DNA from: a virus
IMG/VR virus record: IMGVR_UViG_3300042889_001503
Location: 62,001-126,000 of that record
Direction: 5' to 3' (one strand)
DNA: 64,000 nucleotides
The notes beneath the pieces were generated by a model, which saw only the letters and a program-made list of their open reading frames with translations, made no database searches and had not been told where the DNA came from. How positions within the stretch are numbered: position 1 is the stretch's first letter; each line of letters begins with the position of its first letter. A program made the position numbers and the translations under genes. Below, piece by piece: positions 1-64,000 of this stretch.

Positions 1-1
1 A

Positions 2-3000
2 AGATGTTTTACCGGTTACACTAGAGTTACCTCAGAGGTCACAGGTTTAACAACTTGTGCTTGTTGTAATAATTCTGTTGTTAATAGTAGATGTATCTAT
101 GTTTATCCACCTAGACCAACTAAAGCGGATTGTGATGGTTGTATTAGTTGTGGTTGGGAATATAAAATACACGATTGTCCATTACCTACACCAACACCAA
201 CTCCAACACCAACTCCGATACCGGTCCCTTCAAATTGCGAACCAATCACGGCTTGTACTGCGGGATGTACTTGTGTACAATGTATATCTTGTAACGATTG
301 TCAAACTTGTGATAATTGTAATGTAACTCCGGGTTCAGTTGAGAATACTTGTGAGAGTGACCCATTGTTTGATTCAATGTCAAACGCATTATCATTTAAA
401 TTATGTGGTGACCCACATAACCCTCAAATTGGTGTTAGATTACTAAGATTTACCGGAGGATGTGAGACTAGTGGAAGTTGTTCAACAACAGGAATTACTT
501 ACACAACAGGATACACTATAGACAATTATTGTACACCACCAATTTATCCTTATTGTTTAGAAGTTAATCCAAGTTATTTAGATATGGAACATTGGTTTCA
601 TATTACAGCCGTTTGGGAGAGATATACTTGGTTAGACACTTGTGACTTATGGTATAGAGGGGGTATTGGAGATATCACGGAGAAAAAATATTTAGATGGA
701 TTAGCAAATAACTCAAAAGAGTTAATCACTGTTCCATATACACAAACTTGTGGGACTGACCCACAACAAATTGATTTGGTTAATCTAAATGAGAAATGGT
801 TGATTGATAAGGATTTTAGAAAAGGAAGATTAAAAATATACATTAATGGAAGAATATTCCACACATTTCAAGATATTGAGGAAATTATCCCAAGAGCATT
901 ATCCACAGATAAGGAAAAACAAGTCGGTGTTCCTTATAATATTTCGTGGGGTGGTGGAACCCAAGGTTTAAGAGAAAATTTAACTTTCTCGGCAATTACC
1001 GGAACAACTTATATCCAAGACCCGGAATGTTTACCAACTAACGATTTGTTAGGAACAACGTTTAGTGGATTAACGACTGATATATTATTAGAACAAAATT
1101 TTGGTGGAACATTTGATGGGGGTATATCTCAATTCAGAATGTATGTGGAGCCATTATCATCAGACGAAGTTAAACATAATTTTAAATTATTAAAAGATAC
1201 GTTTGATATGTTTAATCCTGATTGCCCTGATTGTGGTGAAAATTTCTGTCCGGTTGATGATTTTACATATGTGATTAATGGTCCTACTCCAACACCTACC
1301 AATACTCAAACACCAACACCCACATCAGAACCATTAAATTTAACCCTTTTCGTGGAATATACACCGGGTTCTATAATTGCGTATTATAGATTAGTATTGA
1401 ACCGTTCATATAGTGAAGAAATAAATGTTACTTTTGAAAATGTTCTAAATGTCTATAGTGGGACTCCGATTACAATATTTACTGGTGTTACGGTTAGTTT
1501 AGGGGATTTATCAGGACAAACTATTGTTACAATAAATGAAGATTATAACAACTATAATGGGGAACCATTTTTTAGTCAATTATCGGGAACTCCGAATGGA
1601 AGTACGTGGGAAATAATTTTAATCCAACCAACACCAACCCCAACACCAACTAATACCGTAACTCCAACTAATACCATAACACCAACTAATACCGTAACTC
1701 CAACTAATACCATAACACCAACACAAACCTTAACTCCGACTAATACCATAACACCAACACAAACCTTAACTCCGACTAATACTCCAACTGAAACACCAAC
1801 TCAAACCTTAACTGAAACTCCGACAAACACTCCAACTCCGACTATTACAGAAACTCCAACTAATACTCCAACAAATACCTTAACACCAACTCCGACCCCT
1901 ACACCAATTATACCATTAGTTTTAATACAAGGTTTATTTTCTTATGAAGGTTGCATACCTTGTGAGACTTCTTGTTTATTAGGTTTAATTACTTTATATA
2001 CAGAACAATCGTGTGTTGATTTTATTACTGTTGGATGTCACTTGTATCTTGATTCAGAAGGAACAGAAAATGCTGAGAAAGGATATTACAATAGATGGGA
2101 TGGAACACCAGGACTATTGTATATCGATAAGGAAGGGTTAGTATTAAATATAGATGTATGCCCACAACCTACACCAACACCTACTTTGACATCAACCTCA
2201 ACACCTACTCCAACACCACCATCTTTAGTTACAATTAATCTATCTTCGTGGGGGCTTGGTACTCCTTGTACACCATCTGTTCTTCCTACACCTATTACTT
2301 CCTACACCTCTGCAGCATGTTTAGCTGCAATAACAGTAGGATGTATAATATATACAAATAATAGAGGAGCACTCCTTTCTCAAGGATATTATAACTTTTA
2401 TGATGGTTATTTTTATGTAAACAATATAGGAGAAGTGGTAAATATTAATGTTTGCCCACAACCAAACCCAACACCAACAATGACTCAAACACCAACTGAA
2501 ACTCCAACAAATACACCTACTCAAACACCAACTAACACAGAAACACCTACGCAAACTCCGACACAAACCCCAACACCAACTAATACAGAAACACCAACAA
2601 ATACACCAACTGAAACCCCAACAAATACACCAACACCAACAACAACATTAACTGAAACACCGACTCAAACACCTACACCAACACAAACAGTAACCCCATC
2701 ATCAACACCACCACCACCATTTGTTTCTGTTTGGAGAACAACATCCGCTTCAGAATCAATAATATTACCTTATTCATCTTTAGGAACATATTCAGGAACT
2801 ATAGATTGGGGGGACGGAAGTACCTCAGCAAACACAAATGCAAATAAAACTCACACATATACAACACCGGGATACTATACTGTGACTATATATGGTTTAA
2901 TTAATAAATTTAGTTTCGGTAATTACTTTGGAAGTTATGGTAATATTTACGAAATATTACAGTGGGGACCTTATTTTAATTTAGGTGTTGGAACCACTAG

Positions 3001-5134
3001 TCAATTTAGTAATTGTAGTAATTTGTCATTAACAAATGTTAGTGATACATTAAATTTAAGTGGTATAACAAGTTTACAAGGAATGTTTACTAGTTGTAAC
3101 AATTTATCAACAATAAATAATGTAAATAATTGGAATGTTTCTGGTATTACAAGTATGTATGGTATGTTTTTTAACACTCAATTTAATAGTGATATTAGTG
3201 GTTGGAACGTTTCAAATGTAACAACTATGGAGCGAATGTTTTCAAGTTCTAATGGACCATTTAATCAACCAATCGCTAATTGGGATATTTCAAAAGTTCA
3301 AAGTATGCGTTCAATGTTTCAAAATAGTCAGTTTAACCAACCTATTGGAAATTGGAACGTTTCAGGTGTAACCGATATGCAAAATATGTTTGATGGTAGT
3401 CAATTTAACCAACCATTATCCGGATGGAATATTTCAAATGTTAATTTACAACAAATATTTAAAGGGTCACAATTTAATCAGCCAATAGGAAATTGGGACA
3501 TTTCAAAAGTTATTAGTGTACAGGGTATGTTTGATAGTGGTACATTTAACCAACCAATTGAGAATTGGAATATGTCCGGTATAACTAGTATTAGTGCGAT
3601 GTTTAATGGTAACACCTCATTTAATCAATCATTATCGGGATGGAATGTTTCAAATGTAACAAGTATGTTTTTTACGTTTGGTAATTCAATATTTAACCAA
3701 CCTATTGGAAATTGGAATGTATCAAAGGTTACTAATATGGTAGCAGCGTTTCAAGATTCACAATTTAATCAACCATTGTCAGGATGGAATGTTTCAAAAG
3801 TTGTTTCCACTCAACAAATGTTTTATGGGTCACAATTTAATCAACCTATAAATAATTGGAATGTTTCGGGTGTTACTAATATGAGAGCTATGTTTCAAAA
3901 TTCACAATTTAACCAAGATATCTCGAGTTGGAATGTTTCAAAAGTTGATAATATGTACCAAATGTTTAGTGATTCACAATTTAACCAAGATATTGGAAAT
4001 TGGAATATTTCAGGTGTAACCGATTTTACTAATTTTATGTTAGGAAAAACACCAGCAACATTCTCGACAACAAATTTAGATTCTATTTATAATGGATGGT
4101 CCACAAAAAACCCAAAAACAGGAGTAACAATTAATTTTGGTTCAGCCAATTATACATCAACAGGTTCCTCAGGAAAAGCTATCCTTACAGGTTCAACCGG
4201 AAGTGGAGGTTATGCTTGGACAATAACAGATGGTGGTATATTTATTGTTCCAACACCAACACCAACTAATACGGAAACCCCTACACCAACACCAACTAAT
4301 ACGGAAACCCCTACACCAACACCAACATTAACTGAAACACCGACTCAAACACCAACAACAACATTAACCAACACACCTACACCAACACAAACACCTACAC
4401 CAACATCGGCTTCAACACCGACTGTTTTTTCAGCATTTACTGATGATTATAATAGAGCCACATTATCTCCGGGTGGAACACCATCTTTAGTTTATACAAA
4501 CACAAATACTGGTACGGGTAATGCAACAATATCGGCATCAACTTATGTAAATATTGCAAACGGTGGTACTGCGGGACAGTCATATACCACAGTACCTCTT
4601 TCAGGATTTGGTTCACCATTTAACCCAACATTGTCGAGTAATAGTGGAACACTTGAATGGTCGTTTAATTTAAGAACAAATAGAAACTCCATATTCTCAG
4701 GATTTCTTGCGTCGTCATACGGAGGAGCAGTTGTATTAGCAAGTACAACAACTAACCTTCAAAATGCCGGTAACGGATACGCATTAGTTTATGGTAGTGG
4801 GGGAACAAGAAACTGGAGATTTGTTAGATATACCGGTGGTTTAGCGGGAACACAAACCACCATAATTACGGGAGGTGTTTTCGCGGCAAACACTAATTAT
4901 GTTAGTGCGAGAATTGTATACGCTCCGGCAACAAATACTTGGACATATTATTTTAGAGATGATGGTGCTGTTGCTTGGGGTGACCCAACAACTGTAAGTA
5001 CGTTAATTGGTAGTGTGGTTGATAGTACGTATACCTCATCATTAATGAGTTCATTTGGTGTGTTCTTTAACTATTCAACAGGGGCAAATCAAAATTTACA
5101 ATTTGATAATTTAAGGGTATTAATAACAGGTTAA
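2..5134 (+). CDS. Giant modular tail fibre/adhesin, 5' end outside window
   Basis: The frame is open from the first bases, so the N-terminus lies upstream; about 1710 residues are visible. In order: a Cys-rich segment (bases 40-330), a concanavalin/LamG-like region (about 390-1200), Pro-Thr-rich linkers (1285-1325, 1624-1910, 2167-2220, 2458-2710, 4246-4425), two copies of a Cys-containing about 80-residue module (about 1915-2160 and 2225-2460), a PKD-like domain with the WGDG signature (about 2720-2900), BspA/DUF285 repeats with W-N/D-V-S-x-V-T-x-M-x-x-M-F units (about 2980-4080), and a C-terminal jelly-roll-like domain (4427-5131). These modules are typical of surface-binding proteins, so I infer a host-recognition fibre. 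The C-terminal domain recurs in the gene at 6218 and the PKD-BspA unit in the gene at 10774. Exact receptor and virion position are unknown. Confidence 0.8.
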   Translation, partial: RCFTGYTRVTSEVTGLTTCACCNNSVVNSRCIYVYPPRPTKADCDGCISCGWEYKIHDCPLPTPTPTPTPTPIPVPSNCEPITACTAGCTCVQCISCNDCQTCDNCNVTPGSVENTCESDPLFDSMSNALSFKLCGDPHNPQIGVRLLRFTGGCETSGSCSTTGITYTTGYTIDNYCTPPIYPYCLEVNPSYLDMEHWFHITAVWERYTWLDTCDLWYRGGIGDITEKKYLDGLANNSKELITVPYTQTCGTDPQQIDLVNLNEKWLIDKDFRKGRLKIYINGRIFHTFQDIEEIIPRALSTDKEKQVGVPYNISWGGGTQGLRENLTFSAITGTTYIQDPECLPTNDLLGTTFSGLTTDILLEQNFGGTFDGGISQFRMYVEPLSSDEVKHNFKLLKDTFDMFNPDCPDCGENFCPVDDFTYVINGPTPTPTNTQTPTPTSEPLNLTLFVEYTPGSIIAYYRLVLNRSYSEEINVTFENVLNVYSGTPITIFTGVTVSLGDLSGQTIVTINEDYNNYNGEPFFSQLSGTPNGSTWEIILIQPTPTPTPTNTVTPTNTITPTNTVTPTNTITPTQTLTPTNTITPTQTLTPTNTPTETPTQTLTETPTNTPTPTITETPTNTPTNTLTPTPTPTPIIPLVLIQGLFSYEGCIPCETSCLLGLITLYTEQSCVDFITVGCHLYLDSEGTENAEKGYYNRWDGTPGLLYIDKEGLVLNIDVCPQPTPTPTLTSTSTPTPTPPSLVTINLSSWGLGTPCTPSVLPTPITSYTSAACLAAITVGCIIYTNNRGALLSQGYYNFYDGYFYVNNIGEVVNINVCPQPNPTPTMTQTPTETPTNTPTQTPTNTETPTQTPTQTPTPTNTETPTNTPTETPTNTPTPTTTLTETPTQTPTPTQTVTPSSTPPPPFVSVWRTTSASESIILPYSSLGTYSGTIDWGDGSTSANTNANKTHTYTTPGYYTVTIYGLINKFSFGNYFGSYGNIYEILQWGPYFNLGVGTTSQFSNCSNLSLTNVSDTLNLSGITSLQGMFTSCNNLSTINNVNNWNVSGITSMYGMFFNTQFNSDISGWNVSNVTTMERMFSSSNGPFNQPIANWDISKVQSMRSMFQNSQFNQPIGNWNVSGVTDMQNMFDGSQFNQPLSGWNISNVNLQQIFKGSQFNQPIGNWDISKVISVQGMFDSGTFNQPIENWNMSGITSISAMFNGNTSFNQSLSGWNVSNVTSMFFTFGNSIFNQPIGNWNVSKVTNMVAAFQDSQFNQPLSGWNVSKVVSTQQMFYGSQFNQPINNWNVSGVTNMRAMFQNSQFNQDISSWNVSKVDNMYQMFSDSQFNQDIGNWNISGVTDFTNFMLGKTPATFSTTNLDSIYNGWSTKNPKTGVTINFGSANYTSTGSSGKAILTGSTGSGGYAWTITDGGIFIVPTPTPTNTETPTPTPTNTETPTPTPTLTETPTQTPTTTLTNTPTPTQTPTPTSASTPTVFSAFTDDYNRATLSPGGTPSLVYTNTNTGTGNATISASTYVNIANGGTAGQSYTTVPLSGFGSPFNPTLSSNSGTLEWSFNLRTNRNSIFSGFLASSYGGAVVLASTTTNLQNAGNGYALVYGSGGTRNWRFVRYTGGLAGTQTTIITGGVFAANTNYVSARIVYAPATNTWTYYFRDDGAVAWGDPTTVSTLIGSVVDSTYTSSLMSSFGVFFNYSTGANQNLQFDNLRVLITG

Positions 5135-5148
5135 CAAAAAAATAAAAT

Positions 5149-6216
5149 ATGTCAAATACAATAACGATACAAAGTATAAATTATAGTGGGGAGGTTGCAA
5201 ATATTTTGTTTAAACCTAACGGTGTTAATGTGGTTATAAATTTAGGTAATCAAATATTACCTTATGTGTTTAATCCGTCATTATTAACACCACCTCGTAA
5301 TGTATATGGTGTTTACACTATATTAGTTGAGGGGGCGGATTGTCCTGTTATTATGAATGTTCCGGTTCCTACTCCTACACCAACACCAACACCGACTGTT
5401 ACAAACACTCAAACACCGACAGCTACACCAACACTAACCCCAACTCCTTCTTTCAACCCTTGTAAAGTTCCTACACAAACACCAACAACCACCACTACAC
5501 CAACTACCACACCGACCCCAACAATAACACCTACGGAGACTTGTACGAACCCATGTGGATGTTACGCCCCAATACCACCAACACCAACACAAACACCAAC
5601 CAATACACACACTCCGACAAATACACCAACACCAACATTAACACCAACTCCGGTATATTATGCTAAGTTATTTATTGAACCTGTAAGTGGGTCTGAAAGT
5701 ATTGGTCAATGGATGTATGATAGTGGTTCTAATTTCTTTGGTTTTACAAACAATACACAACCAACACAAGACCAAACACAATTTAATATTGATATGAACA
5801 AATATGTTGATTTCAGTGGTTGGACTAGTGGTGAGTTCCCACCAATAATTAGTCAAACGGTTCCTCAAATTTCAGGAGGGCTCGATAGTTTTGGTAACCC
5901 AATAGTTGCCTATAATTTCTTAACAACCGAAGTGTTGCAAGGTTATGTTGGTGGTTTAGGGTGGTATATTTGGATTATCCCAATTTCATTAACTAATAAT
6001 GGAAGACAAACAATTATTGATTTTAATGAAAGTAATGATTCTAATTTATTAACAAATATATATACTGAAGATGCAATTAACACATATACATTTACCTACA
6101 CCGGAACAACAATTCCACAAACAACATACCGAGTTTATACAACATATCCTAACATAATATTTAACATTACCGATAACAATAATATTTATTTTAGAGGTAA
6201 TACCATAACACAATAA
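5149..6216 (+). CDS. Pro-Thr-rich fibre-associated protein
   Basis: This 355-residue protein begins 14 nt after the preceding fibre gene. It has a small beta-rich N-terminal domain (residues 1-75) ending in an NVPVPTP transition, then about 90 residues of Pro-Thr-rich linker with a short Cys-containing interruption, then a C-terminal domain of about 190 residues I do not recognise. The N-terminal domain resembles that of the gene at 19274 (pattern NLG-x-Q-x-x-P, then YG-x-Y, then NVP-x-P), so it may be a shared virion-anchoring unit. The next gene starts 1 nt downstream, so translation is probably coupled. A structural role is inferred from composition and neighbours only. Confidence 0.6.
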   Translation: MSNTITIQSINYSGEVANILFKPNGVNVVINLGNQILPYVFNPSLLTPPRNVYGVYTILVEGADCPVIMNVPVPTPTPTPTPTVTNTQTPTATPTLTPTPSFNPCKVPTQTPTTTTTPTTTPTPTITPTETCTNPCGCYAPIPPTPTQTPTNTHTPTNTPTPTLTPTPVYYAKLFIEPVSGSESIGQWMYDSGSNFFGFTNNTQPTQDQTQFNIDMNKYVDFSGWTSGEFPPIISQTVPQISGGLDSFGNPIVAYNFLTTEVLQGYVGGLGWYIWIIPISLTNNGRQTIIDFNESNDSNLLTNIYTEDAINTYTFTYTGTTIPQTTYRVYTTYPNIIFNITDNNNIYFRGNTITQ

Positions 6217-6217
6217 T

Positions 6218-9200
6218 ATGAGTAATTTTTTAAATAACATACCAGTTTCACCTATAAAATCATTAGGTAATCCTTCTGTTCGTAATAACGCAACATTTGG
6301 AACAAATTTCAGTATCCTTCAAACAGGGGGGTATATGGAAGTTTACAATTTAACCGATTTAGATTACATAATCCCTAACGGTTATCAAGGTTTAGTTGAA
6401 TATTCCGGTAATACGATTCCGGTTCAGTTACAAATTGGGACGGGTCAAATTTTTTCACCTAATGTGTTAACATTAAATTCTGACAACATTTCTTCAGGTA
6501 GAAGAAAATTAGGGATGTTAGTTTATGTTTATGAAACCAAAAAAATATATCAATACAATATTGATAATTATGATACGTTATGGAACAACGCTACCGGAGC
6601 AACAGGTCCGGGGGGTTCTACAGTAGTTATATCAAATTTTGGAACAACGGTTAAAAATAACTCACCTGAAGGTATTGTGTTAATTAATGCTTGGACGGCA
6701 TCAACAATATCAGGTATTAATGGTTATGACGATACAAACGCTTCTTGGAGAGTTCTTCAAACATTTACCGGAGGAACAGTAACGGGAGCAACAATATTTA
6801 CAGATGGTTTAACTGCAAACACAATATCGGCAACAACATATCAAAATTTGCCTGCAACACCTTTCTTACCATTATCAGGAGGAACAGTGACCGGAGCAAC
6901 AATATTTACAGATGGTTTAACTGCAAACACAATTTCCGCAACAACATATCAAAATTTGCCTGCAACACCTTTCTTACCATTATCAGGAGGAACAGTAACG
7001 GGAGCAACAATATTTACAGATGGTTTAACTGCAAACACAATTTCCGCAACAACATATCAAAATTTGCCTGCAACACCTTTCTTACCATTATCAGGAGGAA
7101 CAGTAACGGGAGCAACAATATTTACAGATGGTTTAACCGCAAACACAATTTCGGCAACAACATATTATAATTTACCAAAAGACGTTTTTATTACCGGAGG
7201 AACATATTTCCAAGGCAACACTATTTTTACAAATAGTACAGGTGGTACTTTTAATATTTTTGGACCATCTAATTATGACCCGGGAGTTATTAGTGGTAAC
7301 ACAGGTTGGTCAAGTAATAATGACGGGTCAATTAATTTACCGCAGATAACGGTTGCATTATACGACAACCCTAATTTTTTTGAGCCTCTTAAATTTTATT
7401 CAATTTCAAGCGGAACCACAGGTGTCGGGTCACTTCCGGCATTAATAAATAACGACACAAATTATATTATAATTGAATATAATAATGGGGTTCCTAGATA
7501 TAATGTTTTAGATAATGAGGGGACTGTTGATTTTAGTAGTATTCTATTATATATGATTGTCTATCGAACAAATAATTTTATTCACGTTTTAGAGTTTGGT
7601 GATGAGGGTGCGGGTTTACCAAGTAAATTAAATGAACGTATTGTATATACAGATAGATTCGCGAGAGAAAGTGGTTGTTCGTTAGGTTTAAGTGGAAGTA
7701 CAGGTATTGTAACCTTATCTTCAGGTGTTGTTTGGAACGCCACTAATCGTCAAATAGTTAATGACACAACTTCATTAGGACTTTTTTTTAGAAATTTCCA
7801 TTCAGGCGGTACGTGGGTTTATACCACAACAGCAAATACAATTAATAATCTTTACTATGATAATGGTACTGATTTAGTATCAGCAACCGCAGGAAAATAT
7901 TTAGTTAATTGGTATTTTAGAGGACAAGAATTAAATGACCACTTATATGAGGTGGTTAGTGATGGACAATTCGATAATATATTATTAGCGGACGCTTCAA
8001 GTGAACCAAATTTACCTGAACTAATTACATCACACACATTTTTGGTTGGTAGGATTATTATTGAGGTAAGTGCGACAACAGGTATTACACAGTCGGCATT
8101 TTCATCAGTATTTCAACCAAGTGGTGCTCCCGGAGTTCACAATGATTTAACGAACATACAAGGAGGTCTTCCTAACCAATATTATCATTTAGATTCAAAC
8201 AAATATAATAATTTAGCATTAACAAATATTGATAATAATTTTAGTGCGGGACAAACATTTGCATCAGGGTTAACTGCAACTACAATATCCGCAACAACAT
8301 ACCAAAATTTACCACCAACACCTTTCTTACCTTTATCAGGTGGAACGGTAACAGGTCAAGTAATACTAAAAAATAACTCGAGCCCATTAATAATCACAAC
8401 CGATAATTATAGTCCGGGGATATCAGGTAATATACTATTTTACGGGGATATCACGGGGTCAACTAATGGGAAGTCAATTAGTTCTAGGTCAAACGGGGGT
8501 GGAAATCCAGGGAATTTAATCCTTCAAGAATTAGGGAATGGTAATGTTGGTGTTAATACAAATGTTGTCAATCCAATATTAAATTTTAATTTAGATGTAA
8601 ACGGTACTTTTGGTGCGACATCAGTATCAGCAACAACTTATTTTAATTTACCGGCAACACCTTTCTTACCATTATCAGGAGGAACAGTGACAGGTGCAAC
8701 AAACTTTACAGGAGGTTTAACCGCCACTACTATTTCAGCAACAACATACCAAAATTTACCACCAACACCTTTCTTACCATTATCAGGAGGAACAGTAACG
8801 GGAGCAACAATATTTACAGGAGGTTTAACGGCAAATACAATATCCGCAACAACAATAAGTGGGGGAACTGTAGTTCTTAACTCAACCAATCTACCGTCAA
8901 CACCGATTGCTGTTTCAGCATTTACTGATGATTATAATAGAGTTACTCTATCACCCGGAGGTTCACCATCGTTAACCTACACAAATACAAATACAGGTGC
9001 TGGTAATGCAACAATAACGGCATCAACTTATTTAAATATTGCAAACGGAAATCCTGCGGGTCAGTCATACACTACGGTACCATTATCCGGTTTTAACTCA
9101 CCATTTAATCCAACATTATCATTAAATACTGTAAATGTTGAATGGTCATTTAATCTAAGAACAAATAGAAACACCATATTTCCAGGATTCTCAGCCGGTA

Positions 9201-10240
9201 CCTATGGAGCTGCAGTTGTTTTAGCGGGTACTAGTGGAACACTTCTGAATACCGGTAACGGATACGCATTAGTTTATGGTGGAACAGGAACAAGAAATTG
9301 GAGGTTAGTTAGATATACCAGTGGATTATTTGGTACTAGAACAGATATAATTTCAGGAGGTGTTTTCGCGGCAGGTACTAATTATGTTAGTGCAAGAATT
9401 GTATATACGCCATCAACAAATACTTGGACATACTATTTCAGAGACGATGGTGCAGTTGCGTGGGGTGACCCTACAACCGTAACAACATTAATTGGTAGTG
9501 CAGTTGATAGTACATACACGTCTAGTTTAATGAGTTCTCTTGGAGTATTCTTTAATTATTCAACCGCAGCAAATCAAAATTTACAATTTGATAATTTAGT
9601 TGTTAAACTAAACTCACCTTCTGTATTTACTCCTCAAAGTTATTTAACGTTGAAAAATTACGCAAATACTGAAGTATTTGATGTTAAAGATGATGGTTCA
9701 GTAACATCGACCGGACTTATATCATCAACCGGGGGTATCTCAGGAACAACAATTAGTGGTGGAACATATTTTGGTAATGGTAGTGCACTTACGTTGGGTC
9801 AATTTGGTACGATGATAACAGGTTCTACCTCATTACTCGTTACCAATACAACTACATTACTAACATTAATACCGGGATTGACCACTACAATAACTGTACC
9901 TACACAAACTATGGTTTGTATACAAACAAATGGTGGGGTTAATACCGTTGGAACCACAACAACTAGTGGTTCGGCAATTGATGTGGCATTAGTGGTGGAT
10001 GGTATTATATTACCCAACGGTGGATATCAAAGAATGTATGCCGACAACCCAACGGGAAATGCTACGGTAGGAAACTGGGTCGCAAATTGGAATATGTCGG
10101 TTATTATAACATTATCAGCAGGAATTCATACTGTTGAGGTTGATACAGCAACTGTTCAGGGTCAAAACGCCACGGTAAGTGGTGGTTTTGGAGCAATAAA
10201 CCAAGGCACATTAACAATAATGATATTAAAAAATACATAA
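6218..10240 (+). CDS. Large tail fibre protein with 108-bp tandem repeats
   Basis: This 1340-residue protein has a short N-terminal globular region, a brief collagen-like G-A-T-G-P-G-G stretch near residue 130, and four consecutive 36-residue repeats around LPLSGGTVTGATIFTDG (bases about 6766-7170), with degenerate copies at about 8270-8360 and 8640-8850. LPLSGG-T-x-TG repeats are common in trimeric phage fibre shafts. A middle beta-rich domain (about 7250-8130) follows the first array, then a jelly-roll-like domain (about 8909-9610) homologous to the C-terminus of the gene ending at 5134, and a final TNF/C1q-like beta domain (about 9780-10237). It is most likely a receptor-binding fibre. The repeats are near-identical in DNA and could expand or contract. 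Confidence 0.8.
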   Translation: MSNFLNNIPVSPIKSLGNPSVRNNATFGTNFSILQTGGYMEVYNLTDLDYIIPNGYQGLVEYSGNTIPVQLQIGTGQIFSPNVLTLNSDNISSGRRKLGMLVYVYETKKIYQYNIDNYDTLWNNATGATGPGGSTVVISNFGTTVKNNSPEGIVLINAWTASTISGINGYDDTNASWRVLQTFTGGTVTGATIFTDGLTANTISATTYQNLPATPFLPLSGGTVTGATIFTDGLTANTISATTYQNLPATPFLPLSGGTVTGATIFTDGLTANTISATTYQNLPATPFLPLSGGTVTGATIFTDGLTANTISATTYYNLPKDVFITGGTYFQGNTIFTNSTGGTFNIFGPSNYDPGVISGNTGWSSNNDGSINLPQITVALYDNPNFFEPLKFYSISSGTTGVGSLPALINNDTNYIIIEYNNGVPRYNVLDNEGTVDFSSILLYMIVYRTNNFIHVLEFGDEGAGLPSKLNERIVYTDRFARESGCSLGLSGSTGIVTLSSGVVWNATNRQIVNDTTSLGLFFRNFHSGGTWVYTTTANTINNLYYDNGTDLVSATAGKYLVNWYFRGQELNDHLYEVVSDGQFDNILLADASSEPNLPELITSHTFLVGRIIIEVSATTGITQSAFSSVFQPSGAPGVHNDLTNIQGGLPNQYYHLDSNKYNNLALTNIDNNFSAGQTFASGLTATTISATTYQNLPPTPFLPLSGGTVTGQVILKNNSSPLIITTDNYSPGISGNILFYGDITGSTNGKSISSRSNGGGNPGNLILQELGNGNVGVNTNVVNPILNFNLDVNGTFGATSVSATTYFNLPATPFLPLSGGTVTGATNFTGGLTATTISATTYQNLPPTPFLPLSGGTVTGATIFTGGLTANTISATTISGGTVVLNSTNLPSTPIAVSAFTDDYNRVTLSPGGSPSLTYTNTNTGAGNATITASTYLNIANGNPAGQSYTTVPLSGFNSPFNPTLSLNTVNVEWSFNLRTNRNTIFPGFSAGTYGAAVVLAGTSGTLLNTGNGYALVYGGTGTRNWRLVRYTSGLFGTRTDIISGGVFAAGTNYVSARIVYTPSTNTWTYYFRDDGAVAWGDPTTVTTLIGSAVDSTYTSSLMSSLGVFFNYSTAANQNLQFDNLVVKLNSPSVFTPQSYLTLKNYANTEVFDVKDDGSVTSTGLISSTGGISGTTISGGTYFGNGSALTLGQFGTMITGSTSLLVTNTTTLLTLIPGLTTTITVPTQTMVCIQTNGGVNTVGTTTTSGSAIDVALVVDGIILPNGGYQRMYADNPTGNATVGNWVANWNMSVIITLSAGIHTVEVDTATVQGQNATVSGGFGAINQGTLTIMILKNT

Positions 10241-10241
10241 T

Positions 10242-10742
10242 ATGGAATATACAAATTGGAATTTTTTGACGATTGTTTTATATCAAAATATTTTAGAAAT
10301 AAATAGTCTTTTAATAATGAGAAGGGATATTAATACAATGGATAGTATTTCAGTTAAAAATCTATTGAATGACGTTTCTAATTCTATTGTGTTAGACGCA
10401 ATAAAAACACAAAATGGGATTTCCGATTGTAAGAATTGGGATGCAATCGAAATACGTTTATCGTTAAATGATGAAGTATATAAAAATTTTAAATCAACAA
10501 GAAGTGAATTTGACAACAATCAATTTGATTTAGGTTATTTTTTATATGACGCATTTGTTGCTTTATCATTAGACGATATTGATAATCAACAAATTTATAT
10601 ACCATCAGACACTCTTTATTCGGAAGAGTTAATTATTAACCAAAATGAAGAACCTATTTTTTCCGGTATAACAACTACATTTAAAACCGTTGATGGATTA
10701 ACTGTTGTAATTAAAAATGGGTTAGTAATTTCAATTGGTTAA
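10242..10742 (+). CDS. Unknown small protein in fibre cluster
   Basis: This 166-residue protein starts 1 nt after the large fibre gene. I do not recognise it. The first 25 residues are hydrophobic and atypical; an in-frame ATG at 10317 (MRRDINTMDS) would give a 141-residue product and may be the true start. The body is acidic and mixed alpha/beta, with a C-terminal beta-hairpin-like end (TVVIKNGLVISIG). Position between two fibre genes suggests a fibre chaperone or small fibre component, but no motif confirms this. Confidence 0.55.
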   Translation: MEYTNWNFLTIVLYQNILEINSLLIMRRDINTMDSISVKNLLNDVSNSIVLDAIKTQNGISDCKNWDAIEIRLSLNDEVYKNFKSTRSEFDNNQFDLGYFLYDAFVALSLDDIDNQQIYIPSDTLYSEELIINQNEEPIFSGITTTFKTVDGLTVVIKNGLVISIG

Positions 10743-10749
10743 TTAGGAC

Positions 10750-10757
10750 TATTTATT
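10750..10757 (+). promoter_or_regulatory. TATTTATT element before second BspA fibre gene
   Basis: One copy of the recurrent TATTTAT(A/T/C) element, 16 nt before the ATG at 10774. It lies in the left arm of an imperfect inverted repeat (ACTATTTATT, 4-nt loop, AATGAATAGT). Promoter function is inferred from recurrence. Confidence 0.4.
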
Positions 10758-10773
10758 AAATAATGAATAGTTT

Positions 10774-13416
10774 ATGCAAGTAATTGAAATCACAAGTTTA
10801 TCCGGACATTCCCCATATAACATATCAATATGTGATATAACAAGAACGTATTGTTATGTTGTTGCGACAGCTGTCTCATCAGTCCCGTTAATTCTAAACA
10901 TACCAACAGAATTATCAGGTTCTCAAGAAGTCTTAGTGATAGTCACAGATAACATTGGTTGTGAAGAAATTCAATATCATTTTTGTGGTGAACCTGCTCC
11001 TAGTCAAACACCAACGACAACACCCACTCCCACACCAACAAATTCCGTTTGTAATTGTATCTCAATTGATAACCCTTTAGGGGTAACATTAAATTTTGGG
11101 TATACTCAATGTGACGGGACATTAATCTATGGTGAGATTTACTCGGCAACCACATTATATGTTTGTGGTCAATTTCCGTATGGTGATAGTGGATTAATAA
11201 TTCAGGTTTCATCTAATATTTGTGTTGGGGATGTTTGCCCCGGACCAACACCTACACCAACCACCACTCCGACACCCACTCCAACATTACCACCGATAGT
11301 TGGTTATTTTGAGGATAGTTGTGATTCATCAAACCAATTTACCTTATCAAACATACCAATATCATTTAGTCCTCTGTCAGGAGCGTATTATATTGAAAGT
11401 AGTGGTTTCATTGGATGTGCCACTTATGTTGTTAGTTCATCTACAAACAATTTCTATTCATTTATTGCGATGGGTTCTCAACCGAGTATTTACCATTGTC
11501 AGAAAGCCAATTTTATCTATCCGTGTCCAACATCAACACCCACACCAACACCTACACCATCAATAACACCATCGGTAACTCCGACTCATACACCTACACC
11601 AACTCCGACTCACACTCCCACACCAACAACACCTGTTAAGTATGTGTTGTTCCAAGTTCAATCTTGTTGTGCTAAAAAGATTATAAAATATATTATGTTA
11701 CCGTCTAACTTTTTACCGGGAACTGCGGTTGTCAATTCATTTGGTGAGTGTTTAGAAATTATTAGTGTATCTAAAATTGTGACTTGGGTAACCGATTTTT
11801 GGGACCACGGAACAACATACATTTTTTGTGAGGTATGTGTTAAATATCAAACTTGTAATCCTGTTATACCACCATCCTTTATCTCTGTTTGGAGAACAAC
11901 AACTATAAACGAATCAATTACATTACCATATGAAACTTCGGGGTTTTATTATGGAACAATTGATTGGGGTGATGGGGAAACCTCTAATAATATTTACGAT
12001 AATAGAACACACACATATGTAACTCCGGGTGATTATATAATAACAATAACAGGGACATTAATTGGGTGGTCGTTTGGTGTTAACCCTATTAGTAGAAATA
12101 AAATTAGAGAAGTTCTACAGTGGGGTTGTTTACGTTTGGGTAATAGTGGTTCGTATTTTTCTAATTGTAATAATTTATCATTATCAAATGTTACCGATGT
12201 TTTAGATTTAACGGGAACAAATAATTTATCTTATACGTTTGAGAATTGTACTAATTTAACAACAGTCCCTTTTATAAATTCTTGGAACACATCAAACGTA
12301 ACAAATATGCAAGGTATGTTTTTTGAGTGTCATAATTTTAATGACGACATATCAGGTTGGGATGTTAGTAATGTTACTGATATGGGAGCAATGTTTGATA
12401 ACACTTATTTATTTAATCAGCCAATTGGTGTTTGGGATGTATCAAATGTTCAATCTATAAGTTATATGTTCTTACAAAATACCGTTTTTAACCAAAATTT
12501 AAGTTCTTGGAATGTTGGTAGTGTTACTAATATGAAAGGAACTTTTAATGGTTGCACATCATTTAATAACGGTGGTTCACCAATGATTAGTGGTTGGACA
12601 ACATATAATGTTACTGATATGGGTGATATGTTCCCTTTAACACCATTTAACCAACCAATTAATTCTTGGGATGTTAGTAGTGTTACTAAAATGGATTATA
12701 TGTTTTATCAATCAACATCATTTAACCAACCATTATCGGGATGGAATGTAAGTAATGTTACAGATATGAATTATATGTTTAGTTTATCCCCATTTAATCA
12801 ATATATTAATTCTTGGGATGTATCAAATGTTACAACTATGGAAGGTATGTTCTTTTTTAACACAATATTCAACCAAAACCTTAATTCTTGGGATGTAAGT
12901 TCAGTAACTAATATGGATTATATGTTTTGGTTTGATTACGCATTTGATGGTAATATAACTAGTTGGGACACTTCTAATGTTACAACAATGAGATTAATGT
13001 TTGCTACGTGTAGTATTTTTAATCAAAATATTAGTGGTTGGAACGTTGGTAATGTAACAAATATGCAACAGATGTTTAACGGAGCAACACAATTCAATCA
13101 ACCTATTGGTTCTTGGAACGTTAGTAATGTGACTAATATGTCAAATATGTTTGGTTCAGTAGGATTTAATCAAAATATTGGTTCTTGGAACGTTACCGGC
13201 GTAACAAACTTTAATGGATTTATGAATGGTAAAACATTTAGTGATTACTCAACAACAAATCTTGACGCAATTTATAATGGATGGAGTTCTTTACCAACAT
13301 TAACCTCTGGAATTAACATTAATTTTGGAACAATTAAATATACTGCCGGTAGTTCAGCCGGTAGAGCAATTCTAACCGGAACGTATGGTTGGACAATTAT
13401 TGATGGTGGAATATAA
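10774..13416 (+). CDS. BspA/PKD-repeat fibre protein
   Basis: This 880-residue protein has a beta-rich N-terminal domain (residues 1-75), Pro-Thr linkers (about 11005-11040, 11245-11290, 11528-11635), two short Cys-bearing modules between them, a PKD-like domain with IDWGDGE (about 11880-12060), then at least twelve BspA/DUF285 units with W-D/N-V-S-N-V-T-x-M-x-x-M-F spacing (about 12180-13230). It ends at the same cap sequence (GWTI-x-DGGI) that follows the repeats in the first fibre gene. It looks like a shorter paralogue of that gene's middle section. Surface-exposed adhesion is the usual role of these repeats; the ligand cannot be read from sequence. Confidence 0.75.
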   Translation: MQVIEITSLSGHSPYNISICDITRTYCYVVATAVSSVPLILNIPTELSGSQEVLVIVTDNIGCEEIQYHFCGEPAPSQTPTTTPTPTPTNSVCNCISIDNPLGVTLNFGYTQCDGTLIYGEIYSATTLYVCGQFPYGDSGLIIQVSSNICVGDVCPGPTPTPTTTPTPTPTLPPIVGYFEDSCDSSNQFTLSNIPISFSPLSGAYYIESSGFIGCATYVVSSSTNNFYSFIAMGSQPSIYHCQKANFIYPCPTSTPTPTPTPSITPSVTPTHTPTPTPTHTPTPTTPVKYVLFQVQSCCAKKIIKYIMLPSNFLPGTAVVNSFGECLEIISVSKIVTWVTDFWDHGTTYIFCEVCVKYQTCNPVIPPSFISVWRTTTINESITLPYETSGFYYGTIDWGDGETSNNIYDNRTHTYVTPGDYIITITGTLIGWSFGVNPISRNKIREVLQWGCLRLGNSGSYFSNCNNLSLSNVTDVLDLTGTNNLSYTFENCTNLTTVPFINSWNTSNVTNMQGMFFECHNFNDDISGWDVSNVTDMGAMFDNTYLFNQPIGVWDVSNVQSISYMFLQNTVFNQNLSSWNVGSVTNMKGTFNGCTSFNNGGSPMISGWTTYNVTDMGDMFPLTPFNQPINSWDVSSVTKMDYMFYQSTSFNQPLSGWNVSNVTDMNYMFSLSPFNQYINSWDVSNVTTMEGMFFFNTIFNQNLNSWDVSSVTNMDYMFWFDYAFDGNITSWDTSNVTTMRLMFATCSIFNQNISGWNVGNVTNMQQMFNGATQFNQPIGSWNVSNVTNMSNMFGSVGFNQNIGSWNVTGVTNFNGFMNGKTFSDYSTTNLDAIYNGWSSLPTLTSGININFGTIKYTAGSSAGRAILTGTYGWTIIDGGI

Positions 13417-13420
13417 TTTC

Positions 13421-13428
13421 TATTTATC
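13421..13428 (+). promoter_or_regulatory. TATTTATC element before glycosyltransferase run
   Basis: Copy of the recurrent element, 41 nt before the ATG at 13470. It overlaps the left arm of a 10-bp inverted repeat (ATCTTTTTAT at 13426-13435 and ATAAAAAGAT at 13455-13464), whose right arm ends 5 nt before the ATG. It probably drives the five-gene glycosyltransferase run. Confidence 0.4.
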
Positions 13429-13469
13429 TTTTTATAAAAAATATTATTTTTACAATAAAAAGATATTAA

Positions 13470-14717
13470 ATGAAGATATTTGTCCAAATTGCGTCCTATC
13501 GTGACCCCCAACTTATCCCAACAATTAAATCAATGTTGGAGAATGCAAAGAAACCTAAAAATTTAGTAATCGGTATTTGTCGTCAATATCATCCGGAAGA
13601 TGGTTTTGATAATTTATCAGAATTCAAAGGTGATAAACGTTTTAGAGTTATTGATGTTCTATACACCGAATCCAAAGGGGTTTGTTGGGCAAGAAACCAA
13701 GTTCAACAACTATATAAAGGTGAAGAATATACCTTACAAATCGATTCTCATATGAGATTTGAAAAAGATTGGGACGACACCCTAATCAAAATGGTTAAAC
13801 AACTTCAAAAGAAAGGATTTAAGAAACCTTTACTAACAGGTTATGTTTCTTCATTCGACCCGGACAATGACCCGGCAAGTAGAGTTAAAGAACCTTGGAG
13901 AATGGCTTTTGATAGATTTATACCGGAAGGTGCCGTCTTCTTTTTACCTGAAACAATTCCGGGGTGGGAAAATCTTAAAGAACCCGTTACCTCAAGATTT
14001 TACTCCGCCCATATGGCATTTACATTGGGACAATTTAGTGTCGAGGTTCAACACGACCCTGAATTCTATTTCCACGGAGAAGAAATCTCAATCGCTGTTA
14101 GAGCATTTACACACGGATACGATTTATTTCACCCACACAAAACTGTTATTTGGCACGAATATACTCGTAAGGGTAGAACCAAACAATGGGATGATGATAA
14201 AGAGTGGGGTAAGAAAAATGAATTATCTCATAAAAAGAATCGTCAACTATTTGGTATGGACGGTGAAGACGTTACAATGGACTTTAGTTTTTACGGGTTC
14301 GGAACTGAAAGAACTTTAAAAGATTATGAAATTTATTCAGGTCTTAAATTTTCAAATAGAGCTGTTCAACAATATACTTTAGATAAAAATTACGCACCTA
14401 ATCCTCAAATATTTGAAACTGAGGAAGAATGGTTGGCAAGTTACGCTAGTATCTTTAAACATTGTATCGACATTGGATTTTCTCAAGTTCCTGAAAAAGA
14501 TTACGAATTTTGGGTTGTTGCTTTCCACGATGAAAAAGATGAAACACTTTTTAGAAAAGATGCTGATATCAATGAGATTAATAATATGATGAGAGACCCT
14601 GATGGGTATTGTAAAGTTTGGAGAGATTTCCAAACTGTTCATAAACCAAAATACTGGGTTGTTTGGCCGTTTAGTAAGTCAAAAGGTTGGTGTGAAAGAA
14701 TAACAGGTAATTTGTAA
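13470..14717 (+). CDS. GlcNAc-transferase-family glycosyltransferase
   Basis: This 415-residue protein opens with a GT-A-like strand (MKIFVQIASYRDPQL) and carries the signatures I associate with the PF11397 'GlcNAc' family: a SKGVCWARN segment (residues 68-76) and LQIDSHMRF (residues 89-97), where Asp92 and His94 are the likely metal/sugar-nucleotide site. Characterised relatives include the Dictyostelium enzyme that adds GlcNAc to hydroxyproline of Skp1. It is predicted cytoplasmic, with no signal or membrane segment. It is the first gene of a tightly packed glycosyltransferase run directly after the fibre genes, suggesting modification of virion proteins or of host surface glycans. Family assignment is fairly secure; substrate is unknown. 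Confidence 0.8.
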   Translation: MKIFVQIASYRDPQLIPTIKSMLENAKKPKNLVIGICRQYHPEDGFDNLSEFKGDKRFRVIDVLYTESKGVCWARNQVQQLYKGEEYTLQIDSHMRFEKDWDDTLIKMVKQLQKKGFKKPLLTGYVSSFDPDNDPASRVKEPWRMAFDRFIPEGAVFFLPETIPGWENLKEPVTSRFYSAHMAFTLGQFSVEVQHDPEFYFHGEEISIAVRAFTHGYDLFHPHKTVIWHEYTRKGRTKQWDDDKEWGKKNELSHKKNRQLFGMDGEDVTMDFSFYGFGTERTLKDYEIYSGLKFSNRAVQQYTLDKNYAPNPQIFETEEEWLASYASIFKHCIDIGFSQVPEKDYEFWVVAFHDEKDETLFRKDADINEINNMMRDPDGYCKVWRDFQTVHKPKYWVVWPFSKSKGWCERITGNL

Positions 14718-14721
14718 AAAT

Positions 14722-15429
14722 ATGGAATATGCGATAGCAACATTTTGTTATGGTGATAGATATTATGCCCAAACAAATAGAATGATAGAATCATTTAAAG
14801 AATTTGAAGATAAACCAAATATTTTCATAGTTACAGATAATCCGGAATCAATTACTAAAGAAGATTATGTATTTGTTTCACATATTAAGGAATATAATGA
14901 AAAATATGTGACATATAATACGAATTATTATGATTTTGATTTTTCAGTTAAAAGATTCTCAGTAAAATTTGCGTTAGATAGTGGATTTACTAAAGTAATT
15001 TTAACAGATACGGATGTTATACCAAACAAATCATTATTCACAAAAAAAAATGTGTTAGAGTGTTTTATACCTAATAGTGTTGCCGGTCAAGTAACCTATC
15101 TTTTTGAAAAAGAGGTTGAGACAAATAGTATGTTAGGAAGACGATACTTACATTATGAAAATAAATTTGACGTTCAATATAATAAAGTGGATATGTGGAT
15201 GCCGGAAGACTGCATTCAATTTTTAGATATTGATAAAGATAAATTTTATTCATTTTTAAAAACTTGGGATGAATGTATTGAGATTAAATATGTTGACAAT
15301 TTATATAATATACCTGCGGGTAATATAGATGAAATGTGTTTCTCAGCATTACATAACGGTGTTGACTTAAAAAACAATTCTAGCAAACACATAAACTTAT
15401 TAATCCCCAATCACGACAAATGGTATTAA
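14722..15429 (+). CDS. GT-A-type glycosyltransferase
   Basis: This 235-residue protein begins MEYAIATFCYG and has a hydrophobic strand ending in a DxD-like motif, ILTDTDVIPN (Asp96 and Asp98), preceded by the KRFSVKFALDSGF helix. This matches a compact nucleotide-sugar transferase fold (GT-A). It starts 4 nt after the previous gene and its last 10 bases overlap the next gene, consistent with translational coupling. No membrane segment is visible. Donor and acceptor are unknown. Confidence 0.65.
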   Translation: MEYAIATFCYGDRYYAQTNRMIESFKEFEDKPNIFIVTDNPESITKEDYVFVSHIKEYNEKYVTYNTNYYDFDFSVKRFSVKFALDSGFTKVILTDTDVIPNKSLFTKKNVLECFIPNSVAGQVTYLFEKEVETNSMLGRRYLHYENKFDVQYNKVDMWMPEDCIQFLDIDKDKFYSFLKTWDECIEIKYVDNLYNIPAGNIDEMCFSALHNGVDLKNNSSKHINLLIPNHDKWY

Positions 15430-16265
15430 AAATTATTACATCAGTTTATGAATTAAACTATGAAGATTCCAGAGGTGGTATGGTATATAAATCATATCCA
15501 TTATTAACCCAAACATTACGTAGTATAATTTTTGAAGGTTTTGAATATGTTATTTACACTAATCAATACACTTACGACAAATATCATTTAGGTGAACAAT
15601 TTAACCAACCAAATGTAACCATAAAGTTTCACGAATTAAATTCTGAAAATTACCTAAACAACATAAACCCAATTAGATTAGTTAAATTTGCCGAAGGGGA
15701 AATTTACGATAGAATTTATTGTGTTAAAAATTATGTAGAAGTTATTTTTAATAAGTTACAATTTTTACTCGATGAGTGTGAAGATAATAAAAATGTTGTG
15801 TGGATTGATTCCGGACTTTTTGGAACTAGTTGTCACGATAGATGGAGAGATTACATTAATGTTTTTGCCCATTCAGAATTATTTTTAAATAAAATAAATG
15901 AAAAAATATCTGAGAATGGTTTTATTTGTTTAAGAGGAGAATCAATTCAGGTTAATTACGAATTAAAAGCAGTTCTTGTTAATATGTTTAACACAGACTT
16001 TAAGTTAGTTCCCGGAGGTATGTTTGGAGGGACAAGTGAGTCTATTCAAAAAGTTTTATCTAATTACTTATCGATTTTTGAAACATATTACACAACAACA
16101 GGTAAATTAATTAGTGAACAAGAGGTTTTATCTATATTAACTCACACAAATGACGTTAAATTTTTTAATTTTGGTGATTGGTTAGATTTACAAAGAGGGA
16201 TATTGGACCTTATGGATTTATTGGATGTCGACAAATATAAAATTGATGAGAAATATGATGTCTAA
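15420..16265 (+). CDS. HtrL/YibB-like glycosyltransferase-fold protein
   Basis: This 281-residue protein has a GT-A-like architecture: an N-terminal ITSVYE strand, a central VVWIDSGLFG motif (around residues 126-135), and a later GGMFGG plus SEQEVLSIL segment. WIDSG followed by GG-x-FGG and EQ-x-x-x-x-x-L also occurs in the HtrL/YibB-like half of the gene at 16821, so the two are paralogous. The start overlaps the previous gene by 10 nt and the end overlaps the next. HtrL/YibB members are linked to cell-surface polysaccharide synthesis in bacteria; the phage substrate is unknown. Confidence 0.6.
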   Translation: MVLKIITSVYELNYEDSRGGMVYKSYPLLTQTLRSIIFEGFEYVIYTNQYTYDKYHLGEQFNQPNVTIKFHELNSENYLNNINPIRLVKFAEGEIYDRIYCVKNYVEVIFNKLQFLLDECEDNKNVVWIDSGLFGTSCHDRWRDYINVFAHSELFLNKINEKISENGFICLRGESIQVNYELKAVLVNMFNTDFKLVPGGMFGGTSESIQKVLSNYLSIFETYYTTTGKLISEQEVLSILTHTNDVKFFNFGDWLDLQRGILDLMDLLDVDKYKIDEKYDV

Positions 16266-16824
16266 CTATTCTTTTAACATTGTTTGCACAACTATTGGAA
16301 GAGAATCATTACCAAGATTGATTGATAGTTTTAAAAATCAGTTAACCCAAAACGATTCTTTTACCATAATATCCGATACAAATCACGAGTTTGTTCAAAA
16401 TGTTTTATCTAATTATGATGTTAATTTTAAATTAAATCACATTATAAATGATGGGGATAGATTAGGTAAGTTTGGACACCCTTTATTAAACAAACACATT
16501 AATAACCTTGACGGTGATTTTATTATGTTTGCGGACGACGATGATTATTATGTTGATGATGCCTTTGAGTATATAAGGGAAGTCGTTACAGAAAAAAAAC
16601 TATACATTTTTAAACATAAATGGGGAGGAACAATTAATTGGACGACAAAAGAAGTAACACTAGGGAATATTGGTAAATGTATGGGTGTCATTCCTAATAC
16701 TAAAAATTTACCAATGTTTCAAGAAGACGTATTCGGGGATGGGTTATTTTACGAAGACTTATCCAAAATTATGGAATATGAATTTGTTGATAAAATAATA
16801 TATAAAATTAGAGATACAATATGA
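16258..16824 (+). CDS. GT2-like glycosyltransferase
   Basis: A protein of about 188 residues. I place the start at the ATG at 16258 (or 16255), giving MSNYSFNIVCTTIGRESL, because the 10 residues upstream look non-native and the GT2-type first strand begins here. The motif IMFADDDDYYVDDAF supplies the GT2 aspartates that bind metal and nucleotide-sugar. At under 200 residues it is a minimal GT-A catalytic domain. The stop overlaps the next start as ATGA. No transmembrane helix is present. Confidence 0.7.
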   Translation: MSNYSFNIVCTTIGRESLPRLIDSFKNQLTQNDSFTIISDTNHEFVQNVLSNYDVNFKLNHIINDGDRLGKFGHPLLNKHINNLDGDFIMFADDDDYYVDDAFEYIREVVTEKKLYIFKHKWGGTINWTTKEVTLGNIGKCMGVIPNTKNLPMFQEDVFGDGLFYEDLSKIMEYEFVDKIIYKIRDTI

Positions 16825-18494
16825 GTAAAGTAACATTAGTGACAGGATTATGGGATATAGGTAGAGGAGACCTTCAAGAGGGTTGGTCTCGTTCATTCCA
16901 ACATTATTTAGATAAATTTCAACAACTATTACAAGTTGATGTGAATATGATTATTTTTGGTGACGAAGAGTTAGAGAAATTTGTGTCAAACAATAGACGA
17001 AGTGAAAACACACAATTTGTTCGTAGAAGTTTGTCTTGGTTTAAAGACAACGATTTTTTTGATAAAATACAAAATATAAGAACAAATCCGGATTGGTATA
17101 ATCAAGTCGGATGGTTAACCGATTCAACTCAAGCTAAATTAGAGATGTATAACCCGTTGGTTATGTCAAAAATTTATCTCCTACACGATGCTAAAATTTT
17201 AGATAGGTTTAATTCAGAATATATGTTTTGGATTGACGCTGGGTTAACAAATACAATTCACCCGGGATATTTTACACACGATAAGGTTTTAGATAAATTA
17301 CCTCAATTAGTTAAAAATTTTCATTTTGTTTGTTTCCCTTATGAAACTAATTCTGAAATCCACGGATTTAAATATCCTGAATTATGTGAATTAGCCGGAG
17401 AACCAGTTAAAATGGTTGCTCGAGCAGGTTTCTTCGGAGGAAGAAAAGATGTTATATCAGATATTAACGGTATCTATTACGGGTTAATGAATGATACATT
17501 ATCACAAGGGTTAATGGGAACTGAAGAATCGTTATTTACAATTATGACATACAAATACCCTGAGTTGATTAGTTATTCAGAAATAGAAGATAATGGATTA
17601 ATGGGTAAATTTTTTGAGGACTTAAAAAATAACACGACTCAAGTTAAAGAAAGTGTTTTACCAATTAAACCGAATAGTTTAGACACATCCAAAGTTGGAT
17701 TGTATGTTATAGCATTTAACTCACCTAAACAATTTGAGGTATTAATCCAATCTATGTTAGATTATGATTCTGACTTTATTGATAAACCAAAAAAATTCTT
17801 ATTAGATAACTCAACCGATTTATCAACAACACCAAGATATCTTGAACTATGTGAACAATATGGTTTTGAACATATTAAAAAAGACAACATTGGTATTGTC
17901 GGGGGGAGAGTGTTTGTTGCTGAACATTTTGATGAAACTGATTTAGATTGTTATTGGTGGTTTGAAGACGATATGGCTTTTTATCCAAAAAAAGGTGAGG
18001 TATGTAGAAATGGGTTCCCTCGTTTTGTTGATAAATTATATCAAAAATCAGTAGAGATTGTTAAAAAAGAAAATTTTGATTTTCTTAAATTAAATTTTAG
18101 TGAATTTTTTGGTGATAATAGTGTTCAATGGAGTTGGTATAATGTCCCTCAAGATTTTAGACAATCTCATTGGCCGAATAACCCTAAATTACCGGTTCAA
18201 GGACTAGACCCTAATTCACCTAAAACACAATTTAAGGAGATAAGGACATATAAAGGGTTATCATATGCGACAGGGGAAGTTTATTTATGTAATTGGCCGA
18301 TAATATTAACAAGAGAAGGTAACTATAAGTGTTATTTAGAAACAAAATGGGCTCACCCATTTGAACAGACGTTAATGTCTTATTGTTATCAAGAAACTGT
18401 TAAAGGAAAAATTAATCCGGGATTATTGTTATTAACACCAACGGAACACGATAGATTTGAACATTATGACGGTTCATTAAGAAAAGAAAGTTAA
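16821..18494 (+). CDS. Two-domain HtrL/YibB plus GT-A glycosyltransferase
   Basis: This 557-residue protein appears to be a fusion. Residues 1 to about 270 start VTLVTGLWDIGRGDLQEGW, the classic HtrL/YibB opening, with a WIDAGLTNT motif and GFFGG later. Residues about 285-557 form a second GT-A-like domain beginning VGLYVIAFNSPKQFEVL, with the WWFEDDMAF acidic motif near residue 385. It is the last gene of the run and ends 16 nt before a TATTTATA element. The two active-site-like motifs suggest addition of two sugars or dual specificity. Phage-encoded virion or receptor glycosylation is the inferred role. Confidence 0.7.
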   Translation: MSKVTLVTGLWDIGRGDLQEGWSRSFQHYLDKFQQLLQVDVNMIIFGDEELEKFVSNNRRSENTQFVRRSLSWFKDNDFFDKIQNIRTNPDWYNQVGWLTDSTQAKLEMYNPLVMSKIYLLHDAKILDRFNSEYMFWIDAGLTNTIHPGYFTHDKVLDKLPQLVKNFHFVCFPYETNSEIHGFKYPELCELAGEPVKMVARAGFFGGRKDVISDINGIYYGLMNDTLSQGLMGTEESLFTIMTYKYPELISYSEIEDNGLMGKFFEDLKNNTTQVKESVLPIKPNSLDTSKVGLYVIAFNSPKQFEVLIQSMLDYDSDFIDKPKKFLLDNSTDLSTTPRYLELCEQYGFEHIKKDNIGIVGGRVFVAEHFDETDLDCYWWFEDDMAFYPKKGEVCRNGFPRFVDKLYQKSVEIVKKENFDFLKLNFSEFFGDNSVQWSWYNVPQDFRQSHWPNNPKLPVQGLDPNSPKTQFKEIRTYKGLSYATGEVYLCNWPIILTREGNYKCYLETKWAHPFEQTLMSYCYQETVKGKINPGLLLLTPTEHDRFEHYDGSLRKES

Positions 18495-18509
18495 TTCTAT
18501 ATTTTGAAG

Positions 18510-18517
18510 TATTTATA
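18510..18517 (+). promoter_or_regulatory. TATTTATA element
   Basis: Copy of the recurrent element, here in the palindrome TATTTATAAATA, 13 nt before the ATG at 18531 and downstream of the glycosyltransferase run. Confidence 0.4.
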
Positions 18518-18530
18518 AATAAAAACTTTA

Positions 18531-19217
18531 ATGGAATTTTTTATAAAGAAAAACGCAACCTTACCTCTTCTTAAACTTCAAGTAGTAAAAGATGGTAGAA
18601 GTGATTACAATAATTTTATGGAATTATTGGAATCCTCAACCATATTCTTTTCTATGGTTAATTCTGAGACAGGTATTCCAAAAATAACTTCAAGACCAGC
18701 GGGGTTTGTTGAAAAAATATTTGACGACCCCAATGCAGAACCTGAATATTATATTTACTATCAATTTACCAAACAAGACACGAGTGTTGAGGGTAGAAAT
18801 GAAGGACAATTTTTAATAAAGACATCTGACGGTAATATAATATTACCAATTAGGGAAAAACTAAACATATATATTCAAGAGTCATTTATTGCTGACGATT
18901 TAGAATATGATACTTGCTACACATCAGTTTATCCTTGTTGTGTATCACATTCTGTTATACCACAACCACCATCACTTGTATATTTTAATTATGAATTAAT
19001 TAAAGACAAAGATTTTATTTATAAAACAATCCCTAATAATAATTTAGATGACGATGTTATACCAAATAACGATATTATAACGAGTAATATTCCTGACAAT
19101 AATTTAGGTGATGACATCATACCAAATAACAATATTATAACAAATAGTATTCCTGATAATAATTTAGGTGATGATATAATCCCAAATAATGATATTATAT
19201 CAAACATTTTACTTTAA
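18531..19217 (+). CDS. Putative baseplate/fibre protein with C-terminal 20-residue repeats
   Basis: This 228-residue protein has a beta-rich N-terminal domain (MEFFIKKNATLPLLKLQVV) that loosely resembles N-terminal domains of upper-baseplate or fibre-attachment proteins, followed by a Cys-containing centre (CYTSVYPCC). The C-terminus is three tandem 20-residue units around IPDNNLGDDIIPNN (bases about 19029-19205), spaced exactly 60 bp in DNA. The unit is acidic and Asn-rich. I do not recognise the whole protein; a virion role is inferred from its place between fibre-related genes. Confidence 0.55.
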   Translation: MEFFIKKNATLPLLKLQVVKDGRSDYNNFMELLESSTIFFSMVNSETGIPKITSRPAGFVEKIFDDPNAEPEYYIYYQFTKQDTSVEGRNEGQFLIKTSDGNIILPIREKLNIYIQESFIADDLEYDTCYTSVYPCCVSHSVIPQPPSLVYFNYELIKDKDFIYKTIPNNNLDDDVIPNNDIITSNIPDNNLGDDIIPNNNIITNSIPDNNLGDDIIPNNDIISNILL

Positions 19218-19236
19218 CTTTTTTAAAGTGTTTGAT

Positions 19237-19244
19237 ATTTATAA
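19237..19244 (+). promoter_or_regulatory. TATTTATA element
   Basis: Copy of the recurrent element (TATTTATAAATAAA), 29 nt before the ATG at 19274, followed by a long A-rich leader with no Shine-Dalgarno sequence. Confidence 0.4.
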
Positions 19245-19273
19245 ATAAATAAAAAAAAACAAAAAAAATAATT

Positions 19274-20347
19274 ATGTCAATAGGTTTAAGAATTATCAGT
19301 AATAATTTAATAGGTAAAACCGCGTCTGTTACCTTTACTCCAGCATCCGGAGGGACACCACAAAATTTAGGTATTCAGACAATACCATTTAATAATATTA
19401 CACCATATCCATATGGTAATTATGATATTAATGTTTTAGAATATAACTATAGTTACAATTTTAATGTGCCGGCGCCGGCTCCATTACAATCAGGTTATAC
19501 AACTACCCTTAGAGGTATTGTTAATCCGGAAGGTGGTTTAGCATATTCTTCGTCAACGTTATCGGAATCTTGGGGTGAGTATACAAAAGGATTTATTACT
19601 AGTAAAGGTTATTCCCCTGATGATATTATTTACGCCGAAGGTATATGTTCTGATGATGTTGATGGTCCCGTATTTACAGGTGTTGATAATATTGGACAAT
19701 TTCCAACTTCTATGAACACATTTCTTGGTCCGTTTATGTCAGGTGGTTTAGCAGGGTTCCCATTTGTTGGAACTGTTGGGTTAGGTGCTTGGGCTAGCCA
19801 CATTACAAGTGGCGGAACTTTATTTATAACAAGTACACCTCATATTGGTGTAACAATAGATGGTCGTGCGGGAAGAATGTTAAGAAAAGGTAAACCAGAT
19901 AGTATCACAGATAATACTTGTGGAGCTGTGGCGGGAGCCATAGGTGAGGTATTAACAACTTGGAGTGCTACCACACCAACATTTAGTACTTATTCAGGTT
20001 CAGGAGATTATGAATTTTATAAGTTAGTTGATATCTTATGGCCGTTTCGTGGTACATTATCAGGATTTACGGGAACATCGGAAGAAATATATAATAAACA
20101 AATGATTTTTTCAACAAATAAAATTAAAGAAAACGCATTTACTTATTTATTTGCTAATTTATCGGGAGCAACAAATAGTGTGTTATTATCAAGACCTTCT
20201 ACTGAGATATTTTTCACTAGTGGTGTTTTTATTAATACAGATTATGGATATGAATCATACGTTAATATCGACCAATTTTGGAAATATAGTATTAACGGTG
20301 GTTGGGTTGACCTAACATCAGAATATGTTTCAGGATTACCATTATAA
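19274..20347 (+). CDS. LCIB-type carbonic-anhydrase-fold protein with virion-type N-terminal domain
   Basis: This 357-residue protein has a 70-residue N-terminal domain like that of the gene at 5149, ending NVPAPAP, then a region strongly reminiscent of the LCIB/C beta-carbonic anhydrase family (PF18599). Features in order: ICSDDVD (Cys125, Asp127), GGLAGFPFVGTVGLGAWASH (157-176), TPHIGV (His190) and NTCGAVAGA (Cys216). The Cys-His-Cys order and spacing (65 then 26 residues) agree with the family's zinc ligands as I recall them. The Arg that pairs with the catalytic Asp in active members is not at the expected C-x-D-x-R position (Val129), so activity is uncertain. No signal peptide is visible. 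It precedes a strong terminator. An alternative is an inactive structural relative. Confidence 0.65.
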   Translation: MSIGLRIISNNLIGKTASVTFTPASGGTPQNLGIQTIPFNNITPYPYGNYDINVLEYNYSYNFNVPAPAPLQSGYTTTLRGIVNPEGGLAYSSSTLSESWGEYTKGFITSKGYSPDDIIYAEGICSDDVDGPVFTGVDNIGQFPTSMNTFLGPFMSGGLAGFPFVGTVGLGAWASHITSGGTLFITSTPHIGVTIDGRAGRMLRKGKPDSITDNTCGAVAGAIGEVLTTWSATTPTFSTYSGSGDYEFYKLVDILWPFRGTLSGFTGTSEEIYNKQMIFSTNKIKENAFTYLFANLSGATNSVLLSRPSTEIFFTSGVFINTDYGYESYVNIDQFWKYSINGGWVDLTSEYVSGLPL

Positions 20348-20350
20348 AAC

Positions 20351-20377
20351 AAAAAGACCTTCGGGTCTTTTTTTTTT
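20351..20377 (+). terminator. Rho-independent terminator
   Basis: AAAAGACC, TTCG tetraloop, GGTCTTTT, then a run of T. It lies 3 nt after the LCIB-like gene and separates it from the DNA polymerase promoter. Confidence 0.9.
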
Positions 20378-20381
20378 GTAT

Positions 20382-20410
20382 TTGACTAAATGAGATTATT
20401 ACAATATATT
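20382..20410 (+). promoter_or_regulatory. Sigma70-like promoter of DNA polymerase
   Basis: TTGACT (20382-20387), 17-nt spacer, TATATT (20405-20410). Start would be near 20417, leaving a leader of about 55 nt. The recurrent TATTTATA element (20407-20414) overlaps the -10, so two promoter classes may coincide. Confidence 0.5.
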
Positions 20411-20428
20411 TATAGAAACAAGACAAAC

Positions 20429-20461
20429 CCGATTTATATCGGAGCCAATATGTCAATCTAA
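20429..20461 (+). promoter_or_regulatory. Leader hairpin and three-codon mini-ORF before DNA polymerase
   Basis: CCGAT-TTAT-ATCGG hairpin (20429-20442) is followed by GGAG (20441-20444) and a mini-ORF ATG TCA ATC TAA (20450-20461), 11 nt before the polymerase ATG. T4 gp43 represses its own translation through a leader hairpin; an analogous role is possible but inferred. Confidence 0.35.
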
Positions 20462-20472
20462 AAAATATAATT

Positions 20473-23262
20473 ATGATAACACAAGAAGAAATTAAGGCAT
20501 TCCTTGAAGGGAATGACCCCGAAGAGCACATAGTTGCGATTGAATATGATTACGTATCAGATTCAGTCTACAAAATTAAAGAAATCCCGAGTCAGGGAAA
20601 AATAATCAAAAAAGATACATTTACGGCATTTGCTTGGGTTGGAGACTTGAGAGATTTGAACTTTTATTCAAAATCTAAAGACTTACAAAAAGATGCGATG
20701 AAAAAACACGGAATCATCATTGATAAGTTAGAAACCAAAGGTAATGAGAGATTAGAAAAGGGTCTCAAATATATGGTTAAATCAATGAAGGGTTATCGTT
20801 CACTCATCCAATTCTTTAAAGAGGGTGGTGTAGACCCGTGGGGTGAAAAGACAAAAGGAAAATTAACAGTTCTCCCACCGGTAGAACAATATTTAATTTC
20901 AAGAGAGAAAAGACTATTCAAAGGGTATGAAGAATACAATGACATCACCCGACTCGGATTTGACTTGGAGACGACTGCTCTTGAACCTAAAGACGGTCGT
21001 ATATTTATGATTGGAATCAAAACCAATAAAGGATACCAAAAAGTTATTGAATGTGCGGATGAGGACCAAGAACGAAGAGGATTAGTTGAGTTCTTCAACA
21101 TTATCGATGAACTTAAACCATCAATCATTGGTGGATACAATTCAGCAAACTTTGACTGGTTTTGGATATTTGAGAGATGCAAAGCACTTAACTTGGACAT
21201 CAAAAAAATCGCTAAATCACTAAACCCGGCAAGACCCATATCTCAAAAAGACGGTATGTTAAAACTTGCCAACGAGGTAGAGAGATTCTCACAAACTCAA
21301 TTGTGGGGTTATAATATTATTGATATTATCCACTCAGTTCGTAGAGCACAAGCAATCAATTCAAGTATTAAATCCGCAGGACTTAAATACATTACTCAAT
21401 ACATTAAAGCTGAAGCCCCCGACCGAGTTTATATTGACCACTTAGAAATTGGACCGATGTATGCCAAAAAGGAGGAATATTGGTTAAATGTTGAGAATGG
21501 GAAATATAAAAGAGCCGATAATCCGGACTTTAATAATTTAGATACAAGATTCCCGGGGAAATACTTAAAGGTTACCGGAGATAATATTGTGGAGAGATAT
21601 CTTGACGATGACTTAGAGGAAACGTTGACAGTGGATGATGAATTCAACCAAGGAACGTTTCTATTAGCATCAATGGTACCAACAACATACGAGAGAGTTT
21701 CCACAATGGGAACCGCAACTCTATGGAGAATGATTATGTTGGCTTGGTCTTACAAGAACAAATTAGCTATTCCAGCAAAAGAAGAGAAGACAGACTTCGT
21801 AGGAGGACTTTCAAGACTACTTAAGGTGGGTTACTCTACCAACGTATTAAAACTCGATTACTCTTCCCTATATCCGTCTATTCAATTGGTTCACGACGTG
21901 TTCCCTGAGTGTGATGTTATGGGTGGGATGAAAGGGATGTTAACTTATTTCCGTAATGCTCGTATTATGTATAAAAACTTGGCGTCGGAGTATAAATCAA
22001 TTGATTCTAAAAAATCACTTTCATACGATAGAAAACAATTACCATTAAAAATCTTTATTAACTCGATGTTTGGTGGATTATCAGCACCACACGTTTATGA
22101 GTGGGGGGAAATGAATAGTGGTGAAAGAATTACCTGCACCGGAAGACAATATCTTCGTCAAATGGTAAAATACTTTGTTAAACGAGGATACACACCTTTG
22201 GTACTTGATACGGATGGTGTTAACTTTAGTTTACCGGATGAGGGTGTTGATGATAGAGTTTATATTGGTAAAGGACTAAATTGGTTAGTTAAAGAGGGTA
22301 AAGAATACAGAGGATATTACGCCGACACCGCAGAATACAATGATTTGTTTATGAAAGGTGAGATGGGGTTAGATTGTGATGGAACTTGGGATTCTTGTAT
22401 TAACTTGAGTAGAAAGAACTACGCAACAATGGAATCTAATGGTAAAATTAAATTAACCGGGAACTCAATTAAATCTAAGAAATTACCACTATACATTGAG
22501 GTGTTTTTAGATAAAGGTGTGAAATTGTTATTAGAAGGAAAAGGACAAGAATTCGTTGAGTGGTATTTTGAGTATCACCAAAGAATATACAACCAACAAA
22601 TCCCATTAAAACAAATCGCTCAAAGAGCGAGAGTTAAACTATCTGTTGAAGATTATAAAAAGAGATGTGGTCAGAAAACAAAGGCGGGTTCATTGATGAG
22701 TAGAATGGCTCATATGGAATTGGCTATCAAACACGACTTAAAAGTTTCATTGGGAGATGTTATTAGCTATGTCAATAATGGTTTAAAAGCGTCACACGGA
22801 GATGTTCAAAAAATCACAAAAAACAATTACACTAAAAAAGAATTGGATTTATTTACATCAGTTAATGGTATGGAACCTGAAGATAAGTCTACCTCAACAA
22901 TACAACTTAATTGTTATATGTTGGACCAAACCGAAATTGAGAATAACCCTGACTTAACCGGAGATTATAATGTTGCAAGAGCAATCTCAACATTTAATAA
23001 AAAAGTGGAACCATTATTAATTGTTTTTAATAAGGAGTTAAGAGAAAGTTTATTAATTGCTAACCCTGAAGATAGAGGGTTTTTTACTAAGACTCAATGT
23101 GAGTTGGTTGGAGGTATACCAAATAAAGAAGGGGACCAAGATACGATTGAGGATTTATTAACAATAACTGATTTGGAATTAAAGTTTTGGGATAGAGTTG
23201 GTGTTAGTTCTGAATACATTTATGAATTGGCAGAACCAGGTTGGGAAGAACATATTAATTAA
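20473..23262 (+). CDS. 43: Family-B DNA polymerase (T4 gp43-like)
   Basis: This 929-residue replicative polymerase carries 3'-5' exonuclease and polymerase motifs: Exo I FDLETT (about 163-168), Exo II GGYNSANFDWF (about 220-230), motif A LDYSSLYPS (Asp462), motif B KIFINSMFGG (about 526-535) and motif C LDTDGV (Asp579 and Asp581). Its length is close to T4 gp43 (about 900). It would copy the phage genome with the ssDNA-binding protein and helicase encoded at 51.7-56.5 kb; clamp and clamp-loader genes are not in this window. It is monocistronic, between two terminators, with its own leader signals. Confidence 0.95.
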   Translation: MITQEEIKAFLEGNDPEEHIVAIEYDYVSDSVYKIKEIPSQGKIIKKDTFTAFAWVGDLRDLNFYSKSKDLQKDAMKKHGIIIDKLETKGNERLEKGLKYMVKSMKGYRSLIQFFKEGGVDPWGEKTKGKLTVLPPVEQYLISREKRLFKGYEEYNDITRLGFDLETTALEPKDGRIFMIGIKTNKGYQKVIECADEDQERRGLVEFFNIIDELKPSIIGGYNSANFDWFWIFERCKALNLDIKKIAKSLNPARPISQKDGMLKLANEVERFSQTQLWGYNIIDIIHSVRRAQAINSSIKSAGLKYITQYIKAEAPDRVYIDHLEIGPMYAKKEEYWLNVENGKYKRADNPDFNNLDTRFPGKYLKVTGDNIVERYLDDDLEETLTVDDEFNQGTFLLASMVPTTYERVSTMGTATLWRMIMLAWSYKNKLAIPAKEEKTDFVGGLSRLLKVGYSTNVLKLDYSSLYPSIQLVHDVFPECDVMGGMKGMLTYFRNARIMYKNLASEYKSIDSKKSLSYDRKQLPLKIFINSMFGGLSAPHVYEWGEMNSGERITCTGRQYLRQMVKYFVKRGYTPLVLDTDGVNFSLPDEGVDDRVYIGKGLNWLVKEGKEYRGYYADTAEYNDLFMKGEMGLDCDGTWDSCINLSRKNYATMESNGKIKLTGNSIKSKKLPLYIEVFLDKGVKLLLEGKGQEFVEWYFEYHQRIYNQQIPLKQIAQRARVKLSVEDYKKRCGQKTKAGSLMSRMAHMELAIKHDLKVSLGDVISYVNNGLKASHGDVQKITKNNYTKKELDLFTSVNGMEPEDKSTSTIQLNCYMLDQTEIENNPDLTGDYNVARAISTFNKKVEPLLIVFNKELRESLLIANPEDRGFFTKTQCELVGGIPNKEGDQDTIEDLLTITDLELKFWDRVGVSSEYIYELAEPGWEEHIN

Positions 23263-23267
23263 AACAG

Positions 23268-23295
23268 AAAAGGTGTCGAATACGACACCTTTTTT
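23268..23295. terminator. Bidirectional terminator between polymerase and minus-strand block
   Basis: AAAAGGTGTCG, AATA loop, CGACACCTTTTTT: U-tracts form on both strands, so it can end both the polymerase transcript and the minus-strand transcript. It overlaps the stop codon of the minus-strand gene by 2 nt. Confidence 0.9.
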
Positions 23296-23638
23296 ATTGT
23301 AGTTTTACCCCATCACTTGAAAGAATATACCAATTACCGTCAACCCGGAATAATTCAACGGCAGCACCTCTTTCAATTAATATTTCATCATATTGTTCAT
23401 CAATAAGACCCATAAATGGAACTATTAAAACATTAGTTAATGACTTTATTACAATGTGTTCAGTACTACTTTGGTCTAATATTATTTTACAATTAGGGAC
23501 ATCTTTAACTAAGATGAATTCTTCGCCATTAGTTCTATGTTCCGGAACCGTAACTGTTTGAATAGGGTTAGTTGTGTTTAAATTGGACATTGAGCCAAAT
23601 AATTTGTTCCCAATTTTTGTTCTTGTTATAAATGTCAT
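23294..23638 (-). CDS. Unknown small beta-rich protein
   Basis: This 114-residue protein is the last gene of the minus-strand block and starts 5 nt after the neck-like gene. It is beta-rich with repeated hydrophobic strands (KIILDQSSTEHIVIKSL, NVLIVPFMGLI) and ends at the bidirectional terminator. No motif is recognised. Its tight coupling to the neck-like gene suggests a small virion decoration or connector protein. Confidence 0.6.
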   Translation of the reverse strand: MTFITRTKIGNKLFGSMSNLNTTNPIQTVTVPEHRTNGEEFILVKDVPNCKIILDQSSTEHIVIKSLTNVLIVPFMGLIDEQYDEILIERGAAVELFRVDGNWYILSSDGVKLQ

Positions 23639-23643
23639 ATAAA

Positions 23644-24765
23644 TTAAATTACGTATATTTGTCTTGGCATTGCTCTGAACTTTAACTGTTTGTTTAAGTT
23701 CTCTGCGATTAATGCCTCTCGTTCCATTACTTTTTCAGGTTTTAATCTTGTTAACCTACCTTCAGCACCAATCAATTCTTCAATTAATTTAGTCTTTTCA
23801 TCTTTAGCTTCTGTCGCTAATGATTGATAGTCCATTGTTAACTCGCTATCAGGTGTTTTAACATTACCACTAAATTTACCACGAACTCTCGCTAAAGTTT
23901 CTTTAACATAAGCGGTAAACCAACGACGAATCCAAACTTGAGCGGGGTTATTTAAATCTACCCAATCAATTCCTTCTAACGGAACATCTGAAGGTAATTT
24001 AATAATGTCCGGATTTGATTTTAAACATTTGTCTCTATCTGCAGGACCTACGTCATAATACCAATACCAAACTTTACCTCTTTTCATTGTTGCACTACCA
24101 AAGTCAAATTTACCACCGGGAACTTGCATTAAATGTAACGCCTTTTTACCTTCAGGTAAAGCTGTAATTCTATAAGTTAAATCACCGGCAATAATTCTTC
24201 GTTGAATATTATTCTCTTGCATTCTCAATAACATATCAAACGCTGGCATCATAAACATTGAACCTGACATACCCATCTGAGCAAACCCACCCGGTCCACC
24301 AATACCACCGGCACCCAATGAACCAAAAGTCCAAGGGTCTAATAACATACTATTAAGTTCTGCGGGTGTATACCACATAACTTCATTGATTTCTCTATTA
24401 GCAGGGATTTCATAAATTTGTTGATGAGCAACTAAATCAATATAATCTTTTTTAAGTTCCCAATCACCACCGGCTTGTAATCCAACAATTTTTGAATAAG
24501 CGTAAGTGTATCGAGTTTCATAGTCTAAACTTTTAGTTATGAATGCTCTTGATAATGATTGAGTATCTAAGTTAAGATTATATAGGGATGTCCATTGGGA
24601 TTCAATTAACCAATCTTGAACATATTGGGAATAATCACTAATTGACAATTCCATTAAACTATCCATCATTTCGTCTTCGATTTCAATCGAACGAAGTGGT
24701 GCACCCAATAAGTGTTTGATTCGTGTGTAAAGTTGGGTTCTTTCCGGTTCTGCAATTCCAGCCAT
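23644..24765 (-). CDS. Putative neck/head-completion protein (gp13-like)
   Basis: This 373-residue protein has an N-terminal helical part (residues 1-100), a Gly/Met-rich insertion (about residues 145-170: GAGGIGGPGGF then MGMSGSMFMM), and a C-terminal region AYVKETLARVRGKFSG followed by a long charged helix. That C-terminal layout resembles the adaptor/neck protein gp13 of T4-like phages (a helix, a K-F-x-G turn, then a long helix). The glycine-rich insertion is unusual. The family match is weak by eye; portal-proximal structural protein is the safer statement. Confidence 0.45.
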   Translation of the reverse strand: MAGIAEPERTQLYTRIKHLLGAPLRSIEIEDEMMDSLMELSISDYSQYVQDWLIESQWTSLYNLNLDTQSLSRAFITKSLDYETRYTYAYSKIVGLQAGGDWELKKDYIDLVAHQQIYEIPANREINEVMWYTPAELNSMLLDPWTFGSLGAGGIGGPGGFAQMGMSGSMFMMPAFDMLLRMQENNIQRRIIAGDLTYRITALPEGKKALHLMQVPGGKFDFGSATMKRGKVWYWYYDVGPADRDKCLKSNPDIIKLPSDVPLEGIDWVDLNNPAQVWIRRWFTAYVKETLARVRGKFSGNVKTPDSELTMDYQSLATEAKDEKTKLIEELIGAEGRLTRLKPEKVMEREALIAENLNKQLKFRAMPRQIYVI

Positions 24766-24782
24766 ATAGATTTGTGTTTCTA

Positions 24783-24790
24783 TATAAATA
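24783..24790 (-). promoter_or_regulatory. Minus-strand TATTTATA element
   Basis: Reads TATTTATATAG on the minus strand, 17 nt before the ATG of the neck-like gene (24765). Confidence 0.4.
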
Positions 24791-25675
24791 TCAGCTAAGA
24801 GTATAAATTAAATTTTCTTCAGGGAAAACAAAATTACCACCCCATATTTTACCGTTTTTATTGTTAAATATCAGGATTTCTTTGTTGTTTTTGGCAAATA
24901 TCAACCAATCGGTATTATATCTTTTAACATTTCCTGAACCCATAACAATAGTGTTACCGTCTTCAGTTTTGGTATTTGTGAATGGTTTAATTTGTGCGGT
25001 TTTTCTCTCACCATCAATAATTATTTCACAATCAATTCCACCAATCATATCTTCACTACTACCAAGTTTACCAACAGCATTTACATTATCTTTACCAAAT
25101 TGTTTTTTAAGGATTTCGACCGTAGTGTCTTCTCGTTTTTGACCCCAAGCGTGGGTTTGTCCTAAAACCATCATAAGAGATTGGAATGTTGATGACTCGG
25201 GATTAAAAATTCTGTCTTTATAATCATCAATAACGTTAACAAAACGTTTAACTTGGTTTAATTGTTCAAATGAGTCTGAGTTTTGAAACGATATTGGTTG
25301 TTGTTTTTGAGATAATAAAACTTTATTAACATCTCTAAGTAACACACAAAAACAACTATAGTTTGTGTTTAATTTGTTTATTACTGAACGACCCTCTTGT
25401 TCTAAATCGTATATTCCGGACATCTCCCCTTCACCATATTTACCTTTTGCGTAATAATTGTTAGGGAACACTTCTCTTAATATATGGTTGATTGAGTTTT
25501 TAAACGACTCTTTCACTCTTGGGTTTGTGTTGAATACTTGTCTAATTTCTTCAACTTTAGATGGTGAGCATTTTTCTGCTTTTGATTCTGATAAAACTAA
25601 TGATATTTTTCTGTCCGTTTCGTTTTTGTTAATCTCTTGAATTAATAGATTAACCTTGTTTTCTGTATTTTTCAT
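24791..25675 (-). CDS. Putative PD-(D/E)XK-type nuclease
   Basis: This 294-residue protein's C-terminal third has the layout of a restriction-endonuclease-like fold: Glu187 in an upstream helix (REDTTVEILKKQFG), Asp215 in IGGIDCEI, and the Q-x-K motif AQIKP (Gln228 and Lys230) after a beta-turn. The N-terminal 170 residues are helical and unrecognised. Its neighbour upstream is an SNF2 ATPase, so the pair may act together in recombination or DNA processing. Nuclease activity is inferred from the motif order only; a metal-free structural role cannot be excluded. Confidence 0.5.
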   Translation of the reverse strand: MKNTENKVNLLIQEINKNETDRKISLVLSESKAEKCSPSKVEEIRQVFNTNPRVKESFKNSINHILREVFPNNYYAKGKYGEGEMSGIYDLEQEGRSVINKLNTNYSCFCVLLRDVNKVLLSQKQQPISFQNSDSFEQLNQVKRFVNVIDDYKDRIFNPESSTFQSLMMVLGQTHAWGQKREDTTVEILKKQFGKDNVNAVGKLGSSEDMIGGIDCEIIIDGERKTAQIKPFTNTKTEDGNTIVMGSGNVKRYNTDWLIFAKNNKEILIFNNKNGKIWGGNFVFPEENLIYTLS

Positions 25676-25692
25676 ATAGGCTTGTTTATTAC

Positions 25693-25700
25693 GATAAATA
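25693..25700 (-). promoter_or_regulatory. Minus-strand TATTTATC element
   Basis: Reads TATTTATC on the minus strand, 17 nt before the ATG of the putative nuclease (25675). Confidence 0.4.
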
Positions 25701-25703
25701 TCT

Positions 25704-25730
25704 AAACAACCGAATTAACCCCGGTTGTTT
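25704..25730 (-). other. Hairpin overlapping the SNF2 stop codon
   Basis: A perfect 9-bp inverted repeat (AAACAACCG and CGGTTGTTT) with a 9-nt loop containing the SNF2 stop codon. There is no U-tract, so it may be an RNA-stability or attenuation element rather than a standard terminator. Confidence 0.5.
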
Positions 25731-27520
25731 ATTTTATTCATAAGTTCTCCGATAAAATCTCCACTTTCAGAGATATTGTCCCCCATCACGGTTCCAATGT
25801 TTTGTTTCTTTTGATTTACCATATCGTAAATAATTCCTTCAATTGAGTTATCAAATATTGGGTAGTAAACTGATACCGAATTTTTTTGTCCGTATCTGTA
25901 TGCTCTGTCTTCTGCTTGAGCTAAGTCACCCGGAACAAATGATAAGTCATTAATGATTACTGCTTCAGCGGCGGTTAATGTGATACCTACACCGGCAGCT
26001 TTTACGTTACCAACAAAGACTTTAATCTTTTCATTATCTTGGAATTGGTCAACAGCATATTGTCGTTGAGGTTTTGATGTTGAACCATCTAATCTAACCG
26101 CTTGTTTTCCAAAATGGTCGGCAATTCTGTTTAATGTTTCAGTAAAGTTGGTAAAGATAATAACTTTTTTGTCTTGTTCCAAAATATTTTCAGCTAATTC
26201 TATAGTATCTTTTATTTTTTCTTCAGCAATTACCTGACGAACTTTCATTAACTTACTGAATTGAACCGTCAAAGATGTTGACTCATCGGGATTCTTATTA
26301 TACCAATCATAGTATTCCCCCATCAACCCTTCATAAAGTTTTGACTTTAATCTTAGATAAACCGGTGTAATAATTTTCTCAGGTAAATCTAACACTTCCG
26401 TTTTCAACCTACGTAAAACTTGTCTTGAGGTTCTGTCTCTTAATTCTTCCAAATTGGATGCTCCGGTTACATTCCATATTTTACGAGTTCCTGCGGTGAA
26501 TTGGTAACCTTGACAATATCTAATAGCGTAAGCCATCCAATTCTGAGCCACCGGACTCTCAATAAGAGCCAATAAGTTAAAATAATTCATTGGACGGTTA
26601 GTCATCGGTGTCCCGGTTAATAACCACACTCTTTCACAACTTTTAGAAAAACTATTAACAAGTTTGGTTCTTGCGGCTTGTCCATTACTCACATAATGAG
26701 CCTCATCCAAAATAATTAAATCAAAATTTCCTTGTGTTATTAAAGATTCTGATTTACCTTTCAAATCGTAGAAGTTTTTAAGAATATCGTAATTTACAAT
26801 AACAAAATCGTGTTCTATTGAAAAATTCTTACCTTCAGAGATATAAACACTTCTATCGGTATAGTTCTCAATTTCTCTTTGCCAGTTAATTTTAAGAGAT
26901 GCCGGACAAACAATTAATATTTTCTTTGCACCCGTCTCTAAAGCGGCGATAATGGTTGCGGTGGTTTTACCTAATCCCATATCATCGGCAAGAATAAACC
27001 TTTTAGAACCGGCAAGTTTTTCGATAGCTTCTTTTTGATGTTCTAATGGTGGACGATTAGAGTATTTTGAATAATCTACCACAATATTCTTAATTGTGTG
27101 TGTTTTAATCAAAGCACCTTTAGGTAACCAAAAATCGTGGATTGTTTCAGATTCTAAAACTTTTCCCCAAACGTGGTAGGATTTTTCTTTCTCAACTAAT
27201 AGCTTTTCCACCCATACCTGTTCGGGGATTTTAAGTAATAATTTTTCATCAGCAATTTTTTTGGCAAAGTAGGGGTCTAAATCAACCCATCTTTTGGCTA
27301 CCTTTGGTGTTACTTCGTTAAAATTTATTATGTAGTCAGATTGTGCCCGAGTCGGGAAGAATCTTTTGTTAGTTTCCTTTTGGAATTTTAATTTTAGGAT
27401 ATAGTTATTTGCCCCCTGATAAGTTTCAAGGATAGATATCGCTCGTTGTTCTATTGTTAAATTAGAATTTTCAGATGTATTGTTTTCCAAATTTAATCTT
27501 TTAGTAGAAATATAACACAT
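25715..27520 (-). CDS. SNF2-family DNA-dependent ATPase/helicase
   Basis: This 601-residue superfamily-2 protein has all main motifs: Walker A ADDMGLGKTT (178-187), DEAH (272-275), LTGTP (301-305), and the C-lobe signature AEDRAYRYGQ (about 536-545). Its compact size and lack of a chromo- or bromodomain resemble SMARCAL1/HARP-like annealing helicases and phage UvsW-type recombination helicases. It probably remodels replication forks or recombination intermediates. It is the first gene of the minus-strand block and starts only 18 nt from the divergent plus-strand gene at 27539. Confidence 0.9.
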   Translation of the reverse strand: MCYISTKRLNLENNTSENSNLTIEQRAISILETYQGANNYILKLKFQKETNKRFFPTRAQSDYIINFNEVTPKVAKRWVDLDPYFAKKIADEKLLLKIPEQVWVEKLLVEKEKSYHVWGKVLESETIHDFWLPKGALIKTHTIKNIVVDYSKYSNRPPLEHQKEAIEKLAGSKRFILADDMGLGKTTATIIAALETGAKKILIVCPASLKINWQREIENYTDRSVYISEGKNFSIEHDFVIVNYDILKNFYDLKGKSESLITQGNFDLIILDEAHYVSNGQAARTKLVNSFSKSCERVWLLTGTPMTNRPMNYFNLLALIESPVAQNWMAYAIRYCQGYQFTAGTRKIWNVTGASNLEELRDRTSRQVLRRLKTEVLDLPEKIITPVYLRLKSKLYEGLMGEYYDWYNKNPDESTSLTVQFSKLMKVRQVIAEEKIKDTIELAENILEQDKKVIIFTNFTETLNRIADHFGKQAVRLDGSTSKPQRQYAVDQFQDNEKIKVFVGNVKAAGVGITLTAAEAVIINDLSFVPGDLAQAEDRAYRYGQKNSVSVYYPIFDNSIEGIIYDMVNQKKQNIGTVMGDNISESGDFIGELMNKINNRG

Positions 27521-27527
27521 TTTATAA

Positions 27528-27535
27528 TATTTATC
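27528..27535 (+). promoter_or_regulatory. TATTTATC element in divergent gap
   Basis: Lies in the 18-nt gap between divergent genes, only 3 nt before the ATG at 27539. If it is a -10 element the transcript would be almost leaderless. Confidence 0.35.
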
Positions 27536-27538
27536 AAT

Positions 27539-27856
27539 ATGAACAACAAACCAATAAATCTTGACCGGGATACAAAGTTAATTAGACGATATCTAAATAT
27601 ATCAAAACCTGAAGGGGTCTCAAAGATTGCGTTTGAAATAACTCCCGTAGGAGATGAGAGCGAATATTATATGAAAATAACTTATGTTGTTCCTGATGAT
27701 AGTAAATATTTGAAAGCTAACGACAAAAATTTAATTCCTGTTCGTTACAGAGACGAATGGAATCATCATATAACAAAAGATTTAAAAGATTATTTTGGAT
27801 TAAAAGTGTATATCAACCAATCCGGAACAAGAAACGAAAATTTTTATAATAGATAA
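27539..27856 (+). CDS. Unknown small protein at head of neck-gene run
   Basis: This 105-residue charged protein (MNNKPINLDRDTKLIRRYLN) has a beta-alpha-beta feel and no recognised motif. It is the first of five closely spaced plus-strand genes leading to the tail-completion candidate. No signal peptide or membrane segment. Function unknown. Confidence 0.55.
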   Translation: MNNKPINLDRDTKLIRRYLNISKPEGVSKIAFEITPVGDESEYYMKITYVVPDDSKYLKANDKNLIPVRYRDEWNHHITKDLKDYFGLKVYINQSGTRNENFYNR

Positions 27857-27863
27857 AAACAAT

Positions 27864-28376
27864 ATGGATAATAAAGTACCAATTACAAGGATAGGTAAGT
27901 TCTTTGGAGCGGAGGATTTCAAGTTAGAACAAGACTTTGGGACCGAATGGTTACACGGGGATATGAACTTTACATTAGTTCTATATCGTGTTGATAGATA
28001 TAAGACCAAAACGGACGATGTTTATGGTGAGACGGTATCTGACGGTATCAAATTTTTACCACCGGTGGAGTTCAAAGGATATGTTCAAATTATGGCCCCT
28101 GAGAACAAATATTTAGGTAATTCTAAAATTGACCAAATGGAGCCGGGTAATATGAAAGTATCTGTTTATCAAAGAGATTTGGATGAGTTAGAGGTGGAGA
28201 TTAGTTATGGTGATTATATCGGATACTACGAAACAGAAGACAAAGTAAGATATTACACGGTTAATAATGATGGAAGGGTTACTTCTGACAACAAACATAC
28301 TTTGGGTGGATACAAACCATTCTATAGAACAATTATGGCGTCACCGGTTACAAATAACGAATTTAGAGGGTTATAA
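27864..28376 (+). CDS. Putative neck protein (gp14-like)
   Basis: This 170-residue protein is beta-rich with the stretch ISYGDYIGYYETEDKVRYY then KPFYRTI, comparable to the gp14 neck protein layout (a G-D-x-I strand pair followed by a P-F-Y motif). It is also placed as a neck gene would be, close to tail completion and sheath. Its stop overlaps the next ATG by 1 nt (TAATGA). The assignment is from position and weak resemblance. Confidence 0.4.
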   Translation: MDNKVPITRIGKFFGAEDFKLEQDFGTEWLHGDMNFTLVLYRVDRYKTKTDDVYGETVSDGIKFLPPVEFKGYVQIMAPENKYLGNSKIDQMEPGNMKVSVYQRDLDELEVEISYGDYIGYYETEDKVRYYTVNNDGRVTSDNKHTLGGYKPFYRTIMASPVTNNEFRGL

Positions 28377-28777
28377 TGAAAGTATTAATAACAGAAAATA
28401 AATTATTTGATTCAATATATTCATATATCGAAGGAGATTTTAATAAAGACGATATTCATTGGACTTATGGTATGGATGACGGTGAGGATGGTGATTTAGT
28501 TGATTATAATGAAAATGAAAACTTATTAATTTTCTATAATGGAGATTGGGAAGGTGAAGAAGATAGTGATGTTATTTTTTATTATTTAGAAGTAGAATAT
28601 TATAGTGACGAACCATCAGCTAAACCATTTAAAGATGATGCACCAACATTAGATGTAACAGGTGAATATTCCGAACATTTAGACTCTATGTTTGGTAACC
28701 ATTGGAAGGGACCAATGAAAAAATGGTTTCAAGATAATTTTAATTTACCCGTTAAAACGGTAACAACATATTACTAA
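28376..28777 (+). CDS. Acidic protein with MKVLITE N-terminal tag
   Basis: This 133-residue, very acidic protein contains dense Asp/Glu runs (GMDDGEDGD, DWEGEEDSD). It begins MKVLITEN, the same seven residues as the next gene, and the first 21 bases of both genes are identical. I-T-E resembles the (I/L)-x-E cleavage site of T4 prohead protease, so the tag could be a capsid-targeting sequence cleaved after packaging. Strong acidity would suit a DNA mimic or an internal head protein. The body is unrecognised. Confidence 0.55.
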   Translation: MKVLITENKLFDSIYSYIEGDFNKDDIHWTYGMDDGEDGDLVDYNENENLLIFYNGDWEGEEDSDVIFYYLEVEYYSDEPSAKPFKDDAPTLDVTGEYSEHLDSMFGNHWKGPMKKWFQDNFNLPVKTVTTYY

Positions 28778-28779
28778 TA

Positions 28780-29226
28780 ATGAAAGTATTAATAACAGAA
28801 TCACAAGCAAACAGAATCTTTGAAGATGTTTCAAATGATGAAGAAAAGGATTACATCGGTAAAAAAGTTATGATTTATTATAATCTACATAAACACACTT
28901 TTTCAATAATATATAAAGGTTTAGTTGTTAATCATTCTGATTACGTCAAACTAAGTGATGTTGAGTTTAGAGTTAGACCGGGAGGAAGAGAAAAGGTAAT
29001 AAAAGAGAAAAGAAAGAATGTTCATTCATTTGTGATTGGAACATTGATGGATTATTGTAAATATCCTTGTGAAAACCTACCAACCGAACCAAATAGTAAT
29101 ATTGTGACTTACAACCCATACAAATACAACTCTTACGTTATGAAAGACACCGAAGAACCTATATATAGAGCCGGTGAGGTAGAAATGATAAATTCAAGAA
29201 ACAAAATATTTATAACAAAACAATAA
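28780..29226 (+). CDS. Unknown protein with MKVLITE N-terminal tag
   Basis: This 148-residue protein starts MKVLITESQANRIFEDV. After the shared tag the body differs from the previous gene: basic (VRPGGREKVIKEKRKN) and beta-rich with two cysteines (YCKYPCEN). ITE followed by Ser fits the (I/L)-x-E/(A,S,G) pattern of phage prohead proteases. It is 2 nt after the previous gene. It may be a packaged internal protein; the function of the body is unknown. Confidence 0.55.
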   Translation: MKVLITESQANRIFEDVSNDEEKDYIGKKVMIYYNLHKHTFSIIYKGLVVNHSDYVKLSDVEFRVRPGGREKVIKEKRKNVHSFVIGTLMDYCKYPCENLPTEPNSNIVTYNPYKYNSYVMKDTEEPIYRAGEVEMINSRNKIFITKQ

Positions 29227-29227
29227 A

Positions 29228-30262
29228 ATGGGTTTACCAAGTAAAATAAAGAAAAATATACCACTAACGGAGTCCAAAACTCTTTTACCAAGAAGAGAAG
29301 AACTTTTGGATAAAATCAATAAAGACGGAACTTATCTTCCAAAATCTTTATTGCATGCCGATTTAGATAGAGGTTTTTTAGATTTTGTTAGAGATGATTT
29401 AAAAGTGGTGGTTGAGGGTAAAACAATACCAACCGTTGATATTATTGTTACCACACAAAATTGGGCTCAGTTTACTGAAACTTGGAATTTCCAAAATATT
29501 GATAAAAACACGGAACCTCCTTTTATTACAACAATTAGAATCCCGGAGGTTAAATTTGGGACTAACCCGGCTCTTATGTATAATATTCCAAATAGAAGAC
29601 AATATTTTTACGCTCAAGTACCTACTTGGGATGGACAAAGAAATGGGATGGATGTTTATACAATACCTCAACCCGTTCCGGTTGATATAACATATTCTGT
29701 TAAAATTATTTGTAACAGAATGAGAGAGTTAAATAAACTTAATCAGGTTATTTTAGAAAAATTTGCATCAAGACAAGCCTATGCGGTAATCAAAGGACAT
29801 TACATTCCAATTGTTATGGGTGCGATTACTGATGAATCTGTTGTTGATGTTGAGAAAAGAAAATACTACATACAAAGTTATGAATTTACAATGTTAGGGT
29901 TTTTAATTGATGAAGATGAGTTTGAAGTTTCCCCGGCAATAACAAGAGTTTTACAAGTTGTTGAAATAGAAAAAAAAACAACTAAGCGTGGTCGGAAACA
30001 AAATGACGAAACCGGTCTTGGTAGTCAAGCATTGTTTGTTGTTGGTAATAATACGTTAACACAATTGTTTAGTTACATTGTTGATATTAAAATTGGTGAA
30101 ACAATAAATGTTGAATCATTTGATGTGTATATCAATGATGATTACTATGGTTCTGATTTAGAGTTAATACAAATTAACTCCGGAGACGTATTAAGGTTAA
30201 ATATTGTTAAGAAAGATGACTCATTAGAATCAACAATTCAATTTATTGATAAGATACTTTAG
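29228..30262 (+). CDS. Putative tail-completion/sheath-terminator protein (gp15-like)
   Basis: This 344-residue protein starts 1 nt after its neighbour. The central stretch VDITYSVKIICNRMRELNKL then VILEKFASRQAY resembles tail-terminator proteins that cap the tube and sheath (T4 gp3/gp15 group): a beta-sheet followed by N-x-L-x-x-I-L-x-x-F-x-x-x-x-x-Y. It lies immediately upstream of the sheath gene, where tail-completion genes usually sit. An additional C-terminal domain of about 100 residues is unrecognised. An LTES motif near residue 13 may be a processing site. Confidence 0.5.
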   Translation: MGLPSKIKKNIPLTESKTLLPRREELLDKINKDGTYLPKSLLHADLDRGFLDFVRDDLKVVVEGKTIPTVDIIVTTQNWAQFTETWNFQNIDKNTEPPFITTIRIPEVKFGTNPALMYNIPNRRQYFYAQVPTWDGQRNGMDVYTIPQPVPVDITYSVKIICNRMRELNKLNQVILEKFASRQAYAVIKGHYIPIVMGAITDESVVDVEKRKYYIQSYEFTMLGFLIDEDEFEVSPAITRVLQVVEIEKKTTKRGRKQNDETGLGSQALFVVGNNTLTQLFSYIVDIKIGETINVESFDVYINDDYYGSDLELIQINSGDVLRLNIVKKDDSLESTIQFIDKIL

Positions 30263-30423
30263 TCTTCCCCATAGATATCTTTAGTCGGTTTACATTTTTC
30301 AATAATAAGTCTTTCTAAGAACCGATACATTTTAATACCTTTCTTTTCACAGTAAGTTTTAAGAATCTCGTGTGTCTCCACCGATATCTTTAAATTTTTA
30401 ATCTTTTTGATGTCTTTATCCAT
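30259..30423 (-). CDS. 54-residue ribbon-helix-helix candidate
   Basis: A short minus-strand gene: ATG at 30423, stop at 30259, overlapping the tail-completion stop by 4 nt. The protein reads KKIKNLKISVETHEILKTYC then RFLERLIIEKC, a beta strand followed by two helices, as in ribbon-helix-helix (CopG/Arc-like) repressors. It has its own minus-strand TATTTATA element at 30459-30466 (35 nt upstream). Its placement, convergent with the tail-completion gene and divergent from the sheath gene, suggests a regulator. The evidence is pattern and codon frame only. Confidence 0.55.
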   Translation of the reverse strand: MDKDIKKIKNLKISVETHEILKTYCEKKGIKMYRFLERLIIEKCKPTKDIYGED

Positions 30424-30458
30424 AAGTAGAAAAAAGGTAGAAAATAATCTCCCTAAAA

Positions 30459-30466
30459 TATAAATA
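30459..30466 (-). promoter_or_regulatory. Minus-strand TATTTATA element for the RHH candidate
   Basis: Reads TATTTATA on the minus strand, 35 nt before the ATG at 30423. Confidence 0.4.
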
Positions 30467-30502
30467 GTTGCTACGAAGTAAAGTATTTTGATTTTTTTTT
30501 AA

Positions 30503-30510
30503 TATTTATA
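30503..30510 (+). promoter_or_regulatory. TATTTATA element of the sheath gene
   Basis: TATTTATATATAAATA palindrome, 30 nt before the sheath ATG (30541), followed by an A-rich AAACAAAAC leader. It is a strong candidate for the late promoter of the tail genes. Confidence 0.5.
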
Positions 30511-30540
30511 TATAAATAAAATTATAAACAAAACAAACTA

Positions 30541-33500
30541 ATGGCAACAAACAGCAAAGTATTCGTATCTCCCGGGGTATATACTTCCGAAGTTGATTTA
30601 AGTTTCGTAGCACAAAGTGTGGGGGTAACCACATTAGGTATTGTTGGTGAAACACAAAAAGGACCAGCATTCGAACCTATCTTTATACGAAATTTCGATG
30701 AATTCTCAACTTTTTTTGGAGGAACATCCCCTGAAAAGTTTATTAATACACAAATACCGAAGTATGAAGCTTCGTATATCGCAAAATCTTATTTACAACA
30801 ATCAAATCAATTGTTTGTTACAAGAATTTTGGGATTGTCAGGATATGACGCGGGACCATCTTGGTCTTTTAGAACGATAGCGAATGTTGATAAAACAACA
30901 GTTGATTTTGACTGTTCAGGTAGTACATATGATTTTACATCATGTGAATCTATATGTACAGGATATACGGAATATTCATTCACATTACCGTTTACCGGAT
31001 GTAATAATGATATAAGTTCAGTTGTCTTTGGTGCATTTACAGGTGATGAATCGATAATAACAAATAAATTTAATGAAACTTATGAAAATTTTAACGGAAC
31101 ATCGTCAACAATAATTTCAGATTTCCAACAACAAGTTTTCAATGTTATTGTTTCCTCAACAACTTTATCAACTTCAGCAACCTCATTATACTGTTATGGT
31201 ACAATATTAGGTGATGATTACGATAATTTAGTTTCAATAGGTTATACAAACGTAACAAACGTATTCGACGTAAACAATGTTGATTCACATTTAGCTGATT
31301 ATACTGCTCCAGAGAATGACCCTTGGTATTACGCATTATTTGATAATAATAATGGTAGTTATACAGGTAGTTCTTACTATACGGTAATCGATACTCTTGG
31401 ACAAAGTTCTACATCATCAAATTGTTCATCTTTCTATTCATTTAGTGTTCTTGGTGTTGCAGGAAGTATTAATTACAATAACAGCACAATTAGTGTTGTT
31501 TTACCTTTTGCGACTTTTTCAGGAACAAATTTATCAACTATTGTTCCAACGTTTAGTGCTTGTTGTACAGGTGTAACGGTAAATTTATCAGCACAAACTA
31601 GTAATGTATCGGTTGTTAATTTTTCAACAGGTGCTGTTACATATCTTTTAATACCTAACGATGGTAGTTCAACAGGAACATCTTTTAACGTAACCGTTGA
31701 AATACAAAATCCTTGTAACCCACTAACATCAGGTAATACTGGAAACTATACTTCAGGTTCAATTAAAACTTGTTATACGGGTAGTGTTAGAGGTTCTGTT
31801 TATGTTTATACAGGAACATCTTATACAGACTTTGACGATTTAATTCTTGCAACACTTCGTTCAAGAGGTATTGCGACTTATGGTGCGGGTAGTGATGGAC
31901 CAACTTATCAAGTAAATGATGTGACCGATGTAACAATGAATTGTACAGGTGGATACTCAAGTATTGGTAAAAATCCTTATTCTGAATTTGGTTTAAACAT
32001 AACTGATAAGGATAATAATACATTTTTCTTTGAAACCTCATTTAGTGAGTCAGATTCTAAATATTTACCAAAAGTATTTGGTTCTTCAAACTTTGCAAAA
32101 CCAAGAACTACGGTTCCATTATTTGTAGAAGAGAGATTTCAAACATTATTAAACTATGGTTATAATAAAGGTTATATTAGAGGTATTAATTGTAATTTAG
32201 TTGGATTACCAAGAGCTAATAACAGTAATAACGATATGTCTTCGATAGCGTTTTATTTAGAAAAATACCAAACACCGTCTTCCCCTTGGGTTGTATCTGA
32301 ATTAAGAGGTAGTAAAGTATACAATCTATTCAGATTCACAACAGTTTCTGATGGTGATGACGCTAACACTGAGGTTAAAATTTCAATAGCAAATATGTCA
32401 TTTGGTAATTTAACTTTTGATATTTTAGTTAGAGATTTTTATGACACAGATAATAATCCTGTTGTTATTGAGAAATTCACAAATTGTTCGATGAATCCTC
32501 AGGATAATGCGTTTGTTGGACAAAAAATTGGTACTGCCGATGGAGAATACGCGTTGAACTCAAAATACATTATGGTTGAGATGAATGAGGACGCACCGAT
32601 TGATGCGTTACCTTGTGGTTTCCAAGGATTTAGATTTAGAAATTACGCAACTTCTAGACCACCGTTCCCAATTTATAAAACTAAATATGATTACCCTGGA
32701 GAGGTTGTATTTGACCCACCATTTGGATTAAGTTCAGGTTCTAACTTGGCAATCCAAAGTCCGGGCGATAATGTTCGTAGAACTTACTTAGGTATTTCTA
32801 CAGGATATGGTGCAGGATATGACCCTGATTTCTTCCAATATAAAGGTAAACAATTACCATTAGATTTATGTACAGCTGTGGAAGGGAATGATTGGACATA
32901 TAAAACAAGAGGATTCCATATGGATGTTAACGCATCATCAATTGTTTATCCGGGAACATCTAACCCAGAATTCTTTGTTGGTGACGCACCATTTACATCA
33001 GACCCTGATAGTGAAGTTAGTCCTTATTACAGAATTTATTCACGTAAATTCTCATTATTAGTTCAAGGAGGATTTGATGGTTGGGATATCTATAGAGAAT
33101 CTAGAACAAATACCGACACATTTAAATTAGGTAGAAGAGGTTACTTAAACGGGGCTTGTACAAGTATACAATATCCAACGGCAACAGGATGGGGAGCATT
33201 CAAGAAAATTACTGTTGGAAAAAATAATGTTGATTGGGCAAACACCGATTATTACGCTTACTTATTAGGACAACAAACATTCTCTAATCCTGAGGCGGTG
33301 AATATTAACTTATTTGTTACTCCGGGTATTGATTATGTTAATAATTCTGATTTAGTTGAAGATGCGATTGAGATGATTGAATTTAACAGAGCTGACTCAT
33401 TATACGTTTGTACAACACCGGATATTGATTTGTTTATGCCAACAGTAAACTTGGCAACTGATTTAATTTACCCTCAAGAGGCAATAAATAACTTAGAAAC

Positions 33501-34134
33501 TACAGGAGTCGACTCTAACTATACCGCAACATACTACCCTTGGGTATTAACAAGAGATAGTGTTAACAATACACAAATCTACTTACCACCAACGGCAGAA
33601 GTTGTTAGAAACTTAGCGTTAACCGACAACATCGCTTTCCCTTGGTTCGCGGCGGCAGGTTACACAAGAGGTATCGTAAACGCAATCAAAGCGAGAAAGA
33701 AACTTACTCAAGAAGATAGAGACACCCTTTACCAAGGACGTATCAATCCAATTGCAACTTTCTCTGATGTTGGGACGGTAATTTGGGGTAATAAAACACT
33801 ACAAGTGGCTCAATCGGCACTTGATAGAATAAACGTAAGAAGATTATTACTTCAAGCTCGTAAATTGATTTCAGCGGTATCTGTAAGATTATTGTTTGAA
33901 CAAAACGACCAAAAAGTAAGACAAGACTTCTTAGACGCGGTTAACCCTATCTTGGATGCTATCAGAAGAGACAGAGGTTTATATGATTTCCGAGTTACAG
34001 TATCGTCAGATACGGCTGATTTAGATAGAAATCAAATGACAGGTAAGATTTACATCAAACCAACCAAATCGTTAGAATTTATAGACATTACGTTCTATAT
34101 TACTCCAACAGGAGCTTCTTTCGAGAATATATAA
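30541..34134 (+). CDS. 18: Contractile tail sheath protein (gp18-like), enlarged
   Basis: This 1197-residue protein has a sheath-type N-terminus (VSPGVYTSEVDLS; IVGETQKGPAFEP) and the conserved sheath C-terminus (RRLLLQARKLISAVSVRLLFEQND, then LIEF/IDITFYITPTGASFENI-type end). T4 gp18 is 659 residues, so the middle (about residues 120-560) carries large Ser/Thr/Asn-rich insertions, probably decorating the tail surface. The LEQNDQ helix and final beta strands form the interlocking core. It forms the contractile outer tube that drives the inner tube into the host. Confidence 0.92.
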   Translation: MATNSKVFVSPGVYTSEVDLSFVAQSVGVTTLGIVGETQKGPAFEPIFIRNFDEFSTFFGGTSPEKFINTQIPKYEASYIAKSYLQQSNQLFVTRILGLSGYDAGPSWSFRTIANVDKTTVDFDCSGSTYDFTSCESICTGYTEYSFTLPFTGCNNDISSVVFGAFTGDESIITNKFNETYENFNGTSSTIISDFQQQVFNVIVSSTTLSTSATSLYCYGTILGDDYDNLVSIGYTNVTNVFDVNNVDSHLADYTAPENDPWYYALFDNNNGSYTGSSYYTVIDTLGQSSTSSNCSSFYSFSVLGVAGSINYNNSTISVVLPFATFSGTNLSTIVPTFSACCTGVTVNLSAQTSNVSVVNFSTGAVTYLLIPNDGSSTGTSFNVTVEIQNPCNPLTSGNTGNYTSGSIKTCYTGSVRGSVYVYTGTSYTDFDDLILATLRSRGIATYGAGSDGPTYQVNDVTDVTMNCTGGYSSIGKNPYSEFGLNITDKDNNTFFFETSFSESDSKYLPKVFGSSNFAKPRTTVPLFVEERFQTLLNYGYNKGYIRGINCNLVGLPRANNSNNDMSSIAFYLEKYQTPSSPWVVSELRGSKVYNLFRFTTVSDGDDANTEVKISIANMSFGNLTFDILVRDFYDTDNNPVVIEKFTNCSMNPQDNAFVGQKIGTADGEYALNSKYIMVEMNEDAPIDALPCGFQGFRFRNYATSRPPFPIYKTKYDYPGEVVFDPPFGLSSGSNLAIQSPGDNVRRTYLGISTGYGAGYDPDFFQYKGKQLPLDLCTAVEGNDWTYKTRGFHMDVNASSIVYPGTSNPEFFVGDAPFTSDPDSEVSPYYRIYSRKFSLLVQGGFDGWDIYRESRTNTDTFKLGRRGYLNGACTSIQYPTATGWGAFKKITVGKNNVDWANTDYYAYLLGQQTFSNPEAVNINLFVTPGIDYVNNSDLVEDAIEMIEFNRADSLYVCTTPDIDLFMPTVNLATDLIYPQEAINNLETTGVDSNYTATYYPWVLTRDSVNNTQIYLPPTAEVVRNLALTDNIAFPWFAAAGYTRGIVNAIKARKKLTQEDRDTLYQGRINPIATFSDVGTVIWGNKTLQVAQSALDRINVRRLLLQARKLISAVSVRLLFEQNDQKVRQDFLDAVNPILDAIRRDRGLYDFRVTVSSDTADLDRNQMTGKIYIKPTKSLEFIDITFYITPTGASFENI

Positions 34135-34143
34135 TAAATAAAA

Positions 34144-34172
34144 TTATGACCCATTGTAATAGTGGGTCATAA
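34144..34172 (+). terminator. Hairpin after the sheath gene
   Basis: Perfect 10-bp stem (TTATGACCCA and TGGGTCATAA) with a 9-nt loop, 9 nt after the sheath stop. No U-tract follows, so termination would be partial; it may set the stoichiometry between sheath and downstream genes. Confidence 0.45.
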
Positions 34173-34191
34173 TAAGCCTTAATATAAAGAT

Positions 34192-35010
34192 ATGTTAAAA
34201 AATAGAATAAAAGAAGGTATTGACGAGTTTGGTGCCCCCGATGAAAAGTATTACGCGTTTGATTGGGATGATAACATTGTTTCAATGCCAACAAAGATAA
34301 TCTTGAAAGATGAAGAAGGTGACGAAGTAGGAATGTCTACTGAAGATTTTGCAACTTACAGAGAAGAAGTTGGAAAAGAACCTTTAGAATTTGATGGTCA
34401 CACAATCGTAGGGTTTGCAAACGACCCTTTTAGATGGTTTGGTGTAAAGGGTGATAAACAATTTATTGTTGATGCGATAACCGCAAAACCGGGTCCGGCT
34501 TGGGATGATTTTGTTGAGGCAATTAATAACGGTTCAATTTTTTCAATTGTTACCGCTAGAGGACACACACCTTCAATATTAAAAGAGGCTTGTTACAATT
34601 ATATTGTGTCAAATACAAATGGGATTGATTCAGACGAATTGGTTAAAAATTTAGAAAAATATCGTGATTTAGCGGATGAAGAAAATGTCTCTAAAAGAGA
34701 AATGATTCGAGAATATTTAGACTTGTGTAGATTTTATCCGGTAAGTTACGGTGAGGGTTCTGCAACAAATCCGGAACAAGGTAAAATTAACGCATTAAAA
34801 GAGTTTGTTCAATATGTTAAGGCGATGTCTCAACATATACAAAAGAAAGCTTTCTTAAAAAATAAAATAAATAATTATTTTGTCCCTAAGATAGGTTTTT
34901 CAGATGACGACTTAAAAAATGTGGATGTAGTGAAAAAACATTTTGAGCAAGACCCAGAGAATATAATTAAAACATATTCAACAGCAGGAGGAATTAAAAA
35001 AGAATATTAA
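34192..35010 (+). CDS. HAD-like phosphatase-fold protein between sheath and tube
   Basis: This 272-residue protein has HAD superfamily motifs: FDWDDN (Asp24 and Asp26, nucleophile and acid/base), VTARG (Thr121, motif II), and GFSDDD (235-240, acidic motif IV). A Lys candidate for motif III is in the KKAFLKNKI region. HAD enzymes hydrolyse phosphate esters; phage examples include 3'-phosphatases of polynucleotide kinases. Its place inside the tail operon is odd. Substrate unknown; the fold assignment is likely. Confidence 0.65.
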   Translation: MLKNRIKEGIDEFGAPDEKYYAFDWDDNIVSMPTKIILKDEEGDEVGMSTEDFATYREEVGKEPLEFDGHTIVGFANDPFRWFGVKGDKQFIVDAITAKPGPAWDDFVEAINNGSIFSIVTARGHTPSILKEACYNYIVSNTNGIDSDELVKNLEKYRDLADEENVSKREMIREYLDLCRFYPVSYGEGSATNPEQGKINALKEFVQYVKAMSQHIQKKAFLKNKINNYFVPKIGFSDDDLKNVDVVKKHFEQDPENIIKTYSTAGGIKKEY

Positions 35011-35123
35011 AATATTTATTATAAAATAATTAATAAATAAAAACTATTAATATAAAAACTAGGATTTCTAGAATGATAGATTTTTTAATTCTAAAAGTCA
35101 AGAGAAAAAAATTAAATAGGTTA

Positions 35124-35131
35124 TATTTATA
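35124..35131 (+). promoter_or_regulatory. TATTTATA element of the tube gene
   Basis: Reads TATTTATAATAAAC, 42 nt before the tube ATG (35174). The 163-nt gap before the tube gene is otherwise AT-rich with nothing else recognised. Confidence 0.4.
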
Positions 35132-35173
35132 ATAAACAAGATAAAAAAATAAAAATTAAAAAACAAATAGAAA

Positions 35174-35662
35174 ATGGCTGATTTATTAATGAAAATGCCC
35201 ATACCGTATGAACCAAAAAGACAAAATAGGTTTATTGTACGATTCCCTTCTACATTAGGGATTAACGAATGGTTTGTAGAGTCGGCTGCTAGACCACATA
35301 TCACTATTAAAGACGTTGAGATACCCTTTTTAAACACTTCAACTTATGTTGCGGGTAGATTTACTTGGGGAACAATTAATGTCAAATTTAGAGACCCAAT
35401 TGGACCTTCAGCATCACAAGCACTTATGGAATGGGTGCGTTTATGTGCGGAGTCTGTTACAGGACGTATGGGATATGCTGCGGGGTATAAGAAAAACATT
35501 GACCTTGAGATGTTAGACCCAACAGGTGTTGTTGTTGAAAAATGGATATTAGAAGGAACTTTCTTATCTGATGTTAACTTTGATACTTTAGCTTATAGTT
35601 CAGACGCATTGGCAACAATTTCTGCGACACTTCGTATGGATAGATGTGTATTAGTTTACTAA
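35174..35662 (+). CDS. 19: Tail tube protein (gp19-like)
   Basis: This 162-residue protein is the same length as T4 gp19 (163). It has the tube-family opening RQNRFIVRFP, the central NVKFRDPIGPSASQALMEW, and an LEMLDPTGVVVEKW strand followed by LEGTFLSDV, typical of the stacked hexameric inner tube. It is flanked by its own promoter element and a terminator, as expected for a very abundant protein. Confidence 0.92.
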   Translation: MADLLMKMPIPYEPKRQNRFIVRFPSTLGINEWFVESAARPHITIKDVEIPFLNTSTYVAGRFTWGTINVKFRDPIGPSASQALMEWVRLCAESVTGRMGYAAGYKKNIDLEMLDPTGVVVEKWILEGTFLSDVNFDTLAYSSDALATISATLRMDRCVLVY

Positions 35663-35685
35663 TCAATTAAAATAAAATATATTAC

Positions 35686-35714
35686 ACCCTACATTTAATT
35701 ATGTGGGGTTTTTT
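35686..35714 (+). terminator. Rho-independent terminator after the tube gene
   Basis: ACCCTACAT, TTAATT loop, ATGTGGGGT (one G-T pair) followed by a T run. It lies 23 nt after the tube stop. Confidence 0.8.
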
Positions 35715-35740
35715 ATTTATATAAAAAAAACATATCCTAT

Positions 35741-35748
35741 TATTTATA
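35741..35748 (+). promoter_or_regulatory. TATTTATA element of the chaperone gene
   Basis: Reads TATTTATAATAAAAAC, 16 nt before the ATG at 35765. Confidence 0.4.
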
Positions 35749-35764
35749 ATAAAAACAAAATTAT

Positions 35765-36520
35765 ATGGAACAAAATTTAATAGACGCTGCAACTGAAAAT
35801 TTCAGCTTACCACACGATGTGGTTCAATTACCAACCGGAGGGATTTTTTATAAATCAAAAAAGAAAGCTGTTAAGATTGGTTATTTAACGGCAAATGATG
35901 AAAATTATTTAATCGGTTCTGGTCGTAATAGTGAAAATATTATATTAAAACTATTGAGAAATAAAATGTATGAACACGATTTACGTCCTGAAGAACTATT
36001 AGACGGTGATGTTGAGGCGATTTTAATTTTTTTAAGAAACTCTTCTTTTGGTTCGGAATATAGTGTTAATTTAATTGACCCGGGAACTGATAAACCATTT
36101 ATTGGTTCGGTTATTTTAGATGAATTAAACATTAGAAAAACTGAAGTTAAACCTGATGAAGATGGGACGTTTACAACTAAATTACCAAGAACAGGTGTTA
36201 CAGTAAAATTAAGACCAACAACTTTTTATGATACTATTGAATTAGATAAAATGGTGGAACAATATCCCGTTGGTAGACAAGCCCCTAAAATTACTTGGAA
36301 ACTGTTAAAACATATTGTTGAAGTTGATGGTAGTTCAGATAAATCAAAAATTGCGTTATTTGTTGATTCACTACCAATTATGGATTCTAAATACATAAGA
36401 AGTTTTTTAAGAGAAAATGAACCGTCATTGGACTTAAAAAGAAGTGTAATCGCCCCTTCAGGAGAATTGGTATCTTTCGAGATAACCTTTGGGGTGGACT
36501 TTTTTCGACCTTTCTTCTAA
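35765..36520 (+). CDS. Tail assembly chaperone / gp26-like protein
   Basis: This 251-residue protein begins with a beta-rich region VQLPTGGIFYKSKKKAVKIG and continues with helices (LLRNKMYEHDLRPEELL) and a CIS-type middle strand, resembling the T4 gp26-like family (PF12322) and phage tail assembly chaperones. It sits exactly between the tube and tape-measure genes, the conserved position of gpG/gpGT-type chaperones. A second open frame overlaps its end (see 36489-36659), suggesting programmed frameshifting. It would bind the tape measure during tube assembly and be absent from, or minor in, the virion. Confidence 0.6.
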   Translation: MEQNLIDAATENFSLPHDVVQLPTGGIFYKSKKKAVKIGYLTANDENYLIGSGRNSENIILKLLRNKMYEHDLRPEELLDGDVEAILIFLRNSSFGSEYSVNLIDPGTDKPFIGSVILDELNIRKTEVKPDEDGTFTTKLPRTGVTVKLRPTTFYDTIELDKMVEQYPVGRQAPKITWKLLKHIVEVDGSSDKSKIALFVDSLPIMDSKYIRSFLRENEPSLDLKRSVIAPSGELVSFEITFGVDFFRPFF

Positions 36521-36659
36521 TCATAGACAATTATTAATTGAGGAATATTTGTACTTAGCTCAAACAATATACGTATCATATTCGGATTTCCACACAATGC
36601 CGACATATGTTAGAAAATATTTAATAAATCGAGTAATCGAGAATAACACACCAAACTAG
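36489..36659 (+). CDS. Overlapping out-of-frame chaperone extension (frameshift product)
   Basis: This frame is shifted +1 (equivalent to -2) relative to the chaperone, open from 36486 to a TAG at 36657. From TTG at 36489 it encodes 56 residues, containing FFDLSSNHRQLLIEEYLYLA then DFHTMPTYVRKYLINRVIEN, a compact helical domain. No ATG is placed for independent expression of the full domain. A T6 run at 36500-36505, just before the overlap ends, offers perfect re-pairing for a +1 slip of UUU. The arrangement matches gpG-GT-type pairs before a tape measure gene. Frameshifting itself is inferred. Confidence 0.6.
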   Translation: MGWTFFDLSSNHRQLLIEEYLYLAQTIYVSYSDFHTMPTYVRKYLINRVIENNTPN

Positions 36660-36683
36660 TGATTTAAAAACTATGTTTGGTGT
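36648..36683 (+). terminator. Hairpin between chaperone and tape measure
   Basis: ACACCAAAC (36648-36656) pairs with GTTTGGTGT (36675-36683) across an 18-nt loop, followed by ATTTATTT. It overlaps the extension stop codon and is followed directly by the promoter element of the tape measure gene. Confidence 0.5.
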
Positions 36684-36690
36684 ATTTATT
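36683..36690 (+). promoter_or_regulatory. TATTTATT element of the tape measure gene
   Basis: Reads TATTTATTTAGAAACAC, 17 nt before the ATG at 36708. Confidence 0.4.
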
Positions 36691-36707
36691 TAGAAACACA
36701 TTTAATT

Positions 36708-38453
36708 ATGGTAGATAAAGCACCGGAGGGTACTTCAACAGGAGGGATAAAAGGACTAGGGGACGCCCTTGGGTCTAATTTTGACCCAATCGCAATAGCA
36801 AAAGTAGTGTTGACACTTGATAATGCGGCAAGTGAAATGCTTAAGAAATTTGGTCAAGGTCAGGCTATGTCGGATTTATTACGTGGTAGTATGGCGGAGG
36901 CTGTTACTTCAGTAAGAAAATTAGGTGGTGATATTGCAGATGTTCTTGCGACACAAAAAGATGCGTCCGAAACTTTAGGTAGAAACGTTGTTTTATCAGA
37001 AAAAACAACTAAAGATTTATACGCAACAATGAAAGTTACCGGACAATCTGTTAAAGATATTGTTGCAGGTATGGCGGACGCGGGTATTGGTGCGGGAAGG
37101 GCAACAAGTGAAATGTTAAAAGTTGTTAATGTTGCTCGAGAATCAGGGGTTAATGCTCAGGCGGTGTCAGGTGCAGTTATTAAAAATATGGAGGCTCTTA
37201 ATAAATTTAATTTTGCTGGTGGTGTTGAAGGTTTGGCAAAAATGGCAGCACAATCAACAGCGTTAAGAGTTGATATGGGTAAAACATTAGAGTTGGCTGA
37301 CAGATTATTTGACCCTGAAAAAGCGATTGATTTAGCCGCATCAATGCAACGATTAGGTGTTTCACAAAGTTCATTATTAGACCCATTAAAATTAATGGAT
37401 TTAGCTCAAAATGACCCTGCTGAATTACAAAATCAAATTGCACAAATGAGTAAACAATTTGTTCAATTGGGTAAAGATGGACATTTTGAAATTATGCCGG
37501 GAGCGAAACGACAATTGAGAGAGATTTCAAGTGCTATGGGGATATCATATAATGACATTACTAAAATGGCGTTAGGTAGTGCCGACTTAGATAAGAAAAT
37601 GAAGGAAATATCCTTTCCAAGCGCGACTGAGGACCAAAAGAAAATGATTGCCAATATGGCAGAAATGGGTGCCGGTGGAACTTATGAAATTAAAACAGCC
37701 GCGGGAGAAACTAAAGATGTTAGTAAATTAACAGGTCCTGAAATAGAAGCTCTTGAAAAAATGGCAAATACCGCTCCTCCAACAATGGAAGAGTTAGCCA
37801 AACAACAATTAACCGCAACACAATCTATTACGGCAGCGATAAATAGTTTGGCGGATAGAACGGGTTTAGGTGCTGCTCGTAGTGAAACTGCAGGTGGGAT
37901 ATTAAAAGGGACGAGAGCGGTTGCCACCGCGGCGTCAGAAATTCCAGGTGAAGGGTTATCAGCAAAAAACATTGCTCAAGGTATTGATAATACTGTGGAC
38001 TCACTAAAAACTGCGATTGCAAAATATGCGGCGACAGGGGAAAAAACAGATGTTTTAGGAAATATTATGTCTAGTTTTGGAGGGTTTGTAAAAAAAGAAT
38101 TAATGGATTCATTTTCAAATGTACAAGTTCAGGCGGATAAGCTAAGTGCGGAATTTCCTATGGCAACAGGTACAATAAAGGCATTCAACCAAATGATGGC
38201 AGGGACCTTACCTCCATCCTCAACAAATTCATCAATACCTCGAGGAACAGTTGGGACTAGTAGTTCACAAGTGTCAAATCAAAAATCAACAATGGACGTT
38301 AATTTAAATGTTAAAGTGGATTCTAATTCTCCAAATATTGATGCAAAACAAATGGAACAAATTTTTACAAATCCCGCATTAATGGAAAAATTAACAGTTA
38401 GTGTTAGAGATGGTATTAATAAAATGAATCCTGTTAAAAATGAACGACCTTAA
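36708..38453 (+). CDS. Tape measure / tail-length protein (gp29-like)
   Basis: This 581-residue protein matches T4 gp29 in length (590). It is almost wholly helical, rich in Ala/Met/Lys/Gly, with heptad-like stretches (MQRLGVSQSSLLDPLKLMDL; GTIKAFNQMMAG) and no Cys. Such helical proteins thread the tail tube and set its length. It lies directly after the tail chaperone, which is the usual order. The C-terminal 60 residues are a Ser/Asn-rich linker then an amphipathic helix (DAKQMEQIFTNPALMEKL). Confidence 0.75.
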   Translation: MVDKAPEGTSTGGIKGLGDALGSNFDPIAIAKVVLTLDNAASEMLKKFGQGQAMSDLLRGSMAEAVTSVRKLGGDIADVLATQKDASETLGRNVVLSEKTTKDLYATMKVTGQSVKDIVAGMADAGIGAGRATSEMLKVVNVARESGVNAQAVSGAVIKNMEALNKFNFAGGVEGLAKMAAQSTALRVDMGKTLELADRLFDPEKAIDLAASMQRLGVSQSSLLDPLKLMDLAQNDPAELQNQIAQMSKQFVQLGKDGHFEIMPGAKRQLREISSAMGISYNDITKMALGSADLDKKMKEISFPSATEDQKKMIANMAEMGAGGTYEIKTAAGETKDVSKLTGPEIEALEKMANTAPPTMEELAKQQLTATQSITAAINSLADRTGLGAARSETAGGILKGTRAVATAASEIPGEGLSAKNIAQGIDNTVDSLKTAIAKYAATGEKTDVLGNIMSSFGGFVKKELMDSFSNVQVQADKLSAEFPMATGTIKAFNQMMAGTLPPSSTNSSIPRGTVGTSSSQVSNQKSTMDVNLNVKVDSNSPNIDAKQMEQIFTNPALMEKLTVSVRDGINKMNPVKNERP

Positions 38454-38468
38454 AATAGATTATTAATC

Positions 38469-38476
38469 TATTTATT
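38469..38476 (+). promoter_or_regulatory. TATTTATT element of the large baseplate gene
   Basis: Lies in the right arm of an 8-bp hairpin (AAATAGAT, 5-nt loop, ATCTATTT), 16 nt before the ATG at 38493. Confidence 0.4.
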
Positions 38477-38492
38477 ATAAAAGAAAAAAAAT

Positions 38493-41400
38493 ATGTCAAA
38501 TAGTACATTATCATTTGCTTCATCATCTTCATTTAGAGATATTTTATTGGCTAAAAATTTAGCCCCATATAATGTTGTCGGAGTATATTCACCACAAGTT
38601 GGTAATTTAACTTATGAAACAGTTTTAAATGTTAGTAATGTTATTGATTCACCAAATGACTTAATTGCTAATGACCCATTTGCTGCACAATTATATCCAT
38701 TAAATGAATATGGTCCTAATGGAGGTTATAACACAATAATAGATTATAATGGAGCTCCTCTTCCGGTAAATTCAAATCAGGGTGAGTATAGTCCGGATGA
38801 TACTGTGTTAGATTTAGTTAATGAATTTTTTATTGATACAGCGTATATTGTAAACTATTATGGACCTGTTGGTGGATTTAGCAATTTGTTTGGGGTTACC
38901 ACACAAATGTTAGCAGCACCAATACATCAACCATATGGGTCTACGTTTATACCTTCAACCTATTCTCCTTATTCAATATTATTATCAACAAATCCTACGG
39001 GTAGTGATGGTTCATTATCTCAGGATTCGTATTTAGCGAGATTAGGTGCTCTACAATTAAACGAGGCGTTTCAAGATAGGATAGCTAGACAAATTTTTAT
39101 AAACACAGTTGGTCAAGTAAATTTAGAATCACTATCGGACCCATTTGAGGCTAGTTTAATTATTTCAGGACAAGAACCTTTAATTTATAGAAATTGGAAG
39201 ATTACGTCACCTGAGGACCCTATTACGGCAGCCGCTGACTTAATTACAAGATTAGGTGGTGCGTATTGGCCTGTTTCACCAATTCCGGGAGATTATTTTA
39301 CAGATAACACAAGAAATGGTCAAACACAACAAACATCAAACGCGTTAAACGTAGTTAATCAATTAACAGGTGGGTTTTTGGGTCCAATTTTAAATGCTAA
39401 AAGAAACCCTTCTGAAATATTTTTGGCGAACACCGGAAATGGACAAAGGTCTGTTTTATTTAGAAATCTAAATTATAATCGTTATCAACCAAGTTATAAT
39501 AAAACTTTTGGTGGGTTATTAGGTGTTGGGCAAGCTATTGTTAGTTTAATAAACCCTGATAATGGAACCTTAGTTGGTGGTTATTATGTTGGTAGTAGAA
39601 ATGCTGAACCATCTACAATAACTTCACCACCAAATCAAGTTCCTGTTAACGCTTTTGGACAACAAGAAGATGTTCCGGTATATGGACCATCTGAATTAGG
39701 TATTTTATTTGAGGGTAATCAAGACACTCTTAACTTTGGACTTGCGGCTAAATCATTAAGTGATGGTGGTGGTATTGATGGACAATTTGTTTGGACATCA
39801 CCAAAATATAAACCAAATGCGGGATTCAAAGCGACACCCGGAGGTGGGTCAGGTTCAGCGGATTCTGAATTTAATTTAATTAGTAGCAATTACCTTAAAG
39901 ACGAATCAACTAATTTTGTGTTTAAAGCAACATCAATTTTAGATGAAACTCAAAGATTAGTAAATTCTGCTGATAATGTTCAAGGAATTTCAAGACTAAA
40001 ACACGTCGGTAATGCTATTAATCAAGTTAGTAAAGTGTTTCACGATGGATATAAAGAAATGACAAAAGGTTCTCAGGTTGTGTCGTATACTGACCAAACA
40101 ACCGGTGGTGAGGCAGGTATTGAATATTGTAGAGTTTTTACTAAAGACACACCATATTACACATATAATGATTTACAAAAAGTAGATGGTATTACAACAT
40201 CAGGAAGAAAATTTGCTAGTTCAGTATTTGACAACACATTTAATTTAAATATTTCACCAACAAGAAATCCGGGGTCGACAAATATTATTGCCGATGGACC
40301 AAATGGTATTGGTGGGTATGCTAAAAAATATATGTTCTCAATTGAGAATTTGGCTTGGAGAACATCAAGTAAACAAGGTTTTACTTATGATGAACTACCT
40401 GTTTGTGAAAAAGGACCAAACGGGGGTAGAGTTATGTGGTTTCCACCATATGATATTAAATTTAACGATACAAGTAACGCTAATTGGACGGAAACTTCTT
40501 TCTTAGGTAGACCCGAACCAATCTATACATATAAAGACACTAGAAGAAGTGGAACATTAAGTTGGAAAATAATTGTTGACCACCCTTCGGTTATGAATGT
40601 TATTGTTGAGAAACAATTAAAAGGACAGAATAAAGAAAGAATTAATTCTATTATTGATTCATTTTTTGCGGGTTGTGTTAAATATGATATTTACGAATTG
40701 GCTAAAAAATTCAATACTGTCCCAACTAAAGATTTATATACTTATCAACAGATATTAAACGACCCTAATTTAGATAAAAATACCGCAAAAGAGGTTATTA
40801 GTAGTAATGAAGGAAATGCGTCGGTTGGAACGGTAACAACGCCTCGTAATAGTTCGACAAAATCAAACCCTGAGTTATCAATTGCCGATTTAAGTAAGTA
40901 TAATAATTTAGGGTTCTATTTTGATAATGATGTTCCGGGACCAAATAATAAAACTGCGGAAAAACCAAACTCATCATATAAGGCGGATTATGATAATTAC
41001 ACTAGTACTATGAATCAAGACCAATATGTTGCGATATCAACAAATACTTTTAGTCCACCAAGTATTAATTTAAATGTTCAACCATTTTTTACTAATGTTG
41101 TTATTGACAATTTTAATCAGATTAACTCTGGTTTTGTTGAAGATGCTTTTAAAATATTAAGTGAAAAAACAGGGACTATTCAAATATTATTAACTAGTTC
41201 AGCTTCCGCTCCTGCGAGTAAAGATTACAATGTAAAATTATCCATAAGACGAAAAAATTCTGTTGTTGAATATTTACAAACAACTAAATTAAAACCATTT
41301 ATTGATGTGGATAAGACACTAACGTTTCTTGATGTTAATAAAGGTGAGGGAGAAGTTGTTTCATTCCCACAATCATCGACAGGTGTTTTTGGTGCGTCAG

Positions 41401-43406
41401 TTAACTGTACTGACGATATTTTATCAAAAACAAATAAAGTTACTAAAGATTCTCAAAAGTATTCTGTTAGTGCAATGGCTTGTCGAAGAGTTACATTAAA
41501 AGATATAAAAGTAACGGCAACACCTGTTGATAAACCGGTAGAACCTATTATTGAGGATGTTATAATACCTCCGGTAGTGGCACCAAAACCAAAACCAAAA
41601 CCAACATATCGAACAGAAAAAACAATAAAGGATGGGATTAGTAAACTAATTGTAAGAAGATTACTTTCTGAATGTGATTATTTTGATGTTGTTAAAAAAG
41701 AGGTTCCTATGTTATATGATTCTATTCAGGAAAAAATCAAATATTTTAATCCTGCGTTCCACTCTATGACACCGGAAGGATTAAACTCTCGTTTAACCTT
41801 CTTGAATCAATGTGTTCGTCCTGGTGAAACAATTCCGGTTATTGGGGATAATGGACAGATAGTTGCAAATGATGCCTTAAATACCTCCTTTGGTGCTCCA
41901 CCGGTATTAGTTTTAAGGATTGGGGATTTTTATAATTGTAAAATAATACCAAAAAGTGTTGCGTTCTCATACGAACCATTAGTGTTTGATTTAAACCCTG
42001 AAGGAATTGGTATTCAACCTATGATTGCTAATGTTTCAATGAATTTTGATATTATTGGTGGTATGGGTCTTGAAAAACCTGTTGAAGAATTACAAAACGC
42101 ATTATCATTCAATTACTACGCTAATACTGAAATTTATGACGAAAGAGCTAAAGCGACCGATGATAGTTGGAAAAAATTAGACAAACAATATTTCCAAGAT
42201 TTAATTGATGAACAACCTACGCAAACTCAAGTTGATAATCAACAAACAAATTCTGCGGGAGAAACTATTGGACAAATTCAAACAACTGTTAATGGTGCTA
42301 GTGGTCAAACAGGTGATATCACTTATATGAAAATTATGGATAGTTTATTGGATGTTAGTAAAGAATATATTGTAAATCTAGTGAATCAATCAGAATCGAC
42401 AATTAAATCATATAATGGTGGTGTTTGGCAATTAATGACTCAAGAAAGACAATATACAGGTGGTGAATTTAATATGGGAACATCAAGTCAATTAGTTACA
42501 ATCTATGGTAAGTCAGTTTATGAACAAAGAGTGATTGATTTATTTTCGGCATTATTAAATGATATATCAAGTGGCACTAATTTTATTATTGTTGGTTTAA
42601 ATAGTGTGTTTACTGACACAACAGCGGTTAGGAGTGTTACAACTAATTTAACAAATTACATTAAAGCAATGCAGACGGATTTCAGTAACGGGATTGAGGA
42701 AATTAGTAATAAGATTGTTGAACAAGAACAGGGTATGGTACAAGTTTTTAGAAAAATTAATTATGTGACAACATTATCTGATGGTGTGTTGATAGATAGT
42801 AAAGCAAAAATTTATACAATTACCGCAACTGAAGAAGTTGACAGAGGTGATACTCAAGAGAGTGTGGACACATTCCAAGAAATGATATTTGATTATGATT
42901 TGGTTGCGACTAGAATGAATAAATATAATGAAACTTTAAGTAGTGTAGATTTTAATATAATTAGTAATGGATATACTGAACCGGGAGGATTTACTTCGGC
43001 GGTGTTTGATGATTTAACTGATAAAAGATTTTTTATGGTTATGGCTCAAGTATTCAATAATAGAAGTAATTTCAACACATTTAAATCTGCAATTATTACA
43101 AATGAGTTGGATAATACTTATGATGACTTATCTAAAAATTTTAACAAAATTGTTGATAAATTTAGAGATAGTGTAATTGAAGAATTAGATTTTGAAGAAA
43201 AAAATATTAAATCTCTTAAAAAATCGCCTGACTATATTGGGTGGACTAAAGATAACATTTATAATAAGGGAAAAGTACGTAAGTTTACGTATACTACAGA
43301 ACCTTCACCAACAAATGATGAACAAACTAATAATTTAATATTATTGTATAAAGGTGATAATACAGGTGATAAAACAATTTGGACGGATAAAACTCAATTT
43401 AATTAA
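38493..43406 (+). CDS. Giant baseplate/tube-initiator protein
   Basis: This 1637-residue protein has an N-terminal half rich in Asn/Gly/Pro loops, a central domain, a basic-proline linker (APKPKPKPTYRTEK), and a C-terminal domain with VLRIGDFYNCKIIPKSVAFS then IGIQPMIANVSMNFDIIGG. That C-terminal pattern resembles the tube-like domain of contractile-injection baseplate proteins, such as tube initiators (T4 gp48/gp54). It lies between the tape measure and a LysM-like gene, the usual position. T4 counterparts are under 400 residues, so this is greatly enlarged. No signal peptide. Confidence 0.6.
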   Translation: MSNSTLSFASSSSFRDILLAKNLAPYNVVGVYSPQVGNLTYETVLNVSNVIDSPNDLIANDPFAAQLYPLNEYGPNGGYNTIIDYNGAPLPVNSNQGEYSPDDTVLDLVNEFFIDTAYIVNYYGPVGGFSNLFGVTTQMLAAPIHQPYGSTFIPSTYSPYSILLSTNPTGSDGSLSQDSYLARLGALQLNEAFQDRIARQIFINTVGQVNLESLSDPFEASLIISGQEPLIYRNWKITSPEDPITAAADLITRLGGAYWPVSPIPGDYFTDNTRNGQTQQTSNALNVVNQLTGGFLGPILNAKRNPSEIFLANTGNGQRSVLFRNLNYNRYQPSYNKTFGGLLGVGQAIVSLINPDNGTLVGGYYVGSRNAEPSTITSPPNQVPVNAFGQQEDVPVYGPSELGILFEGNQDTLNFGLAAKSLSDGGGIDGQFVWTSPKYKPNAGFKATPGGGSGSADSEFNLISSNYLKDESTNFVFKATSILDETQRLVNSADNVQGISRLKHVGNAINQVSKVFHDGYKEMTKGSQVVSYTDQTTGGEAGIEYCRVFTKDTPYYTYNDLQKVDGITTSGRKFASSVFDNTFNLNISPTRNPGSTNIIADGPNGIGGYAKKYMFSIENLAWRTSSKQGFTYDELPVCEKGPNGGRVMWFPPYDIKFNDTSNANWTETSFLGRPEPIYTYKDTRRSGTLSWKIIVDHPSVMNVIVEKQLKGQNKERINSIIDSFFAGCVKYDIYELAKKFNTVPTKDLYTYQQILNDPNLDKNTAKEVISSNEGNASVGTVTTPRNSSTKSNPELSIADLSKYNNLGFYFDNDVPGPNNKTAEKPNSSYKADYDNYTSTMNQDQYVAISTNTFSPPSINLNVQPFFTNVVIDNFNQINSGFVEDAFKILSEKTGTIQILLTSSASAPASKDYNVKLSIRRKNSVVEYLQTTKLKPFIDVDKTLTFLDVNKGEGEVVSFPQSSTGVFGASVNCTDDILSKTNKVTKDSQKYSVSAMACRRVTLKDIKVTATPVDKPVEPIIEDVIIPPVVAPKPKPKPTYRTEKTIKDGISKLIVRRLLSECDYFDVVKKEVPMLYDSIQEKIKYFNPAFHSMTPEGLNSRLTFLNQCVRPGETIPVIGDNGQIVANDALNTSFGAPPVLVLRIGDFYNCKIIPKSVAFSYEPLVFDLNPEGIGIQPMIANVSMNFDIIGGMGLEKPVEELQNALSFNYYANTEIYDERAKATDDSWKKLDKQYFQDLIDEQPTQTQVDNQQTNSAGETIGQIQTTVNGASGQTGDITYMKIMDSLLDVSKEYIVNLVNQSESTIKSYNGGVWQLMTQERQYTGGEFNMGTSSQLVTIYGKSVYEQRVIDLFSALLNDISSGTNFIIVGLNSVFTDTTAVRSVTTNLTNYIKAMQTDFSNGIEEISNKIVEQEQGMVQVFRKINYVTTLSDGVLIDSKAKIYTITATEEVDRGDTQESVDTFQEMIFDYDLVATRMNKYNETLSSVDFNIISNGYTEPGGFTSAVFDDLTDKRFFMVMAQVFNNRSNFNTFKSAIITNELDNTYDDLSKNFNKIVDKFRDSVIEELDFEEKNIKSLKKSPDYIGWTKDNIYNKGKVRKFTYTTEPSPTNDEQTNNLILLYKGDNTGDKTIWTDKTQFN

Positions 43407-43408
43407 AA

Positions 43409-43735
43409 ATGACTAATAGACAAAATTATAATAGGTATAATGAATTTTTAATAAATGGTGAACAGAGTGTTGTCCCATACATCTCCATTTCAAGTAAATC
43501 ATCAGATAAAAGAGTAATTTATAAGATAGGTCAATCTAGATTGGATAAAATATCTCAACAATATTATGGTACACCAACATTTGGGTGGTTAATTTTAGCC
43601 GCAAACCCAATTTTTGGGGGAAATGAGTGGGCTATCCCGGATGCTGCTATATTGACAATTCCATTTCCTTTAGTATCATCTTTACAAGAATATAAATCTC
43701 AATTAGACAATCATTTCTATTATTATGGTAGGTAA
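43409..43735 (+). CDS. LysM-like baseplate protein (gp53-like)
   Basis: This 108-residue protein starts 2 nt after the giant baseplate gene. It contains the LysM-like pattern DKISQQYYGTPTFGWLILAA then NP, with a final IPFP segment, as in baseplate LysM proteins (gpX/gp53) that sit between tube initiator and hub in contractile tails. Its last 11 bases overlap the next gene, indicating coupled translation. The LysM fold here is structural rather than peptidoglycan-binding. Confidence 0.65.
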   Translation: MTNRQNYNRYNEFLINGEQSVVPYISISSKSSDKRVIYKIGQSRLDKISQQYYGTPTFGWLILAANPIFGGNEWAIPDAAILTIPFPLVSSLQEYKSQLDNHFYYYGR

Positions 43736-46700
43736 ACCCGAAAATATATTAGTCGAATTCGACTATAACAATATTACAATTATTGACCCAAACAAGGTTG
43801 TTGATAGTGATAATAAAGTAAAAGATAGATTTGTAAAGCAAGAAGATTTAGTAATGTATGCCAATCTTGAGTGTAGTGTTTTACCGAGAACTAAATTAGC
43901 TCTTGGTACCGCAAATAATGATTCTATTAGAACAGTATCAATCGCTAAAATTAATTTTTTAAAACCGGGTGATAAACCATATTTAGATAATTCATATACT
44001 GATGAAATAACAGGTAAAGGTGCGATAAGAGGAGAAGGTGTTAACCAACCAACTTTCCAAAGTATTACAAACCCAAATAACAGTGATGATTTTTATCTTA
44101 AACAAACAATTAGTTCAGGGGGTAAACCCGGAGCGGTAGATAATGGTTTGTTAGGAATCACTTCGATTAATATTAGACAAGGGTTAGATTTCTTACCAAC
44201 AATTGATATTACTTTAGTTGATGTGAAAGGACGTGCTTTGTTTGAAGCTGGTGATAACTCACCATATGCGGCATTTTTTAATTTACCATATCCATTATTT
44301 CATTTAACAATTAAAGGGTATTTTGGTAAAGCGGTTAGATTAGGGTTAATGTTACAAAATTTCACAACAACATATGATTCTAATACGGCTAATTTTACAA
44401 TTGCTTTGAAGTTTTACACATACAAATATACTGTTTTAAGTGATGTTACTATGGGTGCTCTTTTAGCAACACCACATATGTATCAATCAAGATTTAATAT
44501 TACTAGAACTAGTGGTGGTCCATCTACAACAACTAAAACAGATAATGTTGTTGTTGAACGAGGTTATCAGAAAATAGTTGAAATGTATAGTGAGTATAAG
44601 TCAAAAGGGTTAATACCTAATGATTTTCCTGAAATCACATTAATGCAGATGAAGGATAGAATAGAAAACTTCATTAAGAATGTTCTTGATTCATTTACAA
44701 AACAAAACTTAGACCCATTAACTAATTTAGACACTTATGGAACCCAATTGAGGGACTATCAAAAAGAAGTGTTTTATACGGTAAAAACTTCGTGGTTTAA
44801 TGAATTTATGGATACTGAGAATTACTATATTTTAAATAAATTAGACACAAAGGTTTACACCTTCAAGAAAAATTTAGACCCTCAAAAGAAAAGTGACGCG
44901 ATTTCAAAACTAAAAGGGTTAATTGGGAAGTATAATACATTACTTAATGAAAATGTTACTTGTGGTAATGTCAATGGTAAAGGTAGTTATACAATCAACG
45001 GGAAAGTTACGAAATGTTCTATTCCAAATAGTGTTAAATACGAAACAAAGGGTGTTTTTACAATAGATATTAACCCTAATGATATTAATTTAACTGAAAC
45101 ATATAAATTACAGAAAAAAAATAGTCAACCAACACCAGAAGATTTAACAAAATTCCAAGCAGAGTTGGCGACCACAAATCTTTTTAATAATACTGAAATA
45201 ACCCTTAAAAATGGTGCAAAAGAAGTTGTTCAAAACTATTTTGTGTTTGAAGGAAAGGGTTCGTTTATCGATTTAACAGATAAAATGAATACTCTTTTAA
45301 CAACTAACAGAGGATTAGTTGAAGACGAGTTAACAAAAGCTCTTGCTGAGTTATTGGAGAATAAAGACAATGGTATCGGGTTTGTACCAACAATTAGAAA
45401 TGTGTTAGCGGTTGTTTTTGCTAATGGAGAGGCGTTTTTACGTTTAATGGATGATGTTCACACAAAAGCTTGGGAGCAAAGAGATTCTAAAATTAGAAAA
45501 GGTGTTATTTTTGACAAACAAATTGCAAACGCTAGTGCGGATAATAAAAGTTCGGGGGACGATAAAAATCAACCGGTATATCCTTGGCCTCAAGTTATTA
45601 AAGAAACGACAGGGGAAAATGGTCAGGAAAAGTATGAGTTAAGATATCCGGGGGATAGTGATATTGTTGGTGAAACTAAAGGTTACCTATATGATGTTTG
45701 GCCGGAAATAGAATTTGTTGAAGAATTCATTAAGGGTTTGACTCAAAAAACACCACCACCACAACCACCAGCTAAAACTTCTAATGACACAAAAGACACG
45801 AATAGAGTTTCATTAGGTGCGATTGAATTTCCTATCAGTAATGAGGTGTATCAAAATAAAGTTATTAGTAAATTTATTTATGAAATATATGAAAGAGTAT
45901 TGTTGACCTCACATTATTCCAAATTAGATAGAACTAATGTTTCAACATCTGAGGCGGATAAAATTGCTAACGTTATTGGTGAAGGAGAAAATATAAATAT
46001 ATCAAAGAGTGTTTCAGATAATAGTGATGTTGAATTAATTAAAACTTTAAAAGAGTATAATCTTAACTCATCTAATTTTCAAAGTGTGTTAAAACATATA
46101 TCAAATGAGGGTGTTTCGGTTAGTTGGCAAAACTACATACGAGGTATTTTCAACACGGGGTATATAAAAAATACTGTTGAAAACGCGTCTTTTGAGTTTA
46201 AAACATCTGATGAAATAAATGATTCAAAATCACAACCATTAGTTTCGTTAAGTAATGAAAAAGATATTGTTGATTATGTTGCGACTTCTACAACATCAAA
46301 TAAGTATGACTTTACTGACACTTATCCGTTTACAGATAAGACTTGGGTAAAAGGTAATTTGGCGAATGGTGTTTCTACAGATGAAACGTTAGCGTTTAAT
46401 ACAACAAAAACGTTAATTTATAACCCCAATAAAAAAGTTATTTCAAATTTCAGTGATATCCAATCTGAAGATGTTAAAAAACCAATAACAAATTTTGTTT
46501 ATAAAAATGTTGTAATGCCAACAATTGTTGACGATGATTTGAGGAATTTTTATAGTACTAGAACATATACTAATCAATTACCAACTGAAGGGGATGTCAA
46601 ATATTTAAATTATAGTGGACTTGTTAGTAGTTATCAAACTACATCAATTTTTAATACACCATATTTTATAAACTCAATTCAAGAGGGTGTGGTGAATTCT

Positions 46701-49700
46701 ATTAATCAAGATGCAAACCCATATATTAGTTCCGCCTATTTGTTTATTAATAGCTTACCTTTATCGACACTAAGGGAAAAATATAAAACATACACAGGTA
46801 ATGATACAAATTATTCTGATGAGAATTTAGACTATATATTCGCGTCTATGAAAAAATATGCGGCTCTTCATAAAGTCCCATATGCTTGGATATTAAAAAT
46901 AGGTTCAATTTGGCATCGTTATAAAAAATATGTTAATACTAATGTTGATATTTTAGATAATTGTTGGAAAAAGTTTGACGCGGTTAAAAATTATGACCCG
47001 GTTAATAATAGTGCCTCAACAGTTTATAATTTTACTATTCCGGGACAAGTTTCTGCGACGACAATGGTGTTGGAAACAACAAACATAATTCCAACATTCT
47101 CAATTCCAATGGGGGCAACTAACGTTCAAACAATAATTAACACAGGATTTTATCCTAAATTAATTAACGATTTTAATGTTTTTTATCAAGGATATAATGT
47201 TTATACAGGTTATACTAGTTCTGATATTCAAAATGGGTTTAGTGAAGGTATATTGTTAAATTATGTTCCTGAGGCGGTTATAAATAATGTAACAGGGACT
47301 ACAACAGGTAATAGTCAAACTATTTCGGTAATCCCTTGGTCTGTATCTATTGTTGCTGATTATGGACAATATATCTATATTCTACCATCTCATGGGGGAT
47401 TAATTAACCAAACTAAAAATGAGTGTTTTGACACATCAGATAATTTAGTTTATCAAGTTACCGGTAATACTGCGATGTACAATGGTTCTGCTAGATTATT
47501 TTGGGGTTCACCTAATTATGGATATTTTGATAATACTAAAGTAATAAAACCGGAACCTATTCACTACCTAAAACAAATCTTTTCAGGTCAAGAAGCTCAA
47601 GAAAATTTCTCCATAAATGGGTTAAGTCAGGACTATACAAAAATTAGTGAAATTTTTTCAGTTTTTGATAGAGACGCTTTAGATAACTTTGAAACAGAGT
47701 TTTTAAATTTCTCAATATCTATCTACGATTATGAGACAGATATAAACTCAACAGATACTGAAACACAAAAATCTTTTAAAAATTTCCAATCATTAATGAG
47801 GAATATGATGAAAATTCCAAATACGGCAACAAATAATGTGGAATGGGTGGAAAATATTCAAAATAAACAGTTATCAAATATTTCAAATATAATTAATCAA
47901 TTTTTAAACTACGATGTTTATTTTAAATTAGGTAACCCATCTTCGTTTAACAAACAATTGTTTTATACGTTCTCAAGTAACCATAGAATTGAAACTCCGG
48001 TTACGTGGGATTATTATAACTATATGACACCAAATTCGTTACCTACGGGAAGAACATTAAATAATTCAATTACGACTTATCCGTTAGAATGGGCGGCTTT
48101 GGAGACATACGTTGGTTTTTCTGAAATACCTCAATTAACGTATAAAGATGGTGGTTCATATATTACTGATTTCTTTATAGATTGTAATGTCGCCTTTGAT
48201 GTGTATAACATTGAAAAATTGGCACCTATTATTAAAATATATGCTACTCAGAAATTAAAAGATAATACTTTAAATTACGAAAAGTTTGTTAAATTAATGA
48301 ATGATTATTTAGATAATTTAGATTTGTTTAACAATAGAATTATCAATAATCTTATGATTAAATTACAAAAATCATTACCAAACGTTAATTTTACACCACA
48401 AACTAAACCTGAAACGGTGTTAGAAAGTAAACAAACTAAACTTGAATTATGGGAATCATTTAAAGCAACAAACGATAAATGGATTTCCGGGACTGACTTT
48501 AAAGAAAAAACATTATTTGAAGATGTCTTACTATTAGATAGAGCGAGTAGAGATGTTGGTAATTTAGTTTTAGTGGATGTTCAAAAATTAAAAGATGATT
48601 TAAAAGAAATTAATGTTGCTTCAACAATGTTAACGTATATTCAAACTATTTTAGTTAGAAATAATTTTGTAGTTATGAATATACCGTCATATGTTAATTT
48701 TTATAATGTCCAAGATGCGGTTAAGAATCCAAAACCAAAACCTGAAGGGACTTTAGAGTTTGCAAACACTTTATTTGGGACATTTATGAATGTTGATTAT
48801 CGAAATTCATCTGCTAAGATGGTTTGTTTTTACGCCGGAAAACCAAGTGAACAATTAGACTTAAAAGAGAATGTTGATTACCGTTATAGAAATGATGCGT
48901 TTGATTTGAGACGTGTTGATAATCCATTGGTTGAAAATCAAATAGGTAAAAATGATTGGGATAAATCAAATAAGGTTGTTGGGTTTAATGTAGATTTTGG
49001 ACCACAAAATCAATCAATATTTCACGGGTTTAATATTAGTCAAAATCCGGGGTTAGCGACTGCGGAATCATTAGAGGTATTAAATCAAATGGCGAATCAA
49101 TCAAATAATAGAGGAGGGGCAACTCAGAATACTTCATTATATAATTTATATAAAAATAGAAGTTATTCTTGTACTGTTAGTATGATGGGTAATGCTATGA
49201 TACAACCAACGATGTATTTTAATTTAAGACACGTCCCAATGTTTAGTGGTCCATATATGATACAAAAAGTTAATCACTCAATAACACCGGGACATTTTGA
49301 TACAACATTTGAAGGTATTAGACAACCAACAGCATCTTTACCCAAGTTAGATAATTATATTCAATCTCTTAAAACAACATTATTACAATCAATAATTGAT
49401 GAAAATAAAAAAAATAAACAGGAAAAAGAAAAGGCGGCACTCTCGGCAACAACCACTAACAGTATTACTCAGAACGCTGCTGTAGTTAGTGATAGTGTTG
49501 ACCAAGATGGTACAACTCAAAGTAATAGTCAAAAATGTCCACCAAGTAAGGTTAAAAATGATAAGTATGTTAAGTTTATCGCGACAGACACTAAAAATGC
49601 GACTAGTGCAACATATAAAGAAGTGGTTGATATAATATCAACAAAAACAACAGACCAAAAAATACGATATGCTGTTTTTGCTAAAATGTATTTAAGCTCG

Positions 49701-50648
49701 TCTCAAAGTGGGTTGTTGCAATCTCAATCATTCAATTATAGTAATACTGATTTGAAACAAGATTGGGGACCATCCGTGGAGACATTCTTTACAACAAAAA
49801 AATATTATTGTAGTGATTCAAATATTCCTTATATTACATTTAAAAGTTTGAGTCAAAATATTGATTTTTTAATTTCAAGATATAAAGATAGAGTTGGTAA
49901 AATTAATAGTATTAGTGCTAAAGATATTACTAAATTTTTAATATTATATGGTGAAAGCGGTATTTCACCGGAGACAGAATATACAACTCTAAACCCGACT
50001 GACGTGACAACAATTGAAAATAATGTTCAAAACGCTATTAATGTTTATAATCCAACAAGTGGGAATAATACTAATCAAACACCTCCGGCGACAACACCGG
50101 CACCAACAGCAATACCACCAACAACTAGTGGGGATAAAGGTATTCTTGAAGAGTCGTTAGTTTTAAACACTTATTTTTTTAAAAATTTAAAAATAAATAG
50201 TAATGGGTCTTTAAGTGGTGATTTTGTTATTCTTAGTAATGGTAATATTTTAAGTCAATCATATCCTGCTAAATTATATCTTCCGGGTCAAATGGATTTA
50301 GTTGAAATTGCTACTTTTACTATGAACACTAATAAAAATAATACAGGTTCATTCATAACTAATGCTAACGTTATTGAGGCGATAGAACTAGTTCGTAATG
50401 ATAATACTTATCAAAATGCTTTTATTGTTAAAATTAATGCGTTTTCAGATTTAAGATTTGTACGTAATAAGGTCATTATGCCGTTGGATTGTCCTGGTGA
50501 AGGATTTACGTATCGTCAAATAATTGATGTTGGTGATTGGGATGCAATTAAAGATGACATATGTTGTAATTGTTACCCTAATCCGTATACCGGTATGGAA
50601 ATTATTTGGGATGGAAAACCTTGTTCTAAGAATGGAACAAAATGTTAA
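43725..50648 (+). CDS. Giant baseplate hub protein with possible cell-wall-hydrolase-like domain
   Basis: This 2307-residue protein is the largest gene in the window. Early residues (about 140-260) form a beta domain with INIRQGLDFLPTIDITLVDV. Residues about 1650-1870 resemble the hub fold of gp27/gpD-type proteins (YSCTVSMMGNAMIQPTMYF then PMFSGPYMIQKVNHSI). Residues about 1975-2085 have a glucosaminidase-like look (RYAVFAKMYLSSSQSG, CSDSNIPYITFKSLSQNIDF), but the usual catalytic Glu seems replaced. A Cys-rich tail ends CSKNGTKC. It probably trimerises as the central hub that docks the spike; domain calls are tentative. Confidence 0.6.
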   Translation: MVGKPENILVEFDYNNITIIDPNKVVDSDNKVKDRFVKQEDLVMYANLECSVLPRTKLALGTANNDSIRTVSIAKINFLKPGDKPYLDNSYTDEITGKGAIRGEGVNQPTFQSITNPNNSDDFYLKQTISSGGKPGAVDNGLLGITSINIRQGLDFLPTIDITLVDVKGRALFEAGDNSPYAAFFNLPYPLFHLTIKGYFGKAVRLGLMLQNFTTTYDSNTANFTIALKFYTYKYTVLSDVTMGALLATPHMYQSRFNITRTSGGPSTTTKTDNVVVERGYQKIVEMYSEYKSKGLIPNDFPEITLMQMKDRIENFIKNVLDSFTKQNLDPLTNLDTYGTQLRDYQKEVFYTVKTSWFNEFMDTENYYILNKLDTKVYTFKKNLDPQKKSDAISKLKGLIGKYNTLLNENVTCGNVNGKGSYTINGKVTKCSIPNSVKYETKGVFTIDINPNDINLTETYKLQKKNSQPTPEDLTKFQAELATTNLFNNTEITLKNGAKEVVQNYFVFEGKGSFIDLTDKMNTLLTTNRGLVEDELTKALAELLENKDNGIGFVPTIRNVLAVVFANGEAFLRLMDDVHTKAWEQRDSKIRKGVIFDKQIANASADNKSSGDDKNQPVYPWPQVIKETTGENGQEKYELRYPGDSDIVGETKGYLYDVWPEIEFVEEFIKGLTQKTPPPQPPAKTSNDTKDTNRVSLGAIEFPISNEVYQNKVISKFIYEIYERVLLTSHYSKLDRTNVSTSEADKIANVIGEGENINISKSVSDNSDVELIKTLKEYNLNSSNFQSVLKHISNEGVSVSWQNYIRGIFNTGYIKNTVENASFEFKTSDEINDSKSQPLVSLSNEKDIVDYVATSTTSNKYDFTDTYPFTDKTWVKGNLANGVSTDETLAFNTTKTLIYNPNKKVISNFSDIQSEDVKKPITNFVYKNVVMPTIVDDDLRNFYSTRTYTNQLPTEGDVKYLNYSGLVSSYQTTSIFNTPYFINSIQEGVVNSINQDANPYISSAYLFINSLPLSTLREKYKTYTGNDTNYSDENLDYIFASMKKYAALHKVPYAWILKIGSIWHRYKKYVNTNVDILDNCWKKFDAVKNYDPVNNSASTVYNFTIPGQVSATTMVLETTNIIPTFSIPMGATNVQTIINTGFYPKLINDFNVFYQGYNVYTGYTSSDIQNGFSEGILLNYVPEAVINNVTGTTTGNSQTISVIPWSVSIVADYGQYIYILPSHGGLINQTKNECFDTSDNLVYQVTGNTAMYNGSARLFWGSPNYGYFDNTKVIKPEPIHYLKQIFSGQEAQENFSINGLSQDYTKISEIFSVFDRDALDNFETEFLNFSISIYDYETDINSTDTETQKSFKNFQSLMRNMMKIPNTATNNVEWVENIQNKQLSNISNIINQFLNYDVYFKLGNPSSFNKQLFYTFSSNHRIETPVTWDYYNYMTPNSLPTGRTLNNSITTYPLEWAALETYVGFSEIPQLTYKDGGSYITDFFIDCNVAFDVYNIEKLAPIIKIYATQKLKDNTLNYEKFVKLMNDYLDNLDLFNNRIINNLMIKLQKSLPNVNFTPQTKPETVLESKQTKLELWESFKATNDKWISGTDFKEKTLFEDVLLLDRASRDVGNLVLVDVQKLKDDLKEINVASTMLTYIQTILVRNNFVVMNIPSYVNFYNVQDAVKNPKPKPEGTLEFANTLFGTFMNVDYRNSSAKMVCFYAGKPSEQLDLKENVDYRYRNDAFDLRRVDNPLVENQIGKNDWDKSNKVVGFNVDFGPQNQSIFHGFNISQNPGLATAESLEVLNQMANQSNNRGGATQNTSLYNLYKNRSYSCTVSMMGNAMIQPTMYFNLRHVPMFSGPYMIQKVNHSITPGHFDTTFEGIRQPTASLPKLDNYIQSLKTTLLQSIIDENKKNKQEKEKAALSATTTNSITQNAAVVSDSVDQDGTTQSNSQKCPPSKVKNDKYVKFIATDTKNATSATYKEVVDIISTKTTDQKIRYAVFAKMYLSSSQSGLLQSQSFNYSNTDLKQDWGPSVETFFTTKKYYCSDSNIPYITFKSLSQNIDFLISRYKDRVGKINSISAKDITKFLILYGESGISPETEYTTLNPTDVTTIENNVQNAINVYNPTSGNNTNQTPPATTPAPTAIPPTTSGDKGILEESLVLNTYFFKNLKINSNGSLSGDFVILSNGNILSQSYPAKLYLPGQMDLVEIATFTMNTNKNNTGSFITNANVIEAIELVRNDNTYQNAFIVKINAFSDLRFVRNKVIMPLDCPGEGFTYRQIIDVGDWDAIKDDICCNCYPNPYTGMEIIWDGKPCSKNGTKC

Positions 50649-50672
50649 ATTAAATTTTTCTTAACTAACAGA

Positions 50673-50680
50673 TATTTATA
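50673..50680 (+). promoter_or_regulatory. TATTTATA element
   Basis: Reads TATTTATATATAAAAAAG, 13 nt before the ATG at 50694. Confidence 0.4.
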
Positions 50681-50693
50681 TATAAAAAAGATT

Positions 50694-50918
50694 ATGGATA
50701 CAAAATCATTATTAGAGAATTACTTAGGTAAAAAAACTCGTACTACTGAAAAAGATATGGGTAACGGTTCAAAACAAATTTGTGATTTAGAGTCAGGAGA
50801 TTGTTATACAATTAGAATGAAAGATGGTCTAATAGAAAGAGTTGACAATACAATGAGTCAAAATAGAAAAATTCAAGTTGAAACAACAACTGGTGTAAAA
50901 CAATTATTAAACGGATAA
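50694..50918 (+). CDS. Unknown 74-residue protein
   Basis: This small protein (MDTKSLLENYLGKKTRTTEK) ends in beta-hairpin-like segments (YTIRMKDGLIERVDN). It has two cysteines in ICDLESGDC. The next gene starts 1 nt after its stop. No recognised motif. Confidence 0.55.
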   Translation: MDTKSLLENYLGKKTRTTEKDMGNGSKQICDLESGDCYTIRMKDGLIERVDNTMSQNRKIQVETTTGVKQLLNG

Positions 50919-50919
50919 A

Positions 50920-51576
50920 ATGAAAAAAATAGACAATAGGATTTTAGAAGAGATTGCTAGATATAATTCAATTAATAATTATATTGTAGAGCAAGACGCT
51001 ACATTACCTCCACCACCGGGTGAAGACCCAAACGCTTTACCACCGGCAGGAGGTGCTCCGGCACCTGTTGACCCAAGTATGGCGGCACCGGCAGCACCTA
51101 CAGGACCTCAACCTGTGGATTTATCCAATGACCCTGATGTTGAAAAAGTTGAGGGTGATGGAGAAACAGGTAAAACTGAAGAAATGGATATTACTGATTT
51201 AGTAAAATCTCAGAAAAAAGTTGAACAAAAACAAGAGGAATATTTTGATAACCTATTCCAACATTTAGATAATTTAGAATCTAAGTTAGGTGAAATGGAC
51301 GGTATTATGACTAAGTTAAATGACTTAGAAATGAAAATTGAAAAATATAGAGAAAAAACTCCTCAAGAAAGATTAGAATTAAGAACATTAGATTCAGGAC
51401 CATTCAATCAAAAATTAAGTCAATTCTTTGATGATAAGGAAGAGGATATGGAAAAATCAGGAAAAAATGAGTATGTTTTAACTCAAGATGAGGTTCAAGA
51501 TTATTCACCAATCGAAATTAAAAAAACATTTAGAAATTTTGATGATTCTTCATCAGGGTTCCAACAAGTAAGATAA
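50920..51576 (+). CDS. Pro-Ala-linker, coiled-coil protein (putative head/scaffold type)
   Basis: This 218-residue protein begins MKKIDNRILEEIARYNSINN then YIVEQDA, continues with a Pro/Ala-rich linker (residues 27-68), then an acidic region and a coiled coil (VEQKQEEYFDNLFQHLDNLE, GIMTKLNDLEMKIEKYRE), and ends with an acidic tail. IVEQ or LEE could be prohead-protease-type sites. Function is unknown: a scaffold, internal head protein or tail-associated oligomer would fit. A terminator follows. Confidence 0.5.
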   Translation: MKKIDNRILEEIARYNSINNYIVEQDATLPPPPGEDPNALPPAGGAPAPVDPSMAAPAAPTGPQPVDLSNDPDVEKVEGDGETGKTEEMDITDLVKSQKKVEQKQEEYFDNLFQHLDNLESKLGEMDGIMTKLNDLEMKIEKYREKTPQERLELRTLDSGPFNQKLSQFFDDKEEDMEKSGKNEYVLTQDEVQDYSPIEIKKTFRNFDDSSSGFQQVR

Positions 51577-51578
51577 TT

Positions 51579-51606
51579 AAAAGGGTCTTAGTACCCTTTT
51601 TTTTTT
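51579..51606 (+). terminator. Rho-independent terminator before the ssDNA-binding gene
   Basis: AAAAGGGT, CTTAGT loop, ACCCTTTT plus a long T run. It separates the structural genes from the replication block. Confidence 0.9.
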
Positions 51607-51616
51607 ACAAAACAAT

Positions 51617-51645
51617 TTGACAAACACACGGCTGACACTTATACT
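51617..51645 (+). promoter_or_regulatory. Sigma70-like promoter of the ssDNA-binding gene
   Basis: TTGACA (51617-51622), 17-nt spacer, TATACT (51640-51645): a near-perfect host-type promoter. Start would be near 51652, 23 nt before the ATG. The recurrent TATTTATA element is absent here, suggesting early or middle expression. Confidence 0.55.
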
Positions 51646-51674
51646 TTTATAAACCTTTAAATATTTTAAACACT

Positions 51675-52529
51675 ATGGCGACAAATTCATTAGACGCAGT
51701 TTTGGCTCAATACGAGAAAGCAAAACAAGGTAGTACTTCTTCTACCTCAAAATTTACACAAGAAGAAAGAATGAAAAAATACTTCGCGGCTATCCTTTCA
51801 GATAAGGAAACTCAAGGTCAACGAAGATTAAGAATCTTACCAACTACAGATGGTTCTTCACCATTTAAAGAAGTTTGGTACCACGAGATTCAAGTTGATG
51901 GAAAATTCCAAAAATTTTATGACCCGGGAAAAAATGACAATGAACGTTCACCTTTAACTGAGGTTTACGAAGAACTTCGTTCGACAGGTAATGAAAATGA
52001 CAAAAAATTGTCATCTACTTATTTATCACGTAAATTCTACATTGTTAAAGTTATCGATAGAGATAACGAAGAAGATGGAGTTAAATTTTGGAGATTTAAA
52101 TCTAACTACAAAAATGAGGGTATCTATGACAAAATCATCCCTATCTACAGAAACAAAGGAGATATTGCTGACCCTGAAAAAGGGAGAGACCTTATCCTTG
52201 AATTAACAAAAGCTAAAACTCCAAAAGGGGCGGTTTACACGGTAATTCAGACAGTTATGTATGATGACGCGGCTCCAATTCACGAAGACACAAAACTTTC
52301 TGAAAGTTGGGTTAACGATGAATTAACTTGGGAAGATGTTTACTCTAAAAAACCGGTTGAATACTTAGAAGCTATTGCAAGAGGCGAATCTCCAAAATGG
52401 AATACTGACAAAGGTGGTTACGATTATGGTAACTCTGATGAAAGTGAAACTTCATTTGGTGGTTCTAAACCATCGGCTCCAATTGACCCACAAGCGGGCG
52501 CTGAAGAGGATGATGATATGCCATTCTAA
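51675..52529 (+). CDS. 32: ssDNA-binding protein (gp32-like)
   Basis: This 284-residue protein is similar in size to T4 gp32 (301). It has a basic N-terminal helix region (MATNSLDAVLAQYEKAKQG then RMKKYF), an OB-fold-like core (RRLRILPTTDG, KEVWYHEIQVDGKF, FWRFKSNYKNEGIYDKII), and an acidic C-terminus ending EEDDDMPF, which in gp32 recruits replication proteins. There are no cysteines, so the gp32 zinc site is missing. It would coat ssDNA for the polymerase and UvsX. It is followed by a structured intergenic region. Confidence 0.85.
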   Translation: MATNSLDAVLAQYEKAKQGSTSSTSKFTQEERMKKYFAAILSDKETQGQRRLRILPTTDGSSPFKEVWYHEIQVDGKFQKFYDPGKNDNERSPLTEVYEELRSTGNENDKKLSSTYLSRKFYIVKVIDRDNEEDGVKFWRFKSNYKNEGIYDKIIPIYRNKGDIADPEKGRDLILELTKAKTPKGAVYTVIQTVMYDDAAPIHEDTKLSESWVNDELTWEDVYSKKPVEYLEAIARGESPKWNTDKGGYDYGNSDESETSFGGSKPSAPIDPQAGAEEDDDMPF

Positions 52530-52554
52530 TCAAAAAAAAACTTGGACAAATAAC

Positions 52555-52583
52555 TTGGACACTAAGACATAATTAGTGTCCAA
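52555..52583 (+). other. Strong hairpin between ssDNA-binding gene and uvsX
   Basis: Perfect 11-bp stem (TTGGACACTAA and TTAGTGTCCAA) with a 7-nt loop. AACTTGGAC occurs twice and AACTTGTCT and AACTTAGAC once each around it. No U-tract follows. It could be a translational operator or attenuator of uvsX. Confidence 0.5.
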
Positions 52584-52624
52584 CTTGTCTAAAAAAACTC
52601 AAAAAATTAATTTAACTTAGACAT

Positions 52625-53644
52625 ATGGCGATTAAAAAACACGATTTTAAGTCCATTAAGGACAAATTCTCGACATCTGCAAAATACAAACCACAAAGGT
52701 TTTTCGACTTAGGTCCTGACTTTTTGGATGCTGTTGGTATTCCGGGACCGGCTATAGGACACTTAAATATGTTCTTGGGTCACTCAGATACAGGTAAAAC
52801 AACTGCGTTGGTGAAATGTGCTGTTGATGCTCAGAAAAAACAAATATTACCGGTATTCATTATTACCGAACAAAAGTGGTCATTTGAACACGCAAAACTT
52901 ATGGGTTTTGATTGTGAAGAAATGGTTGATGAAGAAACGGGTGAATTAGAATGGGACGGGTTCTACATCTTCAATAATAACTTTAGTTATATAGAACAAA
53001 TTACAGATTACATTAATAGTTTACTTGACGCTCAAGAGAAAGGTGAATTAGATTATAGTTTATTGTTCTTATGGGATTCTGTTGGTTCAGTTCCTTGTAA
53101 AATGACTTTTGAAGGTAAAGGTGGTAAACAACATAACGCGGCGGCGTTGGCTGACAAAATTGGTATGGGTATCAATCAAAGAATATCGGGAAGTCGTAAA
53201 GCGGATTCTAAATATGAGAATACTTTGGTTATTGTTAACCAACCTTGGGTTGAACTTCCGGATAATCCATTTGGACAACCTAAAATTAAGGCTAAAGGTG
53301 GTGAGGCGATTTGGTTGAACTCCTCATTAGTTTTCCGTTTCGGGAATGAAAAAGGTGCGGGAACAACAAAGATTACCGCGACTAAAGATAAAAGAACTAT
53401 CAAATTTGCTGTGAGAACTAAAATCTCAGTAATGAAAAACCACATCAACGGATTGGGTTATGAAGATGGTAAGATTATTGTAACACCTCACGGATTCTTG
53501 GCAGGTAAAGAAACTACCGAAGAAAAAGCGTCTATTGAGAAATACAAAAAAGAATACTCTGAATATTGGAAGAATATCATCGGAACAGATGGTGATTACG
53601 ATTTGAAAGAGGTAGAAGAAAAAGAGGTAGAAGAAAAAGAGTAG
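52625..53644 (+). CDS. uvsX: UvsX-type recombinase
   Basis: This 339-residue RecA-superfamily protein has Walker A GHSDTGKTT (residues 52-60), a Walker B-type strand LLFLWDSVGS, and the RecA L2-type region RISGSRKADSKYENTLVIVNQ. T4 UvsX is 391 residues. The C-terminus is an acidic 15-bp tandem repeat (EVEEKEVEEKE), which may modulate DNA binding. It catalyses strand exchange in recombination-dependent replication and repair together with the ssDNA-binding protein. It opens a replication run that continues to the RNR genes. Confidence 0.9.
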   Translation: MAIKKHDFKSIKDKFSTSAKYKPQRFFDLGPDFLDAVGIPGPAIGHLNMFLGHSDTGKTTALVKCAVDAQKKQILPVFIITEQKWSFEHAKLMGFDCEEMVDEETGELEWDGFYIFNNNFSYIEQITDYINSLLDAQEKGELDYSLLFLWDSVGSVPCKMTFEGKGGKQHNAAALADKIGMGINQRISGSRKADSKYENTLVIVNQPWVELPDNPFGQPKIKAKGGEAIWLNSSLVFRFGNEKGAGTTKITATKDKRTIKFAVRTKISVMKNHINGLGYEDGKIIVTPHGFLAGKETTEEKASIEKYKKEYSEYWKNIIGTDGDYDLKEVEEKEVEEKE

Positions 53645-53666
53645 TAACGAATACAAACAAAAACAA

Positions 53667-54671
53667 GTGACTAAAACACTTTTGGTTGACGGAAACAATT
53701 TAGTAAAGATTGGATTCCACGGGGTTAAAGATTATTATCACAATGGAAAACACATAGGTGCCTTATGGCACTTTGTGAATACCATTAGACGTTTCATAGA
53801 CGAACAAGACTTTGATAAGGTTGTTGTTATGTGGGACGGTGATGATAACTCTTCGACTCGAAAACTTATTTATCCCCAATATAAAGAACAACGTAGAGAC
53901 AGAGACAACGAGTATAAGTTAGATTCTTTCACTGAGCAGAAAGAAAGAATCAAACAATACTTGGAGGACTGTTATATAAGACAAATCAACGTAGATAATA
54001 ACGAAGCAGATGATTTGATTGCTTACTACTGCCAAATCTCGGAGAACGAACAAAAGACCATCTATTCGGGGGATAAAGACCTTACCCAATTAATCTCGGA
54101 TAAGGTATCGGTGTTTTATCCGAGAACCAAACAAACTTATCACGTTGGAAGTAAAATCAAATGTGATTTTTACGAATTTCCGCATCAAAACATTAGAACT
54201 TATAAAATTTTATCGGGAGATAAATCGGATAATATTGATGGTATTTCAGGGTTGGGGGAGAAAACACTTATAAAGTTTTTTCCTGAGCTACTTGAAAAAC
54301 CGGTTTCAATCACCGATATTTTAGAAAAGGCAGAAACTCTACTAAAGGAGAATAAAGATAATAAGACATTACAAAATCTTTTATCCGGTAAAACTAAAAG
54401 TGGTGTTTATGGTGATGAATTTTTTGTGATAAATGAAAAAATCATAAACTTATCAAACCCATTAATTACTGATGATGCTAAAGAACTTGTTGAATTGTAT
54501 TATAAAGAAACTTTAGACCCTGATGGTAGGGGTCATAGAGGACTTATTAAGATGATGATGGAAGACGGGTTTTTTAAGTATCTACCAAAGGGGGATGATG
54601 CTTGGGTGAATTTTGTTAGACCCTTTATGAAATTAACAAGAAAAGAAAAAAGAAATTATAAAAACAATTAA
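53667..54671 (+). CDS. rnh: 5'-3' exonuclease / RNase H (FEN-type)
   Basis: This 334-residue protein begins at a GTG (53667) with TKTLLVDGNNLVKIGFHG, then VVVMWDGDDNSSTRK, INVDNNEADDLIAYY, YSGDKDLTQLI and LSGDKSDNIDGISGLGEKT: the full set of FEN/PIN-like acidic metal-binding motifs plus a helix-hairpin-helix. T4 RNase H is 305 residues. It would remove RNA primers and 5' flaps. It starts 22 nt after uvsX with no obvious promoter, so it is likely co-transcribed. Confidence 0.85.
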   Translation: MTKTLLVDGNNLVKIGFHGVKDYYHNGKHIGALWHFVNTIRRFIDEQDFDKVVVMWDGDDNSSTRKLIYPQYKEQRRDRDNEYKLDSFTEQKERIKQYLEDCYIRQINVDNNEADDLIAYYCQISENEQKTIYSGDKDLTQLISDKVSVFYPRTKQTYHVGSKIKCDFYEFPHQNIRTYKILSGDKSDNIDGISGLGEKTLIKFFPELLEKPVSITDILEKAETLLKENKDNKTLQNLLSGKTKSGVYGDEFFVINEKIINLSNPLITDDAKELVELYYKETLDPDGRGHRGLIKMMMEDGFFKYLPKGDDAWVNFVRPFMKLTRKEKRNYKNN

Positions 54672-54679
54672 CTAAAGCT

Positions 54680-55132
54680 ATGAAAGACCAAGAATCGGTA
54701 AAATTAGAATTCTTAATGATGGTAAATGATAACATCATTGTGCAAAGATTTTTTAACGTGAGAGAGTTCAATAATGAGGGTAAAAACTCTTTGGAACTTT
54801 ACGAATTACTTCGTGAATTTAAAGACGACATTCAAAAACAATTGTCGTTGAAAACCGTAACGTATATGACGGATAATCTGTACGAAATTATTAACAATCC
54901 GGCTATTTTGGAAACGTCTAATACGGACGGTCCGGAGTACTTTAACATCTTCATCAAACAAAATGATGTGACAATTTGTCATAGACAGGTGGACGCAAAA
55001 GTATACCCTCCAAAGATAAGATATACTGTGGATGTACGCCCACACCTAAAAAACCTATTGATGAACTTGACTGACATCTTTTCATCTAAAAATTTAACAA
55101 AAAAATATCTAGATGTTACCCTAAGTGTGTAG
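54680..55132 (+). CDS. Unknown protein between RNase H and helicase
   Basis: This 150-residue mixed alpha/beta protein begins MKDQESVKLEFLMMVNDNIIV. It has no recognised motif. Its location between RNase H and the replicative helicase raises the possibility of a replication accessory factor (a helicase-loader analogue), but the sequence gives no support beyond position. The coding frame is well maintained and is followed by the helicase promoter element. Confidence 0.5.
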   Translation: MKDQESVKLEFLMMVNDNIIVQRFFNVREFNNEGKNSLELYELLREFKDDIQKQLSLKTVTYMTDNLYEIINNPAILETSNTDGPEYFNIFIKQNDVTICHRQVDAKVYPPKIRYTVDVRPHLKNLLMNLTDIFSSKNLTKKYLDVTLSV

Positions 55133-55140
55133 TATTTATT
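55133..55140 (+). promoter_or_regulatory. TATTTATT element of the helicase gene
   Basis: Overlaps the stop of the preceding small gene (55130-55132) closely and lies 22 nt before the ATG at 55163. Confidence 0.35.
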
Positions 55141-55162
55141 ATTACACTAAAAGAAAAAATAT

Positions 55163-56545
55163 ATGGCGTCAAACAAAAATTTCGAGTATCTAGGTAGCAC
55201 CTTTCAGATACAATTACTAAACCAAATCATTATCGACAAAGACTTTTCACGGTCAATTATAGATGTGATTGAAACAAGTTATTTTGAGAATAAATATTTC
55301 AAATTAATCATCCAAATGATTAAGGAGTATTATACAAAATACGAACACACACCAACCTTTGACACATTAGAACAAATTACAAAATCTGAGATACAACAAC
55401 CTCTAGCAGCAAAAATAATTATTGATACCCTTACAAAAGTTAAGGAGTCTACGCTTGAAGGGGCTGAGTTTGTGCAAGAAAAATCGATGAAGTTCTGTAA
55501 ACAACAGGAGTTACAGAAAGTAATGGTTAAAGCTCAAAAAATCATCGACACTGGTGAATTTGAGAGTTACGACACATTAGAAGAGATGGTGAGTAAAGCT
55601 CTTCAGGTTGGGGAACACGATAAGGGAACGGAAAGTGTTTTCAGCAATTTAGATGATGTTCTAAACGAGGATTATCGTCATCCGATACCAATGGGTATTC
55701 CGGGGATAGATAGACTCTTAAAAGGAGGGTTGGCTAAAGGTGAAATCGGTGTTATTTTAGCACCAACAGGTGTAGGTAAATCTACTTTACTTACAAAAAT
55801 CTCAAATCACGCATTTAATTTGGGATATAATGTGTTACAAATATTCTTTGAGGATAACCCAAAGATTATTCAACGTAAACACATTACATTATGGACAAAA
55901 ATCCATCCGGATGAATTGTCTATTAGAAAAGATGAAGTAATAACTAAAGTTCAAGAAATTAAGGAAAAAATGCCTAATGAATTGATACTTAAAAAACTTC
56001 CATCCGATACTGTAACAATGATGCAGATTAAGAATCAAATCAGAAAAATGATTTCAGAAGGAATCAAAATTGATATGGTATTATTGGACTACATTGACTG
56101 TGTGGTACCGGATAAAAACTTGGGGGATGAATGGAAATCTGAAGGGTCTGTGATGAGAGGTTTTGAATCTATGTGTCACGAACTTGATTTGGTAGGATGG
56201 ACAGCGACTCAGGGTAATAGAAGTTCAATATCGTCTGATGTTGTTACAACCGACCAAATGGGTGGGTCTATTAAAAAAGCACAGGTTGGACACGTAATCA
56301 TTTCCGTGGCTAAATCTTTACAACAAAAAGAAATGAAATTAGCAACAATCGCAATTACTAAATCACGGATTGGTGATGATGGTGTTGTCTTTGAGAATTG
56401 TAAATTTGACAATGGTATGTTGGAGATTGATACTGAAAGTTCAGTAACATTCTTAGGATTAGAAGAACAAACCGAAGAAAGAAATAGACAAAGAATCAAA
56501 GACTTGTTAGACAAGAGAAAAGAAAAAAACCAACAACAAAATTAA
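55163..56545 (+). CDS. 41: Replicative DnaB/gp41-type helicase
   Basis: This 460-residue RecA-fold helicase resembles T4 gp41 (475). A helical N-terminal domain (residues 1-150) precedes the linker GIPGIDRLLKGGLAKGE and Walker A APTGVGKST (200-208). The FFEDNP segment after it, a Walker B-type strand MVLLDYIDCV, and the loop GWTATQGNRSS followed by GSIKKAQVGHVIISV are typical of the family. It unwinds the fork ahead of the polymerase. RNR genes follow 6 nt after its stop. Confidence 0.9.
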   Translation: MASNKNFEYLGSTFQIQLLNQIIIDKDFSRSIIDVIETSYFENKYFKLIIQMIKEYYTKYEHTPTFDTLEQITKSEIQQPLAAKIIIDTLTKVKESTLEGAEFVQEKSMKFCKQQELQKVMVKAQKIIDTGEFESYDTLEEMVSKALQVGEHDKGTESVFSNLDDVLNEDYRHPIPMGIPGIDRLLKGGLAKGEIGVILAPTGVGKSTLLTKISNHAFNLGYNVLQIFFEDNPKIIQRKHITLWTKIHPDELSIRKDEVITKVQEIKEKMPNELILKKLPSDTVTMMQIKNQIRKMISEGIKIDMVLLDYIDCVVPDKNLGDEWKSEGSVMRGFESMCHELDLVGWTATQGNRSSISSDVVTTDQMGGSIKKAQVGHVIISVAKSLQQKEMKLATIAITKSRIGDDGVVFENCKFDNGMLEIDTESSVTFLGLEEQTEERNRQRIKDLLDKRKEKNQQQN

Positions 56546-56551
56546 TTTAAA

Positions 56552-57502
56552 ATGAAAGAAAAAATATTAGAACCGAATAATGACCGATTCGTTATCTTCC
56601 CTATAGAACATAACGATATATGGGAATTTTATAAACAACACCAAGCCGCGTTTTGGACGGCAGAAGAAGTGGATTTATCTAACGATATTAGAGATTGGGA
56701 AAATCTATCTGATAATGAGAGGTTCTTCCTTAAAAATGTATTAGCGTTCTTTGCGGCGTCTGATGGTATTGTTAATGAAAACTTGGCTGAGAATTTCTTA
56801 AAAGAAGTTCAATATGCTGAAGCAAAGTTCTTCTACGGATTCCAAATTATGATGGAGAACATTCACTCATTAATGTATTCATTATTGATTGATACTTACG
56901 TATCTGACGAGAAAGAAAAGGATGAATGTTTTCACGCAATTGACAGATTACCTGCCGTTCAAAAGAAAGCTAAATGGGCTCTTGATTGGATTGAAAACTC
57001 TTCATTTCAAGAAAGATTAGTGGCGTTTGCGGCGGTTGAAGGTATATTCTTCTCCGGTTCATTCTGTTCTATCTTTTGGATGAAATCAAGAGGAATTATG
57101 CAAGGATTGTGTAACGCTAATAGTCTTATTTTTAAAGATGAAAACTTACACTGTGATTTTGCTATCCATTTGATTAACAATCACGTTGAGAACAAACCAA
57201 CAGAGAAAAGAATTAAAGAAATTTTATTATCTGCGTTAGAGATTGAAAAAGAGTTTATTACTGAGTCATTACCTGTATCTTTAATAGGTATGAATTCAAA
57301 TTTGATGAAACAATATCTTGAATTTGTAACTGACGGACTATTAGTTAAGTTTGGATGTAAGAAACATTTTAATGTGGAACAACCATTCAAATTTATGGAA
57401 CAAATAGCTGTCGAGACAAAGGGTAATTTCTTTGAGTCAAGAACTATGGAATACCAAAAGGCGAAATTAGGTGAGTCATTAACATTTACAGAAGATTTTT
57501 AA
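56552..57502 (+). CDS. nrdB: Ribonucleotide reductase, class Ia small subunit
   Basis: This 316-residue protein has all diiron ligands in correct spacing: Asp71, Glu102, His105, Glu163, Glu197 and His200, plus the radical-bearing Tyr109 (ENIHSLMY). E. coli NrdB residues 84, 115, 118, 122, 204, 238 and 241 are offset consistently within each half. It supplies the tyrosyl radical to NrdA so that ribonucleotides are reduced for phage DNA synthesis. The order is nrdB before nrdA, opposite to the usual bacterial operon. Confidence 0.95.
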
Positions 57503-57505
57503 AAT

Positions 57506-59920
57506 ATGATGTCATTAAAGATAAAAAAAAGAGGGGGTGACGAGGTGTCGTTTAACCCCCAAAAAATATACAGTCGAGTAAAAAGAGCTGCTAAAGGGTT
57601 AAACGTTAATGCTGATGAGGTATTCATTAAGGTGATTACTTCTGTTCCGACTGAAGGTGTGATTACCACAAAAGAGTTAGATAAATTGGTTTACGAGATT
57701 GCTGCGGCTTATACCGGTAGTCATCACGATTATTCAAGATTGGCTTCTTCGGTGGCTATTTCTGCGTATCATAAAGAAACTGACGAAAGTTTCTGTAATA
57801 CTATGAAACGTTTACACGAGGATGGAGTTATTAATGACATATTAATTGATACTATTAACGAATATGGTTGGGGGGATATTGATTCTGTAATAAATCACGA
57901 GAATGATTACAATTTTGATTATTTTGCGTGGAAATCATTACAGGAAATGTATTTGTTGAAGACTCCACAAGGTGTTGTTGTTGAAAGACCGCAACATATG
58001 TATATGAGAGTTGCTTTATGGGTTACTAAATCATTTGAAGAGGCGGTTGAATACTACAATTCGTTATCAAATCAACTTATCTCTCCGGCAACCCCAATTA
58101 TGATTAATGCGGGAACTAAAACACCTCAATTAGCGTCCTGTGTGTTGAAATACAATAACGGGGATTCAAGACAAGGTTTATTAGACACCTTTAATGATAT
58201 TTCAACGTATTCATCAGATGCTGCAGGTATTGGATTATGTATGTCTAACATTCGTAGTAAAGAGAGTCGTATTAACTCATCAGGTGGATTTGCCGGTGGT
58301 TTATTGAAATACCTAAAGATTGTTAACGAAGGACTGAGATTCTTTAATCAACAAGGTAGAAGACCGGGTAGCGCCGCCATCTACATAGAACCTTGGCATA
58401 AAGACATTATGGACTTACTTGAAATCAAAAAGAATACAGGTGCTGAGGAGTTGAGAGCAAAAGATTTGTTTACGTCAATTTGGTTACCGGACAACTTTAT
58501 GAACGCGGTTAAGAACAATGATGATTGGTACTTATTCTGCCCTAACGACATTGTTAAAGCGGGTATTAAACCATTACAAGAGGCTTACGGTGATGAGTAT
58601 GAATCAAACTACAACAAAGCGGTTGAACTTGGTTTAGGTAAGAAAGTGAAAGCTCAGACAATTTGGAATAAAATTATTGAATCTCAGGTTGAAACCGGAG
58701 TTCCTTACTTATGTTCTAAAGATAGTGCAAACAGAAAAACAAACCATCAAAACATTGGGGTGATTAAACAATCTAACCTATGTAATGAGATTTACCAATA
58801 TACTGATGAAAACACCACAGCAATCTGTACATTATCATCTATGGTATTGAAAAACTTTATTATTAAAGGTGAGTTTGATTTCAAGTTACTTTACAGTGAG
58901 GTTAGAAAGGTTGTTAGAGCACTTAACAAAGTTGTTGACATTAATAGTTACTCAACTGAACAAGGTAGAAAAGGTGGTTTAGAACAAAGAGCGATTGCGA
59001 TTGGAACTCAAGGTCTTGCTGACGTATTCTTCTTAATGGATTATATCTTCACGACTGAAGAGGCAAAACAATTAAACAAAGAAATTTTTGAAACAATCTA
59101 TTTTGCTGCAATCACCGAAAGTATGAACTTATGTAAAACAGGTGAATACAAACCATATAAATTCTTTAAAGGGTCACCAATGTCAAAAGGGATATTTCAA
59201 TTTGATATGTGGGGATTAGATTACGAAGGATTAGGTAGAATGTGGGATTGGGACTCACTTAAATTAGAGGTGTCCAACCACGGGGTTTGTAACTCATTAT
59301 TTACGGCTCAGATGCCGGTAGCATCTTCGGCTAAAATCACAGGTTCATTTGAAATGACAGAACCGGCTCACTCGGCATTATTTAATCGTCGTGTGGTTGG
59401 GGGAGAAATTTTAATTGTTAATAAATACTTAATTAACGATTTTGAAAAGTTAGGTGTTTGGTGTGAGGATTTAAAAAATGAAATCATAATGAATGAAGGT
59501 TCTGTTCAAAACATTAACTTTAATCATTATTTGGACACGGAAGATAAGAATTACAATAAAAAGGTAAAAAGAATTGAACATTTAATTCCTAAATATAGAA
59601 CAATTTGGGAAATATCTCAAAGAGAACTTATTGATATGGCGGCTGACAGAGCACCATTTATTGACCAATCACAGTCGATGAATATCTATATGTCTGAACC
59701 AACATTATCAAAGATTTCATCATCTCACTTCCATTCTTGGGGTAAAGGATTAAAAACTCTTTGTTACTATGTTAGAACAAAAGCAATATCAACCGGGGCA
59801 AAACATTTGGCAGTTGATATTACAAAAGTACAACAACCAAAGACTATTGAAAAACCAACGGTAGATTTAACACAAAAACCTACTGACACAGAATTTGAGT
59901 GTTTTGGGTGTGGTTCTTAA
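57506..59920 (+). CDS. nrdA: Ribonucleotide reductase, class Ia large subunit
   Basis: This 804-residue protein starts with an ATP-cone (KKRGGDEVSFNPQKIYSRVK), the allosteric activity site, then the catalytic barrel with QLASCVL (first redox Cys), SNLCNEI (Asn, Cys and Glu around residues 423-429, catalytic site), ICTLSSM (partner Cys), and a C-terminal CFGCGS pair for re-reduction. It starts 3 nt after nrdB. Retention of the ATP-cone means dATP feedback inhibition is likely intact. A terminator follows. Confidence 0.95.
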   Translation: MMSLKIKKRGGDEVSFNPQKIYSRVKRAAKGLNVNADEVFIKVITSVPTEGVITTKELDKLVYEIAAAYTGSHHDYSRLASSVAISAYHKETDESFCNTMKRLHEDGVINDILIDTINEYGWGDIDSVINHENDYNFDYFAWKSLQEMYLLKTPQGVVVERPQHMYMRVALWVTKSFEEAVEYYNSLSNQLISPATPIMINAGTKTPQLASCVLKYNNGDSRQGLLDTFNDISTYSSDAAGIGLCMSNIRSKESRINSSGGFAGGLLKYLKIVNEGLRFFNQQGRRPGSAAIYIEPWHKDIMDLLEIKKNTGAEELRAKDLFTSIWLPDNFMNAVKNNDDWYLFCPNDIVKAGIKPLQEAYGDEYESNYNKAVELGLGKKVKAQTIWNKIIESQVETGVPYLCSKDSANRKTNHQNIGVIKQSNLCNEIYQYTDENTTAICTLSSMVLKNFIIKGEFDFKLLYSEVRKVVRALNKVVDINSYSTEQGRKGGLEQRAIAIGTQGLADVFFLMDYIFTTEEAKQLNKEIFETIYFAAITESMNLCKTGEYKPYKFFKGSPMSKGIFQFDMWGLDYEGLGRMWDWDSLKLEVSNHGVCNSLFTAQMPVASSAKITGSFEMTEPAHSALFNRRVVGGEILIVNKYLINDFEKLGVWCEDLKNEIIMNEGSVQNINFNHYLDTEDKNYNKKVKRIEHLIPKYRTIWEISQRELIDMAADRAPFIDQSQSMNIYMSEPTLSKISSSHFHSWGKGLKTLCYYVRTKAISTGAKHLAVDITKVQQPKTIEKPTVDLTQKPTDTEFECFGCGS

Positions 59921-59944
59921 TTAAATTAAAATAATTATAACAAT

Positions 59945-59970
59945 AATCACGACTTCGGTCGTGATTTTTT
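59945..59970 (+). terminator. Rho-independent terminator after nrdA
   Basis: AATCACGAC, TTCG tetraloop, GTCGTGATT plus T run, 24 nt after the nrdA stop. Confidence 0.9.
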
Positions 59971-59979
59971 ATTTTACTC

Positions 59980-60014
59980 TATTTATAAGAAATAATTACG
60001 ACACTATATTTATA
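59980..60014 (+). promoter_or_regulatory. Two TATTTATA elements before gp25-like gene
   Basis: Copies at 59980-59987 and 60007-60014, 30 nt and 3 nt before the ATG at 60018. They restart late-type expression right after the nrdA terminator. Confidence 0.4.
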
Positions 60015-60017
60015 GTT

Positions 60018-60476
60018 ATGGCAGATGGAACAACATATGGTTTAACTTTTCCTTTCAGAGAATCTTTTGATGGGAAATACTTAGATTTATCAGATTATAA
60101 TGACCAAGAGATTAGGTCTAACTTAATACACCTTTTATTAACAAGAAAAGGTAGTAGATATTATTTACCGGATTTTGGGACAAGATTATATGAGTTTATT
60201 TTTGAACCATTAGATGGTCCAACATTTTCAGAAATAGAATCTGAAATACGAGAATCCGCGGGAAACTATTTACCGGGGATAACAATAACTAACATTAGTG
60301 TCCAAGCCGCCTCAGAGGGTAGTGAAGATAAAGGTAGTTATATAAATGATAACGATGAGAGAATATTTCGGGTACCAAATATGTCGAATAAAGAACATAC
60401 AGCGAAAGTTAAGATTGATTACACCATCAACAATGATGTGTTTAATAGTAGTGACTTTGTAATTATTAATATATAA
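60018..60476 (+). CDS. 25: Baseplate wedge protein (gp25-like)
   Basis: This 152-residue protein is called from the ATG at 60018 (MADGTTYGLTFPFR), not the upstream in-frame ATG at 59961, because the extra residues would be encoded by the nrdA terminator and the promoter elements. The gp25 family core is clear: LLTRKGSRYYLPDFGTRLYE then FEPLDGPTFSEIESEIRE. gp25 nucleates the baseplate wedge and sheath start. It lies 4 nt before the gp6-like gene, the usual wedge gene order. Confidence 0.9.
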   Translation: MADGTTYGLTFPFRESFDGKYLDLSDYNDQEIRSNLIHLLLTRKGSRYYLPDFGTRLYEFIFEPLDGPTFSEIESEIRESAGNYLPGITITNISVQAASEGSEDKGSYINDNDERIFRVPNMSNKEHTAKVKIDYTINNDVFNSSDFVIINI

Positions 60477-60480
60477 AATT

Positions 60481-62319
60481 ATGGCAAACAAGAAAATTTC
60501 CTACACAACAAGGGATTTCCAATCAATCAGAACTGAGTTAATTAACTTCACTAAAACGTATTATCCGGACACGATTCAAAACTTCAATGACGCGTCTGTT
60601 TTTTCTGTATTATTAGATTTGAACGCTGCGGTAACGGATAACTTACAATTTAACATTGATAGAAGTATTCAAGAGACAGTTCTTCAATATGCTCAACAAA
60701 GGTCGTCAGTTTTTAATATAGCAAAAACTTATGGATTAAAAGTTCCGGGTATGAGACCATCGGTTGCTTTAGTTGATTTTTCAATTACAGTTCCTGCTTT
60801 TGGGGATAAAGAAGATTTACGATATTGTGGTATTCTAAGAAGAGGGTCACAAGTTAATGGTGCCGGACAAGTCTTTGAAACTGTATATGATATTGATTTC
60901 TCATCACCTATTAATGGTGAAGGTTTTCCAAATAGACTAAAAATACCTAATTTTGATTCAAATAATAAATTATTAAACTATACAATTACTAAACGAGAAA
61001 CTGTTGTTAATGGAACAACAAAAGTGTTTAAAAAAGTAATAACACCTAATGATGTTAGACCTTTTTATGAATTATTTTTACCGGACAAGAATGTATTGGG
61101 TATAACTAGTGTTTTGTTGAAAGATAGTACACAGTATACTAATATACCGTCAGTTCAGGAGTTCTTAGGGTTAGATAATAGATGGTATGAAGTGGATGCT
61201 TTGGCGGAAGATAGAGTATTTGTAGAAGACCCAACAAAAGTATCGGATTCTCCGGGGATTAAAGTGGGGAAATACATTCAAACAAGTACTAAGTTTATTA
61301 GTGAATTTACACCTGAAGGATTTTTAAAAATTACTTTTGGGGGTGGTTCACAATCTGCGGACGAACAGTTAAGAGAGTTTGCAAGAGATGGTTATCAATT
61401 AAATCTATATAAGTATTCCAACAACTTAGCGTTAGGTAGTACTTTAAAACCAAATACAACACTATTCATACAATATAGAGTTGGTGGTGGTGTAGGTAGT
61501 AATATTGGTGTAAATTCAATTACTCAAATAGGTACAGTATCATTCTTTGTGAACGGACCATCAGATAGTATTAACACAACTGTAGTAAATTCATTAAGAT
61601 GTACAAACGTAACCGCAGCGATTGGGGGAGCTAATTACCCAACAACTGAAGAAGTTAGAAATTTAGTTTCATATAATTTCTCATCACAAAAAAGAGCGGT
61701 AACCGTAAATGATTACGATTCAATAATCCGAACAATGCCTTCACAATTTGGAGCTCCGGCAAAAGTATCAATAACGGAAAACAATAATAAAATTATTGTC
61801 CAAATGTTGTCGTATGATGAAACAGGTAGACTAACAGAGGTAATTTCAAACACTTTAAAGAATAATGTTGCAAATTATTTATCAAACTATCGTATGATAA
61901 ATGATTATGTGTCAATACAAAGTGCTAACGTTATTGATTTAGGATTTAATATTGATGTTGTTTTAGATAATACACAAAACCAAGGAACAGTTATTTCTCA
62001 AATCATTACGATTGTTTCGGAATATTTTAATCCGGAAAATAGACAAATGGGTGAAAATGTTAATATTTCTGAATTAAGAAGATTAATACAAAGTGAAAAC
62101 GGGGTAATTTCATTATCCGATATTCAAGTCTTTAATAAAGTTGGTGGACAGTATTCATCATCTCAAACATCTCAACGATATATTGACAGTACAACTTATC
62201 AGATAGGGTTAATTGATGATACAATCTTTGCGGAACCAAACCAAACTTACCAAATAAAATATGCAAACAAAGATATAAACATTAGAGTTAAAAATTTAAA
62301 AACGGTTAATTTCTCTTGA
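60481..62319 (+). CDS. 6: Baseplate wedge protein (gp6/Baseplate_J family)
   Basis: This 612-residue protein is close to T4 gp6 (660). It opens KKISYTTRDFQSIRTELINF and has a typical FNDASVFSVLLDLNAAVTDN helix, then the middle SSQKRAVTVNDYDSIIRTM and a C-terminal VNISELRRLIQSENGV domain, all Baseplate_J-like. Two copies per wedge dimerise to join neighbouring wedges around the hub. It ends with TGA, one of few such stops here. Confidence 0.88.
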   Translation: MANKKISYTTRDFQSIRTELINFTKTYYPDTIQNFNDASVFSVLLDLNAAVTDNLQFNIDRSIQETVLQYAQQRSSVFNIAKTYGLKVPGMRPSVALVDFSITVPAFGDKEDLRYCGILRRGSQVNGAGQVFETVYDIDFSSPINGEGFPNRLKIPNFDSNNKLLNYTITKRETVVNGTTKVFKKVITPNDVRPFYELFLPDKNVLGITSVLLKDSTQYTNIPSVQEFLGLDNRWYEVDALAEDRVFVEDPTKVSDSPGIKVGKYIQTSTKFISEFTPEGFLKITFGGGSQSADEQLREFARDGYQLNLYKYSNNLALGSTLKPNTTLFIQYRVGGGVGSNIGVNSITQIGTVSFFVNGPSDSINTTVVNSLRCTNVTAAIGGANYPTTEEVRNLVSYNFSSQKRAVTVNDYDSIIRTMPSQFGAPAKVSITENNNKIIVQMLSYDETGRLTEVISNTLKNNVANYLSNYRMINDYVSIQSANVIDLGFNIDVVLDNTQNQGTVISQIITIVSEYFNPENRQMGENVNISELRRLIQSENGVISLSDIQVFNKVGGQYSSSQTSQRYIDSTTYQIGLIDDTIFAEPNQTYQIKYANKDINIRVKNLKTVNFS

Positions 62320-62350
62320 TAATTTAATCGGTATTCTCTATTTTTAATAA

Positions 62351-63277
62351 ATGGATTATATTACAGATATTTTAACTTTTATTAAAGGGTATAATGGGAC
62401 TTGGTCTCAATGTTTTGTTGCGGGATTATATCTTAACTTCAGATTGATTTGTTCTTTTATTATTTTTTTGATTTTTTTTAATCAAATTAGGGTAACTAAA
62501 AAAGTAACAAAATTTCAAATTTTTTTATTAATAATTGTTAGTTCTTTTATTACTTCAGATATTACCGATTTTAATGAAAGAAGAAAATTAGAAACAATCC
62601 AACACCCCCAAGATTATTTTAATAAAAATACCAAAAATTTAGTTATAGTTGTTGAAGGTTCGTTAGGACCATTCAAGGATGTGTCAGGGGCTAATGAGGT
62701 TCAAATTGACATTTCTAAGTCGAGGGACTTAGATGGTTTGGGTTTGGTTGAAAGTAAGGTCGAAACTAAAGAGACAAGTGTAATTACATATATTGGAACA
62801 AACAACTATAATTTAACGTCCGAAGAGGTTTTTAAAACAGTAAAGTATTTTAGGCTATTTAACCCAACAGGTAAGGTTGTTCTTATTGGACATAGTATTG
62901 GTGGGTATAATGTTGCTCAGGTGTTGGATAATTTAAATAAAGAAAAAATTGGTGTTGATTTAGTTGTTTTCTTAGATAGTGCTAACCAATTGTATAATAA
63001 CTATGATTATCAAATTAAAGATAATGTTGGTTATGTGATAAACTTTATGTCTGTTAAATGGTCGGACAATATGATTTTCTTCACCAATTCAGGGGGACGA
63101 GTGTCCTTATTTAAGGATAATCGAATAACTAAAGTCCTTAATGTTGATATTCCTAATACAACTCACACATCTATTGATAACACTGTTCACAAATATGTTA
63201 TTAGTATTGTTAATAATTTTTTAGAAAAAAAATCAAACCCTATTGATTTTGTTAAACAATATAAGTTTAAACCATAA
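62351..63277 (+). CDS. Membrane-anchored alpha/beta-hydrolase-like protein
   Basis: This 308-residue protein has two hydrophobic segments (about residues 31-47 and 54-68), then an alpha/beta-hydrolase-like domain with the nucleophile elbow GHSIGG (Ser182), an acidic candidate in VVFLDSAN (Asp209) and a His candidate in NTTHTSID (His272). The order Ser, Asp, His fits a lipase/esterase triad. The anchors suggest inner-membrane insertion with the catalytic domain on one face. Neighbours are baseplate genes, so it may be a morphogenesis-linked insertion with a lysis or membrane role. Substrate unknown. Confidence 0.65.
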   Translation: MDYITDILTFIKGYNGTWSQCFVAGLYLNFRLICSFIIFLIFFNQIRVTKKVTKFQIFLLIIVSSFITSDITDFNERRKLETIQHPQDYFNKNTKNLVIVVEGSLGPFKDVSGANEVQIDISKSRDLDGLGLVESKVETKETSVITYIGTNNYNLTSEEVFKTVKYFRLFNPTGKVVLIGHSIGGYNVAQVLDNLNKEKIGVDLVVFLDSANQLYNNYDYQIKDNVGYVINFMSVKWSDNMIFFTNSGGRVSLFKDNRITKVLNVDIPNTTHTSIDNTVHKYVISIVNNFLEKKSNPIDFVKQYKFKP

Positions 63278-63324
63278 TTTATTTTCAAAAAAAATGTTTT
63301 ATCTTTTAAAAATGGTATATAAAC

Positions 63325-63332
63325 TATTTATT
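63325..63332 (+). promoter_or_regulatory. TATTTATT element
   Basis: Lies 13 nt before the ATG at 63346, between arms of an 11-bp inverted repeat (TTTTATCTTTT at 63297-63307 and AAAAGATAAAA at 63335-63345). Confidence 0.4.
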
Positions 63333-63345
63333 AAAAAAGATAAAA

Positions 63346-64000
63346 ATGTCAAAATCTTATAGAATAAGAACAAAGGTCGGTGTTGACACTTCAGTTAAAG
63401 TATTAATTGACCAAGAGTTCGAACATTTAGAAATATTATCCTTAAAAATATTACAAACAGACATCTATACTAGACAATGTGCTGATTATGGTGTTATTGT
63501 TGGACGTGTTAGTGTTAATAATGGATTTGGTGTTCCAAATGCCAAAGTATCTATCTTCATACCTTTAGATAGTAAAGACCAAGCTGACCCAATTATTTCT
63601 GAGTTATATCCGTATAAATCATTGTTAGATAATAATGATGATGGTTATAGATATAATTTACTACCCTATAAACCATCATATAGTGCTCACGTTCCTACCG
63701 GGACATTTTTCACTAGAACGGATGTTTTAACTAACCCAACTTTAATTGAAGTTTACGACAAGTATTATAAATATAATGCGGTTACAAACGATAGTGGTGA
63801 TTATATGATTTTTGGGGTTCCTGTTGGTGCTCATCTAATTGTTTTAGATGTTGATTTGTCTGACATTGGAGAATTTTCATTATCACCTCAAGATTTGATT
63901 AGAATGGGTCTTGCAACAGAAGCTCAAGTATCCGGAACAAATTTTAAATCATCAAATAATTTAAGAGAATTACCACAAATTGTATCGGTAAATAGAAGTA
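63346..64000 (+). CDS. Structural protein, 3' end outside window
   Basis: The frame is open from ATG 63346 to the window end (218 residues visible). It starts MSKSYRIRTKVGVDTSVKVL. The segment YGVIVGRVSVNNGFGVPNAK then VTNDSGDYMIFGVPVGAH resembles a carboxypeptidase-regulatory-like (Ig-type) domain interrupted by a loop of about 60 residues. Position directly after the gp25, gp6 and hydrolase genes suggests a large baseplate wedge component (gp7-like position). The family is not identified from the fragment. Confidence 0.6.
   Translation, partial: MSKSYRIRTKVGVDTSVKVLIDQEFEHLEILSLKILQTDIYTRQCADYGVIVGRVSVNNGFGVPNAKVSIFIPLDSKDQADPIISELYPYKSLLDNNDDGYRYNLLPYKPSYSAHVPTGTFFTRTDVLTNPTLIEVYDKYYKYNAVTNDSGDYMIFGVPVGAHLIVLDVDLSDIGEFSLSPQDLIRMGLATEAQVSGTNFKSSNNLRELPQIVSVNRS

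Follow-up and report, generated by a model that had tools for sequence, protein, structure and literature searches.

A gene of a large T4-like phage encodes a 357-aa protein that almost certainly belongs to the LCIB-type beta-carbonic anhydrases, and the best explanation of this protein, to which we assign a probability of about 0.55, is that it is late-expressed, particle-associated and catalytically intact, and would hold a working metal centre near the host envelope. LCIB proteins belong to the CO2-concentrating mechanisms of algae and are also found in bacteria. The family is known, and it is its setting in modular, apparently particle-associated phage proteins for which no report was found. 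The gene is located in the analyzed stretch of 64,000 nucleotides (hereafter, the window), which is a part of a 272-kb virus record and encodes a T4-type tail sheath, a tail tube, gp25, baseplate J-like proteins, a B-family DNA polymerase and a ribonucleotide reductase (NrdA/NrdB). The coordinates of the gene, its domains and the surrounding signals are summarized in Table 1.

The initial annotation of the gene had recognized the LCIB motifs from the letters alone, and they were found where it had placed them: C-x-D is followed by GGLAGFPFVG (residues 157-166), S175-H176, P189-H190-I-G and T-C216-G-A. The similarity to the family goes far beyond chance. The Pfam profile PF18599 (LCIB_C_CA) matched residues 99-332 with an E-value of 4.6e-27 and a score of 95.2 bits at a curated cut-off of 25 bits, and the nearest solved structures by sequence, as identified by phmmer, were 6kfs (E 1.2e-16) and PtLCIB4 from Phaeodactylum (E 6e-13). 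The same curated cut-off was exceeded by the proteins of the viral loci L044, L074, L083, L091 and L093 and by the products of the second genes of L091 and L093, while no match to the 357-aa protein was found in PHROGs. The AlphaFold2 model, for which an alignment of 57 relatives served as input, had a mean pLDDT of 84, and in the Foldseek comparison it matched PtLCIB4 (5b5y, E 4e-15) and 6kfs (E 6e-15) with TM-scores to target of 0.81-0.82, as well as the algal proteins LCIB (E 1e-8) and LCIC (E 5e-8); a fold unlike that of the LCIB family was not seen, in agreement with the proposed assignment. Comparison with near relatives revealed purifying selection on the gene, with dN of ~0.05, dS of ~0.5 and a dN/dS ratio of ~0.1.

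Table 1. Features of the LCIB-domain gene and its vicinity (positions in the window)
Feature	Position	Strand	Basis or remark
Fibre-cluster protein with an N-terminus weakly like the module of the LCIB protein	5149..6216	+	E 0.048
228-aa protein (MEFFIKKN...), upstream of the LCIB gene	18531..19217	+	Near LCIB in 27/67 viral loci; TATAAATA upstream
T4-late-promoter-like element TATAAATA within GATATTTATAAATA	19240..19247	+	34 bases before ATG
Gene for the 357-aa LCIB-domain protein	19274..20347	+	ORF open from ATG to TAA; PF18599 match; dN/dS
N-terminal beta-domain module, residues 1-71	19274..19486	+	Common to fibre-like/DUF285 repeat proteins of the same phage; strands at 3-65 in the model
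LCIB-type beta-carbonic anhydrase domain, residues 72-357 (Pfam match 99-332)	19487..20344	+	Profile, structures, model, Foldseek
C125-S126-D127, first metal-ligand Cys and catalytic Asp	19646..19654	+	C and D invariant; CSD also in PtLCIB4
NIGxFP insert, residues 139-144, between C-x-D and GGLAG	19688..19705	+	Virus-only in the alignment
H176, equivalent of PtLCIB4 His88	19799..19801	+	Alignment
H190, metal-ligand His	19841..19843	+	Alignment
R204, candidate dyad Arg	19883..19885	+	Inference; Arg of this region invariant in viruses and bacteria
C216, second metal-ligand Cys	19919..19921	+	Alignment
Terminator-like hairpin and T-run (AAAAGACC TTCG GGTCTTTT TTTTTT)	20352..20377	+	Directly past the stop codon; read from the sequence

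The likeness to PtLCIB4 (PDB 5b5y, 5b5z and 5b60) includes the fold, the CSD[DE]V stretch with Val at the last position of C-x-D-x-R, the GGLAGFPF motif, the His88 equivalent, the second-ligand His and Cys, and the RxG stretch, with ~34% identity over the aligned core; the phage protein differs in the addition of an N-terminal virion-type module and the NIGxFP insert, and in its setting, which is a phage structural region as opposed to the algal CO2-concentrating system of PtLCIB4. The His and Ser residues that were replaced in the H88A and S47R structures of PtLCIB4 correspond to H176 and S126, respectively. In the alignment of viral and bacterial proteins, C125, D127, H176, H190, R204, C216, G217 and N321 did not vary in any of the 44 viral or 44 bacterial sequences; the active-site residues were invariant in the 57-sequence alignment as well. 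The initial annotation had noticed Val at the position of the dyad Arg and had considered that the protein may be inactive. The Val of C-S-D-D-V is indeed present, but the inference of inactivity does not hold, since R204 and H176 are invariant, the same position is occupied by Val, Leu or Ile in bacterial LCIB proteins, and PtLCIB4, which also has Val (CSDEV), is described as constitutively active in a passage of PMC9614477 that cites the LCIB structure paper. As judged by these alignments, Val at this position is the family norm, and R204 is the likely partner of D127, i.e., the dyad Arg. Given the invariant residues and this norm, the viral LCIB proteins look like competent enzymes rather than decayed ones, and we are highly confident that the metal and active site of the viral domain is intact; Cys125, His190 and Cys216 would be close to each other, as judged only by the match to PtLCIB4. 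The virus-only insert is also conserved, with N139, G141 and P144 kept in 44/44 viral sequences and a gap in 44/44 bacterial ones, and the loop that spans it (residues 134-151) is the sole low-confidence part of the AlphaFold2 model.

Attachment of the LCIB domain to virion-type modules, as proposed in the initial annotation, was observed in three independent carrier arrangements. In the window phage, the N-terminal beta-domain module recurs in four other proteins of the same phage (G000, at 17030, 19449, 21666 and 21884; E 6e-5 to 1.4e-10), and a resemblance to the fibre-cluster protein at 5149-6216 of the window was recovered weakly (E about 0.05). The five other genomic copies of this module mostly start long fibre-like TPTPT/DUF285 repeat proteins near the terminase and portal genes; the best match of the module in BFVD was a 740-aa phage protein (78 columns), and the window-type module was found in 48 of the 67 viral LCIB loci. 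In L083 and L089, the LCIB domain is fused to a fibre-like N-terminus of ~60 residues, and residues 3-61 of the L083 protein are 83% identical to residues 4-62 encoded by a separate fibre-like gene of L084, which is located immediately upstream of the LCIB gene in that phage. In L044 and L045, the domain is a clean ~270-aa insertion in a structural-type protein of ~500 aa (776 vs ~500 aa), positioned between FDLILFRIP and NPQ[FY]WDEGVGYD. The ~500-aa carrier has no LCIB domain in 68 of its 70 five-prime-complete homologues, and the 495-aa homologue from the window phage itself (60% identical) is likewise without it, whereas the carrier of an incomplete third contig (L096/L160) also holds the domain.

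The ~500-aa carrier is encoded between the major capsid gene and a putative hub/spike gene, the latter label being a reading of the sequence without a family match. No Pfam or PHROG match was found for the carrier, and its model was poor (pLDDT 48), with ordered parts that in Foldseek were suggestive of BppU-N, minor-tail and neck-passage proteins, a likeness that comes from this low-confidence model; the carriers may be counted as structural by their neighbourhood only. Assignment of the carrier as a WD-repeat protein was set aside, since the weak profile match spans only 42 positions. The carrier family (L155:3644-5143; G000:38235-39683) is highly conserved and was present in 138 IMG/VR contigs without an isolate relative. 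Two further phage types have a tandem pair of LCIB genes (L093:4560-6626 and L091:4620-6675) and yet different N-termini; the first protein of each pair has a long unique N-terminus and the second is bare, and a hetero-oligomer of the two is possible. One of the module-bearing proteins, a 1040-aa TPTPT-repeat fibre-like protein (L030:11884-15006; G000:21884-25006), seems to have a Hint/intein-like domain at its C-terminal end (CLVVNTVITLSDGST...NNVLTHNK), although no Pfam match was found for it.

Swappable N-terminal anchors combined with varied C-terminal or inserted domains are characteristic of the receptor-binding and baseplate proteins of tailed phages, such as those with the BppU N-terminal domain; to our knowledge, no modular protein of this kind carries an LCIB domain. 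This resemblance of the module swapping and of the insertion into structural-type proteins to receptor-binding parts, together with the conserved virus-only insert between C-x-D and GGLAG, would also be expected of a virion adhesin, in which the LCIB fold is retained as a binding pocket, whose ligand could be a glycan, a carboxylate or a surface protein of the host, and catalysis plays no part. The fold of the vaccinia virus D8 protein is of the alpha class and unrelated to LCIB. As a virion adhesion protein with a carbonic-anhydrase fold, D8 is nevertheless a precedent for such an adhesin (PMC4256255); it binds chondroitin sulfate, whereas the phage domain is of the LCIB/beta class with the full metal site kept. 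A D8-type adhesin with an alpha-class fold was rejected on this basis, while an adhesin-like action may still apply. However, the greatest variation in an adhesin is expected near the face that binds, and some of the catalytic residues could be lost from it, whereas all metal and catalytic residues are invariant among viral proteins down to ~40-45% identity, as in cellular enzymes, and we regard the adhesin reading as unlikely, though with an appreciable chance of being correct.

An exact copy of TATAAATA, the T4 late consensus, precedes the LCIB gene, and a terminator-like hairpin follows it. The exact element was found within 80 bp upstream of 21 of the 52 viral LCIB genes, compared with ~4 expected from mononucleotide shuffles, these counts being non-independent since the sequences are related, and upstream of 1 of the 46 bacterial LCIB genes. 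The tail sheath gene has a similar element upstream, at 30511; such related elements also precede the neck gene and some further genes in the window, and are absent before most replication genes. The element before the LCIB gene is a putative T4-late-like promoter, from which the gene would be expressed late.

The neighbourhood of the gene varies among the phages. In the L083/L084-type phages, the LCIB gene is located between the neck (head-tail adaptor) and tail-sheath genes, while in the window-type phages its neighbours are fibre, glycosyltransferase and DNA polymerase genes; this mixture in the window, which is not confined to structural genes, speaks against a particle-associated enzyme, and so does the surrounding of the tandem LCIB genes of L091 and L093, where no structural gene was recognized. 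Five glycosyltransferase-like genes (PF11397 GlcNAc, HtrL_YibB and others) lie between the fibre genes and the LCIB gene at 13470-18494 of the window, and this run could glycosylate the fibres. The tail sheath (30541-34134) is unusually long at 1197 aa, with a strong match to known sheaths in its C-terminal third only and a large extra region. A protein of ~210 aa (L014:6334-6969, L022:6357-6977), which adjoins LCIB in 21 of the 67 loci, resembles a 2OG-Fe(II) oxygenase by eye, and neither Pfam nor PHROGs gave a match to it.

In total, scans of IMG/VR identified 67 contigs with the viral LCIB domain, and the bacterial homologues found were mostly from Bacteroidota and Balneolota. Motif patterns were used to collect both the viral and the bacterial sequences, and members at a greater distance may therefore have escaped. 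In the maximum-likelihood tree, all 45 viral sequences were placed on one side of a long branch with a support of 100/100, and the viral LCIB sequences thus appear as one strongly supported clade. No LCIB match was obtained by tblastn in 50,697 isolate phage records with three different viral LCIB queries, and no viral LCIB structure was found in BFVD at E 0.001. The initial annotation had regarded an LCIB protein associated with a phage tail as unreported, and this stands within the literature searched: queries for LCIB in phages or viruses and for carbonic anhydrase in phage virions or tail fibers returned nothing relevant. The PF18599 proteins of Bacteroidota and Balneolota (L101, L105, L109 and others) have the domain and the invariant active-site residues in common with the phage proteins but are bare proteins of 230-260 aa without the virion module, form a separate clade, and are encoded near genes of bicarbonate-transport or zinc-starvation type. 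In Flavobacterium daejeonense (L101:3128-7922), the LCIB gene is clustered with genes for PRA-CH (HisI), GTP cyclohydrolase I, PTPS/QueD, a COG0523-type CobW GTPase and dCTP deaminase. This cluster resembles the zinc-starvation (Zur) gene sets (compare PMC2770081), and the LCIB protein of this bacterium may be a back-up carbonic anhydrase under zinc scarcity. In a Balneolaceae genome (L105:3825-5609), the LCIB gene is divergent from the gene for an SbtA-type sodium/bicarbonate transporter (PF05982, E 2e-113).

These bacterial contexts, together with the intact active site and with the nucleotide-synthesis genes that are common in large phages and include NrdA/NrdB in the window, are what an intracellular auxiliary enzyme would predict, i.e., one that supplies bicarbonate or CO2 for nucleotide or fatty-acid synthesis and whose N-terminal modules are incidental. 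We consider this improbable, given the late-promoter-like element, the insertion of the domain in a structural-type protein and its fusion to a fibre N-terminus, the fibre, neck and sheath neighbours in place of metabolic genes, the single viral clade far from host genes, unlike a recent capture of a host gene, and the absence of psbA from the phage. Two narrower candidates were rejected: a host-derived auxiliary metabolic gene, in view of the long-branch single clade, the fusions to viral modules and the structural neighbours, and CO2 supply by a cyanophage to its photosynthetic host, in view of the record without psbA. It is very improbable that the LCIB domain only serves oligomerisation or spacing in the particle, with an active site that persists as part of the folding core: the domain does tolerate mounting on several carriers, but H176, D127 and R204 are invariant although they are catalytic rather than plausible core residues, and metal ligands are usually lost from proteins freed of selection for catalysis, as many pseudo-enzymes show.

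We therefore return to a particle-borne enzyme as the preferred reading. The gene product would be a late-expressed, particle-associated protein, in which an exchangeable virion module, in the window phage the small beta-domain common to its fibre-like proteins, bears a complete LCIB domain whose metal and active site are intact. The phage would display this domain, with its working metal centre, on the tail, neck or fibre apparatus, and the domain would act on the host envelope, or immediately within it, as the phage adsorbs or enters; the probable reaction is CO2 hydration/bicarbonate dehydration, or else a conversion of some related small ligand. Family membership, the intact site, purifying selection and the modular fusions to structural-type proteins are shown by the analysis, whereas we infer presence in the virion, catalytic activity and benefit to the phage with different confidence. 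The repeated re-mounting on three carrier arrangements, as observed for receptor-binding and tail-decorating domains, is strong but indirect evidence for a virion protein, and virion association is graded as quite probable from sequence comparison. Catalytic activity, predicted likewise, is rated somewhat lower, on the favourable side of even; carbonic anhydrase activity is its simplest assignment, given the complete site and the bacterial relative adjoining an SbtA-type bicarbonate transporter. The gain to the phage could be a local change in CO2/bicarbonate or pH at the envelope, or a pocket that recognizes a carboxylate-like ligand. A point against this reading is that the advantage of a particle-borne carbonic anhydrase is not obvious, given that the reaction proceeds fairly fast without a catalyst and that hosts usually have such enzymes of their own. 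In the most complete version of this reading, a lineage of large T4-like phages has on its virions an active beta-carbonic anhydrase that is exchanged as a module of the tail, neck or fibre, has a virus-specific insert in its active site, aids infection by CO2/bicarbonate or local pH chemistry at the envelope and would be the first particle-borne carbonic anhydrase in phages; taken as a whole, it is tentative and has a less than even chance.

The virions of the window phage and of dozens of its uncultivated relatives probably bear an enzyme for CO2 handling, or a binding protein derived from such an enzyme. A strictly conserved and apparently competent LCIB domain as a modular part of particle proteins in dozens of uncultivated T4-like phages would point to an unfamiliar chemistry or recognition as infection begins, and would widen the cargo of phage tails beyond the enzymes that degrade polysaccharides and peptidoglycan.
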